This document shows positions 1-46,963 of a stretch of DNA of 46,963 bases, piece after piece. Within the stretch, counting starts at the first letter, position 1; every line of letters begins with the position of its first letter. The translations under genes and the position numbers were made by a program. The notes under the pieces were generated by a model. The model was not told where the DNA came from. It saw only the letters and a list, made by a program, of their open reading frames with translations, and ran no database searches. Origin of the DNA: Pseudarcicella sp. (lineage in GTDB: Bacteria; Bacteroidota; Bacteroidia; Cytophagales; Spirosomataceae); NCBI GenBank assembly GCA_017988135.1, contig JAGNSI010000002.1, positions 1 to 46,963 of the forward strand, in the 5' to 3' direction.

Positions 1-168
1 AACGTATGCCCAAACTGTGGTGGAGGATTCGACAATAGACCTACAAGGCCAGTCCATTTATTGCAAAAATATACTGCAGAAACAAAACCATTTTTTAAGC
101 TTATAAATTGGGTAGAATTTGAAAAACTAAAAACTAAAAATCAACATATACAGCCCAATAAAAGGTGA
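1..168 (+). CDS. DUF1272 family protein, C-terminal part
   Basis: The window opens inside a reading frame that runs from base 1 to a TGA at 166-168, giving 55 residues with no start in view. It begins NVCPNCGGGFDNRPTRP, which closely matches the C-terminal half of the small DUF1272 zinc-ribbon-like proteins, where a CPNCGG pair follows an upstream Cys-rich half that is not in this window. The biochemical role of this family is not established. The last 15 or so residues are Lys/Gln rich and do not look conserved. The rest of the gene should lie directly upstream of base 1. Confidence 0.75.
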   Translation, partial: NVCPNCGGGFDNRPTRPVHLLQKYTAETKPFFKLINWVEFEKLKTKNQHIQPNKR

Positions 169-186
169 AAATTAATCGATATAACT

Positions 187-368
187 ATGTTTGAAGCACT
201 TAAAATATATTTACCCATTTATTTTATTTACTGCGGATTCAATTACTTTTATGCTAATTCAGTTTAACTATTTTATTATATCAAATACGTTTAGAAGAAG
301 ATTTTTTGGAAAAACAGCATGGCGAACGATATTTGGATTATAAATCAAAAACTAAAAGATTGTTATAG
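187..368 (+). pseudogene. Relic of an isoprenylcysteine methyltransferase-like membrane protein
   Basis: The frame at 258-368 reads YQIRLEEDFLEKQHGERYLD followed by YKSKTKRLL and a stop. This is the typical C-terminal tail of ICMT-like (isoprenylcysteine carboxyl methyltransferase family) bacterial membrane proteins, in which a helix ends in R-x-E-E-x-F-L-x-x-x-x-G-x-x-Y-x-x-Y. No start codon precedes it in frame, and a TAA lies just upstream at 255-257. A hydrophobic stretch in another frame, starting with ATG at 187 (PIYFIYCGFNYFY), could be the remains of the preceding membrane helices. I read this as a gene broken by deletion and frameshift, but a sequencing error cannot be excluded. Confidence 0.5.
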
Positions 369-434
369 CAGATCTTAAAAAACAAATTAAATTCAATTTT
401 ATAAAACTGCACCAAATTAATAGCAACAAAGACA

Positions 435-463
435 TTGTTTCTGTATCAAAATACATAATTTTG
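435..463 (+). promoter_or_regulatory. Candidate Bacteroidota promoter for the FGE-like gene
   Basis: TTG at 435-437 and TAATTTTG at 456-463 are separated by 18 bases. This fits the known Bacteroidota housekeeping pattern, a TTG or TTTG near -33 and TAnnTTTG near -7. A start site near 470 would give a leader of about 68 bases before the ATG at 538. This is a motif match only. Confidence 0.4.
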
Positions 464-537
464 TGTTAAATAATTTAGTACAAAAAAATAACAGAAAAAT
501 ATATTTTTTTTGATATTTAGTTTCAAAATCAACAAGT

Positions 538-1653
538 ATGTCAAATCATAAAATAGTATTTGTATCAATAATATCAGCCTTAAGTACTTTCTTTATATCA
601 TGTGAAAAGAAAAAAACAACGGAGGAAAAAGAAAAAGTAAAACAGGATTCTGTGCATGCCTGCATGAAAATACCCAACAGATTCAAAGACAGCACAGGTT
701 ACAAACTTACCATTAAAGACGGAATGTCGTATATTCCCGGTGGCATCTTTGATATGGGTGGAGATAATGATCAGGCCGCTCAAGACGAATACCCAAAGCA
801 TACCGTAAATGTAAAGCCATTTTATATGGATGTTACAGAGGTTACAAACGCTCAATTTCAGAAATTTGTAGATGCTACCCATTATATTACCACAGCAGAA
901 AAAAAACCAGACTGGGAAGAGCTCAAAAAAACCCTTCCAGCAGGTACACCAAAACCATCAGAAGAACTTTTACAACCTGCATCATTGGTTTTTAAGCCAA
1001 CAAACGGCCCTGTAGAACTCACTGATTTTCAGCAATGGTGGACTTGGCAAAAAGGGGCTAGCTGGAAACACCCTCAAGGTGCTAGTAGTAGCATAAAAGG
1101 AAAAGAAAATCATCCAGTAGTTCACCTCAGTTGGGACGATGCAATGGCATATTGCAAATGGGCAAAAAAAAGATTGCCCACAGAAGCTGAATGGGAATTT
1201 GCTGCAAGAGGAGGTTTAAATAATAATATTTATCCTTGGGGAAATGAAAAAGTAAACACAGGTAAAGCTAAAAACAATAGTTGGGAAGGTAAATTTCCCT
1301 ACCTAAATGAACAAAAAGATGGGTATTTTAAATCAGCACCTGTAAAAAGCTTCCAACCCAATGGCTATGGCTTGTACGATATAGCTGGCAATGTTTGGGA
1401 ATGGTGTAGCGACTGGTACTTAGATAGTTATTATAAAGAATTTAAAAAAGGAGAAATTGCTCAAAACCCACCTGGCCCATCGCAAAGCTTTGATCCAGAG
1501 GAGCCAAGCACGCCTAAACGTAGCCTAAGAGGAGGTAGTTTTTTATGTAACGACAGCTATTGCAGTGGTTATAGAGTTTCAAGAAGAATGAAAAGTAGTC
1601 CAGATACGGGCTTAGAGCACACAGGTTTTAGGTGTGTAAAAGATGTAGAATGA
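538..1653 (+). CDS. Formylglycine-generating enzyme (SUMF1/FGE) family lipoprotein
   Basis: The 371-residue protein has a lipoprotein-type leader ending at Cys22 (FFISC), a charged Lys/Glu linker, then an FGE-sulfatase domain from about residue 65 to the end. Landmarks are YIPGGIFDMGG, a VTNAQFQKFV helix, RLPTEAEWEFAARGG, GLYDIAGNVWEWCSDWY and a C-terminal GGSFLCNDSYCSGYR. The last segment has the two cysteines (about Cys337 and Cys342) in the same C-x4-C spacing as the redox/copper-binding pair of true FGEs. True FGEs oxidise a sulfatase Cys to formylglycine. T9SS lipoproteins GldK and GldJ share this fold but, as far as I recall, not the Cys pair, so I favour a catalytic FGE. No sulfatase is encoded in this window, so the substrate is unknown. 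The gene has its own promoter-like motif and is followed after 29 bases by the aldo/keto reductase. Confidence 0.85.
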   Translation: MSNHKIVFVSIISALSTFFISCEKKKTTEEKEKVKQDSVHACMKIPNRFKDSTGYKLTIKDGMSYIPGGIFDMGGDNDQAAQDEYPKHTVNVKPFYMDVTEVTNAQFQKFVDATHYITTAEKKPDWEELKKTLPAGTPKPSEELLQPASLVFKPTNGPVELTDFQQWWTWQKGASWKHPQGASSSIKGKENHPVVHLSWDDAMAYCKWAKKRLPTEAEWEFAARGGLNNNIYPWGNEKVNTGKAKNNSWEGKFPYLNEQKDGYFKSAPVKSFQPNGYGLYDIAGNVWEWCSDWYLDSYYKEFKKGEIAQNPPGPSQSFDPEEPSTPKRSLRGGSFLCNDSYCSGYRVSRRMKSSPDTGLEHTGFRCVKDVE

Positions 1654-1682
1654 TATTTTTTAAATTGTTTTTGTAAAATTAT

Positions 1683-2669
1683 ATGTACCAGCCCAACCCA
1701 ACCCGATACCAACAAATGAAATACCGTAGATGCGGTAACAGTGGTTTGCTTTTGCCCGAATTATCTTTGGGTTTGTGGCATAACTTTGGCGGAGTAGACG
1801 TATTTGAAAATTATAGAGAAATATTAAAAACTGCCTTTGATAATGGCATTACACATTTCGACTTAGCCAATAATTATGGACCACCTCCAGGTTCGGCAGA
1901 AGAAAATTTTGGTACAATACTAAAAAAAGACTTTTCTGCATATAGAGACGAAATTATAATTTCTACTAAAGCTGGATACTATATGTGGGAAGGGCCTTAT
2001 GGCGAATGGGGCTCCAAAAAAAGTCTAGTAGCAAGTATCAATCAGAGTCTGAAACGCATGCAGCTCGACTATGTAGATATTTTTTATCATCACCGTCCAG
2101 ACCCCAATACTCCTCTAGAAGAAACCATGACAACGCTTGACCTTTTGGTAAGACAAGGTAAAGCATTATACGTTGGGCTTTCAAACTATAAGCCAGCAGA
2201 AGCTGCAGAAGCTTTTGCTATATTGAAGCAACTGGGAACACCTTGTTTGATACATCAACCTAAATATTCGATGTTTGAACGATGGGCAGAAGATGGTCTG
2301 ATGGTTTTGTTGGGAAATGCTGGCGTAGGCTGTATTCCATTTTCACCATTAGCACAAGGTTTATTGACAGATAAATACTTAAAAGGTATTCCCGAAGGTT
2401 CAAGAGCCTCTAAGTCCCATGGTTTTTTAAAGAGTTCTCACGTTACGCCTGACAAATTAACAAAAATAGAAAAGTTAAATACATTGGCACAAACCAGAGG
2501 GCAAACTCTCGCTCAAATGGCGATAGCATGGTTATTAAAAGATCAACGGGTAACCTCGGTACTAATAGGAGCAAGCCGAAGTGCTCAGCTGTTAGATTCA
2601 ATAGAAGCTTTGCAAAACACCAATTTTTCACCAGAAGAACTAACTTCAATAGAAGAAATTTTGGCTTAA
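1683..2669 (+). CDS. gpr: Aldo/keto reductase, YghZ (L-glyceraldehyde 3-phosphate reductase) type
   Basis: The 328-residue TIM-barrel oxidoreductase matches the E. coli YghZ/Gpr pattern along its length. It starts with NPTRYQQMKYRRCGNSGLLLP, then SLGLWHNFG, HFDLANNYGPPPGSAEENFG (Asp60 and Tyr65 of the catalytic tetrad), STKAGY (Lys), VDIFYHHR (His), PLAQGLLTDKYL and VTSVLIGASR near the NADPH site. The family reduces aldehydes such as L-glyceraldehyde 3-phosphate and methylglyoxal with NADPH in the cytoplasm. It lies 29 bases after the FGE-like gene on the same strand and ends just before a strong terminator, so the two may share a transcript. The physiological substrate cannot be read from the sequence. 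Confidence 0.9.
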   Translation: MYQPNPTRYQQMKYRRCGNSGLLLPELSLGLWHNFGGVDVFENYREILKTAFDNGITHFDLANNYGPPPGSAEENFGTILKKDFSAYRDEIIISTKAGYYMWEGPYGEWGSKKSLVASINQSLKRMQLDYVDIFYHHRPDPNTPLEETMTTLDLLVRQGKALYVGLSNYKPAEAAEAFAILKQLGTPCLIHQPKYSMFERWAEDGLMVLLGNAGVGCIPFSPLAQGLLTDKYLKGIPEGSRASKSHGFLKSSHVTPDKLTKIEKLNTLAQTRGQTLAQMAIAWLLKDQRVTSVLIGASRSAQLLDSIEALQNTNFSPEELTSIEEILA

Positions 2670-2679
2670 AATATTTCAA

Positions 2680-2713
2680 AAAAATAGCTGTGTTGCGATA
2701 CACAGCTATTTTT
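2680..2713. terminator. Bidirectional intrinsic terminator
   Basis: A perfect 13-bp stem (2680-2692 pairs with 2701-2713) has an 8-base loop and A/T runs on both sides. It sits between the ends of the converging aldo/keto reductase and serpin genes and can serve both. Confidence 0.85.
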
Positions 2714-2745
2714 GATTTAAAGAGATTTTTGAAAATCAATCCATT

Positions 2746-3981
2746 CTATCCTAGGTCAGCTATTTTGCCAATAAATAAAACGGTATTAGAAGTTTTTTCA
2801 GTGATCAATACCATAAATGCCCTATTTACGATATAATTTCTCAATGGCACAGAAGTAACGCCAATTCCTATAGAGGTTACAGCTGCTGCTTCGCTGCCTG
2901 CTTCGTCTACCGATAAGCTTACTTTATGTGCAACATCAAAAACACTCAAACCATTTGCGTCAGATATCTTTGACAAATTGGCTTTGTTGGTAAAAGCAAT
3001 CTTCATTCCGAGGCTTTGTAGCGTAGCATTCAGCGAAGTTTTATAGTCTAAAGTGAATTTAGGTAAAGCTATATCTTCAGTGCTTTCTTTTAAATTGTTT
3101 TGTAAACTTTGCCAGTTTTGTAAGTTAAATTCATTGGCAAAATTTTCTATAGAAACATCGTTATCAGGCAAAACAATGGTCATATTGTAGTCACCATTGC
3201 CGTAAGGAAGTTCGAAGGCAGCATAATTATCACTTTGGGCGGTGCGTAAATTTACTTTTTGTTTCATAAGGTTTATCGTTCTTGCTCTTTTATCTATTGC
3301 TGTAAAAAAAGGCGAACTTACAGTGTTTTTAGGGTCAAATTTGTACTTCCAGTCTCCTTTAAAATACAACGCATTTATTAAGTACATTACAGCTTCGTCA
3401 GGAATTGTTTCTATAATAGTTGGTATTTTATTTTCAGTATTTATGGCTACCCATTTGTTGATACTCTTGATGCTTTCTTGCTTGTTATTGATGTCAAACA
3501 TGTTTGTTTCGGCATCGAAGTTGTTGATAAGCATATCTGTAAATGTTTTTTTGGTTTGAAAGTTTTTTTCTTTCCATACAGAATTAGCAATACTCAACCT
3601 TACTTTGGGGTCTACAATTGGCAAGCCTTTTATAAGCTGGTTGTAGGTTGTGTTGAGTTGTTCGAGCGAAAATCCTTCTTTTTGAAGTGCTTTTTTTATT
3701 TCGTTGGCTGTTTCGCCATCTGCACCATTCACTAGCATGCCAAGGGCAATGTCTATGCTCAATGGCGATATTACTACGTTTTCGTTGCTTTGTGTGCTGT
3801 TGAGTTGCTGAAAGCACTTAAAGGCAAATGCGTTGGCTTGGTTGGCGAAATTTGGGTTGATGCCTTCTAGTTTTTGGCTTTTATTAAAATCAGGTTCTAT
3901 TTTTTGTACGGGGATTTCTGATTTTTCGCAAGCACTAAAAATAATGACTGAGCAAATCAAGGTTTTCAATAGTGTTTTCAT
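2746..3981 (-). CDS. Serpin-type protease inhibitor, lipoprotein
   Basis: The 411-residue protein starts with a lipoprotein signal (lipobox Ala-Cys at Cys18) and carries a full serpin domain. Visible hallmarks are NVVISPLSIDIALGMLVNGA, YLINALYFKGDWKYKFDP, MTIVLPD, the hinge VDEAGSEAAAVTS and the C-terminal NRAFMVLITEKTSNTVLFIG. The hinge keeps small residues at P14-P9, as in inhibitory serpins that undergo loop insertion. Counting from the hinge puts the scissile bond near GVTSVP, with a small residue (Val or Thr) at P1. That would suit elastase-like or other proteases with a small S1 pocket. It is probably anchored on the outer membrane, where it could protect surface proteins from host, prey or self proteases. 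It ends at the bidirectional terminator. Confidence 0.93.
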   Translation of the reverse strand: MKTLLKTLICSVIIFSACEKSEIPVQKIEPDFNKSQKLEGINPNFANQANAFAFKCFQQLNSTQSNENVVISPLSIDIALGMLVNGADGETANEIKKALQKEGFSLEQLNTTYNQLIKGLPIVDPKVRLSIANSVWKEKNFQTKKTFTDMLINNFDAETNMFDINNKQESIKSINKWVAINTENKIPTIIETIPDEAVMYLINALYFKGDWKYKFDPKNTVSSPFFTAIDKRARTINLMKQKVNLRTAQSDNYAAFELPYGNGDYNMTIVLPDNDVSIENFANEFNLQNWQSLQNNLKESTEDIALPKFTLDYKTSLNATLQSLGMKIAFTNKANLSKISDANGLSVFDVAHKVSLSVDEAGSEAAAVTSIGIGVTSVPLRNYIVNRAFMVLITEKTSNTVLFIGKIADLG

Positions 3982-4216
3982 GTCTTTGTTTGTTATAAAT
4001 CAAACTTTGATATAAAATTTGATATAGTGAAAAAAAATGAATGATATAATAAGGACAGTCTTATATATAAAAAGGTTGGAAAGTTGAAGGGATTTAGTTG
4101 AATGTTTTATAAAATCGTATCTAAAAAGAAGAAAGTTTTTTTGAGATTTTAAAAATGTAAAATGTAGCAAAAGTATTGTTTCACAAAAGAATACCTAGGT
4201 TTGATGGCTAAAAAAC

Positions 4217-4483
4217 TTAGCAATTTTTAATACTATCTCTTATAAAACTTGCTAGTTTAGAAGGAACGCATTTTTTTTCTAGTTTCAAATTTAGGGCTTC
4301 TTTGATACTTTTTTCTAATTCATACCCATTTTCACAAGGTGTACATTTACTCATATTATCTTTGAAATGTTGAATTTGTTCTACACTGGCTTGACAGTCC
4401 AAAATAAGCTGAATCATTTTCATACATTCTTCATGATGTTCACATTGTGTCTTTTTTTCTATATTAGTTGTTTCGGTGGACAT
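4217..4483 (-). CDS. Putative zinc-finger-type anti-sigma factor
   Basis: This 88-residue soluble Cys-rich protein lies 107 bases downstream of an ECF sigma gene on the same strand. Its shape is that of the small RsrA/ChrR-like anti-sigma proteins common in Bacteroidota: an N-terminal C-x2-H-x3-C segment, a helix with LILDCQASVEQIQHF, then FKDNMSKCTPC, a Tyr-Glu helix and a C-terminal C-x-PSKLASFIRDSI. Family members usually carry H-x3-C-x2-C at the zinc site. Here the position four before the first Cys is Asn, with a His further upstream. Zinc binding may therefore be altered or may use another ligand. The role of sequestering the neighbouring sigma factor, perhaps in a redox-sensitive way, is inferred from position and motif. 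Confidence 0.75.
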   Translation of the reverse strand: MSTETTNIEKKTQCEHHEECMKMIQLILDCQASVEQIQHFKDNMSKCTPCENGYELEKSIKEALNLKLEKKCVPSKLASFIRDSIKNC

Positions 4484-4590
4484 GCTTCGAAAATTATATT
4501 TTTAGCTTTACTGTTTTCTTGATTTTTTAATACCAAACGAATAACATTTACTTTTTATCAAAAAGTTCATTTATAGGCTATTGTCGATGA

Positions 4591-5187
4591 TTATTTTTCT
4601 GTATCGGTATAGCCCATTGTTTTGGCGTAGTCTTTGAGTTTTTCTTTGAGAAGCATTCTAGCTCTGTGCAGCCTCGAACGCACAGTGCCAATAGGAATGT
4701 CAAGTATTTTTGCCATTTCTTCGTAGGTGAAACCTTCGATATCGCACAAAATAATTACTGTTCTGAAATCTACTTGCAATTGGTTGAGGGCATTGGCTAT
4801 TTCGTCGCCAATCATATCTTGTACAGATTCCGCTCTTAGGTCTGTGGTGCCGGTGGTTTCGGCATCTTCGTCAGAGTTGTAGGTAGATTCTATTTCTTGG
4901 TAATCTACCTTAGAAGGTTCTTTTGTTTTTTTACGAAAATCGTTTATAAAACTATTTTTGAGTATCCTAAAAAGCCATGCTTTGGCGTTTGTACCTTTTT
5001 CAAAAGATTTTATAAAACGAAAAGCTTTTAGAAAAGTATCTTGTACCAAGTCGTTTGCATCTTCTTCGTCGTTGGTGAGCCTGAATGCAAAATTGTACAT
5101 AGCATTGATGTGGGGCATAAATTCGTCATCAAATACCTTGTATTTTTCGGCATCGGTGTACTCTGGGCTTATGCTAGTTTCACTCAT
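4591..5187 (-). CDS. ECF-type RNA polymerase sigma factor (sigma-70 family)
   Basis: The 198-residue protein has sigma region 2 at about residues 25-90 (FAFRLTNDEEDANDLVQDTF, then WLFRILKNSFINDFRKK). An acidic linker follows, and sigma region 4 covers about 130-190 (RTVIILCDIEGFTYEEMAKI then PIGTVRSRLHRAR, the helix-turn-helix). There is no region 1 or 3, as expected for group 4 sigma factors. It is followed by a small Cys-rich anti-sigma candidate and preceded by the methyltransferase gene. The regulon cannot be deduced. In Porphyromonas, PorX works together with an ECF sigma (SigP), but I see no specific evidence that this sigma plays that part. Confidence 0.93.
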   Translation of the reverse strand: MSETSISPEYTDAEKYKVFDDEFMPHINAMYNFAFRLTNDEEDANDLVQDTFLKAFRFIKSFEKGTNAKAWLFRILKNSFINDFRKKTKEPSKVDYQEIESTYNSDEDAETTGTTDLRAESVQDMIGDEIANALNQLQVDFRTVIILCDIEGFTYEEMAKILDIPIGTVRSRLHRARMLLKEKLKDYAKTMGYTDTEK

Positions 5188-5305
5188 GTCTGATTTTGGA
5201 AAAACTATGTTCTATAATCTTGCTTGGTAAATATAATGAATTATAGAATCCGTTATTTCAAACTTATTGCCAAAATCTAAATCTATGACATTTTGTCTTG
5301 TGTTT

Positions 5306-6034
5306 TTATTTTTCAAAAATAAAAATCATTCTAGGTGAAGTGGCTTCATCGAAGTCGGCAAGCTGATAGTTGCCCAATATTGCTTTTGTTTTCAAACCAG
5401 ACAATTGGGCATAATTGATAAAACTATCTTTAGAGATTGCAGCAACACGTTCTTGGAAATGATATTTTTTGCCAGATACATCAAAACTTATATCTTTTAA
5501 AATTATGTTATTTTCTATTTTTTTGTGTATTTCAAAAAGTATTTCGTCTCTTTTTACGGTAGTTTGTTTTTCTAAATGTTTGATAATAAGGTTTGTATTA
5601 AAAAAATCAAGCACAAATTTTCCACCTTTTTTGAGACTTCTTGCTGCACTTTGAAATGCTTTTATGTTTTCTTTTTCGGTATCGAAATACCCAAAACTGG
5701 TAAAGAGATTTAGGATAATGTCAAATTCTTTTTCGGCATATATTTGTCGCATATCATGTTCATAAAAATGCAGGCGACTGTTTTCGTATTGTTTTGCAAA
5801 TAGAATACTCTGTGGAGAAAGGTCTAGTCCGGTAACATCCAGTCCCAATTTATTCAGAAAAATAGCATGCCTACCTTTGCCGCACGCCAAATCCATCACT
5901 TTTTTATCTTGGCTAATTTCCAAGTAATCAGTGAGATGTTTCATGAATGTTTCGGCTTCTTGCTGGTCTCTATTGTTGTACAATAGGTGATAATAAGGAG
6001 AGTCAAACCAATCGCTAAACCATTCTTTTTGCAT
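5306..6034 (-). CDS. Class I SAM-dependent methyltransferase
   Basis: The 242-residue protein has the Rossmann methyltransferase motif I at about residues 40-60 (VMDLACGKGRHAIFLNKLG), followed by VTGLDLSPQS (acidic residue of motif II) and the IILNLFTSFGYF segment. The N-terminus WFSDWFDSPYYHLLY is typical of a widespread Bacteroidota subfamily. The substrate is unknown. No membrane segment or signal peptide is present, so it should act in the cytoplasm. It lies 24 bases after the GDP-fucose synthase gene, which suggests co-transcription, perhaps with a sugar or cofactor methylation role, but that is only context. Confidence 0.9.
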   Translation of the reverse strand: MQKEWFSDWFDSPYYHLLYNNRDQQEAETFMKHLTDYLEISQDKKVMDLACGKGRHAIFLNKLGLDVTGLDLSPQSILFAKQYENSRLHFYEHDMRQIYAEKEFDIILNLFTSFGYFDTEKENIKAFQSAARSLKKGGKFVLDFFNTNLIIKHLEKQTTVKRDEILFEIHKKIENNIILKDISFDVSGKKYHFQERVAAISKDSFINYAQLSGLKTKAILGNYQLADFDEATSPRMIFIFEK

Positions 6035-6058
6035 AATTGTGTATTGTTGCTTGAAAAA

Positions 6059-6985
6059 CTAAATTTTACTCAAAAAATCTTGATAAGCCAAGCCTATTCC
6101 TTCTTCTAGTTCTATGGTATGTTTCCAACCTTCATTATGCAACTTAGATACGTCCATTAGTTTACGAGGTGTGCCGTCTGGCTTGCTACTGTCCCAAGTT
6201 ATTTTACCTTCGTAGCCAGTGATTCTCTGAACCGTTTCTGCCAATTCTTTGATAGTAATGTCTTTTCCTGTACCAATATTTACCAAACTTGCTTCATTGT
6301 AATGTAACATTAAGTAATAACATGCCGATGCCAAGTCGTCTGCATATAAAAATTCTCGCATCGGTTTGCCCGAACCCCAAAGTACCACTTCGGGCTGCGT
6401 GTTTGTTTTAGCTTCATGAAACTTACGAATCATAGCAGGCAATACATGAGAGCTTTGTAAATCGTAATTATCATTGGGACCATACATATTTGTAGGCATT
6501 ACCGATATGAAATTGCAACCATATTGGCTACGGTAAGCTTCACACATTTTGATGCCCGCTATTTTGGCAATAGCGTAAGGCTCGTTGGTTGGTTCTAGCT
6601 CACCAGATAGTAAATATTCTTCTTTTAGTGGCTGAGGAGCTAGCTTTGGGTAAATACAAGAAGAACCTAAAAAAAGCAATTTTTGTACACCATTTAAGTA
6701 GGAAGCATGAATAACATTGTTTTGGATAGCTAAATTTTCATATAAAAAATCTGCCCTTAAAGTGTTGTTTGCCAATATTCCGCCTACCTTAGCGGCTGCT
6801 AAAAATACGTATTCAGGTTTGTTTGATTCAAAAAAATCTAATACCGCCTGCTGATTGCGAAGGTCAAGTTCTTGCGAAGTTTTTAATACAAAATTTGTGT
6901 AACCTTCGTTTTTTAATGTACGTAAAATGGCAGAACCCACCATTCCTCGGTGACCTGCAATGTATATTTTTGCTTCTTTTTTCAA
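6059..6985 (-). CDS. fcl: GDP-L-fucose synthase
   Basis: The 308-residue NAD-dependent epimerase/reductase converts GDP-4-keto-6-deoxymannose to GDP-L-fucose. It shows the nucleotide motif [14 protein letters not shown] at the N-terminus, [19 protein letters not shown] (catalytic Ser), [11 protein letters not shown] (Tyr-x3-Lys) and [10 protein letters not shown], all standard for Fcl/WcaG. The frame has no ATG before the conserved GHRGMVG motif. The only plausible start is a TTG at 6985-6983, giving the family-like N-terminus (M)[10 protein letters not shown]. The partner GDP-mannose 4,6-dehydratase is not in the window. The product would feed surface polysaccharide or glycoprotein fucosylation. 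It heads a minus-strand group with the methyltransferase and possibly the sigma/anti-sigma genes. Confidence 0.95.
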
Positions 6986-7117
6986 AATTATAATTTGTTT
7001 GTACTCAGACTAAAACCAAATTTTAGTATTTTTGACTATTCTATAAAAACGTAGCACAAAATAAATGTGACCTAAAAACGTTCACAAAAGTAATAGAATA
7101 GATTTAGAAATTATACA

Positions 7118-8128
7118 ATGAAAAAAATATCTTTGTTTGCCTTCTTGATAACTTTTGCTTGGTTTTCGGCTAAGGCTCAAAGCGATAGTGAGTTCAAAAC
7201 CAAAGAAAAACCCAAAATAGATACCACCATCAAGAAAAATGGGATTTTAGGTAAAATAGTAAATCCAGAACTTTTAGAAAGTGCCAAAAAAGCAAAAAAA
7301 ATTATAGAAAAACCTAAAGAAGCTTTCAATACCGAAAAAGATAAAATCATTGCCAAAGCCACTGACAAAACTACCGAACTAAAAAAAGAATTGGGAATTA
7401 CAGATTTAGGTTTAAAATCTGCTACCAAAAAAGAAAAAGTAAAACAAAAAAAAACACCTAAAGACGAATACGAAGGCATAAAAATAGAACGTAGATTAGG
7501 ACAAAACGGAACAGGAAATAGAAAGTCTTTGGAAGAAATAAATGTTCTCAAATCTGACGATTATGAACCCAGCGTTTATGCTAGAGAAGTTTGGTGGTAC
7601 GATTATAAATTGGGCAAAATAGTGAATTCAGCTATCAAAGACAAAGAATACGCTCAAATTTGCCATGGGCCATACAAAAGATACCTCAACGACGAGCTTG
7701 TAGAAGAAGGCTTTTTTTATCTTGGTGCCAAACATGGAAGATGGGAAGAATACAATTCAGACTATATATTACTCAAAAAAGAACGCTACAAATATGGTTT
7801 TTATGCAGATTCGCACTTTAGTTTTTACGACAAAGCCGAAACCAAATACAAAGAAGTAATACCCAAAATTTACGGAAAAGTAACAGGCGACTACAGAAGC
7901 TTCTACGAAGGAGGGCAACTCAAAGAAGAAGGCAGAATGGACGATAGCGTAAAAGTAGGCAGATGGCGAGAATACCATCAATTTGGCACAGGAGGTAGAC
8001 TAAAAAAAGAAACACTTTACGGAAAAGATAAATTCGACAAAACACTTCCATCTGTAGTGCAAGAAAGAAACAACAAAGGAGAAGTGATTTATGATGGAAC
8101 AAAACAAACCAAAAAGAAAGAAAAGTAA
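7118..8128 (+). CDS. Secreted MORN/YwqK-like repeat protein
   Basis: The 336-residue protein has a signal peptide ending near AKAQS (about residue 21), a Lys-rich, probably helical low-complexity region to about residue 135, then a C-terminal half built from toxin-antitoxin YwqK/MORN-like units. These can be seen as HGPYKRYLNDELVEEGFF, KHGRWEEYN, GDYRSFYEGGQLKEEG and GRWREYH. Such repeats form beta-hairpins and are common in Bacteroidota exported proteins of unknown function. The stop lies four bases before the chosen start of the PorE-like gene, so the pair is probably co-transcribed and may act together at the outer membrane. I do not recognise a specific function. Confidence 0.7.
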   Translation: MKKISLFAFLITFAWFSAKAQSDSEFKTKEKPKIDTTIKKNGILGKIVNPELLESAKKAKKIIEKPKEAFNTEKDKIIAKATDKTTELKKELGITDLGLKSATKKEKVKQKKTPKDEYEGIKIERRLGQNGTGNRKSLEEINVLKSDDYEPSVYAREVWWYDYKLGKIVNSAIKDKEYAQICHGPYKRYLNDELVEEGFFYLGAKHGRWEEYNSDYILLKKERYKYGFYADSHFSFYDKAETKYKEVIPKIYGKVTGDYRSFYEGGQLKEEGRMDDSVKVGRWREYHQFGTGGRLKKETLYGKDKFDKTLPSVVQERNNKGEVIYDGTKQTKKKEK

Positions 8129-8132
8129 TCAG

Positions 8133-9821
8133 ATGCAAGTTTTGAAAACAACACCAATAAAAAAAATAAGCACTCTCTGCCTTTTTTTTTCAACCTTTAT
8201 ACTGACATCTAATGCACAAAAAGTTCCCGAAAGTATGGGCGTAGTAGTCAATACAGAATATTCAGAACTTAACCCTGTAATAGCACCAGACGGAAAAACT
8301 TTTTATTTCGGTAGAAAAAATCATCCACAAAACAAGTTTGGAGTAGCAGGTACCGAAACCGTAAAAGGCTCGCAAGATATTTGGTTTTCAGAAAACATAA
8401 TGGGTGCATGGTCTACAGCTCGAAGAATGAGCGAAATACTCAACAGAGATCAATACAATACCATTCTTAGCGTTTCGCCAGACGGACAAACCATACTCTT
8501 GAAAGGCTCTTACGTAAACGGTCAATACGATGCAAGAGGCTTTTCTATTACACAAAAAAACGAATTTTCTTGGGATATTCCTGTCAAAGTCAATATTCCG
8601 AAATACAACAAAATGTCTAAAGGGCAAAATGAATACGCCTTTTTGAGTAATGACGGCAAAACCATATTAATGGCTTTTTCAGAAGATAAAAAAAGCGACG
8701 AAGACGATATCTATGCCACATTCAAAAACAAAGACGGAAGTTGGTCTGAAATCATTGGTCTTGGTAGCGATATCAATACCAATTACACCGAAACAACCCC
8801 TTTTTTAGCGGCAGATGGTAAAACCATGTACTTTTCGAGCAACAGACCTGGCGGACTAGGCAACAACGATATATACGTTACCAAAAGATTAGACGAAACA
8901 TGGATAAATTGGTCTGAACCCATCAATATTGGTTCGCCCATCAATACCGATGCATACGATGCTTATTATTCTGTTGCAGCCGCTGGTGATTATGCTTATT
9001 TTGTTTCAGATAAAAATTCTTTAGGTAAAAAAGATATTTTCAGGCTAAAACTGGATAGCCAAAATATACTATTTGATACCACAAAAATTATAGCCTCCAA
9101 CAATCCAAATAAATCAAAAAGCAATAAAAAAACGTTAAGTTCAAACGATAAGAATGCCGTTCAAAACAACACAGACAACAATAAAGTTGCCGAGCCAGTG
9201 GTATTGCTTAGCGGTAAAATAATAGATGCCAAAACAGGAAAAGTGCCTCAAAATGCAAGTGTTATTTACGAAGACCTCAGTACTGGTAAAGAAATTGGAA
9301 CCGCTAAGCCAGATCCTCAAACAGGCAAATACACCATTGTATTGCCCTACGGTAAAAACTACGGTATCACTGCAAAAGGGAAAGGCATAATTGCCAGTTC
9401 TCAAAATTTAGACCTTCGAAAAATAAAAGCTGGTTACCTAGAGCTAAGCGACAAAGATATCACTACCACGCCATTAGAGCAGGGAGCCAAAGTGACTATG
9501 AATAATATTTTCTTTGAATTTGGAAAAGCTACACTTAAGTCAGAATCATTTACAGAACTGAATAGAATAGCAGATTTATTAAAAGAAAATCCTGATACAC
9601 GTATAGAAATAGGTGGGCATACCGACGATGTGGGTACAGACGAAGTGAACAATAAAATTTCCTTAGAAAGAGCCGATGCCGTTAAAAGTTATTTGTTAGA
9701 ACAAAAAATAAACGTCAAACGAATTGATAGCAAAGGCTATGGTAAAATGCAACCTAAAGTGCCCAATACTTCGCCCGAAAACCAAGCAATCAATAGGCGT
9801 GTAGAGTTTAAAATTTTATAA
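8133..9821 (+). CDS. OmpA-family protein with PD40 propeller and carboxypeptidase-regulatory-like domain (PorE-like)
   Basis: The frame is open from an ATG at 8091, but I place the start at 8133 (MQVLKTTPIKK). This avoids a 38-base overlap with the preceding gene and puts the start next to a good signal peptide ending in SNAQK. The mature protein has PD40/WD40-like propeller blades (NPVIAPDGKTFYF, TTPFLAADGKTMYFSSNRPG, IYVTKR) and a Ser/Asn-rich linker. A CRD-type beta-sandwich (LLSGKIIDAKTGK) follows, then a C-terminal OmpA domain (FFEFGKATLKSES, IGGHTDDVG, SLERADAVKSYL) that binds peptidoglycan. The order propeller-CRD-OmpA is that of T9SS PorE, but the TPR repeats and lipobox of PorE are missing. 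It may be a PorE relative or a general envelope anchor. Confidence 0.85.
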   Translation: MQVLKTTPIKKISTLCLFFSTFILTSNAQKVPESMGVVVNTEYSELNPVIAPDGKTFYFGRKNHPQNKFGVAGTETVKGSQDIWFSENIMGAWSTARRMSEILNRDQYNTILSVSPDGQTILLKGSYVNGQYDARGFSITQKNEFSWDIPVKVNIPKYNKMSKGQNEYAFLSNDGKTILMAFSEDKKSDEDDIYATFKNKDGSWSEIIGLGSDINTNYTETTPFLAADGKTMYFSSNRPGGLGNNDIYVTKRLDETWINWSEPINIGSPINTDAYDAYYSVAAAGDYAYFVSDKNSLGKKDIFRLKLDSQNILFDTTKIIASNNPNKSKSNKKTLSSNDKNAVQNNTDNNKVAEPVVLLSGKIIDAKTGKVPQNASVIYEDLSTGKEIGTAKPDPQTGKYTIVLPYGKNYGITAKGKGIIASSQNLDLRKIKAGYLELSDKDITTTPLEQGAKVTMNNIFFEFGKATLKSESFTELNRIADLLKENPDTRIEIGGHTDDVGTDEVNNKISLERADAVKSYLLEQKINVKRIDSKGYGKMQPKVPNTSPENQAINRRVEFKIL

Positions 9822-9846
9822 CAATTCTCTCTCAAAACTTTTACTA

Positions 9847-10347
9847 ATGACAGATATATTACTTTTGATAGCTGGGGTATTAGCCTTGTTGGTAGGTTTG
9901 GCAGGTGCTTTTTTGCCCACACCTGGTCCACCTTTGAGCTTGTTGGGTGTATATTTGTTACATTATTCAAAATACGCCGAATTTGATAAGAATACTTTAA
10001 CGATTTTTGTTGCACTCACCGTTTTGATATCTTCGTTTGACTATTATGCTCCCATTTGGGGTACACAGAAGTTTGGAGGAACAAGCTATGGGTCTTGGGG
10101 CTCAACAATAGGTTTGTTAGCTGGTTTGTTTCTTGTGCCAGGTATTGGAATGATATTTGGAGCTTTTTTGGGAGCATTTGTGGGAGAGCTTATCGGAGGC
10201 ACCACACCCGAGAAGTCGTTAAAAGCTGCAATAGGTTCTATCATAGGATTATTGACAGGAATCTTAGGCAAAATACTCGTGTGTTTGGCTATGATAGTAG
10301 TGTCATGTATTCAAGTGGGAGAGTACTTTTTTGTTATGTTTCGCTGA
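9847..10347 (+). CDS. DUF456 membrane protein
   Basis: The 166-residue protein is almost wholly hydrophobic with about four to five transmembrane segments and the Gly-rich DUF456 signature. This includes GLAGAFLPTPGPPLSLLG near residue 20, a YYAPIWGTQKFGGTSYGSWG loop near 70-90 and GAFLGAFVGELIGG. The function of the family is unknown. The paired small-residue glycine-zipper segments suggest helix packing or oligomerisation. It starts 25 bases after the OmpA-family gene and precedes the [2Fe-2S] gene by 61 bases, all on the plus strand. A terminator follows the third gene, so the stretch may be one transcript. Confidence 0.88.
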   Translation: MTDILLLIAGVLALLVGLAGAFLPTPGPPLSLLGVYLLHYSKYAEFDKNTLTIFVALTVLISSFDYYAPIWGTQKFGGTSYGSWGSTIGLLAGLFLVPGIGMIFGAFLGAFVGELIGGTTPEKSLKAAIGSIIGLLTGILGKILVCLAMIVVSCIQVGEYFFVMFR

Positions 10348-10408
10348 TTGCAACCAACCCAATTTTGCAAAATAATATTACACAATCACCTATATTTATT
10401 AGTTACAA

Positions 10409-10708
10409 ATGAAATTTAAAAAACATGTATTTGTGTGTGCAAATACCAAAGAAGCACCCAAAAAGTGCTGTAATGAAACCAATGGATTGGCATTGGTAGA
10501 AGCTTTTCGTGAAAAATTAAAAGCCGAAGGCAAGCAAATGACCATAAGAGTACAAAAAGCTGGTTGCATAGATATGTGTGCTTTTGGGCCATCTATGGTA
10601 GTTTATCCAGAAGGCGTATTTTATGGTAATGTACAAATGTCAGATATAGACGAAATAGTAGACAAACATCTAATAAATGACGTAGTGGTTGATAGGCTTG
10701 TTATCTAG
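10409..10708 (+). CDS. Thioredoxin-like [2Fe-2S] ferredoxin domain protein
   Basis: The 99-residue soluble protein begins KHVFVCANTK and ends with a KAGCIDMCAFGPSMVVYPEG segment, as in the shethna-type or NuoE-like (2Fe-2S) thioredoxin-fold ferredoxins. Likely cluster ligands are Cys10, Cys20 or Cys21, Cys53 and Cys57. The spacing C-x9-C followed by C-x3-C fits that family. It should act as a cytoplasmic electron carrier, but no partner reductase lies next to it. It is followed by a terminator at 10732-10776. Confidence 0.88.
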   Translation: MKFKKHVFVCANTKEAPKKCCNETNGLALVEAFREKLKAEGKQMTIRVQKAGCIDMCAFGPSMVVYPEGVFYGNVQMSDIDEIVDKHLINDVVVDRLVI

Positions 10709-10731
10709 TTTGATACTTTATATTTTTCAAG

Positions 10732-10776
10732 AAATTAATGGTAATTTTTTACTGTAATTGTTATCATTAATTTTTT
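10732..10776 (+). terminator. Intrinsic terminator after the [2Fe-2S] gene
   Basis: AAATTAATGGTAA (10732-10744) pairs with TTATCATTAA (10761-10770), one G-U pair included, across a 16-base loop. A run of T follows at 10771-10776. The stem is AT-rich, so strength is uncertain. Confidence 0.55.
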
Positions 10777-10929
10777 CCTTTTTCTATGCAGATGTATTAG
10801 AATTGACAAATAAAATACCGATAATATATTTATTAATATGGAGGTTTTTAAAAGAAGAGATTTTTTAAGGACAAATTATAGAACTAAAAATTAAGATTAT
10901 AGGAAACTTTCTCTGATTTTTTAAAATAG

Positions 10930-13227
10930 TTATTGAATTTTTAATTTTCGAGTTAAAGAGTCTTTTTTAGCTACAACTTTTAAAAAATAAAAGCCTTTTC
11001 TAAGATTCTCTGAAAAATAATATTTATGTCTTGCACTTCCTTTTTTTATTAGTAAACCATTTGAATCGGTAAATCTGAAAGTGAAATCTCCTGGCGTTAC
11101 GATATAAAATTTGCCATCTGAAGGATTTGGGTACACTTTTATGGCTATTTCATTTATAGTTGGATCGGGGCTTGCTATTACGCTTTTTATTTCAAAATCA
11201 CTAGTTGTTGTGGAAGAGTCGCCGTCATTATCAATAGCAACAGCTTTTAATTGATAATCACCTACTGCAAATGCTTTATTCGGAGTTAGTTTAGCGATGT
11301 CAGACCATTGAAAAGGAGCTGTAGTGGAAGTGCCTATTTGGTCGTCATTCAGGTATAATTTTACAGTTTGAATAGACCCGCCTGTATCTAAAGCATTCAC
11401 TTTTACATTCACTATTTGATTGGTCAAATAACTACTTTCAAGGATAGGCTCTGTAATTTTCACAAAAGGTGATCTTTTTGGTGGCAATATTGTTACCAAT
11501 GTTGTTGCTATGGTAGAATCTCCTTTATTGTCATATGCTATTACTTTTATTTGTTGTTCTCCCACGGGAAGAGCTGTCAGGTTTACCTGACTAGCTATAT
11601 TTTCCCATTCATAAGGCACATCTTTCAACTGATTATTGAAAAGTACATTGTTAAAGTAAGCTTTCACTTTTATCACAGATCCATTTTCATCTGTGGCTGT
11701 TACCTTTAGATTTACTTTGTTTGTAGTTCTTAAAATAGTTTCTTTTGTAGGGAAATCTATTTTTACTTTTGGCGGAGTATTAGTTTCTCCACATCCTTCA
11801 TATTTTAGATCTACATTGCCTTCAGTTGCTATTTGATGTATTTTTCCATCAAAACATTCTCCACCCATTTTTACGTTTTTGAAGTTAAACGATACTTTAA
11901 ATGGAGCATCACCCGTGTATATCCAACTATTACGCTTAGGTAATTTTTCAAAAGTTATATTTTCGAAATTTATGTTTTCTATTCCTACCGAATTTGAGCC
12001 ATGGTATTTTCCATTTATGCCTATCATTCTGTCTAATTGAGTAGCTACATAAATGTTCCTAAAAGTATAATTGCCTACTTTGGGTAAGGCTGTGGTTGAG
12101 CGAAGGTTTATAAATGTTCTTGCCAAACCACCTGATGTTACTTTAGCATCGCCACAATTGGCTTCCCAAGATAGTACTTCACAATTTTCTACCAAAATAT
12201 TGCTTCCAGGTGTGATTTTATTCCAAGCAAGTTGAAACAATCCACCATTGGCTTGCTCCCAAAAAGTACAATTTCTTACTTCCACATTGTCATTATAAAG
12301 CTTTATATGGTCATCGTTTACCTTTGAGAATACATTGCTTACAATTGACCGGTCACCAGCCACAACGCCATCATTATTAAAATCATAACCATACATTTTG
12401 GCATTGTCCAATTTGCACTCGTTGCCAATATCTATACTAAAATGACGAGAATTGATTACCATAATGTTTTCTATAATATGTTTGGTTCCTTTGGTGATTA
12501 CTAAAGCATTGAAGGGGATATTTTCAGGCCCATGAAGAATGCCTCCATTTCCTATCAAAACACCTCTACCTGTTACCAATAATGGTTTGGTGCGATTACT
12601 ACTTGTGTGCAAAGTACCTTTTACCATTGCTCCGTCTTCTATAACTACAGCGTCTACATCATTGGGTATAGAAAATCTGTCAAATTCGGCTGTTTGTACA
12701 TAGGGTTTGTTGCTAGCAACAAATGTATGTACTTTTGCACCAGCAGGGATAGGAGTATCTGCAAATGGATCTACAAAAACCATTAATGGATATTCTGTTT
12801 TTCCTTCAAATTCAACAAAAAGATGTTTTTTTACAGACGGACAAGTGATTTCTAAAGCCCCATCAACAATACTTGAGCTCACGTCTGTATAAGTTTTGTT
12901 TTTGTATTGAGCATTTTCTTCTGTCAAAGCTACTCCGTCTACTCTTTCAATTCGAATTTTAACTGCTCCACCATCCGGATTGAAACCAAAGTTGGCGAAC
13001 TGGTCATTTTTGGTTTTGTGTTTTGCAGGATAATCCGCTGGCTTGGTATTGGGTTCTATTTGATAAGTGAATATTTCTTTATAAGCTGTAGCTCCTTGTT
13101 TTACAGACACTTTATAATGTGGCGATAAAGCTAAGTCAGGCAATTGCCTGTAATAGCGCACTTGAGCTTGGCTGTAAAAATTTACCGCCAAGAGCAATAC
13201 AGAAATGCTTTTAAAAAAATTGATCAT
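10930..13227 (-). CDS. GH49-like right-handed beta-helix hydrolase with two Ig-like domains and T9SS tail
   Basis: The 765-residue secreted protein has a signal peptide (to about residue 22) and an N-terminal beta-sandwich (about 30-160). The parallel beta-helix (about 180-480) carries NNDGVVAGD and VNDDHIKLYNDNVEVRNC. In GH49 dextranases and isopullulanases the equivalent three aspartates form the active site, and here they are Asp286, Asp305 and Asp306. WEQANGGLFQLAWN continues the match. Two repeated Ig-like domains (about 490-590 and 595-690) and a T9SS type A sorting domain (VYPNPSDGKFYIV to the end) follow. It should hydrolyse an alpha-glucan such as dextran or pullulan at the cell surface or outside the cell. 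There are no adjacent SusC/SusD genes. A paralogue lies at 42630-45053. Substrate specificity is not determined. Confidence 0.82.
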   Translation of the reverse strand: MINFFKSISVLLLAVNFYSQAQVRYYRQLPDLALSPHYKVSVKQGATAYKEIFTYQIEPNTKPADYPAKHKTKNDQFANFGFNPDGGAVKIRIERVDGVALTEENAQYKNKTYTDVSSSIVDGALEITCPSVKKHLFVEFEGKTEYPLMVFVDPFADTPIPAGAKVHTFVASNKPYVQTAEFDRFSIPNDVDAVVIEDGAMVKGTLHTSSNRTKPLLVTGRGVLIGNGGILHGPENIPFNALVITKGTKHIIENIMVINSRHFSIDIGNECKLDNAKMYGYDFNNDGVVAGDRSIVSNVFSKVNDDHIKLYNDNVEVRNCTFWEQANGGLFQLAWNKITPGSNILVENCEVLSWEANCGDAKVTSGGLARTFINLRSTTALPKVGNYTFRNIYVATQLDRMIGINGKYHGSNSVGIENINFENITFEKLPKRNSWIYTGDAPFKVSFNFKNVKMGGECFDGKIHQIATEGNVDLKYEGCGETNTPPKVKIDFPTKETILRTTNKVNLKVTATDENGSVIKVKAYFNNVLFNNQLKDVPYEWENIASQVNLTALPVGEQQIKVIAYDNKGDSTIATTLVTILPPKRSPFVKITEPILESSYLTNQIVNVKVNALDTGGSIQTVKLYLNDDQIGTSTTAPFQWSDIAKLTPNKAFAVGDYQLKAVAIDNDGDSSTTTSDFEIKSVIASPDPTINEIAIKVYPNPSDGKFYIVTPGDFTFRFTDSNGLLIKKGSARHKYYFSENLRKGFYFLKVVAKKDSLTRKLKIQ

Positions 13228-13506
13228 GTTTTTTGGATGTTTGTTAAAAATAATTTGAATTAATAAACTTTACAAAAATCATATTTTTCAAGTCTTATCT
13301 TTATTGAATATGTACAATGTTGTTGCTCAATTATTTTTAATTAAACATAATATGTATTTTATATTCAAAACTTTTTACTTTTTGATAGAATAAAGCTATC
13401 TTACTGAATATGATTATTGAAATATTTTAGTTATAAACAAAAATGAATTAGATTTATCCCGAAAAAAAATCTAATTTCGCTTGTTTGTATTTAAACCCCT
13501 TTACTT

Positions 13507-15087
13507 ATGCAAAATTTCGATTATTACAAAAATTCTTTTATCAAAAACGACTGGAAGTCAGGTATTTCTGTTTTTTTGGTTGCACTTCCACTTTGTTTGG
13601 GCATTGCATTAGCTTCTGGAGCACCACTTTTTGCAGGAATTATTGCAGGAATAATTGGCGGTATAGTCATTGGGGCATTATCTGGCTCCGAAATATCAGT
13701 AAGCGGTCCAGCAGCAGGGCTTACTATTATAGTATTTACAGCCATAAAAGACCTAGGCACGTATCAAGGATTTTTAGTAGCGGTTATCTTAGCAGGTGTT
13801 ATTCAGCTGGCGTTTGGCTACTTAAAGGGTGGTAAACTCAGTGCTTTTTTCCCAGATAGCGTTATCAAAGGAATGTTGGTAGCCATAGGTATAGTTATTA
13901 TATTAAAACAAATACCCCATGCATTAGGCGATGACAGCGACTTTGAAGGTGATTTTAAATTTCAACAGTTGGCCGATGGTGAAAACTCTATCACAGAAGT
14001 GATACGTTCATTTATCAATTTCAATACTGGAGCCGTCATCATTACTTTATCATGCTTGATGTTAATGATTTTTTGGAATAAATTAGCCGAAAAAAAAATC
14101 AGTTTCTTCCTATCTTTCCCATCTACATTGGCTGCTGTTTTATTAGGTATTTTCTTAAACCAAATGTACGCTCATTTTTCACCTGAGCTATATTTGGGCG
14201 ATTCTAGCAAACATATGGTAGCAGTACCTATTTTTGCAAGTTTTAGCGATTTTACCAGCACTTTGATATCTCCAGATTTTAGTTTTTTAAGTAATGCCAA
14301 AACCTACACTGTAGCACTCACAGTAGCAATGGTAGCCAGTTTAGAGTCATTATTAAGCCTCGAAGCAGCAGATAGCATAGATATCGAAAAAAGAATATCA
14401 TCGGGTGATAAAGAACTCAAAGCGCAAGGTATAGGTAATATTTTGTCTGGTTTTTTAGGTGGGCTTCCCGTTACTTCTGTTGTAGTGAGAACCTCAGCCA
14501 ACGTATATTCAGGCGGAAAAACACGTATGTCTGCTATTTTTCATGGTATATTATTATTATGTTCGGTGGTGTTGATTCCTACTATCATCAACAAAATACC
14601 TTTGGCAGCACTTGCGGCTGTACTACTCATGGTTGGCTATAAATTATCGAGTATAAAAATATTTAAAAAAGTTTTCAAAGAAGGTTACGACCAATTTATA
14701 CCATTTATCGTTACTATTTTGGTAGTTGTTTTCAAAGACCTTTTGTGGGGAATAGCCATAGGTACTTTGGTAGGAATAATATTTGTACTCAGAACTAATT
14801 TCAACAATGCTATTTCATACCTAAGAGAAAAAAACAATGTACTTATCAAGCTAAATAAAGACATTTCGTTTATGAACAAATCACAGCTGAAAGATGTACT
14901 TTTAGATCTTCGTGAAAATGATGATGTACAAATAGATGGCTCAAAAGCGAAGTTTATAGATCATGATATTTTTGATATACTATTAGATTTGAAGAAAAAT
15001 GCCAAACAAAAAAACATCACTGTTGAGTTTAAAAATGTAAATAGAAAAAGTAAAGTAAACATAAATGAAATTTCAAACGAACATTAA
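13507..15087 (+). CDS. SulP-family anion transporter with STAS domain, probable bicarbonate transporter
   Basis: The 526-residue inner-membrane protein has 10 or more hydrophobic segments. SulP landmarks are VALPLCLGIALASGAPLFAG, the SVSGPAAGL motif, KGMLVAIGIVIILKQ and SLESLLSLEAADS. The cytoplasmic C-terminus (about 440-526) is a STAS-like domain. The carbonic anhydrase gene begins 41 bases downstream on the same strand. A SulP plus beta-CA pairing is well known for bicarbonate uptake or exchange, so HCO3- is the most likely substrate. Sulfate or another anion remains possible. A partial promoter-like TAATTTCG box lies at 13472-13479 without a clear -33 element. Confidence 0.9.
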   Translation: MQNFDYYKNSFIKNDWKSGISVFLVALPLCLGIALASGAPLFAGIIAGIIGGIVIGALSGSEISVSGPAAGLTIIVFTAIKDLGTYQGFLVAVILAGVIQLAFGYLKGGKLSAFFPDSVIKGMLVAIGIVIILKQIPHALGDDSDFEGDFKFQQLADGENSITEVIRSFINFNTGAVIITLSCLMLMIFWNKLAEKKISFFLSFPSTLAAVLLGIFLNQMYAHFSPELYLGDSSKHMVAVPIFASFSDFTSTLISPDFSFLSNAKTYTVALTVAMVASLESLLSLEAADSIDIEKRISSGDKELKAQGIGNILSGFLGGLPVTSVVVRTSANVYSGGKTRMSAIFHGILLLCSVVLIPTIINKIPLAALAAVLLMVGYKLSSIKIFKKVFKEGYDQFIPFIVTILVVVFKDLLWGIAIGTLVGIIFVLRTNFNNAISYLREKNNVLIKLNKDISFMNKSQLKDVLLDLRENDDVQIDGSKAKFIDHDIFDILLDLKKNAKQKNITVEFKNVNRKSKVNINEISNEH

Positions 15088-15128
15088 ACAAAAATAAAAA
15101 GTTTGCAGTTTACCTTTTAAAAAATACG

Positions 15129-15776
15129 ATGAAAGAATATAACCAACTTTTATTGGCCAACAAAGCTTGGGCAATAGAAAAACTAGAATTGGATGAAGAA
15201 TATTTCAACACACTTTCTAAAGACCAAAAACCTTTATTTTTGTGGATAGGTTGTGCAGATAGTAGAGTTCCAGCAGAAGAAATTACAAATACCCATCCAG
15301 GAGAAGTGTTTGTGCATAGAAATGTAGCTAATTTGGTAGTACATACAGATATGAATTTACTTTCTGTTTTACAGTATGCTGTAGAAGTCCTCAAAGTAAA
15401 GCATGTTATAGTTTGCGGGCATTACGGATGTGGAGGTGTAAAAGCTGCAATGGGAAACGATGACTTAGGATTAATAAATAAATGGCTTAGAAATATCAAA
15501 GAAGTCTATGACAAACACAGCTATGAGCTGAAGAATGTTTCTGACGAAAAAATGCGATTTGATAGATTAGTAGAACTAAATGTTGCCGAACAAGTTAAAA
15601 ATCTTTCCAAAACAACCATAGTTCAAAAAGCTTGGTCAAATAGAAATGCACCACATTTGCATGGATGGGTTTTTGATATGAAAACTGGAATAATAAAAGA
15701 AATTATAAACATAGAAGCTGACTCTTACATAGAAGATATTTTTAAATATAACTTTCCAGACAAAAGTAACGCATAA
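15129..15776 (+). CDS. can: Beta-class carbonic anhydrase
   Basis: The 215-residue enzyme interconverts CO2 and bicarbonate. It closely follows E. coli Can, with LWIGCADSRVPAEEI (Cys42, Asp44 and Arg46 of the zinc and catalytic dyad site), GEVFVHRNVANLV and VIVCGHYGCGGV, which holds the zinc ligands His98 and Cys101. The HGWVFDMKTG segment closes the fold. No signal peptide is present, so it is cytoplasmic. It is the second gene of the SulP-CA pair and ends at a bidirectional terminator. Supplying bicarbonate for carboxylases or pH control is the expected role. Confidence 0.96.
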   Translation: MKEYNQLLLANKAWAIEKLELDEEYFNTLSKDQKPLFLWIGCADSRVPAEEITNTHPGEVFVHRNVANLVVHTDMNLLSVLQYAVEVLKVKHVIVCGHYGCGGVKAAMGNDDLGLINKWLRNIKEVYDKHSYELKNVSDEKMRFDRLVELNVAEQVKNLSKTTIVQKAWSNRNAPHLHGWVFDMKTGIIKEIINIEADSYIEDIFKYNFPDKSNA

Positions 15777-15812
15777 AAAAAGCCTCATAATCTAAAAAAT
15801 TATGAGGCTTTA
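15775..15812. terminator. Bidirectional intrinsic terminator between can and tonB
   Basis: An 11-bp GC-containing stem (15781-15791 with 15799-15809) has a 7-base loop, an A-run on the left and a T-run on the right. It separates the converging can and TonB genes. Confidence 0.88.
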
Positions 15813-15822
15813 AATTGAATTA

Positions 15823-16662
15823 TCAATCTGTTGGTAATGAAAAAACTATAGGCACTGAAAAACTCACTCTTACTGGTTTGCCCGACTGCTTGCCAGGTGT
15901 CCACTTTGGAGAAAGTTTCAAAACCCTAATTGCCTCTTCATCTAGTCCAAACCCAACTCCTTTTTGAACAACAATATCTTGAAGTGAACCATCTCTATTT
16001 ACTGTAAATTTCAAAATAACTTTGCCCGATATCTGATTTTCTAAAGCTTCATCTGTATAAATTAAATTTTTACTCAGAAATTTACCAAAAGCTTCCAGAC
16101 CGCCATCTGGAAACTGAGGTGCTGATTCCACAGCAATAAAAATATCGTTAGATTCTGTTTCTGCCTTAGGTGGCTCACCCAGCGATGGCACTCCACCGCC
16201 ACTACCATCTACATAGTCTACGCCTATTTCTAAAGGGGCATCATTGTCTGAGCCTATTATACCCAAATCATTGGATGATTGTTCAATGATAGAGCTATTT
16301 TCTTTTATGTCTTTTTCCTGAAACTTTTCATCTTCTACAATTATAGTTGGAATATTACTTTTTGACGAATTTGGTAAATTTGGCTTCCTGCCAGAATTTT
16401 GTTGGATTGGTCTAGCAGGAACATTAAAATGTAAAGGTTCTAAAGTGACAATTGTTGGTGCTTCCTCTACCAATGGCGGGAACAATTTATCATAGGCACA
16501 GGACAAACCATAAGCACCAGCAAGTACCGATATGCCTACCACCATTGCCTTACCCAATGTAGATGAATAACCATTGCGAAGCTCATAGGCTCCATATGCT
16601 CGGTTTTTGTTTTTGAAAATAATGTCGTTGAGACTTGGATTGGTATCGATTTGATTGAGCAT
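15823..16662 (-). CDS. tonB: Energy transducer TonB
   Basis: The 279-residue protein starts with the Bacteroidota-type cytoplasmic segment NDIIFKNKNRAYGAYELR and has one transmembrane helix at about residues 34-55. A periplasmic Pro/Ser/Asn-rich spacer follows, with a Gly-rich DGSGGGVPSLG stretch. The TonB_C domain covers about 190-277 (ISGKVILKFTVNRDGSLQDI, then LDEEAIRVLKLSPKWTPGKQ). It transmits proton-motive energy to outer-membrane transporters. ExbB/ExbD are not adjacent, and no SusC/TonB-dependent receptor lies in the window. Confidence 0.93.
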   Translation of the reverse strand: MLNQIDTNPSLNDIIFKNKNRAYGAYELRNGYSSTLGKAMVVGISVLAGAYGLSCAYDKLFPPLVEEAPTIVTLEPLHFNVPARPIQQNSGRKPNLPNSSKSNIPTIIVEDEKFQEKDIKENSSIIEQSSNDLGIIGSDNDAPLEIGVDYVDGSGGGVPSLGEPPKAETESNDIFIAVESAPQFPDGGLEAFGKFLSKNLIYTDEALENQISGKVILKFTVNRDGSLQDIVVQKGVGFGLDEEAIRVLKLSPKWTPGKQSGKPVRVSFSVPIVFSLPTD

Positions 16663-16875
16663 AAGAAGGATTTTTAGAAGTTTGACATTTCGTTTTGTTA
16701 TAAAATACTAATCTAAAAATAATAATTTATTTAACAATTCCAATAAAAAATTAAATTTTATATCGAAAAAAAATCTATTTATACGTTTTTGTCAAAAAAA
16801 GTCATTTCTAAAAAACAAAAAATAAATTATTTGAAACGATGTTGTTAATTTTAATAAAAAAAAACAAATTAGCGC

Positions 16876-18012
16876 ATGATTGACATTTCAAAAACACCCT
16901 CACCTTGTTATGTTTTAGACGAAAGTTTATTACGTAAAAATTTAGCTTTACTAAACAAAGTACAAACAGAGGCTAACATTGATATCATATGTGCTTTAAA
17001 AGGTTTTTCAATGTTTTCTACCTTTCCGATGGTCAGGCAATACCTTTCGGGGGCTACCGCTAGTTCATTAAATGAAGCAAGACTGTGTTTTGAAGAAATG
17101 AAAAGCAAAGCCCATGTATATTCTCCAGCTTATTTAGCAAACGAATACGATGAATTGTTAAGCTACAGTTCACATATTAGCTTCAACTCACTAAAACAAT
17201 TTGAACAATTTGGGAAACAAGCAAAAGCACAAAACGTCAGTTGCGGTCTCAGAATAAATCCACAATATTCTGAAATAGAAACAGATATGTACAATCCTTG
17301 TATAGCAGGCTCAAGGCTCGGCATTACCAGAAATCAACTGGGCGAAAATCTTCCTGAAGGCATAGAAGGATTACACTCTCATACACTTTGCGAAAACGAT
17401 TCTTATACACTCGAACGAACTTTAAACGCTATTGAAGAAAAATTTGGTAGCTTATTGCTCCAAGCAAAATGGTTGAATTTGGGCGGTGGGCACCTTATCA
17501 CCCGCAAAGATTATGACGTAGCTCATCTAATAAAACTACTTCAAAACTTTAAAACCAAATACCCCAACCTCAAAATCATTATGGAGCCAGGCTCAGCAGT
17601 AGGTTGGCAAACAGGCGTACTTACTTCTACAGTTTTGGATATCATTGACTCTCAAGGCAAAAATGTTGCAATTTTAGACATTTCGTTTGCTGCACATATG
17701 CCAGATACCTTAGAGATGCCCTACAAACCAAGAGTTTGGAGTGCCTTGCCTGAGCCAGACTATAGCAAACCAACCTACAAATTAGGCGGAATGACCTGTC
17801 TAGCAGGTGATTTTTATGGCGATTATTCTTTCGAAAAACCACTCGAAATTGGCGATAGCATTGTTTTTGACGACATGATTCATTACACCATGGTGAAAAC
17901 AACCACTTTTAATGGGGTAAATCTACCCTCAATTGGTATTTGGCGAGAAAATCAAACCTTTGAGCTTATCAAAACCTTTGGTTATGAAAGTTTTAAAGAC
18001 CGTTTGAGCTAA
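16876..18012 (+). CDS. nspC: Carboxynorspermidine/carboxyspermidine decarboxylase
   Basis: The 378-residue PLP enzyme belongs to the alanine-racemase-fold group IV decarboxylases and makes norspermidine or spermidine from the carboxy form. Markers are TPSPCYVLDESLLRKNL at the N-terminus, ICALKGFSMFSTFP (PLP lysine), GLHSHTLCENDSYTLER, WLNLGGGHLITRKDYD, MEPGSAVGW and the C-terminal LAGDFYGDYSF. Length is normal for the family. The partner dehydrogenase is at 19279-20493, separated by an unrelated lipoprotein gene, so the two are not a tight operon. The frame stays open after the stop into the 53-codon ORF downstream, but the protein itself is full length. Confidence 0.95.
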   Translation: MIDISKTPSPCYVLDESLLRKNLALLNKVQTEANIDIICALKGFSMFSTFPMVRQYLSGATASSLNEARLCFEEMKSKAHVYSPAYLANEYDELLSYSSHISFNSLKQFEQFGKQAKAQNVSCGLRINPQYSEIETDMYNPCIAGSRLGITRNQLGENLPEGIEGLHSHTLCENDSYTLERTLNAIEEKFGSLLLQAKWLNLGGGHLITRKDYDVAHLIKLLQNFKTKYPNLKIIMEPGSAVGWQTGVLTSTVLDIIDSQGKNVAILDISFAAHMPDTLEMPYKPRVWSALPEPDYSKPTYKLGGMTCLAGDFYGDYSFEKPLEIGDSIVFDDMIHYTMVKTTTFNGVNLPSIGIWRENQTFELIKTFGYESFKDRLS

Positions 18013-18037
18013 AAATATAATTACAAAAAATCAATTT

Positions 18038-18075
18038 CCATCCCTTGGGTCATGTTTTTACGACACAAGGGATGG
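18038..18075 (+). promoter_or_regulatory. Long hairpin downstream of nspC with an ATG in its loop
   Basis: The arms at 18038-18051 and 18062-18075 pair at 13 of 14 positions, one being a G/A mismatch, around a 10-base loop. The loop begins with ATG (18052-18054), which opens the 53-codon frame to 18213. The stem is GC-richer than its surroundings. No T-run follows directly, so it is not a classical terminator, though it may still end or protect the nspC transcript. Confidence 0.5.
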
Positions 18076-18213
18076 ATTGGTTATTATGGATGTTACTACC
18101 AGTGCGGCAAGGACATGAAACAAGAGGAGAGAAATGTATTAAGGGAACTTCTAAAAACTAAAAAGTATAACTATTCTCATCTTTACTCCAAGTTTTACGA
18201 TGTTTTCCCATAA
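18052..18213 (+). CDS. Small ORF of unknown function, 53 codons
   Basis: The frame starts at the ATG inside the hairpin loop and encodes 53 residues beginning MFLRHKGWIGYYGCYYQCGK, followed by a charged helix-like part (DMKQEERNVLRELLKTKKY) and an aromatic end. Two cysteines lie three residues apart within Tyr/Gly-rich sequence. I do not recognise it. It is in the same frame as nspC, with no stop between the nspC TAA and this ATG. It could be a true small protein, a relic of a longer gene, or chance. Its composition, with varied codons and several Cys/Gly/Tyr, is less A/T-biased than the spacer after it. Confidence 0.3.
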   Translation: MFLRHKGWIGYYGCYYQCGKDMKQEERNVLRELLKTKKYNYSHLYSKFYDVFP

Positions 18214-18553
18214 TACACAAATTTAATAAAATTAATCAATTATTGTGTCCAGGTTTTTAACGGGATAGAATCATTTGTATGAATGTTTGGTGATAAACCT
18301 AAAGAGAAAAGTGTATTTCACTAGTTAATTATTGTAACTTATTCACTGCCTTCCACAATAATAGTTTTATATACTTGGTTATTCTAGTGTTTGAGAGATT
18401 CAAGAAAAAATAAATCGAGATAGTAAACTACACATGCTATAAAAAAACTTTTTGGAGCAATTACTTTATTTATTAATGCTCATTATATTTACCGTTTTAT
18501 CCTTTTAAGTATTTAGCACCTTTTAAAACAAATTACAATCTATAAATAGTATT
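18214..18553. other. Non-coding spacer between the small ORF and the NlpC/P60 gene
   Basis: About 340 AT-rich bases have stops in all frames. I see no convincing gene, terminator or repeat. It may hold the promoter of the lipoprotein gene, but no clear TTG/TAnnTTTG pair stands out. Confidence 0.5.
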
Positions 18554-19138
18554 ATGAGTATAAATTTGACGTACAAATTTTCAAAAATAAATAGTGCCAT
18601 TATCACAATGCTATTGTTTACCTTTACGTCATGCTCTATTTTTAGAAAAAGAGAAAAAGTAGTGTATCAGCCACCACCTTCTAAAACCTATAAAAAACCA
18701 AATAATACGCCTAGTAGTACCACAGCCAAAAAAGTCATTTATAATACCGTAATGGTAAATAGCTTGCTTGCTACAGCAAAATCTTACCTTGGCGTACCTT
18801 ACAAAAGCGGCGGTACAGACGCAAACGGCATGGATTGCTCGGGGCTTATTTACACCACTTTTAAACAACAAGGAATTAATCTCCCACGCATATCATGGCA
18901 ACAAGCATCTGTTGGTAAAGAAATTCCGCTAAAAGACAGCAAACCTGGCGATTTAGTATTTTTTATTACCTCCAAAAACAAAGCAGGCAACATCAACCAT
19001 GCAGGGATTATTTCAGACATAAAATCAGACAAAGAAATACTTTTTGTGCATGCATCATCTTCAAAAGGTATCAGAGAAGATGATATTTTTAATAAATACT
19101 GGTATCCTTGTTTTGTAAAAGTGATGAGACCGTTTTGA
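18554..19138 (+). CDS. NlpC/P60 (C40) peptidase lipoprotein
   Basis: The 194-residue protein has a lipoprotein signal ending at Cys27 (FTFTSC), a Pro/Ser/Thr-rich linker to about residue 65, and an NlpC/P60 domain from about 70 to the end. The catalytic Cys is Cys95 in NGMDCSGLIYTTF. The catalytic His is His149 in INHAGIISDI, with a downstream polar His166 in FVHASS. PGDLVFF is also conserved. Such enzymes cleave D-gamma-glutamyl-meso-diaminopimelate bonds in peptidoglycan stems (as in E. coli Spr/MepS). It should be attached to the outer membrane facing the periplasm. It sits between the two polyamine genes without an obvious functional link. Confidence 0.92.
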   Translation: MSINLTYKFSKINSAIITMLLFTFTSCSIFRKREKVVYQPPPSKTYKKPNNTPSSTTAKKVIYNTVMVNSLLATAKSYLGVPYKSGGTDANGMDCSGLIYTTFKQQGINLPRISWQQASVGKEIPLKDSKPGDLVFFITSKNKAGNINHAGIISDIKSDKEILFVHASSSKGIREDDIFNKYWYPCFVKVMRPF

Positions 19139-19198
19139 TAAAACACTATTAATTTATTGTAAACAAATCAAATTTTGACCTACTCACATGACACTGTG

Positions 19199-19230
19199 TT
19201 GAAAAATATAATTAAATTTTTGTAATTTCG
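19199..19230 (+). promoter_or_regulatory. Candidate promoter for the carboxynorspermidine dehydrogenase gene
   Basis: TTG at 19199-19201 and TAATTTCG at 19223-19230 are 21 bases apart, close to the Bacteroidota -33/-7 pattern with C for T in the -7 box. A similar TAATTTCGC box stands upstream of the SulP gene. The start codon is 48 bases downstream. Confidence 0.35.
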
Positions 19231-19278
19231 CCTACTGTATAAAAGGCAATAAGTCAAAATTTAAAAAACTAAAAAAAA

Positions 19279-20493
19279 ATGGCAAAAAGAGTATTAATCA
19301 TCGGAGCAGGTGGTGTGGGAAACGTAGTAGTGAAAAAATGCGCTATGAACCCAGATGTATTTTCTGAAGTTTTTTTAGCAAGCAGAACGCTCAAAAAATG
19401 TGAAGCTATAGCCAACGAATGTGCTGCAATAGGTTTACCTACAAAAGTGCAAACAGCCCAAGTAGATGCCGACAATGTGCCTCAATTGGTAGAGCTCATT
19501 CAGCAGATAAAACCCTTCATGATTATAAATGTAGCATTGCCATATCAAGACTTAACCATTATGGATGCCTGTCTTGAAACTGGCGTACATTACCTTGATA
19601 CAGCCAACTACGAACCCAAAGATGAAGCCAAATTTGAATATTCTTGGCAATGGGCATACCAAGAACGTTTCCAAAAGGCAGGTCTAATGGCTTTACTAGG
19701 TTGCGGTTTCGACCCTGGTGTAACGGGCGTATATACAGCTTATGCTCAAAAACACCAGTTCGACGAAATGCATTACCTTGATATCATCGACTGCAACGCA
19801 GGTGATCACGGTAAAGCATTTGCAACCAATTTCAACCCAGAGATAAACATCCGTGAAATAACTCAAAAAGGAAAATATTGGGAAAATGGAGAATGGATAG
19901 AAATAGAAGCCATGTCTATACACAAACCAATAGATTATCCAGGCATCGGTCCAAAAGAATCATATGTTTTATATCACGAAGAACTAGAATCGCTTGTAAA
20001 AAACTTCCCTACACTCAAAAGAGCTAGATTTTGGATGACATTCGGGCAACAATACATTACCCATTTGAATGTTCTAGAAAACGTAGGAATGACCTCTATA
20101 AAACCCATTAAATTTCAAGGAATGGACATAGTGCCACTAGAATTCCTCAAAGCAGTACTTCCAGAACCAGGTACTTTAGGTGAAAACTATTCGGGCGAAA
20201 CCTCTATAGGATGTCAAATAAAAGGCATAAAAGACGGTAAAGACAAAACTTACTATGTATGGAACAATTGCAAACACCAAGATTGCTGGAAAGAAGTACA
20301 AGCTCAAGGTGTAAGCTATACTACCGGAGTTCCTGCCATGATAGGTGCTAAAATGATGATAACAGGTGAGTGGATGAAAGCAGGCGTTTATAACGTAGAA
20401 GAATTCAATCCAGATCCATTCATGGAGCAGCTCAATATACACGGGCTTCCTTGGAATGAAGAAATAAACGGCACACTACCGCATCAATACTAA
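19279..20493 (+). CDS. Carboxynorspermidine dehydrogenase (saccharopine-dehydrogenase family)
   Basis: The 404-residue oxidoreductase starts with the Rossmann motif VLIIGAGGVGNVVVKKCA and matches the CANSDH/Lys1-like family (LLGCGFDPGVTGVYTAYAQK and KYWENGEWIEI). It would condense aspartate semialdehyde with a diamine and reduce the imine with NADPH, giving carboxynorspermidine or carboxyspermidine. NspC then decarboxylates that product. The presence of nspC 1.3 kb upstream supports the polyamine role over lysine metabolism. It has its own promoter-like motif and a weak terminator after it. The diamine used, diaminopropane or putrescine, cannot be told. Confidence 0.92.
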   Translation: MAKRVLIIGAGGVGNVVVKKCAMNPDVFSEVFLASRTLKKCEAIANECAAIGLPTKVQTAQVDADNVPQLVELIQQIKPFMIINVALPYQDLTIMDACLETGVHYLDTANYEPKDEAKFEYSWQWAYQERFQKAGLMALLGCGFDPGVTGVYTAYAQKHQFDEMHYLDIIDCNAGDHGKAFATNFNPEINIREITQKGKYWENGEWIEIEAMSIHKPIDYPGIGPKESYVLYHEELESLVKNFPTLKRARFWMTFGQQYITHLNVLENVGMTSIKPIKFQGMDIVPLEFLKAVLPEPGTLGENYSGETSIGCQIKGIKDGKDKTYYVWNNCKHQDCWKEVQAQGVSYTTGVPAMIGAKMMITGEWMKAGVYNVEEFNPDPFMEQLNIHGLPWNEEINGTLPHQY

Positions 20494-20500
20494 AACAAAA

Positions 20501-20531
20501 AAGGGTAATCATTCATAAAATGGTTGCCCTT
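20501..20531 (+). terminator. Weak hairpin terminator
   Basis: AAGGGTAATCATT (20501-20513) pairs with AATGGTTGCCCTT (20519-20531), using two G-U pairs, around a 5-base loop. Only a short T-rich stretch follows. It lies between the dehydrogenase stop and the next start. Confidence 0.5.
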
Positions 20532-20545
20532 CTAATTTATACAGA

Positions 20546-23503
20546 ATGACTATCACAGATTTTATTGACCTTCAGCACGACTTTGAAGGAGAATTATTTT
20601 ACGACAAAACAGTCGAACATCAATCCATCAAAAAAATTTATGCAACCGACGCATCTGTATATCAAGAAAAACCCACAGCAGTTAGCATTCCTAAAAACAA
20701 AAAAGACCTACAATTACTAATAAATTTCGCCAAAAAACATAAAAAAACACTCATTCCACGAGCAGCAGGTACATCACTTGCAGGGCAAGTTGTTGGTAAT
20801 GGTATAGTAGTAGACATTTCAAAACACTTCAATCAAGTACTCGAAATAAATACAGAGGAGCAATGGGTAACTGTACAGCCAGGTATAATCCGTGACGACC
20901 TCAATGCTATACTCAAAAATTATAAACTAATGTTTGGGCCAGAAACATCCACGTCTTCGAGAGCTATGATAGGTGGAATGGTAGGCAACAATTCAAGCGG
21001 TCTGCACTCAATAGCATGGGGAAGCACCAGAGATAATATTATTGCCTTAAAAATGATACTTTCAGATGGCAACGAAGTATGTTTTGAGGACTTAACAAAA
21101 AACGAATATTATAAAAAAACACAACAAAACAATCTTGAAAGTAATATTTACAGAGAATTACACAAAATATTAAATGACCCTTCAATAAGGAAAAACATAC
21201 AAGATAACTTTCCTGACCCAGCCATAAAAAGAAGAAATACAGGATATGCATTGGATTTATTACTAGATAATCAACCATTTATAGATAATGAAATACCTTT
21301 TAATCTTTCAAAACTAATAGCAGGTTCAGAAGGTACATTAGGAATAATTACAGAAATTAAGTTACAACTAATGCCTTTGCCTCCTTCAGAAATAGGACTA
21401 GTATGTATCAATACCCATACACTCGAAGAAGCATTAGAAGCCAATATAATAGCCTTAAAACATCGACCAGTAGCTTCAGAACTAGTAGACAAGCTTATTC
21501 TTGACTTCACAAAAGGGCATCCACAATACGAAAACAATAGGTTTTTTATCACTGGAGACCCCGAAGCAATACTTATGGTAGAGTTTATGGACGAAACCGA
21601 AGACAAAATCAACATTGCAACTCAGCAACTTATAACCGAACTAAAAGAAAAACAAATCGGATATGCTTATACCGTTGCAAAAAATGAACATACCAAACCC
21701 GTTTGGGAAATACGGAAAGCAGGTTTAGGGCTTATACGCAATCAAAAAGGAGACACTTTGCCCGTAAATCTTATTGAAGACTGTGCCGTTTTGCCTCAAG
21801 ATTTACCACAATATATTGCTGAAATAAAACAATTATTGCAAAACAATCACCTCAAAGCATCTTACTATGCACATGCCGGAGCAGGCGAAATACATATTGA
21901 ACCATTTATTAATCTTAAAACCGACGAAGGAAAAGTTTTATTCAGAAAAATATTACACGACACTACTCATATTTTAAAAAAATACAAAGGTTCGCTCAGC
22001 GGTGAACATGGCGACGGAAGACTAAGAGGAGAATTTATAGCCGAAATGGTAGGGCAACAAAACTACCAGTTATTCAAAGAAGTAAAACAACTTTTTGACC
22101 CAAATAATATTTTCAATCGAGGAAAAATTGTAGACACACCGCCTATGAACGAAAAACTACGATTTGATAATATTACAAACATAGGCGTTGGCACAATATT
22201 TGACTACACCGAACAAGAAAGTATTTTAAAACTAACCGAGAAATGTTCAGGCTCTGGAGACTGCAAAAAAACAGCCGTAACAGGCGGAACCATGTGTCCG
22301 AGTTTTATGGCAACTCGGCTCGAAAAAGATAGTACAAGAGCTAGAGCCAATATACTAAGGCAATATTTAAGTTCTGAAAAACAGTCAAAACAAAAAGAAT
22401 GGCTAAAAGAAGACATTCACGAAGTAAAAGAAATAATGGATTTGTGTTTATCATGCAAAGCATGTAAAACAGAATGTCCTTCAAATGTTGATGTAAGCAA
22501 GCTCAAAGCTGAATTTACACAACATTATACAGAGCATTTTGGTGTTTCATTTAGGACACAATTAATTACTAATTTTACTAAAATAAATAAATGGGCAATA
22601 GCAACGCCAAACTTGTATAATTTCTTTGTAACCAATTACTTTACCAGTAAAATTATAAAAAATATAGCGGGATTTTCACTAAAAAGATCGCTACCGAAAC
22701 TAGGTAAACAAACACTTAGAAGCTGGCACAGAAAATGGGCAACTATACCAGAAAACAATAGTCATACAAAAAAAGAAGTATATTTGTTTTGTGACGAATT
22801 TACCAATTACAATGACGTAGAAATTGGCATAAAAGCCATAAAACTATTGACAAAATTGGGCTATAAAGTAACCATACCCAATCATGTCGAAAGTGGAAGG
22901 GTTTACTTATCAAAAGGATTGGTAAAAAAAGCGAAAGAAATAGCCATCAAAAATGTAAGTATTTTGAATGACTATTTAAGTCAAAAAACAATACCAATTA
23001 TAGGAATAGAACCTTCGGCAATACTGACATTAAAAGACGAGTATTTAGAACTTATGCCGAAAAAAATGAAGAAAAATGCTCAATTTGTAGCAAAAAATAC
23101 ATTTCTATTTGAAGATTTTATAGAAACAGAAATTGACAACAATTATATAACAAAAGATTTTTTTACAAAAGAGAAAAAAAATATTAAATTACATGTGCAT
23201 TGCCATCAAAAAGCACTTTCAAAAATAACTTCTATAAAAAAGGTACTATCATTGCCTCAAAATTATGAAGTCCAATTGATTCCTAGTGGTTGTTGTGGCA
23301 TGGCAGGTTCCTTCGGTTATGAAGAAGAACATTATGATCTATCTATGCAAATAGGAAATTTAGTGTTATTTCCACAAATCGAAAAAACAAGTAATGATAT
23401 CATAATAGCAGCTAGTGGTACAAGCTGTAGGCATCAGATAAAAGACGGTACCCAAAGAGAAGCATTACATAGTATAGAAATTTTATATCAAGCATTAATA
23501 TAA
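20546..23503 (+). CDS. FAD-binding and 4Fe-4S oxidoreductase, YdiJ-like (D-2-hydroxyacid dehydrogenase type)
   Basis: The 985-residue fusion has an FAD_binding_4 domain at about residues 40-280 (PRAAGTSLAGQVVGNGIVVD and MIGGMVGNNSSGLHS). An FAD-oxidase C-terminal domain at about 290-530 ends in SGEHGDGRLRGEF. The Fe-S region has a CSGSGDCKKT segment and a classic C-x2-C-x2-C-x3-C-P at about 632-643 (CLSCKACKTECPS). A C-terminal CCG-type domain carries HCHQKAL and SGCCGMAGSFGYEEEH. This order is that of E. coli YdiJ, which oxidises D-2-hydroxyglutarate or related D-2-hydroxyacids and passes electrons to the respiratory chain. Size is close to YdiJ (about 1,020). Both the dehydrogenase and GlpC-like halves look intact. 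Confidence 0.92.
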   Translation: MTITDFIDLQHDFEGELFYDKTVEHQSIKKIYATDASVYQEKPTAVSIPKNKKDLQLLINFAKKHKKTLIPRAAGTSLAGQVVGNGIVVDISKHFNQVLEINTEEQWVTVQPGIIRDDLNAILKNYKLMFGPETSTSSRAMIGGMVGNNSSGLHSIAWGSTRDNIIALKMILSDGNEVCFEDLTKNEYYKKTQQNNLESNIYRELHKILNDPSIRKNIQDNFPDPAIKRRNTGYALDLLLDNQPFIDNEIPFNLSKLIAGSEGTLGIITEIKLQLMPLPPSEIGLVCINTHTLEEALEANIIALKHRPVASELVDKLILDFTKGHPQYENNRFFITGDPEAILMVEFMDETEDKINIATQQLITELKEKQIGYAYTVAKNEHTKPVWEIRKAGLGLIRNQKGDTLPVNLIEDCAVLPQDLPQYIAEIKQLLQNNHLKASYYAHAGAGEIHIEPFINLKTDEGKVLFRKILHDTTHILKKYKGSLSGEHGDGRLRGEFIAEMVGQQNYQLFKEVKQLFDPNNIFNRGKIVDTPPMNEKLRFDNITNIGVGTIFDYTEQESILKLTEKCSGSGDCKKTAVTGGTMCPSFMATRLEKDSTRARANILRQYLSSEKQSKQKEWLKEDIHEVKEIMDLCLSCKACKTECPSNVDVSKLKAEFTQHYTEHFGVSFRTQLITNFTKINKWAIATPNLYNFFVTNYFTSKIIKNIAGFSLKRSLPKLGKQTLRSWHRKWATIPENNSHTKKEVYLFCDEFTNYNDVEIGIKAIKLLTKLGYKVTIPNHVESGRVYLSKGLVKKAKEIAIKNVSILNDYLSQKTIPIIGIEPSAILTLKDEYLELMPKKMKKNAQFVAKNTFLFEDFIETEIDNNYITKDFFTKEKKNIKLHVHCHQKALSKITSIKKVLSLPQNYEVQLIPSGCCGMAGSFGYEEEHYDLSMQIGNLVLFPQIEKTSNDIIIAASGTSCRHQIKDGTQREALHSIEILYQALI

Positions 23504-23538
23504 ATAATACCTTACAAGTATATACCAATTATCAATAT

Positions 23539-25686
23539 ATGAAGATTACTAGCATAGCTACATACGGTTTACTTTTGATAACATCAATTTGTTATGCCCA
23601 AACTGAGAGCAATACAGATACCGACAATCTGCTATCACAAGACAGAAAAATATCAGAAACATACGAGAGTCCAGGAAATGCACGTAAAAATATTTACAAT
23701 CTCATAAAAGCAAAATACGAAGCATCTGAAAAAGGTAAAAACATATTGCTTGATCTAGTAGAATACAATAATGAAGCAAGTTTAACTGCTGAAAAATTTA
23801 CAGTTTTTATTTCTAGATTAGAAAAAAAATACAAAAACGATATAAAATCTATCGAAACGGATAACGTAAGAGATATTTTTCAGTTTGACCAAAAGTCTGA
23901 TATCAAAAAAAGACTTTCTGAAGTAGTTTCTGCTATTTCATTGACCAATAAAACAGAAGGGAAATACGTAAAATCAACAGATATTGATGGAGAAGAAATC
24001 GTTACATTTCCAATAGAAAACCTTAAGAAAAACTCAAGATATAGCTTTATCGAAAATTATAAACAAGGTTTTTCTCGTATCAGAAAAGATCAAGTATATG
24101 GTTTTTTAAATGTCAGTGGAGACGAAGCCATACCATGCCAGTACGAAAAGGCAGATTATTTTAACGATGGCAAAGCTGTAGTGAAAAAAAACAATTGGTA
24201 TTTTGTAGATATTTATGGTACACAAAGCGAAGCACTAGAGAATATAGCTGACGTAAAGGCACTTAAAAATGGCATTTACATGGCAACCTTCAAAGACGGG
24301 AAAATGGGTTTGATAGATAATAATTATGATGTTACTAAAAAAACAATTTCAGGAGACTTTTTCGATAACATAGAGCAAGCTTCATCTAGCTTCCTCAAAG
24401 TTAAAAGAGGTACCACCTATGGCTTAATGAAAATAGACGGTGCTATGAAAATAGAACCCAAATACACATCTCTAAGTTTAGTAGAAGCTGGAACAAGCAA
24501 ATATGTTATTGCTGAAGAAAATAAAAAAGTAGGAATACTTGATACTGAGGGGAATATAAAATTGAAGCCAAACTACGAAAGTATTAGCAATATTGATTTA
24601 GACAAAAGCATAGATTCAGATGTTTCTATAGGAATAGCAAAAGAAGGTAATAATTATACATTAATTAACTTTAAAAATCTTCAAACATCAAAAGCATACA
24701 GTTCTATTGGTAAATTCAATAAATATGGAGTAACATTTGTAAAAGATGGCAACAATTTTGGTGTAATTGACACAAAGTTTAAAACCGTTATTGAACCTAT
24801 TTACAAATCAATAGATAACTACAATGATTTCGGTTTGGCACAGGCTTGTAAAGTGGCACTTGATGGACAAACAAAATGTGGATTTATAAATAATGTAGGA
24901 AAAGAAGTGATTCCTACCAATTATGAAAGTGTTTCAGCTTTTGAAAAAAGTGGATTAGTTGTAGTAACCGAAGCTGTCAAAAACTGTAGTATTCCTTCGG
25001 GGAGTTGCAAAGTAGATTTGATATATAATCAAAAAGGTGAATTGTTGGTTGGAAAAACAAGTGAAGTAGCTCCAATAGGTGTTCAGTACTCATTAGAAGG
25101 TTCAAAAATATTGAACAATATGTACCTTGCACTTCAAACAACTGTTCCATCTAAATCTGGAGAAGCTACTAACGAATTGACACTTTTGAATAAAAATACG
25201 TTCAAAAGAGTGTCTAATGTTTCATATAAAATCATAAGAAAATTTGACGAAAATGGTTTTTTCTTGGTAAACAAAAACGACAAATGGGGTATCATCGATA
25301 CTACTGGCAAAACTATAGCAGAGCCCGTTTACAAAGAAATGTTATATGGTTCTGATGGTTTATACGGTGTAAAAACAGCCAATGACAATTTTGGATTTAT
25401 AGATAAAAAAGGAAAATTAACAATTCAACCAGAATACAAAGAAGTAAGACCTTTTTTCTCGGGCTTAGCCATTGTATCAAAAGGAAATGAAAAATTAGGC
25501 GTAATAAATAAATTCAACGCCAAAATCGCACCTTGTGCATTCAAGGAAATATATATAGTACCTACTTCAAAACAATTTGAATTATGGGATACTACAGGTC
25601 AAAGCTACACATTAAGCCCAAGTGGAGATTGCTTGACAAACTGTACAAAATTTGATGAAATCAGGTTGAAATCAAATAAAGAATAA
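23539..25686 (+). CDS. Secreted WG-repeat protein
   Basis: The 715-residue protein has a signal peptide ending in CYAQT (about residue 21), an N-terminal helical part to about 170, and roughly nine WG/KWG repeats from about 180 to the end. Units are seen as YGFLNVSGDEAIPCQYE, YGLMKIDGAMKIEPKY, VGILDTEGNIKLKPNYE, WGIIDTTGKTIAEPVYKE and FGFIDKKGKLTIQPEYKE. WG repeats are thought to form beta-propeller-like ligand or protein binding surfaces. The function is unknown. There is no T9SS tail or lipobox, so it is probably periplasmic. It begins 35 bases after the YdiJ-like gene and ends before a strong hairpin. Confidence 0.88.
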   Translation: MKITSIATYGLLLITSICYAQTESNTDTDNLLSQDRKISETYESPGNARKNIYNLIKAKYEASEKGKNILLDLVEYNNEASLTAEKFTVFISRLEKKYKNDIKSIETDNVRDIFQFDQKSDIKKRLSEVVSAISLTNKTEGKYVKSTDIDGEEIVTFPIENLKKNSRYSFIENYKQGFSRIRKDQVYGFLNVSGDEAIPCQYEKADYFNDGKAVVKKNNWYFVDIYGTQSEALENIADVKALKNGIYMATFKDGKMGLIDNNYDVTKKTISGDFFDNIEQASSSFLKVKRGTTYGLMKIDGAMKIEPKYTSLSLVEAGTSKYVIAEENKKVGILDTEGNIKLKPNYESISNIDLDKSIDSDVSIGIAKEGNNYTLINFKNLQTSKAYSSIGKFNKYGVTFVKDGNNFGVIDTKFKTVIEPIYKSIDNYNDFGLAQACKVALDGQTKCGFINNVGKEVIPTNYESVSAFEKSGLVVVTEAVKNCSIPSGSCKVDLIYNQKGELLVGKTSEVAPIGVQYSLEGSKILNNMYLALQTTVPSKSGEATNELTLLNKNTFKRVSNVSYKIIRKFDENGFFLVNKNDKWGIIDTTGKTIAEPVYKEMLYGSDGLYGVKTANDNFGFIDKKGKLTIQPEYKEVRPFFSGLAIVSKGNEKLGVINKFNAKIAPCAFKEIYIVPTSKQFELWDTTGQSYTLSPSGDCLTNCTKFDEIRLKSNKE

Positions 25687-25698
25687 TTTAAAATCAAA

Positions 25699-25748
25699 TA
25701 ATACTAAAAATTATATGTAAAAGTTTTTTTATATAATTTTTAGTATTA
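25699..25748 (+). terminator. Terminator hairpin after the WG-repeat gene, 18-bp perfect inverted repeat
   Basis: The 18 bases at 25699-25716 are exactly complementary to 25731-25748 around a 14-base loop containing a T-run. The stem is almost entirely A/T, unusually long for a simple terminator. Confidence 0.6.
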
Positions 25749-25906
25749 TATTTACACATGTTCGATTCACCGCTAAGATTTGAACTTCACACCGATAAAT
25801 AATACAATTACATTCGTAGTTGTTAGATTGTTTTACATTAGCGGAAAACTGATTAGATATAAATTTAAATAAATTTTATAGTTTTTTTTTATGGGTTAGG
25901 GTTAAC

Positions 25907-25940
25907 AAAAAAGTCGATGGTATTACCGCCGACTTTTTTT
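25907..25940 (-). terminator. Intrinsic terminator after porX
   Basis: AAAAAAGTCG (25907-25916) pairs with CGACTTTTTT (25930-25939... to 25940) around a GC-containing loop that can itself pair GG with CC. On the minus strand a run of T follows the stem, 37 bases after the porX stop codon. It could work in both directions. Confidence 0.75.
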
Positions 25941-25977
25941 GATTTTATGCATTCGTCTTTTGGAGGTTTTATGCGTA

Positions 25978-27549
25978 CTATTTGGGTAATAAATAAACAA
26001 ATGGCACTATGCACTCTTCCATAGAAATACCACCATGCTGGAATGTATTACGAAAATGACCTACAAAATGATTGTAATTGTTTGGATAAGCAAAAAAACT
26101 ATCTTCTTTTGTAAAAGCATATGAAGTAGAAATATTTAACTTCGGTAACATCAAACGCTCTGGTTTTCTACTAAAAAAAACTTTGCTTTCGTCTTCGCAA
26201 TTTAAATTTTTACCTTGCTTGTATCTTAAATTGGTATTGGTAGACCTATCACCGATTATTTTTACAGGATTCTGAACACGTATCATGCCATGATCGGTGG
26301 TGATAATCATCCTTGCTTTTTTGTCGGCTATTTTTTTCATCAAATCAAATAACGGTGAATGCAAAAACCAGCTCAAAGTAAGACTTCTATAGCCAGATTC
26401 GTTGGGTGCCAACTCTTTTATCATAGCCATGTCTGTGCGAGCATGAGAAAGCATATCTACAAAATTATAAACTACCAAGTTTAAATGATTTTTGGATAAA
26501 TTTAAAAAATTATCTACCAAAGACTTCCCTTGATTGGTGTGTATGATTTTATTGTAAGACGCTTTTACTTCAAAGGGCATTCTACACTTGCGTAACTGCT
26601 CTTGAAAAAAGAATTCTTCATTTTGATTGAACCCTTCTTCGTCATCACTATCACCTATATCATGCACCCAATGTTTGGGATATTGCTTTTCTATCTCTGA
26701 TGGCATCAATCCCGAAAATATTGAATTACGAGCATAAGCAGTTGTGGTAGGCAATATTGAATAATAAGTAGATTCGTTTTCTACGGTAAAATAGTTTTGA
26801 ATAGTCGATTCTAACACTTTCCATTGGTCGTATCTCAGGTTATCTACCAATATAAAAAACAAAGGCGAATCTTCTTTTAGCATCGGAAATACCTTTTTTC
26901 GCATTATTTCATGCGAAAGCACTGGTCTGTTTATTTTGGGTTCGTTCAGCCAGTTTTCATAATTATTAGAAATAAAATCGGAAAAAGCAGCGTTCGCCTC
27001 TGATTTTTGGCTCAGCATAAACTCTGCCATCGATTTGTTTTCGGTTCTATCTATTTCTATTTCCCAAAACAGTAATTTTTTATATATCTCCACCCATTCT
27101 TGGTGATTGATATTGCCCGAAAACTGCATTGCCAATTCTCTGAATTCTTGCTGATAAGAAACATTGGTTTTTTCTTCTTCCAATCTTCTTTTGTCGAATA
27201 TTTTTTTAACTGAAATCAATATCTGATTAGGGTTCAAAGGCTTTATCAAGTAATCGGCTATTTTTGAGCCAATTGCTTCTTCCATGATATTTTCTTCTTC
27301 AGATTTGGTGATCATCACTACTGGTAGATTAGGTTTCAGTTGCTTTATTTTAGGTAAAGCTTCTAAACCAGTCATACCAGGCATGTTTTCATCCAAAAAA
27401 ACCAAGTCAAATTTATTGCGTTGAACTTCGTCTAATGCATCCACCGCCGAGTTTACGGGTGTTATGGCATAGCCTTTTTGTTCTAAAAATAATATATATG
27501 GTTTTAGTAAATCTATTTCGTCGTCTGCCCAAAGAATGGAATATTGCAT
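25978..27549 (-). CDS. porX: PorX: response regulator with PglZ domain, T9SS regulator
   Basis: The 523-residue protein joins a CheY-like receiver (residues 1-120) to a PglZ/alkaline-phosphatase-superfamily domain. The receiver has acidic pocket Asp9/Asp10, phospho-acceptor Asp53 in FLDENMPGMTG, Thr81 and Lys103 in YLIKPLNP. The PglZ part shows FFILVDNLRYDQW (about 231-243), ILPTTTAYARNSIFSGLMPS (nucleophile region about 265-284) and MIITTDHGM (metal site). This architecture, without a DNA-binding domain, is that of PorX. With the kinase PorY it controls T9SS genes in Porphyromonas, and its PglZ domain was reported to be a phosphodiesterase. The partner PorY is not adjacent. Three T9SS-tailed proteins in the same window support a working system. 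The gene is monocistronic here, with a terminator behind it. Confidence 0.93.
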   Translation of the reverse strand: MQYSILWADDEIDLLKPYILFLEQKGYAITPVNSAVDALDEVQRNKFDLVFLDENMPGMTGLEALPKIKQLKPNLPVVMITKSEEENIMEEAIGSKIADYLIKPLNPNQILISVKKIFDKRRLEEEKTNVSYQQEFRELAMQFSGNINHQEWVEIYKKLLFWEIEIDRTENKSMAEFMLSQKSEANAAFSDFISNNYENWLNEPKINRPVLSHEIMRKKVFPMLKEDSPLFFILVDNLRYDQWKVLESTIQNYFTVENESTYYSILPTTTAYARNSIFSGLMPSEIEKQYPKHWVHDIGDSDDEEGFNQNEEFFFQEQLRKCRMPFEVKASYNKIIHTNQGKSLVDNFLNLSKNHLNLVVYNFVDMLSHARTDMAMIKELAPNESGYRSLTLSWFLHSPLFDLMKKIADKKARMIITTDHGMIRVQNPVKIIGDRSTNTNLRYKQGKNLNCEDESKVFFSRKPERLMLPKLNISTSYAFTKEDSFFAYPNNYNHFVGHFRNTFQHGGISMEECIVPFVYLLPK

Positions 27550-27785
27550 AAGATTAAGTGGTTATAAATTTAAACAATGTGCTTTATTAGTGTAAAAAAC
27601 GTTGGATATTGTATTTTGTTGCCGAATTTAATCATAAATTACCTTAAAATCATAATTTGTTTTTATCCCAATTATTTAAAATGGTTTTTGGGTATTGCTA
27701 AGATTTATTAATAGTTATATAATATTAATTTAAAGCAATTTGATGGTATTTGTGTGATATTTATTTAAACCAAATCAACCACTAA

Positions 27786-29507
27786 ATGAGCAAAAAAATA
27801 ATTTCTAGAAGACGATTTTTAATCGATTCTGTTTTTACTTCGGGGGGTATTTTAATGGCAGCAAATTATATCAGCTGTAACGACAACAATCAGATTACAG
27901 AAGTTTCCAAAAACTTTTCTATAAACAATTTCTTGCACGGTGTTGCTAGTTTTGACCCGACATCCAATCAAGTAATTATTTGGACCCGATATGCTACTAC
28001 TCAAGCTGAGGTCAGCATAACTTGGCAAGTAGCTTACAATGCTGATTTTAAGACTATTATTAGAAGTGGAGAAGTTGTTACTGATAAATCAAGGGATTAT
28101 ACTGTAGCAATTGAACTACAAAATTTAGAACCAAACAAGAAATTGTATTATCGTTTTCTTAACAATATCGACAAAAGCATGTCGGTAACGGGCGAAACAA
28201 TAACTTTACCAACTAACGCAGAAGCTATAAAATTGGCTGTTTGTTCTTGTTCAAATTTTCAGGCTGGTTTGTTTAATGTATATGACGCCATGGCAAAGTC
28301 GGAAGCCGATATTGTAGTGCATTTGGGCGATTATATTTACGAATATGCGGCTAATGAATATGGAACAAATAAATTTACCAATTCGCTGAATAGAAAACAT
28401 ATTCCAGAAAAAGAAATTACTACTTTAATCGATTACAGAGATCGCTACAAACAATACAGAACGGATAAACATTTACAATTGCTACACCAAAAAAAGCCAT
28501 TTATATGTGTTTGGGACGATCACGAAATTGCTAATGACACCTTTAAAGAAGGTGCCGAAAATCATCAAACCAACGAAGGTTTGTTTGAAACCAGAAAAGC
28601 GAATGCCATAAAAGCTTACAGTGAATATTTGCCAGTAAGAACGGCTGATAAAAATTTGATTTACCGAAATTTCAATATTGGTAATCTCATCAATCTTATC
28701 ATGCTCGATACCAGGGTAATAGGTAGAGACAAGCAACTAGAATACGGGACCTACATCAATAGCAAAGGGGAGTTTGACCAAACGAAGTTTCTGCAAGAAT
28801 GGTTAAATCCAAACCGAACTATGCTCGGAAATACGCAAAAAAACTGGTTGCTTAGTCAAGTGGCTAGCAGCAATGCAAAATGGCAAGTGTTGGGTCAGCA
28901 AGTATTGATGGGCAAAATGATGATTCCTGCAGAATTGTTATTCAGCTTGGGAGCAATAGAAAGAGGTGGCACAAATGCTTTAGAGCAATTTAAAAATACC
29001 ATGACCGAACTTGTTAAAATTAAAGTACGTGTCATTAGCCAAGATCCTACACTTAGCGATTCTGATATTGCAAGGTTAAACACGGTACTTCCTTATAATT
29101 TGGATGCATGGGATGGCTATCCTGTAGAACGTGAAATGCTATATGCTAGTTTTGCAAAAGCAGGCAAAAAAATGATATGTTTGGCTGGTGATACTCATAA
29201 TGCTTGGTACAATGATCTCATCGACAATTCGACAAATAACATCGGAAAAGAATTTGCAACTTCCTCTGTAACTTCGCCTGGTTTAGAGTATTATTTAGGA
29301 ATAGAAGATGCTACTAATACTGCTACATTTGAGTACGCAATGGAGCTATTGATCAGCGACCTCAACTATCTCAATGCTTCTGAAAGAGGATATTTATTAA
29401 TGAACTTTTCGGCTAATGAAATCAATTCAAAATGGATTTTTGTAAATACGATTCATAATCAAATCTATTCAGAAACAATAGACAAAGAAGACACATATTC
29501 GGCATAA
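27786..29507 (+). CDS. phoD: PhoD-type alkaline phosphatase, Tat substrate
   Basis: The 573-residue enzyme starts with a twin-arginine leader (SRRRFLID) whose hydrophobic part ends in YISC, so it may be both Tat-exported and lipidated at Cys31. The PhoD domain shows FLHGVASFDPTSNQVIIWTR, VCSCSNFQ, VVHLGDYIYEYAANEYG, CVWDDHEIANDTF, WQVLGQQVLMG and CLAGDTHNAWYND. These carry the metal-binding Asp, Asn and His residues of PhoD. It hydrolyses phosphate esters or diesters outside the inner membrane to scavenge phosphate. It is divergently transcribed from porX across a 236-base gap. No Pho box was recognised. Confidence 0.94.
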   Translation: MSKKIISRRRFLIDSVFTSGGILMAANYISCNDNNQITEVSKNFSINNFLHGVASFDPTSNQVIIWTRYATTQAEVSITWQVAYNADFKTIIRSGEVVTDKSRDYTVAIELQNLEPNKKLYYRFLNNIDKSMSVTGETITLPTNAEAIKLAVCSCSNFQAGLFNVYDAMAKSEADIVVHLGDYIYEYAANEYGTNKFTNSLNRKHIPEKEITTLIDYRDRYKQYRTDKHLQLLHQKKPFICVWDDHEIANDTFKEGAENHQTNEGLFETRKANAIKAYSEYLPVRTADKNLIYRNFNIGNLINLIMLDTRVIGRDKQLEYGTYINSKGEFDQTKFLQEWLNPNRTMLGNTQKNWLLSQVASSNAKWQVLGQQVLMGKMMIPAELLFSLGAIERGGTNALEQFKNTMTELVKIKVRVISQDPTLSDSDIARLNTVLPYNLDAWDGYPVEREMLYASFAKAGKKMICLAGDTHNAWYNDLIDNSTNNIGKEFATSSVTSPGLEYYLGIEDATNTATFEYAMELLISDLNYLNASERGYLLMNFSANEINSKWIFVNTIHNQIYSETIDKEDTYSA

Positions 29508-29513
29508 AAATAC

Positions 29514-29549
29514 AATGGAAGCTATTGAGCAGCTTTGATAGCGTCCATT
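29514..29549. terminator. Hairpin between phoD and the converging DCC-family gene
   Basis: AATGGAAGCTAT (29514-29525) pairs with ATAGCGTCCATT (29538-29549), with one mismatch, around a 12-base loop. There is no T-run, and it overlaps the stop codon of the converging gene. A terminator role is likely but weakly supported. Confidence 0.4.
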
Positions 29550-29964
29550 ATTTCAAAAAGAGAACTTTTTGAGCAGGGCTTGGCAAGGCACATTGGCTAT
29601 TTTTGGCAAATAAACGACGTCTATTTTTTGCGAAAATATCGTAAAACCAATTTGAAATTAAGGTTGGAATTATTTTTAAACAATAGGCAAATTTCCAAGG
29701 GAAGGGCAATTCTTTGGTTATGAGAAGCACTGCTTGAGATTTTACAAATACCTTACCATCACGATAAAGCACTATAGAATCTATATTTATTAGCTCCTTT
29801 TCGAATGGTTTTAAATATCGTTGGGCTGTTTCAGACTGTAGTGATGCATACCTAAATGCTTGCTTACTGTCTTTTTTTAGTACAAAATTTACAGCTCGAT
29901 TACAAAAACCACACTCTCCATCAAAAAAAATAATCGAAAAAGTGGTTTTTGAATCGCTATTCAT
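29548..29964 (-). CDS. DCC-family thiol-disulfide oxidoreductase-like protein (DUF393)
   Basis: The 138-residue protein carries the signature FFDGECGFCNRAVNFVLKKD with Cys18-x2-Cys21 and then FRYASLQSETAQ, as in the DUF393/DCC1-like family. The family has a thioredoxin-like fold, and redox activity is inferred from the C-x2-C. No signal peptide is present. It is the third gene of a compact minus-strand set, 20 bases after the DUF1648-like gene. It ends inside the hairpin shared with phoD. Confidence 0.88.
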   Translation of the reverse strand: MNSDSKTTFSIIFFDGECGFCNRAVNFVLKKDSKQAFRYASLQSETAQRYLKPFEKELINIDSIVLYRDGKVFVKSQAVLLITKELPFPWKFAYCLKIIPTLISNWFYDIFAKNRRRLFAKNSQCALPSPAQKVLFLK

Positions 29965-29984
29965 TTTAGATTGCTTAAAAAAGC

Positions 29985-30464
29985 TTAAGATTTTTGTGTG
30001 TTGAGTACAGGAAAATAGATTGCTTTGGCTAAGTATAAAAAAGCCAAACTTACACTGCCCAATATAAAGCCAAAAAACAAATTCAATGCAGTTCCTCTTA
30101 AAAAAATCACTTCAGCTCCGTTGAGTCCCATTACAACAAAAAAAGTACAAGCCAATAGACTAAGCACAGAAAAAACAATTTTGAATTTAGGCAAAACCAT
30201 ACTGTTTTCATGTCCAGAAAGAAAAAACAATATCGGCGAACTTTTTGAATTGTTTGCTTTGCGATAAAGCAAGAATAAAACCATTGTTTGTACAAAAAAC
30301 ATAAAAAACAACATGCTTTTTTGTGACGTATGAATGACATTTCCTGAGAAATCGTATTTAGTGGCGATATTTTCTGGAAAATATCGGTAGCCCAATACTA
30401 AAAATACGAAATAGGTGATGCTTATAGCAAAGCTTATATTAAAAATGGTTTTGTGTTGAAGCAT
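29985..30464 (-). CDS. DUF1648-like integral membrane protein
   Basis: The 159-residue protein has about four transmembrane helices. Near residues 28-45 the segment YFPENIATKYDFSGNVIHTS resembles the DUF1648 signature (P-x-x-I-x-T-x-[FY]-[DN]-x-x-G), found in SdpI-like immunity proteins and related membrane proteins. No SdpC-like toxin is nearby. It starts 18 bases after the lipase-like gene, so the two are probably co-transcribed. Function unknown. Confidence 0.65.
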   Translation of the reverse strand: MLQHKTIFNISFAISITYFVFLVLGYRYFPENIATKYDFSGNVIHTSQKSMLFFMFFVQTMVLFLLYRKANNSKSSPILFFLSGHENSMVLPKFKIVFSVLSLLACTFFVVMGLNGAEVIFLRGTALNLFFGFILGSVSLAFLYLAKAIYFPVLNTQKS

Positions 30465-30482
30465 GGCTTTGGATGTTTTGTT

Positions 30483-32915
30483 TTATTCTATAATTATGGT
30501 CTCAGATTTTGTTCCATTTGGGGTAATTATTTTTAGCAAATATACACCTTTGTCGATTTTAATGTTGAAATTTTCAAAATTTGTAAAATAATTTTCATGA
30601 ATTTTTGTGAATATGTTTTTTCCTTGAGGATTAAAAAGCTTCAATGTCCATTCTGAAAAAGTTTGAGGTAGTTCCACTTTAAAATCTCCTTTGCTTGGGT
30701 TTGGATAAATGTTTACAGGAAAATCATCACTCAAAATTTCATAAGGATCTGAATCTGTTTGACAACCATTTTTTTCAACTCTTACACTGTAAATACCTGA
30801 TTCTATGTTTTTTAGGTATTGCCTTGTTGAATCTAAAATGATTTTACCATTATTAAACCATTGATAAGTGGTGTTTTCATTGCTAGCTTTCAAACCTTGG
30901 TATTGTAATGTAAGTTGAGGTTTCAAAGGTTTTTCTACAATACTTACAATCAAAGGGTCTGAAGCAGAACTGGTAAATTTTCCTTTTTTTGTTTTTACAG
31001 AATATACTCCAGGTCTAGTTATTGTTAATTCATTTTTGGTAGATTTGATTTCATTGTTGTTTTCATAGTATAAATAATCTTTAAAACCTCCTGGAGCTAT
31101 CAATGTTGTGCTTTCGCCATTACAAATAAATGGATTCGTTTGGAAATTTAAAGTAGGTTTTTCCATAGTAAGTAGTACTGGGTCTGACGTATTTGAGCAG
31201 CCATTTTTCTTTGCAATTACCTGATAACTTCCTAGTTCGTTGGGTATTAAAGTGGAAGAGGTAACTCCGTAAATTTTATTACCATTGTGTAGCCATGAAT
31301 TGGTTTCTGGGAAACTCGAAATCAGTACTACTTCATCATTTATTTCTTGTTTTTTCAATGTAGGTTTATTGGGCGATTGGATTGCAGTGGTAGATATAAA
31401 ATTAGTTGAAGCGGTGTTTATGCCACATATTGAAGCACTTACAGAAAAAATGCCTGTTCTATTTACTTGTATATTGTCTTGTGATGAGTAATATTGATTC
31501 CCATTAAACAGCCATTGATATGTGTCGTATCCTTGTGTAGCTTGTAGTGTTACGGGCTGGTTATCACAGAAATAATCATAACCAGTGTTTTGAATTTTAG
31601 GTATTGGAGGCATTTTACAAAAATCAAAAACTAATTCATAACTTAATACTTCTCCTCGAGAATCTCCATACAATCGTACACTTAACTCATCATCTTTGTT
31701 GATTAAAATTTTATCGTTAAAGGTTTCATAAGCCTGCTTTATATACAATAATTCTCCTGATTTACTGTAAATTGAAAAATAAGGCGTACTTAATCCATCA
31801 ATTTTCATATCGAAACTTAATAAACCTCTTTGCGGGATTTTAAGTAAATAATCATCCGAATCCCAATTTTTACCCGATGCTTGTTGTGTGAAAAACCCTT
31901 TATGTAAGGTTGAAATTTTAAGATTTATTTTCTCATTTTTGGGCTCATCAAGGCTTTGTACCATTTGACTAATGGCTTTTTCTGGCTGAGCAAGGTGGCA
32001 AATATTAAGGTCACTTAATAAATTACAATCATAATAAAACAATTCTGCTAAATTATTATATACATTGTTAAAGTTTTGACTACTTACATAAACAACTCCA
32101 TCAGAGATGTCTGGTCCCCCAATTATACAGGCATAGTCTAAGTCAGTTGGAATATTTTTTTTGTTCAATCCTACTACGTAATCTCCGCTCCTACCATTAC
32201 AGTTCACATCAAGATTATCAAACATGCCAAACAAACCAAAATCAATACACTCAGAGTTTTCATAGCCACCAAATAAATAAACACCTTCACATCCACCACT
32301 ATATGTAGTCCTAAGGTCTCTCACCGCATCACGTTTCTCATTTTTCCCTAACAATGAACCTAAATTAAGGAAATTTGACCCTAAATTACTACCTTGATGA
32401 GGGGTGCCAATGGTTATGGCTTTAGCTACATGGTGCTCTCCGTCGTTTTGCCAATTAGATGTATTTTGTAAATATTCTCTGATTGTCAAACCTCCCATAC
32501 TATGACCCAAAAGCATTACTTTGCTAGCTCCCGTAGCTGCTAAAACCCTTGATATAGCCAATTTTAATGCATATCCTTGCTTGACTATTGCAGATTGATT
32601 ACTATAACCACCATCAAACATTTCAAAATTAATAATATATACATCATTGTTACCTAATGGTAAATATTCTTCACAAACATCATTTTTCAGTAAAGACTTC
32701 TTTTCGTCACCATCACAATTTAGATTATAGTCTAGTTTGTTTTTTTCGATTTTTAAATCTAAATCAGACTTTAAATACCTTGAAAAAACATCCCATCTTG
32801 CGCTACTTCCATCGAGCCCATGAACAAGTATAATTGGGTAAGGAATAGTTCTTTGAGCTTTGGTAAGTGATGAACTAAATAAAAAAAGAAGAATAATTAA
32901 ACGTTTAAAATTCAT
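30483..32915 (-). CDS. Secreted lipase/esterase-like alpha/beta hydrolase with Ig-like repeats and T9SS tail
   Basis: The 810-residue protein has a signal peptide (cleavage near KAQ, residue 21) and a PGAP1/lipase-like domain at about 25-340. The latter shows YPIILVHGLDGSSARW (oxyanion region), VMLLGHSMGGLTIREYL (nucleophile Ser139) and IGTPHQGSNLGS. A pre-peptidase-like beta domain follows (about 340-440). About four Cys-containing Ig-like repeats come next, with the pattern Y-Q-W-L-F-N-G or Y-Q-W-F-N-N-G and a -G-x-Y-x-V- strand. A T9SS type A tail (NIYPNPSKGDFKVELPQ to the end) closes it. It probably hydrolyses esters or lipids outside the cell. It leads the three-gene minus-strand set 32.9-29.5 kb. 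The acyl substrate is unknown. Confidence 0.85.
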   Translation of the reverse strand: MNFKRLIILLFLFSSSLTKAQRTIPYPIILVHGLDGSSARWDVFSRYLKSDLDLKIEKNKLDYNLNCDGDEKKSLLKNDVCEEYLPLGNNDVYIINFEMFDGGYSNQSAIVKQGYALKLAISRVLAATGASKVMLLGHSMGGLTIREYLQNTSNWQNDGEHHVAKAITIGTPHQGSNLGSNFLNLGSLLGKNEKRDAVRDLRTTYSGGCEGVYLFGGYENSECIDFGLFGMFDNLDVNCNGRSGDYVVGLNKKNIPTDLDYACIIGGPDISDGVVYVSSQNFNNVYNNLAELFYYDCNLLSDLNICHLAQPEKAISQMVQSLDEPKNEKINLKISTLHKGFFTQQASGKNWDSDDYLLKIPQRGLLSFDMKIDGLSTPYFSIYSKSGELLYIKQAYETFNDKILINKDDELSVRLYGDSRGEVLSYELVFDFCKMPPIPKIQNTGYDYFCDNQPVTLQATQGYDTYQWLFNGNQYYSSQDNIQVNRTGIFSVSASICGINTASTNFISTTAIQSPNKPTLKKQEINDEVVLISSFPETNSWLHNGNKIYGVTSSTLIPNELGSYQVIAKKNGCSNTSDPVLLTMEKPTLNFQTNPFICNGESTTLIAPGGFKDYLYYENNNEIKSTKNELTITRPGVYSVKTKKGKFTSSASDPLIVSIVEKPLKPQLTLQYQGLKASNENTTYQWFNNGKIILDSTRQYLKNIESGIYSVRVEKNGCQTDSDPYEILSDDFPVNIYPNPSKGDFKVELPQTFSEWTLKLFNPQGKNIFTKIHENYFTNFENFNIKIDKGVYLLKIITPNGTKSETIIIE

Positions 32916-33345
32916 TTGTAAAAATGGGAAACAGAATTAATAGTAAAAAAAGATATTTATATGTTTAAATTAGGAATTAAAATTGTTTTTTGAGAGTTCA
33001 AAACTATCATTAATGTAGGTAACAAACAAATTAAATTTTCAAAAACAACGGATATTTACTTATTTAAAATTTCAATTTTCCATAACAAGCTATATGTGAA
33101 TTGTCTAAAGGTATATAGTTATTTGAAAAAAGTGCAGCTATAAATCTTTGACAAATGCTCTTATTTTATAAAAATTAAAACACAATTAACTACATAGACC
33201 CTAATAAATTATTGTTATTCCAAAAAAAATCCTCAATATTGCTTATTGAAAAAAACATTCAAGCCTTAAAAATTTCGATAACCCTGCTACAAGATGAGCT
33301 TGAAAGAGTAAAAATGAGTAGCTCGAACGTATAAAAATAAAAATC
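32916..33345. other. 430-base spacer upstream of both the lipase and CPBP genes
   Basis: Divergent intergenic AT-rich DNA that should contain two promoters. A frame without stops from 33179 to 33332 has no start except a late ATG, and its predicted sequence looks random. I see no hairpin, repeat or RNA gene. Confidence 0.5.
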
Positions 33346-34092
33346 ATGTCTAAAAAAATAAAATTAGGTTTTGCCTTGTTCTTTATAGGTAGCTTAGGAG
33401 TAGCGTCTTTGCTCACAGTAGATTTCCCAACAGACAAAATCCCTCAAGAAGTTCTTAGGCAATTTTCAAAAGATACTTTAAAATATTTGTCATTGATAAA
33501 TCCTATATTACTGTTGTGTTTTGCAGTTGCAGTGGGAACGGCACTTTATGAAAAAGTAAATTTAAGCGTCCCTACACTATCTTCTATTCTTGGCTACCCT
33601 GAAAAAGGCATTTCGTTTTTGAAACAAATAAAATTTGGGATTTTTATAGGGATTCTTTCAGGTGTTGTTACAGCTATTATTTCATTGGCATTTCAATCTG
33701 TTTTGGCAAAAGAATTTAAATTGTTAGAAAACAAAATAGAACTTACATTGATAGCCAAACTAGGTTATGGTGGAATTACCGAAGAGCTTTTATTAAGATT
33801 TGGCTTCATGACATTATTGGTTTGGGTGATTTTTAAAATATCTAAAAAACTCAACAATGTGGCATATTGGATAGCTATTGTATTTTCGGCGGTTTTGTTT
33901 GGCATAGGTCATTTGCCAGTTGTATATTCTGTTATTTCTCAGCCGAATGCCTATCTGCTTAGTTATATAATTATCGGCAATGCAATGGCAGGAGTTTTAT
34001 TTGGCTGGCTTTACTGGAAAAAAGGCTTAGAATCTGCAATGATAGCACATATATTTTCACATTTAACGATGATTGTGCTTTCGTTTTTGTAA
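33346..34092 (+). CDS. CPBP-family intramembrane glutamic endopeptidase
   Basis: The 248-residue membrane protein has about six to seven transmembrane helices and the CAAX protease/bacteriocin-processing (Abi) motifs: Glu146-Glu147 in GGITEELLLRFGFM, His189 in LFGIGHLPVVYS, and GVLFGWLYWKKGLESAMIAH with a C-terminal His235 and His239. These Glu and His residues form the active site of Rce1-like proteases. The substrate is unknown. No bacteriocin or prenylated target gene is adjacent. A terminator common to this gene and alaS follows at 34218. Confidence 0.9.
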   Translation: MSKKIKLGFALFFIGSLGVASLLTVDFPTDKIPQEVLRQFSKDTLKYLSLINPILLLCFAVAVGTALYEKVNLSVPTLSSILGYPEKGISFLKQIKFGIFIGILSGVVTAIISLAFQSVLAKEFKLLENKIELTLIAKLGYGGITEELLLRFGFMTLLVWVIFKISKKLNNVAYWIAIVFSAVLFGIGHLPVVYSVISQPNAYLLSYIIIGNAMAGVLFGWLYWKKGLESAMIAHIFSHLTMIVLSFL

Positions 34093-34217
34093 ACATAATG
34101 TTGGATTCCCTTAATAAATAACTAGCTGTTCCATTTATTCATTGAATATTTAAAACAAAGGTTTTTATTGTAAATGAAATTGTTTTTCAGGGTGAGTCAT
34201 TTGTTTTTTTTAACAAA

Positions 34218-34251
34218 AAAAAGACCGCCAAATGTTTCTGGCGGTCTTTTT
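34218..34251. terminator. Strong bidirectional terminator between the CPBP gene and alaS
   Basis: A perfect 13-bp stem (34218-34230 with 34239-34251) has a GACCGCCA core, an 8-base loop, and A and T runs on both sides. It lies directly after the alaS stop. Confidence 0.9.
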
Positions 34252-34253
34252 GA

Positions 34254-36911
34254 TTAAATCATTGTTTTACCTATTGTAATTGCTTTGGCTAGCCCAGTAA
34301 TGTCTGAGCCTCCAGCAGTAGCAAAAAATGGCTGACCACCGCCTCCGCCTTTTATTTCTTTTGCCATTTCTCGGATTATTTTGCTGGCATTCAACTGGTT
34401 TTTTTCGATTAAATTGTCCGCTATCATTACTGCTATTTGTGGTTTTTCGTCTACTATAGCTCCTAACAAACAGTATAAATCACCAATTTTTGATTTTAAT
34501 TCAAATGCTATTTGCTTCAATGCATCGGCAGTTGGCACTTCTATTACTTCGGCTATCATATTGATATCGCCTACTGATACAATTTTAGCGTATAACTTTT
34601 CTTTTGTTTCTTGTATTTTCTCTTGTTGGTATATGTCTATTTTTTTCGAAAGTGAGTTCTTTTCTTCTATCAACAAACTCACTGATTTTGATAAATCGGC
34701 GGGTTGCTTGAGCAAGTCTTTTATTTCATTCAAAAGCTGCACTTGAGTATTGAAATAGTCACGTGCATTTTGGTTGGTAAGTGCTTCTATTCTACGTACG
34801 CCTGTGGCAACAGATGTTTCACTGATGATTTTGAATAAGCCAATATTTCCTGTAGACTTTACGTGTGTACCTCCACAAAGCTCTACAGAAAAGTTTTTGT
34901 CGAATGTGATTATTCTTACAAAATCGCCATATTTTTCTCCGAAAAGTGCCATTGCTCCTCTTTCTTGAGCTTGTGCAATGGGTACATTTCTTTCTTCTTG
35001 AAGGAGTATGTTGTCTACTATTTTTTGATTTACAATGTTTTCTATAGTAGTAATTTCTTCATTGCTAAGTTTCTGAAAATGAGAGAAATCGAACCTTAAA
35101 AGACTGTCGTTTACCAACGAGCCTTTTTGGTTTACGTGTTGCCCCAATACTTGTTTCAAGGCAGCTTGCAATAGATGAGTAGAGGAATGATTGCAGTTGG
35201 TTAAAGCTCTTTTTTGAGTATTTATTTTGGCAAATACACTTACATTGCTTTGGCTGTTATGAAATATTTTTTCGAAGTTTTTGTCGGCTATTATATGCAC
35301 CGACAGGTCGTTTTCTTTTTTGGTGTCTTTTACTTCAAATATTATTTCATTGTCGCCGTCTGTCCATACTAGTGTTCCTGTGTCGCCAACTTGCCCGCCA
35401 GATTCGGCATAAAAAGGTGTTTTGTCTAGCACTACTTTGTATTGAGTGCCTTGTTTGTTTTGTATTTTTTGATATTTGACGATCTGAGCGGTAGTTTCTG
35501 TTTCTTCATAACCCACAAAAGCTACGTTTTCAAAATCTTCGTCGTATACTAACCAATCTTCTGCTGAGGTAACAGCATCTTTTTTAGATCTATTTTTTTG
35601 TATAGATAATGCTGCTTTGAAGCCTTCTTCGTCTATTTCTAAACCATTTTCTCTGGCAATAAGGGCAGTAAGGTCAGATGGAAATCCGAATGTATCGTTT
35701 AGTTCAAACACTTTTTCGCCTTCAATAATGCTAGCATTGTTTTTCTTTGTTTCTGCAATGATTATATCTAGCCTTGAAAGTCCTGTTTCGAGTGTTCTTA
35801 GAAAAGAGATTTCTTCTTCTAAAATTACTTTTTGTACAAAATCTTGTTGTGCGATGAGCTCAGGAAATACATTGTCGAACTGTGCTGCCAATAATGGTAT
35901 TAGCTGATTCAAAAACGGTTCTCTGAAGCCTAAGTAGGTGTAGCCGTATCTTACCGCACGTCTCAATATTCTCCTTATTACATAGCCTGCTTTATTGTTT
36001 GAAGGTAATTGTCCGTCGGCAATGGCAAATGCAATGGCTCTGATGTGGTCTGCTATTACTCTTAGAGAAACATCTGTCCATTTTTCTTCGCCGTATTTTT
36101 TGCCACATTTTTCACTGATAAATTGTATAGAGCCTTGAAAAACATCGGTATCGTAGTTAGATTTTTTTCCTTGAATTGCCATACACAATCTTTCGAAGCC
36201 CATTCCTGTATCTACGTGTTTGGCTGGCAAGCTTATCAGGCTTCCGTCTGCTTTGCGTTCAAATTGCATGAATACATTGTTCCAAATTTCTACCACTTGT
36301 GGATGGTCTTGGTTTACCAAAGATTTTCCAGAAACCAATTTTACTTCCTCTTCATCTCTTAAATCTACGTGTATTTCAGAGCAAGGACCACAAGGGCCAG
36401 TTTCGCCCATTTCCCAAAAATTGTCTTTTTTGTTACCTAAAATGATACGGTCTTCAGAAATCATGGTTTTCCAGATATCCCATGCTTCTTGGTCAAAAGG
36501 AACGCCATCTTTTTCATTTCCTTCAAATACCGATACATATATTCTGTCTTTGGGAAGCTTGAAAACTTCTGTAAGTAGTTCCCAAGACCATTCTAACGCT
36601 TCTTTTTTGAAATAATCGCCAAAAGACCAATTACCAAGCATCTCAAACATGGTATGGTGGTAAGTGTCAAAACCTACATCTTCTAGGTCGTTGTGTTTAC
36701 CAGATACTCTTAAACATTTTTGGGTGTCGGCTATTCGTTTGGAAGGCGGTGTTCCATTTCCTAAAAAAAAGTCTTTAAATTGAGCCATCCCAGAGTTATT
36801 AAACATCAATGTAGGGTCGTTTTTGGCAACGATTGGTGCAGAAGGCACTATAAGGTGGTTTTTAGAAGCAAAAAAATCTAGGAAATTTTGACGAATTTGT
36901 TTGGAAGTCAT
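34254..36911 (-). CDS. alaS: Alanine-tRNA ligase
   Basis: The 885-residue enzyme charges tRNA-Ala. The catalytic domain starts RQNFLDFFASKNHLIVPSAP and has NNSGMAQFKDFFLG and FEMLGNWSFGDYFKKE. The editing domain has the zinc/active-site motif HSSTHLLQAAL and CGGTH, and the C-terminal domain ends with GGGGGQPFFATAGG. All expected domains are present and length is normal. It ends just before the strong terminator and starts opposite the MerR gene across a 231-base gap. Confidence 0.98.
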   Translation of the reverse strand: MTSKQIRQNFLDFFASKNHLIVPSAPIVAKNDPTLMFNNSGMAQFKDFFLGNGTPPSKRIADTQKCLRVSGKHNDLEDVGFDTYHHTMFEMLGNWSFGDYFKKEALEWSWELLTEVFKLPKDRIYVSVFEGNEKDGVPFDQEAWDIWKTMISEDRIILGNKKDNFWEMGETGPCGPCSEIHVDLRDEEEVKLVSGKSLVNQDHPQVVEIWNNVFMQFERKADGSLISLPAKHVDTGMGFERLCMAIQGKKSNYDTDVFQGSIQFISEKCGKKYGEEKWTDVSLRVIADHIRAIAFAIADGQLPSNNKAGYVIRRILRRAVRYGYTYLGFREPFLNQLIPLLAAQFDNVFPELIAQQDFVQKVILEEEISFLRTLETGLSRLDIIIAETKKNNASIIEGEKVFELNDTFGFPSDLTALIARENGLEIDEEGFKAALSIQKNRSKKDAVTSAEDWLVYDEDFENVAFVGYEETETTAQIVKYQKIQNKQGTQYKVVLDKTPFYAESGGQVGDTGTLVWTDGDNEIIFEVKDTKKENDLSVHIIADKNFEKIFHNSQSNVSVFAKINTQKRALTNCNHSSTHLLQAALKQVLGQHVNQKGSLVNDSLLRFDFSHFQKLSNEEITTIENIVNQKIVDNILLQEERNVPIAQAQERGAMALFGEKYGDFVRIITFDKNFSVELCGGTHVKSTGNIGLFKIISETSVATGVRRIEALTNQNARDYFNTQVQLLNEIKDLLKQPADLSKSVSLLIEEKNSLSKKIDIYQQEKIQETKEKLYAKIVSVGDINMIAEVIEVPTADALKQIAFELKSKIGDLYCLLGAIVDEKPQIAVMIADNLIEKNQLNASKIIREMAKEIKGGGGGQPFFATAGGSDITGLAKAITIGKTMI

Positions 36912-37142
36912 TGTGAAATTTAAATTTATTGTAATAGCTTTTAAACTTTTTTGAGTTTAATATTCTGCTAATCTTGTTTTTAGGATTTTGTAAATATTCT
37001 TAATTTTTTGATTAAAAAATGTTCTACAAAAGTTTATAGCTATTGATTTTTGTACAAATTTACTCATTTTTATTTCTGATTATTCATCATTTTAGCTTTA
37101 TATTCGGTATAGTATTGGTAAAATATATTTTTATATAGATTA

Positions 37143-37508
37143 ATGGAATTAAAGAAAAATTATTATACTATCAGCGAAGTGGCTGATTTGTATGGTATTA
37201 ATATATCTAAATTGCGTTTTTGGGAAGAAAATTTTCCGTCGCTGAAACCAGATAGAGATAGGGCAGGAGATAGGAAGTATAATAAAGAAGAGGTTTTGCA
37301 TGTAGGATTGATAAAAAAATTATTGGAAGTTGAAAAATACACCTTAGAAGGAGCCAATCAGGCCATTAAACGCAAGAATAATAAGAAAAATGAGAATGCA
37401 GTAGTGTTGAAAAAATTACATAATTTAAAAGAATTTTTGGAATTTTTAAAAAAAGACTTACAAGAAACCGAGCGTTCTCAGGAACTAGATTTATCAGAAA
37501 ATTTGTGA
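37143..37508 (+). CDS. MerR-family transcriptional regulator
   Basis: The 121-residue protein has a MerR winged helix-turn-helix at residues 5-75 (YYTISEVADLYGINISKLRFWEENF, then RKYNKEEVLHVGLIKKLL) and a short Lys/Asn-rich C-terminal part. There is no effector domain or cysteine. It resembles the small MerR proteins widespread in Bacteroidota. A TATATTCG box (37099-37106) upstream may be its -7 element, with no clear -33. Target genes unknown. The acidic protein gene follows after 83 bases with its own promoter-like box. Confidence 0.92.
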   Translation: MELKKNYYTISEVADLYGINISKLRFWEENFPSLKPDRDRAGDRKYNKEEVLHVGLIKKLLEVEKYTLEGANQAIKRKNNKKNENAVVLKKLHNLKEFLEFLKKDLQETERSQELDLSENL

Positions 37509-37549
37509 TAATATTTTAGGTGAAAACGACTTTTTATTGATTTATCTTT

Positions 37550-37557
37550 TAATTTTG
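37550..37557 (+). promoter_or_regulatory. Candidate -7 box of the conserved acidic protein gene
   Basis: TAATTTTG at 37550-37557 is the same octamer as in the candidate promoter at 456-463. It stands 34 bases before the ATG at 37592. A clear TTG at the expected -33 distance is missing, since the nearest TTG is only 11 bases upstream. Confidence 0.3.
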
Positions 37558-37591
37558 CTTTTACTAAAACAAAGCTAATTTTAATACAAGA

Positions 37592-37996
37592 ATGGATTTA
37601 CAAAAACTAGATGACGCCCTTTTAGGTGTTTTTGAAAAAAGAGTAGAACTTAGTCAAATGACTTACGATAACAAGAATTACGACGACGTAGAAGAGGAAT
37701 TACATGATTTGGAGGATGACTTCAATGATATGTATGGAGACTTTTTAGAAAAAGCTTTGATGGAAGTTCACAGAGAATATTGCTCTGAGTCTGATGTACT
37801 GTTGCCTACTGCATATATTCCTAAAAAATATATCATCAAAGAAGATGGGTCTGTAGAGGCCGAGAAAAAAGAAGGAGTAGTTGTAGAGCTAGACGAAGAT
37901 CCTGCTGCCAATGCACGTTTGATGCTTTTGCCAAGTCCTACTAAGATAGTATTAATGGCTGGTAAAAATTCTAGAACGGTTTGGAAAGCAGTTTAA
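37592..37996 (+). CDS. Conserved acidic protein of unknown function
   Basis: The 134-residue protein has an N-terminal acidic helical half (to about residue 70, with DDVEEELHDLEDDFNDMYGD). A beta-rich C-terminal half follows, starting ILLPTAY-like VLLPTAYIPKKYI and ending NARLMLLPSPTKIVLMAGKN. It is soluble, with no signal peptide. Its charge pattern and well-formed codons argue for a real gene. I do not recognise the family with confidence, though similar proteins seem widespread in Bacteroidota. It ends eight bases before the end of hemF on the other strand, with no obvious terminator between them. Confidence 0.8.
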   Translation: MDLQKLDDALLGVFEKRVELSQMTYDNKNYDDVEEELHDLEDDFNDMYGDFLEKALMEVHREYCSESDVLLPTAYIPKKYIIKEDGSVEAEKKEGVVVELDEDPAANARLMLLPSPTKIVLMAGKNSRTVWKAV

Positions 37997-38004
37997 TATA
38001 AGAT

Positions 38005-38898
38005 TTATATCCAGTTTATTCCCTTGACGAGCTTGCTTAAAGTATACTCTTCAGGGGAATTTTTTTGTGCTTTGTAGTCATACGTCCAGTTTGCCAATGG
38101 AGGCATACTCATTAAAATAGACTCTGTTCTTCCGTTTGTTTCTAACCCAAATTTTGTACCTCTGTCATACACCAAATTAAATTCTACATATCTACCTCTA
38201 CGCATCAATTGAAACTGTTTTTCGTTTTCTGTGTATGGTAAAGCGTTGTTTTGAGTCATAAAATGAGTGTATATTTTGGCAAAAGTATTGCCTACGTCGT
38301 ACACAAAGTCAAAAAGCTGTTCTTTAGTATGGTTTGAGTCTGGCTTGAGATAGTCAAAAAATATACCTCCTATACCTCTGGTTTCGTGACGATGTTGGTT
38401 GTAGAAATAGTCGTCGGCCCATTTTTTAAAAGTATCGTAATACGTTTTATCGTGTGCGTCACAAACATTTTTCAATGTATTATGAAAAAAAACTGCATCT
38501 TGTTCTACCACATAATGCGGTGTAAGGTCTATGCCACCTCCAAACCAAAATATACCATTGTCCATTTCGAAGTACCTTACATTCATGTGTATGATGGGTA
38601 CATGAGGATTTTTGGGATGTATAACTATAGAAACTCCAGTTGCATAAAATTTTAATTGCTCATTTAAACCCATAGAGTCTAGTAGCTTGGGGTGTAAATC
38701 TCCCCAAACGGCAGAATACATTACGCCACCTTTTTCGATGATTTTGCCTTTTTGAATCACCTTTGAAATACCACCACCGCCTTCTGAGCGCTCCCAAATG
38801 TCAGTACTGAAAGTTTCTAAGGTGTCTGTTTTTTCTAAAGCATTACAGATATTGTTTTGTAATTCTTTGAAACGTTCTGATATTTCTAACTTAGTCAT
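38005..38898 (-). CDS. hemF: Oxygen-dependent coproporphyrinogen III oxidase
   Basis: The 297-residue enzyme decarboxylates two propionates of coproporphyrinogen III to make protoporphyrinogen IX, using O2. It shows the family segments WERSEGGGGISKVIQKGKI, EKGGVMYSAVWGDLHP, IIHMNVRYFEMDNGIFWFGGG, IDLTPHYV, RGIGGIFFDYL, RRGRYVEFNLVYDRGTKFGL and TESILMSMPPLANW. The oxygen dependence suggests an aerobic or microaerobic lifestyle. Its start lies two bases before the end of the PBP gene, so hemF is probably the second gene of a PBP-hemF transcript. Confidence 0.97.
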   Translation of the reverse strand: MTKLEISERFKELQNNICNALEKTDTLETFSTDIWERSEGGGGISKVIQKGKIIEKGGVMYSAVWGDLHPKLLDSMGLNEQLKFYATGVSIVIHPKNPHVPIIHMNVRYFEMDNGIFWFGGGIDLTPHYVVEQDAVFFHNTLKNVCDAHDKTYYDTFKKWADDYFYNQHRHETRGIGGIFFDYLKPDSNHTKEQLFDFVYDVGNTFAKIYTHFMTQNNALPYTENEKQFQLMRRGRYVEFNLVYDRGTKFGLETNGRTESILMSMPPLANWTYDYKAQKNSPEEYTLSKLVKGINWI

Positions 38899-38900
38899 CT

Positions 38901-41486
38901 TTATCTGTTGGTATCGGCTGTTGGAGTTGTGGTTTTCATTTCGTCTTCTGCTCTGAGTACGGAGTCTATGTTCAGATTAGAAGCTGACTTGTATGGTCTG
39001 TTTCCTGAATTATTACCACCGGCATTTCTAATACAATTTATATAGTCTTTGCCTATAGTATTTTTGTCTAATGGCTCAAAAGTTTTAGGATGATATTGCG
39101 AAAGCATCGGATTCTGAATGTTTTTAACCATATATCGTGCAAAAAGTGGTAAGGCAGTTTTAGAGCCTTCTCCGTAAGCACCACTTCTGAAGTGAATACA
39201 CCTGTCGTCGCCACCTACCCATACACCTGTTACTAAGTTATGTGTAAGACCCATGTACCAACCATCTGAATGGTTAGACGTAGTTCCAGTTTTTCCAGCA
39301 AATTTCGAAGGTTTTCCGTCTGCAAATAGCTCTGGGAAAGACCATAAGTTTTGCGATGTGCCGCCTTGTTCTTCCATGCCGCCTTGTAGCATCCATCGCA
39401 TCAATTGGGCTGACTCTGGTTTTATGGCTTCTCGTCTTTTAGGTGTAAATGTATAAAGTACTTTATTGTTTCTATCTTTTATTTCTGTCACTAATATTGG
39501 TTCTGTATGGATACCACTATTTAAGAATACACCATATGCTGCTACCATTTCATATAAAGATACTTCATTTGAGCCTAAGCCTATCGAAGCTACTGGAGCC
39601 AACGGGCTTTTTATTCCCATTAGTTTAGCATAGTATACAACACTGTCTGGAGTTACTTCGTTGGTCAATTTTGCAGCGATAGAATTGACAGATTTTGCCA
39701 TTGCTTGCCTAAGATTATATGTGCGATAGCTAAATCTGCCGTCGGCATTGGTAGGTCGCCATATTTTGTCTTCTTTGTTTTCTCTGTATTTTAGTTCAAA
39801 GGGTTCGTCACGTCTTTCGTCGCAAGGACTCATGTTTCTAGGTCCATCTATTGCAGTGGTATATACAAAAGGCTTAAAGGTAGAACCTGGCTGACGTTTA
39901 CCTTGTCTTACGTGATCATATTTGAAGTACTTGAAATTTAATCCACCTACCCAAGCTTTTATTTCTCCTGTAAACGGATCCATCGACATCAAGCCAGCTT
40001 GTAGTAGTTTTTTGTAATAAAGTAAAGAGTCGTATGAGCTCATTTCCATTTTTACTTCGCCACTTAAGTCTCTTGAATATACCCACATTTTCTTTTTCTT
40101 GTTTTTGAAAATGTACCAAGCAGAGTCTGGATTATTTTTGTATTTTTTTATCAAACCCTTAAAATAGTCGGTTCTTTTGGCAACTGTATCTATAAAATTA
40201 GGTATTTCTACGCCATGCTCATCTATCCAAGGGTTGCGACCTTTCCAGTGGTTATCGAAAGCTCTTTGTAACGATTGCATACCTTCGCTGATTGCCGATT
40301 CTGCATTTATCTGCATGCGTGAGTCTATAGATGTAATTATTTTAAGACCATCTCTGTATAGGTCTAGTTCTATATTGTTTTGTTCTGCCCAGTCTTTTAT
40401 GTATTTTGAAAGAGCGGTTTTGAAATAATTGCCATTACCGTCATACGGTGATTCGTCATTAATTTTAAGTGCAATTGGCAATGTAGATATAGAATCGTAC
40501 TCAGCTTGCTTTAGGTATTTGTATTTTACCATTTGCCTGAGTACAGTATTGCGTCTTTCAAAAGATTTGTCGTAATTTTTACGTGGATTGTAGGTTGAAG
40601 TGGCTTTTTGAATGCCCACTAGTACAGCAGCTTCTTGCACTGACAATTTATCTGGTGTGGTGTTGAAATAGCTTTTGGCGGCTACTTTTAGCCCAAATGT
40701 ATTGTTGCCATAGTCTACTGTGTTGAGATACCAGAGGATGATTTCGTCTTTAGAATAATATTTTTCTAGCTTAATAGCCGTTATCCATTCTTTCGTTTTA
40801 ATAATAAATTTGCTGAGCCCAGGTATATAGCCTAATAATCCTTTTTTCTGTATGCCTTCTTTGGTTCTTATTTTATATAAATTTTTAGCTAATTGTTGGG
40901 TTATGGTACTTCCGCCACCACGTTCGCCTCCTTTAAGCAAACCTATTGCTACGCCTGCCAAACTTTTGAAATCGATACCTGCATGCTGGTAAAATCTTGA
41001 ATCTTCTGTGGCGACTAAAGCGGCTACAATATTTGGCGATAAATCTTGGTAATCTTTTACGGGTGTACGATTTTCAAGGAAATATTTACCTAACAATACA
41101 CCGTCTTGAGAGTATATTTCAGACGATTGTGAGAGCTTTGGATTTTGCAGTTCATCTACAGACGGCATTTCGCCAGTAAGCCATAAAAAGTTGTTCTGAA
41201 TAGTAAAAACATAAAAAATTGCTCCAATTATAATAGAAGTAAAGCAATTCCATAAAAACCTTATTTGAGAATATTTTGGGGAGTTTTTATCAACTATACT
41301 ATTTACTTTTTCATCGAAATTCTTTTGTTTTTCAGCAATACTGCTGGCTATTGCATTGTATTTTGTTTTTCCGAGAATAAAAGGAGCTGTTTTCTTTAAA
41401 ATAAATACTATAATTTTATAAATCAACTTTGGTATAAAAGTGAAAGTACCTAAAATAAATTTTATAACAGAAACTACTATGTTCAT
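38901..41486 (-). CDS. Class A penicillin-binding protein (PBP1A-type transglycosylase/transpeptidase)
   Basis: The frame is open from a TTG at 41504, but I choose the ATG at 41486 (MNIVVSVIK), giving 861 residues. There is a cytoplasmic N-terminal part with hydrophobic segments and a transmembrane helix near 85-105. The GT51 domain (about 140-310) shows ATEDSRFYQHAGIDFKSLAG, with the catalytic Glu, and GGSTITQQLAKNLY. The transpeptidase domain shows RQPGSTFKPFVYT (Ser-x2-Lys), KSVNSIAAK (Ser-x-Asn) and FAGKTGTTSNHSDGWY (Lys-Thr-Gly). It polymerises and cross-links peptidoglycan. The disordered C-terminus is Asn/Ser/Thr-rich. hemF follows after two bases. Confidence 0.95.
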   Translation of the reverse strand: MNIVVSVIKFILGTFTFIPKLIYKIIVFILKKTAPFILGKTKYNAIASSIAEKQKNFDEKVNSIVDKNSPKYSQIRFLWNCFTSIIIGAIFYVFTIQNNFLWLTGEMPSVDELQNPKLSQSSEIYSQDGVLLGKYFLENRTPVKDYQDLSPNIVAALVATEDSRFYQHAGIDFKSLAGVAIGLLKGGERGGGSTITQQLAKNLYKIRTKEGIQKKGLLGYIPGLSKFIIKTKEWITAIKLEKYYSKDEIILWYLNTVDYGNNTFGLKVAAKSYFNTTPDKLSVQEAAVLVGIQKATSTYNPRKNYDKSFERRNTVLRQMVKYKYLKQAEYDSISTLPIALKINDESPYDGNGNYFKTALSKYIKDWAEQNNIELDLYRDGLKIITSIDSRMQINAESAISEGMQSLQRAFDNHWKGRNPWIDEHGVEIPNFIDTVAKRTDYFKGLIKKYKNNPDSAWYIFKNKKKKMWVYSRDLSGEVKMEMSSYDSLLYYKKLLQAGLMSMDPFTGEIKAWVGGLNFKYFKYDHVRQGKRQPGSTFKPFVYTTAIDGPRNMSPCDERRDEPFELKYRENKEDKIWRPTNADGRFSYRTYNLRQAMAKSVNSIAAKLTNEVTPDSVVYYAKLMGIKSPLAPVASIGLGSNEVSLYEMVAAYGVFLNSGIHTEPILVTEIKDRNNKVLYTFTPKRREAIKPESAQLMRWMLQGGMEEQGGTSQNLWSFPELFADGKPSKFAGKTGTTSNHSDGWYMGLTHNLVTGVWVGGDDRCIHFRSGAYGEGSKTALPLFARYMVKNIQNPMLSQYHPKTFEPLDKNTIGKDYINCIRNAGGNNSGNRPYKSASNLNIDSVLRAEDEMKTTTPTADTNR

Positions 41487-41985
41487 ATCGAATCGAAAAT
41501 ACAAGGTTGATGCTTTTTATATTTGTAATAATACGTATAAAAAACGATAAGCTTTGTTGGCTATGGGAAAAAAACTACAATAAAATTAGTGTAAAATTAA
41601 TCGAATTACTTAATAAAAAAATGTTGTTTTCAGTGAAAACAACATTTTAATGAAATCTAACCACTAATTTCTAATTTTAATATTTATATACGATCAAATT
41701 GTTTTAAAAATTTAAAACTCATTTTGCTCGTAAGTAGTAAACGTAAAGAATTGTTTTTTAGTACTTTGTATGTAAATTTTTATTGTTAATAATGAAAATT
41801 GCAAGGGGATGAATCATGGGTTTTAGGATTAAAGAGAATATTATAAAGACTAATCAGGGTATAAATATCGCATATTTAATAATTGCTATATGTTATTTTG
41901 TGAATCTTCAAAATTAGCTACTAACGTAAACTTTCTAAATGAAAACAATGATTGATAGAGTGTTTTTTTTATTGTAAAAGATAAA
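41487..41985. other. Divergent spacer between the PBP and SRPBCC genes
   Basis: About 500 AT-rich bases. It holds one strong hairpin (41617-41649, listed separately) and a 33-codon frame at 41816-41917 (MGFRIKENIIKTNQGINIAY then a short hydrophobic end). An AAGGGG lies 10 or so bases before that ATG. The frame could be a small membrane peptide but is short enough to be chance. I see nothing else. Confidence 0.45.
41617..41649. terminator. Orphan terminator-like hairpin
   Basis: AAAAATGTTGTTTTC (41617-41631) pairs with GAAAACAACATTTT (41635-41648) around a 3-base loop, with A and T runs at the two ends. No recognised gene ends here on either strand, since both neighbours start away from it. 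It may end an unseen small RNA or be left from a lost gene. Confidence 0.5.
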
Positions 41986-42447
41986 ATGCTAAATTTTAAC
42001 AATTTTATGGGATGCTCAGAGTATGTGACAATTTTAGTATCTGTAGATTTAGAATCTAAATCAGGAGAATTTATTTTTGAAAGAATATTTAAAATTGAAG
42101 ATTATAGTGATTGGTGGCATTTGCCGGTTACTGTGATAGACTTTGATAATCGTATTTTGAAATTCACGCCAATTCCATTTATTGAAATTTTTTGGAAACA
42201 ACGATATGATGCATCTTCAAAAGAAATTATTTGTGACTATATAAAAGGACCTTTAGTAGGTTTTGGTATTTGGCAAATAAGCGTAGATAACAACTCAAAC
42301 AAAATGTCAATTTCTTATGAGATAAAAGTTAAAGGGATAAATATGATTTTTGATATGCTATTGAGAACTTTCATTTTTAAATACAAACACTCAAAAGACA
42401 TTTTGAGAATTATTCAAAAAGCTTCTGAGTCAAATACAATTGTTTGA
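41986..42447 (+). CDS. SRPBCC/START-like domain protein
   Basis: The 153-residue soluble protein has the helix-grip pattern of polyketide-cyclase/START-like proteins. A central strand pair reads ILKFTPIPFIEIFWKQRYDA, then CDYIKGPLVGFGIWQIS, and a long C-terminal helix MLLRTFIFKYKHSKDILRII follows. No catalytic residues are evident. The assignment rests on fold-like pattern only, and the ligand is unknown. The first residues up to MGCSEY may not be part of the domain. The gene ends before a bidirectional terminator. Confidence 0.5.
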   Translation: MLNFNNFMGCSEYVTILVSVDLESKSGEFIFERIFKIEDYSDWWHLPVTVIDFDNRILKFTPIPFIEIFWKQRYDASSKEIICDYIKGPLVGFGIWQISVDNNSNKMSISYEIKVKGINMIFDMLLRTFIFKYKHSKDILRIIQKASESNTIV

Positions 42448-42564
42448 AATTTAATAATTGCAGACTTTTTTATTTTATCTACCAATCACTTTAGAAGTAC
42501 TGTTTTTGATAAATTTGAATATTGAAGGAATAACTTATTCTTTATAATTTTTTGTAAATATTGT

Positions 42565-42606
42565 AATACATTGGCAATAGCTAACGATATTGCCAATGTA
42601 TTTTTT
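42565..42606. terminator. Bidirectional terminator between the SRPBCC and GH49-like genes
   Basis: A perfect 15-bp stem (42565-42579 with 42588-42602) has an 8-base loop, followed by six or more T on the plus strand and A-rich sequence on the other side. Both converging genes end next to it. Confidence 0.88.
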
Positions 42607-42629
42607 GTATTGAATTCAAAAACCAACTA

Positions 42630-45053
42630 TCAATTGATAGTTAGTTTTTCTGAGTATGTGCCTCCTTTTTTGGTTTGGATTTTTAGTAAGTAAACACCCG
42701 ATTTCAAAGATGGAAGCATATAAGTATGGTTGTTTTTAGAATAAATATTACTTATTTTTTTACCCATCAAATCAAATAATCCGACTTTATTTATTCCTTT
42801 TTCGCTTTTTATGTTTACATAAGAATGAGCTGGATTAGGAAACACCGTGATCGCTTTTTCATCAGAACTAGGCTCTATTTTCAAGATGTTATTTTCCAGG
42901 AAAACGTTTATTATTTTACTGTAATAAAATTTATTATCGTTTTCAGTAATTTTTAAGCGATAATAGCTATCACCTTGAAGCATTTTAGAATCTTCAAAAG
43001 CAAATTTGGTGTTTTTTTCTTTGGTTCTGTAAATAGCTTCAAAGTTTGAACCGTCTCTGCTTTTTTCAAGAATGGTCTCGCTCATGTCATTTGCATTATC
43101 AAATTGCCAGTTCAAACTTACTTTATTTTGGCTTGCTATTTTAGCAGAAAATGACAACAGTTTCAATGGTAGTGGTGCACCTAAGTTATAATAGTCATTG
43201 GGGCTTGCTACAAAAGTTGCACTCACTTTGTGCGGCTCTGTAACATTTTTGAAAGAAACATGTTGTTGGCGACCTACATTTACACCGTCTACTGTTACAC
43301 TTTCTATTTTATAACCTGCATTTGGAATAATATTCACCACCCTAGTCATACCTTCAGGTGTCAATAAGGTACCCGAAGGTGACATTTTACCATTAGCTCC
43401 TGCTGTTGCCACTACATTATGCAAAGTACCTTCGGTGTCGAAAATAATATTGGAAGTGGTATTGGGATCTATGTCGAAATATGTAGCATGATTGGCTTGA
43501 GTAACCAACACATTGCCAATAATAAGATTGGTAAAACGAATATTGTTTATAGTTGCTTTGTAGTTTACGCCACCAACAGTATGCACAAAGCCTTTTATAG
43601 GTTGTTTTATAATACTACCATTGTTTGCTTTGAATGTGTTTTCGAAGATAATATTTTTAAAAAGAAAGTCTTTTACTTCGCCTGGCTTTGAAGTATCAAA
43701 TACCCTTGCAGGGTCGTAAGTAATTACCATATTGGCGAGCAAACTGGTATTGTCTTCGCCATAAATATTTCTTAGTGTGTCATTTCCAAGAGCAGATCCC
43801 TGTGTAAGCCTACAGCCGATTATGCCTCTGTTTCGACTGTAAGATGCCCATTCAGCGTTGATTACATACCAATTTTCATAAGTGGCTTTGCCTGCACCAA
43901 GGTTGTTCCAACCTAATTGACCAGTTGCTCCATTTTTTGAGGGCCAAAAAACCGAGTTTTTTACTATGTGTCTATCTCTGGCATAGTCGTGATCGTCGTT
44001 GGTTTTTATAAATACTTCTTCAGCAACAGAGCCATTTGACGGTCTTATACCATCGTTGTTATAGGCAAAGCCAATGATTTTTACATTTTTAATTACATTA
44101 TTACTACCCGAAGGCATAGTATGATCTGTAGCATATATTGCCGAAATACCATTAAAAACAGAATTGTCAGAAGCTGTAAAATTCAACCAAGCAGTAGTGC
44201 CTAATTCTCCAGTAGGAGCTTTAGGTTCTCTCATTTCATGCCATCCATAGTCTAAACCTGTGATGATTCCTCTGCCAATAAACTTAAAACCGTCCATTCC
44301 ATCAGCATCTATAGATCCTCTTAGAAATGCTCCGCCAGCTAAATAAAATGTTTGATTATTTTTTGCAATATGGTACCTGCCTCTGTTGCCATGTTGGTCG
44401 GTTATTTTTGATAGTAAATTCCAGTCGCCTGCTGGAAAATAAACTGTATTTGCTGCTTGCATTTGCTCATAAGTAGTTTCTTCAGAGTATACCAAAACAT
44501 TGGGATCTGTTGGAGAAGGCACATTTACTTCAGGTTTGTCAGCAAATATCATCATGCCATGTTTGATGTCTTTGCCAGTAGTTGTGCCGTCGGGATCTAA
44601 ATTTTCTGGACAAATAAAATTCACAGAAATATAACCTGGCACAACATTGTCTTTTAAAATAAATTTAACCGTTGTACCATCAAAGAAAAATGGGTTTATC
44701 CCGAAAGCTTTAGGAGATATATCTACTCTAGTTGCTGGACTTCCGTAAAGTTTTTTTACAGTTATTTCAGTTGCCCCTTTATGTGCAAAAATTGCATAGC
44801 TCATCGTTCTATCTATCCACTGTGTTTGAACACCAGCTCCTTCTGCCGGATCATGGGGATTCACTTTGCCATTGGGTTTGGATAAATGCGTGAAGATGGT
44901 TTCGGTTTGAGATCCATTTTTAACTGATACTTCGTAAAAATTTGACTTTGGGATAGTATTTTCTGACCAATTGTAATTGGTTACTTGAGATTTAATCTGG
45001 TTGACAATTGAAAGTAGGCCAATTAGGATTATTGATTTTTTTATTATAAACAT
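42630..45053 (-). CDS. Second GH49-like beta-helix protein with bacterial-repeat, Fn3-like and T9SS domains
   Basis: The frame is open from a TTG at 45101. I choose the ATG at 45053 (MFIIKKSIILIGLLS), which gives a proper signal peptide and 807 residues. An N-terminal beta-sandwich (about 25-180) contains VNVPSPTDPNVLVYSEET, a linker typical of GH49 proteins. The beta-helix (about 190-530) has FAYNNDGIRPSNGS and IKTNDDHDYARDRHIVKNS, keeping the three aspartates (about Asp334, Asp353, Asp354). The IKLY that follows DDH in the first paralogue is replaced by DYARD. An InlB-type bacterial repeat (about 545-620), an Fn3-like domain (about 630-715) and a T9SS type A tail (VFPNPAHSYVNIKS to the end) follow. 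It is probably a secreted glycan hydrolase with a substrate different from the 10930-13227 protein. Confidence 0.8.
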   Translation of the reverse strand: MFIIKKSIILIGLLSIVNQIKSQVTNYNWSENTIPKSNFYEVSVKNGSQTETIFTHLSKPNGKVNPHDPAEGAGVQTQWIDRTMSYAIFAHKGATEITVKKLYGSPATRVDISPKAFGINPFFFDGTTVKFILKDNVVPGYISVNFICPENLDPDGTTTGKDIKHGMMIFADKPEVNVPSPTDPNVLVYSEETTYEQMQAANTVYFPAGDWNLLSKITDQHGNRGRYHIAKNNQTFYLAGGAFLRGSIDADGMDGFKFIGRGIITGLDYGWHEMREPKAPTGELGTTAWLNFTASDNSVFNGISAIYATDHTMPSGSNNVIKNVKIIGFAYNNDGIRPSNGSVAEEVFIKTNDDHDYARDRHIVKNSVFWPSKNGATGQLGWNNLGAGKATYENWYVINAEWASYSRNRGIIGCRLTQGSALGNDTLRNIYGEDNTSLLANMVITYDPARVFDTSKPGEVKDFLFKNIIFENTFKANNGSIIKQPIKGFVHTVGGVNYKATINNIRFTNLIIGNVLVTQANHATYFDIDPNTTSNIIFDTEGTLHNVVATAGANGKMSPSGTLLTPEGMTRVVNIIPNAGYKIESVTVDGVNVGRQQHVSFKNVTEPHKVSATFVASPNDYYNLGAPLPLKLLSFSAKIASQNKVSLNWQFDNANDMSETILEKSRDGSNFEAIYRTKEKNTKFAFEDSKMLQGDSYYRLKITENDNKFYYSKIINVFLENNILKIEPSSDEKAITVFPNPAHSYVNIKSEKGINKVGLFDLMGKKISNIYSKNNHTYMLPSLKSGVYLLKIQTKKGGTYSEKLTIN

Positions 45054-45194
45054 GAATTTATTTATTTTTAGTTGGAATTTATGAATACAAATGTAATCCA
45101 AATTTAATAATTGTCATTTTAAATAGTATTTTTTTTACATTCATTTTGAAAATTATACTTTTTCATTACATATTTTTAATAGAAAAGTAAAGTC

Positions 45195-45249
45195 ATGACC
45201 ATAATAGTGGTTGTGCAATCTTAAAGATTAACTATTATTTTGAGGTCAT
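45195..45249 (+). ncRNA. Nested hairpin element upstream of a small ORF
   Basis: ATGACC (45195-45200) pairs with GGTCAT (45244-45249), ATAATAGT (45201-45208) with ATTATAGT-complement ACTATTAT (45231-45238), and AATCTT (45217-45222) with AAGATT (45224-45229). One 5-base bulge lies on the 3' side. A T-rich stretch follows. It may be a terminator, a leader structure or a small RNA. No known riboswitch or RNA family was recognised. Confidence 0.35.
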
Positions 45250-45257
45250 TTTTATTA

Positions 45258-45392
45258 ATGGAATCAAGTAAAGGAATTTTAGCTTTTTTGGGGGAGCAGT
45301 ACATTGAAAATATAATTGCATTTTCGTTGCAATATTTTCTAAATAAATTCTTTTTACTAAAACTGGTAAGCTTGAGTTTAGAGAAAAATTAA
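45258..45392 (+). CDS. Small ORF of unknown function, 44 codons
   Basis: ATG at 45258 opens a 44-residue frame starting MESSKGILAFLGEQYIENII with a hydrophobic middle (IIAFSLQYFLNKFFLLKLV) and a basic end. It could be a membrane peptide. It begins nine bases after the nested hairpin. I do not recognise it. The region is otherwise gene-free from 45054 to 45466, and chance is a fair alternative. Confidence 0.25.
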   Translation: MESSKGILAFLGEQYIENIIAFSLQYFLNKFFLLKLVSLSLEKN

Positions 45393-45466
45393 TTTGATCT
45401 AGGTTTTTTAATGGATAAATTTAAATTAAAATACTCAAAGTGAAATTAGGTAGCTATTGAAAACAA

Positions 45467-46213
45467 TTAGCTCAAAATATTTATTTTCTTGATAAATTCA
45501 CGGTATTTGTCGCTGAGGGTAATGTGGTGTTTGCCTTTGAGAATAATGAGGTTGTCTTGTAAAACAATCTCTTCTATTTTGTCGATATTGGCGATATAGT
45601 TTCTGTGCGTGCGTACAAACTTGTTTTTGTCTAACAATTCGCTGATTTTAGTGAGTGAAATCATACTTACAAACTTTTCGCTTTCGGTGATAATGTTGCA
45701 ATATCTTTCTTCGACTTCAATATAAATAATGTCTTGTATCCAGACTTTTTTTAGGGAATTTTTCTTTTTGATAAATAAATATTCGTTGCTGATTACGGTG
45801 TCTTCTTCTTCGCTCAAAAAAACATTTTTTTGGTCATAATACTTTTCGATTGCCATTTCTATGGCATAGAGTATTTCTAAAGTATTAAATGGTTTCATTA
45901 AAAAACTGAAAGGTCGAGTTAGTTTTGCACGTTCAAAAATTTGCCTGTCTTGCGAGCTGGTCAAAAACACAAAAGGCTTGGTGTTTTCTGGAACAATGTT
46001 TATCGTTTCAGCAAAATTGATACCCTCCGGTTGTCCATTCAAGAATATATCTATGATTACTATGTCTATTTTATGGGCATAATACATCGCCAACGCATCT
46101 GCATATTTAGTAGCCACGCCAACAATCGTAAAATTGTTTTCGGTCAAAACCTTTATAAGGGCTTTGCTTTCTTCGGGGGTATCTTCTATGATAAGTACGT
46201 TTATATTTTCCAT
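45467..46213 (-). CDS. LytTR-family response regulator
   Basis: The 248-residue protein has a receiver domain (residues 1-130) with Glu10/Asp11, phospho-acceptor Asp55 (VIIDIFLNG), Thr/Ser (FLTSS) and Lys (FSLMKPFN). A C-terminal LytTR DNA-binding domain (about 145-245) shows IYIEVEERYCNIITE and FVRTHRNYIANIDKIEEI. It should bind direct repeats upstream of its targets once phosphorylated. The histidine kinase gene ends seven bases upstream, so the two form a two-component pair with the kinase first. Targets are unknown. The next gene downstream is the second GH49-like gene, about 410 bases away. Confidence 0.95.
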   Translation of the reverse strand: MENINVLIIEDTPEESKALIKVLTENNFTIVGVATKYADALAMYYAHKIDIVIIDIFLNGQPEGINFAETINIVPENTKPFVFLTSSQDRQIFERAKLTRPFSFLMKPFNTLEILYAIEMAIEKYYDQKNVFLSEEEDTVISNEYLFIKKKNSLKKVWIQDIIYIEVEERYCNIITESEKFVSMISLTKISELLDKNKFVRTHRNYIANIDKIEEIVLQDNLIILKGKHHITLSDKYREFIKKINILS

Positions 46214-46220
46214 TGTTGTG

Positions 46221-46963
46221 TTATTGTTTGGGCAATGTAATCAATATTTTTGTGCCTTTTTGCTCAATGCTTTCAATGGCAAAGCTACCATTATTTTTTT
46301 TAATCATCGATTTACAAAGTTGTAAGCCCAGTCCAGAACCTATCTGTTCAGTGCTGTTTTTCTTTGCCAAAACCACTGTATCTTTCATTAGTTCTTGTGC
46401 GATTTCTTTGCTCATTCCTGCTCCAGAATCTTCAATGGTAAGGGTGATATTGTTGGGAGTATTTGAAGTGTAAATTTTAATAAAACCGTTTTCTTTAGAA
46501 AATTTTAGTGCATTATCTAACACATTTCTAAGTACAATTTTTAGCGATTCTGTATCTGCCATAACAAAAATACTTTTAGGAATATCGCTTTCAAAATGAA
46601 TATTTTTATTGAGCATTAATGGCTCAAAATTAAACGCAACTTGCTGTATTACAGAATATAAATGTATAGATTCTATTTGGAAATACAATTGTTTTGTTTG
46701 TAACATTGCCCAGTTTAGCAGGTTGTCTAGCAGGCTATAAGTGCCATTGGCAATAGCTGAATTGTTTTGAAGCTGATGGTCTAATAATTCATATTTTTTG
46801 TTCAATAAATTATCAGCAAGCTTTGTATTACTGATTCTGCGGGCGTTTACAGATGAGCGTAAGTCGTGGCTAACTATCGAAAATAATTTGTCTTTGGTTG
46901 CGTTTAGCTCGTCTAAAGTTTGTTTTTGGGACGAAATTATACGGTTGCTTTTTATTTTTTGCA
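46221..46963 (-). CDS. Sensor histidine kinase, C-terminal part (truncated by the window edge)
   Basis: The frame stays open from the stop at 46221 to the end of the window, with no need to start at the TTG near 46805. About 247 residues are visible. They begin with a Lys/Gln-rich helix, then the H-box KLFSIVSHDLRSSVNARR (phospho-acceptor His), the N-box LRNVLDNALKFSKENG, G1 IEDSGAGMSKE and G2 EQIGSGLGLQLCKSM of the HATPase domain. The sensor part lies beyond the window. In Bacteroidota such kinases beside LytTR regulators often have TPR sensor domains, but none is visible here. Confidence 0.93.
   Translation of the reverse strand, partial: QKIKSNRIISSQKQTLDELNATKDKLFSIVSHDLRSSVNARRISNTKLADNLLNKKYELLDHQLQNNSAIANGTYSLLDNLLNWAMLQTKQLYFQIESIHLYSVIQQVAFNFEPLMLNKNIHFESDIPKSIFVMADTESLKIVLRNVLDNALKFSKENGFIKIYTSNTPNNITLTIEDSGAGMSKEIAQELMKDTVVLAKKNSTEQIGSGLGLQLCKSMIKKNNGSFAIESIEQKGTKILITLPKQ

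Follow-up and report, generated by a model that had tools for sequence, protein, structure and literature searches.

The dextranases and the isopullulanase of family GH49 are the closest described relatives of the gene considered here. Their solved structures (Dex49A, 1OGM; AoDex, 6NZS; Aspergillus isopullulanase, 1WMR/3WWG) combine a two-domain fold with a triad of aspartates and, on the rung that follows, an Asn and a Trp; the accessible part of PMC6723167 gives the catalytic triad of Dex49A as Asp376/395/396. One acid and a pair of bases are what the families of the clan GH-N type have in common, as far as the accessible text of PMC7939477 goes, and the β-helix with this arrangement of acid plus base pair is, in the same text, also that of the GH28 polygalacturonases, GH87 and GH110. 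A search of the literature on GH49 in connection with sulfatases, PULs, the marine setting or Bacteroidota, and on the combination of β-helix, sulfatase and GH43, returned nothing beyond PMC7939477, subscription papers falling mostly outside its scope.

The window that we analysed, a stretch of 46,963 nucleotides from a Pseudarcicella sp. genome, holds two GH49-like genes that are homologous to each other (24% identity over 440 aa, E 3e-18, by two-sequence BLASTP) and that share, besides this core, a T9SS tail (Table 1). One of them, the canonical window copy, keeps the IKLY motif after the Asp pair (NDDHIK at 12301-12318, then LYNDN). In the other, hereafter the target, residues 353-362 read DDHDYARDRH (43968-43997), with NNDGIR upstream of them in the protein. 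An earlier note on this DNA had stated that NNDG and NDDH were kept and then followed by DYARDRH against IKLYNDN, and a reading of both copies confirms it. The same note had spoken of a motif lost by one member of a pair. What we see is a replacement and not a loss, DYAR being the signature of a clade, and the 2.7-Mb genome, when searched, yields six or more GH49-like genes, complete or partial: the target, a twin 90% identical to it on contig C207, two genes of a sister group on C79, a canonical gene on C11 and the canonical window copy. A further short match lies on C58. The group names used below were coined in this analysis: the DYAR clade groups the target and its twin with the proteins closely related to them, DDxYN designates the sister group, and canonical refers to the rows with the IKxY motif.

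Table 1. Features of the two GH49-like genes of the window; residues are numbered, here and throughout, on the 807-aa protein starting at ATG 45053
Feature	Position	Strand	Basis or remark
Canonical GH49-like copy (NDDHIKLY)	10930..13227	(-)	Two Big_7 domains and T9SS tail
Target gene, GH49-like, DYAR clade, predicted to be secreted	42630..45053	(-)	807 aa, ATG at 45053 (likely start)
Signal-peptide-like N-terminus, residues 1-22	44988..45053	(-)	Sequence read by eye
N-terminal β-sandwich domain, GH49-like (modelled), about residues 23-180	44514..44987	(-)	Model and VIA-align spans; approximate boundary
Right-handed β-helix catalytic domain (predicted), about residues 183-541	43431..44507	(-)	Model and structure alignment; approximate boundary
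InlB-like repeat (PF18998)	43206..43418	(-)	Pfam, over cut-off; also aligned in relatives
T9SS type A sorting domain	42636..42845	(-)	TIGR04183 and PF18962
D334 of NNDG, putative equivalent of Dex49A Asp376	44052..44054	(-)	Profile alignment
D353 and D354, putative equivalents of Dex49A Asp395 and Asp396	43992..43997	(-)	Profile alignment
DYARDRH segment, residues 356-362, in place of the GH49 IKxY segment	43968..43988	(-)	
R337	44043..44045	(-)	Conserved in 15/15 DYAR and DDxYN rows; Glu in solved GH49 enzymes
D310, followed by H311	44124..44126 (D310)	(-)	His at 310 in the twin and 10 other clade members
H355	43989..43991	(-)	Tyr in the twin and 9/10 clade members from other genomes
N374 to W382, equivalents of Dex49A Asn417 and Trp425	43908..43934	(-)	Profile alignment

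A TTG at 45101 was considered as an alternative start of the target and set aside because the twin gene has an in-frame TAA there. The frame is open, the N-terminus reads by eye as a signal peptide, and the tail scores well above the cut-offs of both models of the sorting domain (TIGR04183, 41.4 bits against 23; PF18962, 44.1 against 27); the T9SS sortase is itself encoded in the genome (NF033707, 1121 bits against 420). Carrying a C-terminal sorting domain in a genome that has the sortase, the target qualifies as a T9SS cargo on both counts, in agreement with the delivery route that had been proposed for it. That the C-termini of the two window copies differ entirely was well seen as to an InlB-like repeat standing in the target where the canonical copy has two Big_7 domains, and overstated as to the rest, the sorting tail being present in both. 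The stretch of the target C-terminus described as Fn3-like has no Pfam match, and the C-terminal part, when searched alone against solved structures, gave only weak matches to T9SS tails and chance matches. As to composition, the G+C of the target (about 0.37) is like that of its neighbours and gives no sign of horizontal transfer.

The catalytic part of the target has no match in Pfam or NCBIfam, the Pfam GH49 models included, and a single-sequence search finds no solved relative for it; PF17433, for its part, matches 2 of 14 GH49-like family members. It is with profiles that the kinship comes into view. A profile made from five DYAR members retrieves from the PDB Dex49A (4e-14) and isopullulanase (6.7e-14), the next entry, an exo-galacturonosidase outside GH49, standing at 0.11, and a profile of 14 members taken from all three groups reaches AoDex at 1.3e-56 and isopullulanase at 1e-54. 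The canonical window copy reaches such enzymes by single-sequence search (isopullulanase 6e-7, dextranases 2e-6 and 1e-5). A model of target residues 23-625 (pLDDT 84.7, pTM 0.87), compared by VIA-align with the four solved GH49 entries, gives Z 31.2, 31.0, 30.8 and 29.5, with rmsd 3.0-3.2 over 476-487 residues of both domains at 19% identity, the match spanning residues 1-518 of the model; Foldseek also ranks GH49 first. GH28 is not the closest solved structure, as its best entry attains Z 18.8, on the helix alone, against 31.2, and in GH28, GH87 and GH110 the matched span differs by having no GH49-like N-terminal sandwich. For the model of the canonical copy (pLDDT 76.5) the corresponding values are 30.6-32.1 for the four GH49 entries and 23.3 for GH28.

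As modelled, the target is of the GH49-like two-domain fold, with an N-terminal β-sandwich and a right-handed β-helix. The earlier note, which had called the gene GH49-like and proposed a comparison of its predicted structure with GH49 dextranase and isopullulanase, is borne out in this respect: GH49 entries come first, no other family scores near them in profile or structure searches, and the Asp triad aligns with that of Dex49A, the alignment being one of profiles and not an atomic superposition. Parallel β-helices are also common to lyases, and alginate epimerase/lyase and PL entries figure among the weaker structural matches; that the helix is used here for a lyase or epimerase role, and not for hydrolysis, strikes us nevertheless as highly improbable, for these matches cover no more than the helix, at Z 17-18, when GH49 entries reach about 31 on the two domains together, and none of the 20 full-length rows departs from the GH49 triad.

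The triad would be in place, judging by the profile alignment (where the chain numbering of Dex49A is that used in PMC6723167), as D334, D353 and D354, and the next rung retains its Asn and its Trp. It is around the triad that the target departs from the solved enzymes, apart from the InlB-like repeat and the T9SS tail that it adds. After the Asp pair, where Dex49A has Lys399, a Lys is found in the 3 distinct solved GH49 enzymes and in 7/7 canonical rows, and it is missing from 12/12 DYAR and 3/3 DDxYN rows (0 of 15 with Lys); its value as a mark of GH49 is drawn from these rows, and not from a paper naming it as defining. The segment that takes its place in the DYAR clade is present in 12/12 rows, with a fifth letter that varies (DYARD in nine, DYARG in two, DYARN in one). 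Three residues after the first Asp, the Glu of the solved enzymes has given way to Arg at position 337, in all 15 DYAR and DDxYN rows and in none of the 6 full-length canonical rows. The His at 311 has the same counts (15/15 and 0/6), but AoDex has it also, which rules it out as a clean marker of the clade and leaves R337 as the only one of the two. The DDxYN group (L003 and L004 of this genome, and L045) is alike in having H311 and R337 and in having no Lys, and differs in the sequence that follows the Asp pair, DD-x-[LF]YN, without DYAR.

In its accessible part, PMC6723167 lists 14 residues as conserved in GH49 dextranases, among which twelve can be aligned with the target and nine, by eye, are kept (D376, D395, D396, G377, N417, W425, Y269, N481 and N507); T375, W267 and Y463 are not, and W568 and W571 lie outside the alignment. 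We might see in the target an ordinary α-glucanase of the dextranase or isopullulanase type, the loop after its Asp pair having drifted without functional meaning, as Lys399 does not appear in that list, as the fold and the triad are alike, and as the Asn417 and Trp425 equivalents are retained. Yet a replacement that is kept throughout the clade, in two phyla, is unlike drift, the Lys is constant among canonical rows and solved enzymes, and the relatives of the target adjoin sulfatases, GH43 and GH27-like enzymes, a setting by which their loci also differ from the GH49 dextranases and isopullulanase; we regard this reading as unlikely. The target is best called a member of a GH49-like clade of the clan GH-N type, and it is not filed as a GH49 member because the Pfam GH49 models do not match it and the Lys is absent.

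The phylogeny of GH49-like proteins that had been suggested earlier places the target within a well supported DYAR clade, found on one side of a branch with support 100/99 in a tree of 21 rows. The value is still 100/99 in a tree of 23 rows that includes isopullulanase and AoDex and omits columns 303-384, where the motif lies, and DYAR and DDxYN come together in that tree with support 99/99. The twelve members span Bacteroidota and Verrucomicrobiota: two belong to this genome, three (L040, L041, L044) to two genomes of the same order, one (L091) to a genome of the same class, and the others to an Opitutales MAG, Pelagicoccus mobilis, a Bacteroidales MAG, Flavilitoribacter nigricans, Draconibacterium sediminis and a Bacteroidia MAG, these six loci, found by two peptide patterns, being a lower bound. 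Outside the genome of the target, and at the thresholds used throughout these searches, matches occur in 3 genomes among 290 of the order (DYAR being present in two), in 1 among 364 of the class and in none among 394 of the phylum, and a search of 199 other genomes of the family returned mostly T9SS-tail matches (assigned as such by the range of the query) with one canonical copy; these samples overlap. The group is rare and patchy. In one genome (G380, contig C2) a DYAR gene and the canonical copy that precedes it occur twice with equal scores, at 12.9-15.6 kb and 333.6-336.4 kb, near both ends of the contig, as a duplication or an assembly artefact.

Neighbourhoods were compared at nine of the ten DYAR loci from other genomes, those with at least 7 kb of DNA, L053 being excluded as a contig of 3.5 kb. 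A sulfatase is found at seven of the nine (L087, L088, L055, L056, L057, L058 and L093) in a subset of the ORFs, that of L058 having been read by eye from the sequence of the same contig, outside the set of ORFs scanned; at L089 and L054 none appears among the ORFs of that subset, so that one may sit there unseen. About 1.1 such loci in nine would be expected, and the probability of seven or more is about 6e-6, under a null derived from the sulfatase counts of each genome that ignores the clustering of sulfatases with other carbohydrate genes. GH43 genes are present at L087, L089, L055 and L058, and Melibiase_2 (GH27-like) genes at L054, L088 and L089. The link with sulfatases is not specific to the DYAR clade because canonical-type copies adjoin them too, as does L048 in L086. 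In the genome of the target, where the sulfatase matches number 17 and a single L-arabinose isomerase occurs, contig C79 (L083) bears two DDxYN copies that flank a sulfatase, beside two proteins, 733 and 742 aa long, that are secreted and have no Pfam match, and looks like a small polysaccharide cluster. On C11 (L084), the canonical gene is truncated by the end of the contig and a GH43 gene follows.

The explanation that we think probable, taken as a whole, is that of a hydrolase secreted by the T9SS, built as a GH49 enzyme, of the clan GH-N type and of the uncharacterised DYAR clade, and acting on a substrate that is neither plain dextran nor plain pullulan. The protein would be exported by the T9SS and act outside the cell. 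With triad and helix kept, inverting extracellular hydrolysis would be, by analogy, the best-supported reading: one Asp would give the proton and the others would activate the water that cuts the glycosidic bond. The replacement of the GH49 Lys by the DYAR segment and of the Glu by Arg suggests that the substrate is different from plain dextran and pullulan, which makes plausible the altered substrate or activity that the earlier note had advanced. Because the relatives adjoin sulfatases, GH43 and GH27-like enzymes, we infer that a sulfated or otherwise anionic polysaccharide containing pentose or galactose is the most likely substrate; the change of Glu to Arg and the sulfatase neighbours point to an anionic chain, and neither names it. 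Sulfated arabinan was considered and not retained: arabinose genes (L-arabinose isomerase and an FGGY kinase, with a class II aldolase family protein) occur at L088 only, and a search of the literature on sulfated arabinan with glycoside hydrolases found nothing.

The target is a duplicate of the gene on C207. Aligned without a gap along all 807 codons, the two genes differ synonymously at 152 of them and nonsynonymously at 77, with dN 0.048, dS 0.45 and a whole-gene dN/dS of about 0.1, so that both are kept by selection. Synonymous divergence declines from 0.78 at residues 23-280 to 0.20 at residues 545-807, and partial gene conversion of the C-terminal domains may be considered. Homology continues for 86 bp upstream and is absent downstream; the upstream stretch (45054-45140 of the window) is 89.5% identical to that on C207 and holds TACATTTG / TAACTTTG, which we take to resemble the Bacteroidota -7 element TAnnTTTG. 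It is possibly a shared promoter.

Where the twins differ, the target has Thr for Lys at position 286 and Asp for His at position 310, against all ten members outside this genome; at 86 and at 355 (His for Tyr at the latter) it departs from nine of the ten, the twin showing no departure of such strength. The target lies, moreover, in no polysaccharide cluster: its neighbours, of housekeeping and regulatory kinds, encode a coproporphyrinogen oxidase, a penicillin-binding protein, a LytTR regulator and a histidine kinase, and none of the 17 sulfatase matches falls on C84 or C207. Both facts would suit a duplicate that is in decay or has lost its activity, and that may serve as a binding protein, the twin being in charge of catalysis. 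We consider this quite improbable, as the three Asps are intact together with the frame, the signal peptide and the sorting tail, as the low dN/dS concerns the entire gene, and as the target and its twin share the derived changes evenly (23 in the former, 22 in the latter). Returning to an active hydrolase, D310 and H355 are near the catalytic Asps, H355 in sequence and D310 about one turn of the helix earlier, and because the target departs from its clade at these two sites its specificity may be shifted further: the target might act on a variant of the substrate, or bind the chain differently. Positive selection near D310 is not supported: codons 281-320 include 13 that differ nonsynonymously and 11 that differ synonymously (Fisher 0.038), an excess of amino-acid changes that loses its significance once the scanning is allowed for, 37 of 300 permutations being as strong. 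A faster evolution of the target was considered as well: its branch is longer (0.092 against 0.034 in the tree of 21 rows, 0.078 against 0.038 in that of 23), and the counts of changes do not bear this out.

A wider conjecture, for which we would give somewhat less than even chances, is that DYAR and DDxYN make up a new family or subfamily related to GH49, of the clan GH-N type, in which Glu and Lys were exchanged for Arg and a DYAR or YN segment, which hydrolyses a sulfated polysaccharide rich in pentose or galactose, and in which the target, a duplicated gene, has begun to change the pocket once again through D310 and H355. A catalytic domain without a Pfam match in the members scanned accompanies sulfatases and GH43 in several genomes of two phyla; were its substrate found, chemistry of the GH49 type would reach beyond α-glucans. 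The nearly identical twins, with D310/H310 and H355/Y355, offer a ready test of the roles of pocket residues. Elsewhere in the window, a response-regulator receiver fused to a PglZ domain (25978-27549) is presumably of the PorX type, a regulator of the T9SS, and a secreted α/β hydrolase with a T9SS tail is encoded at 30483-32915.
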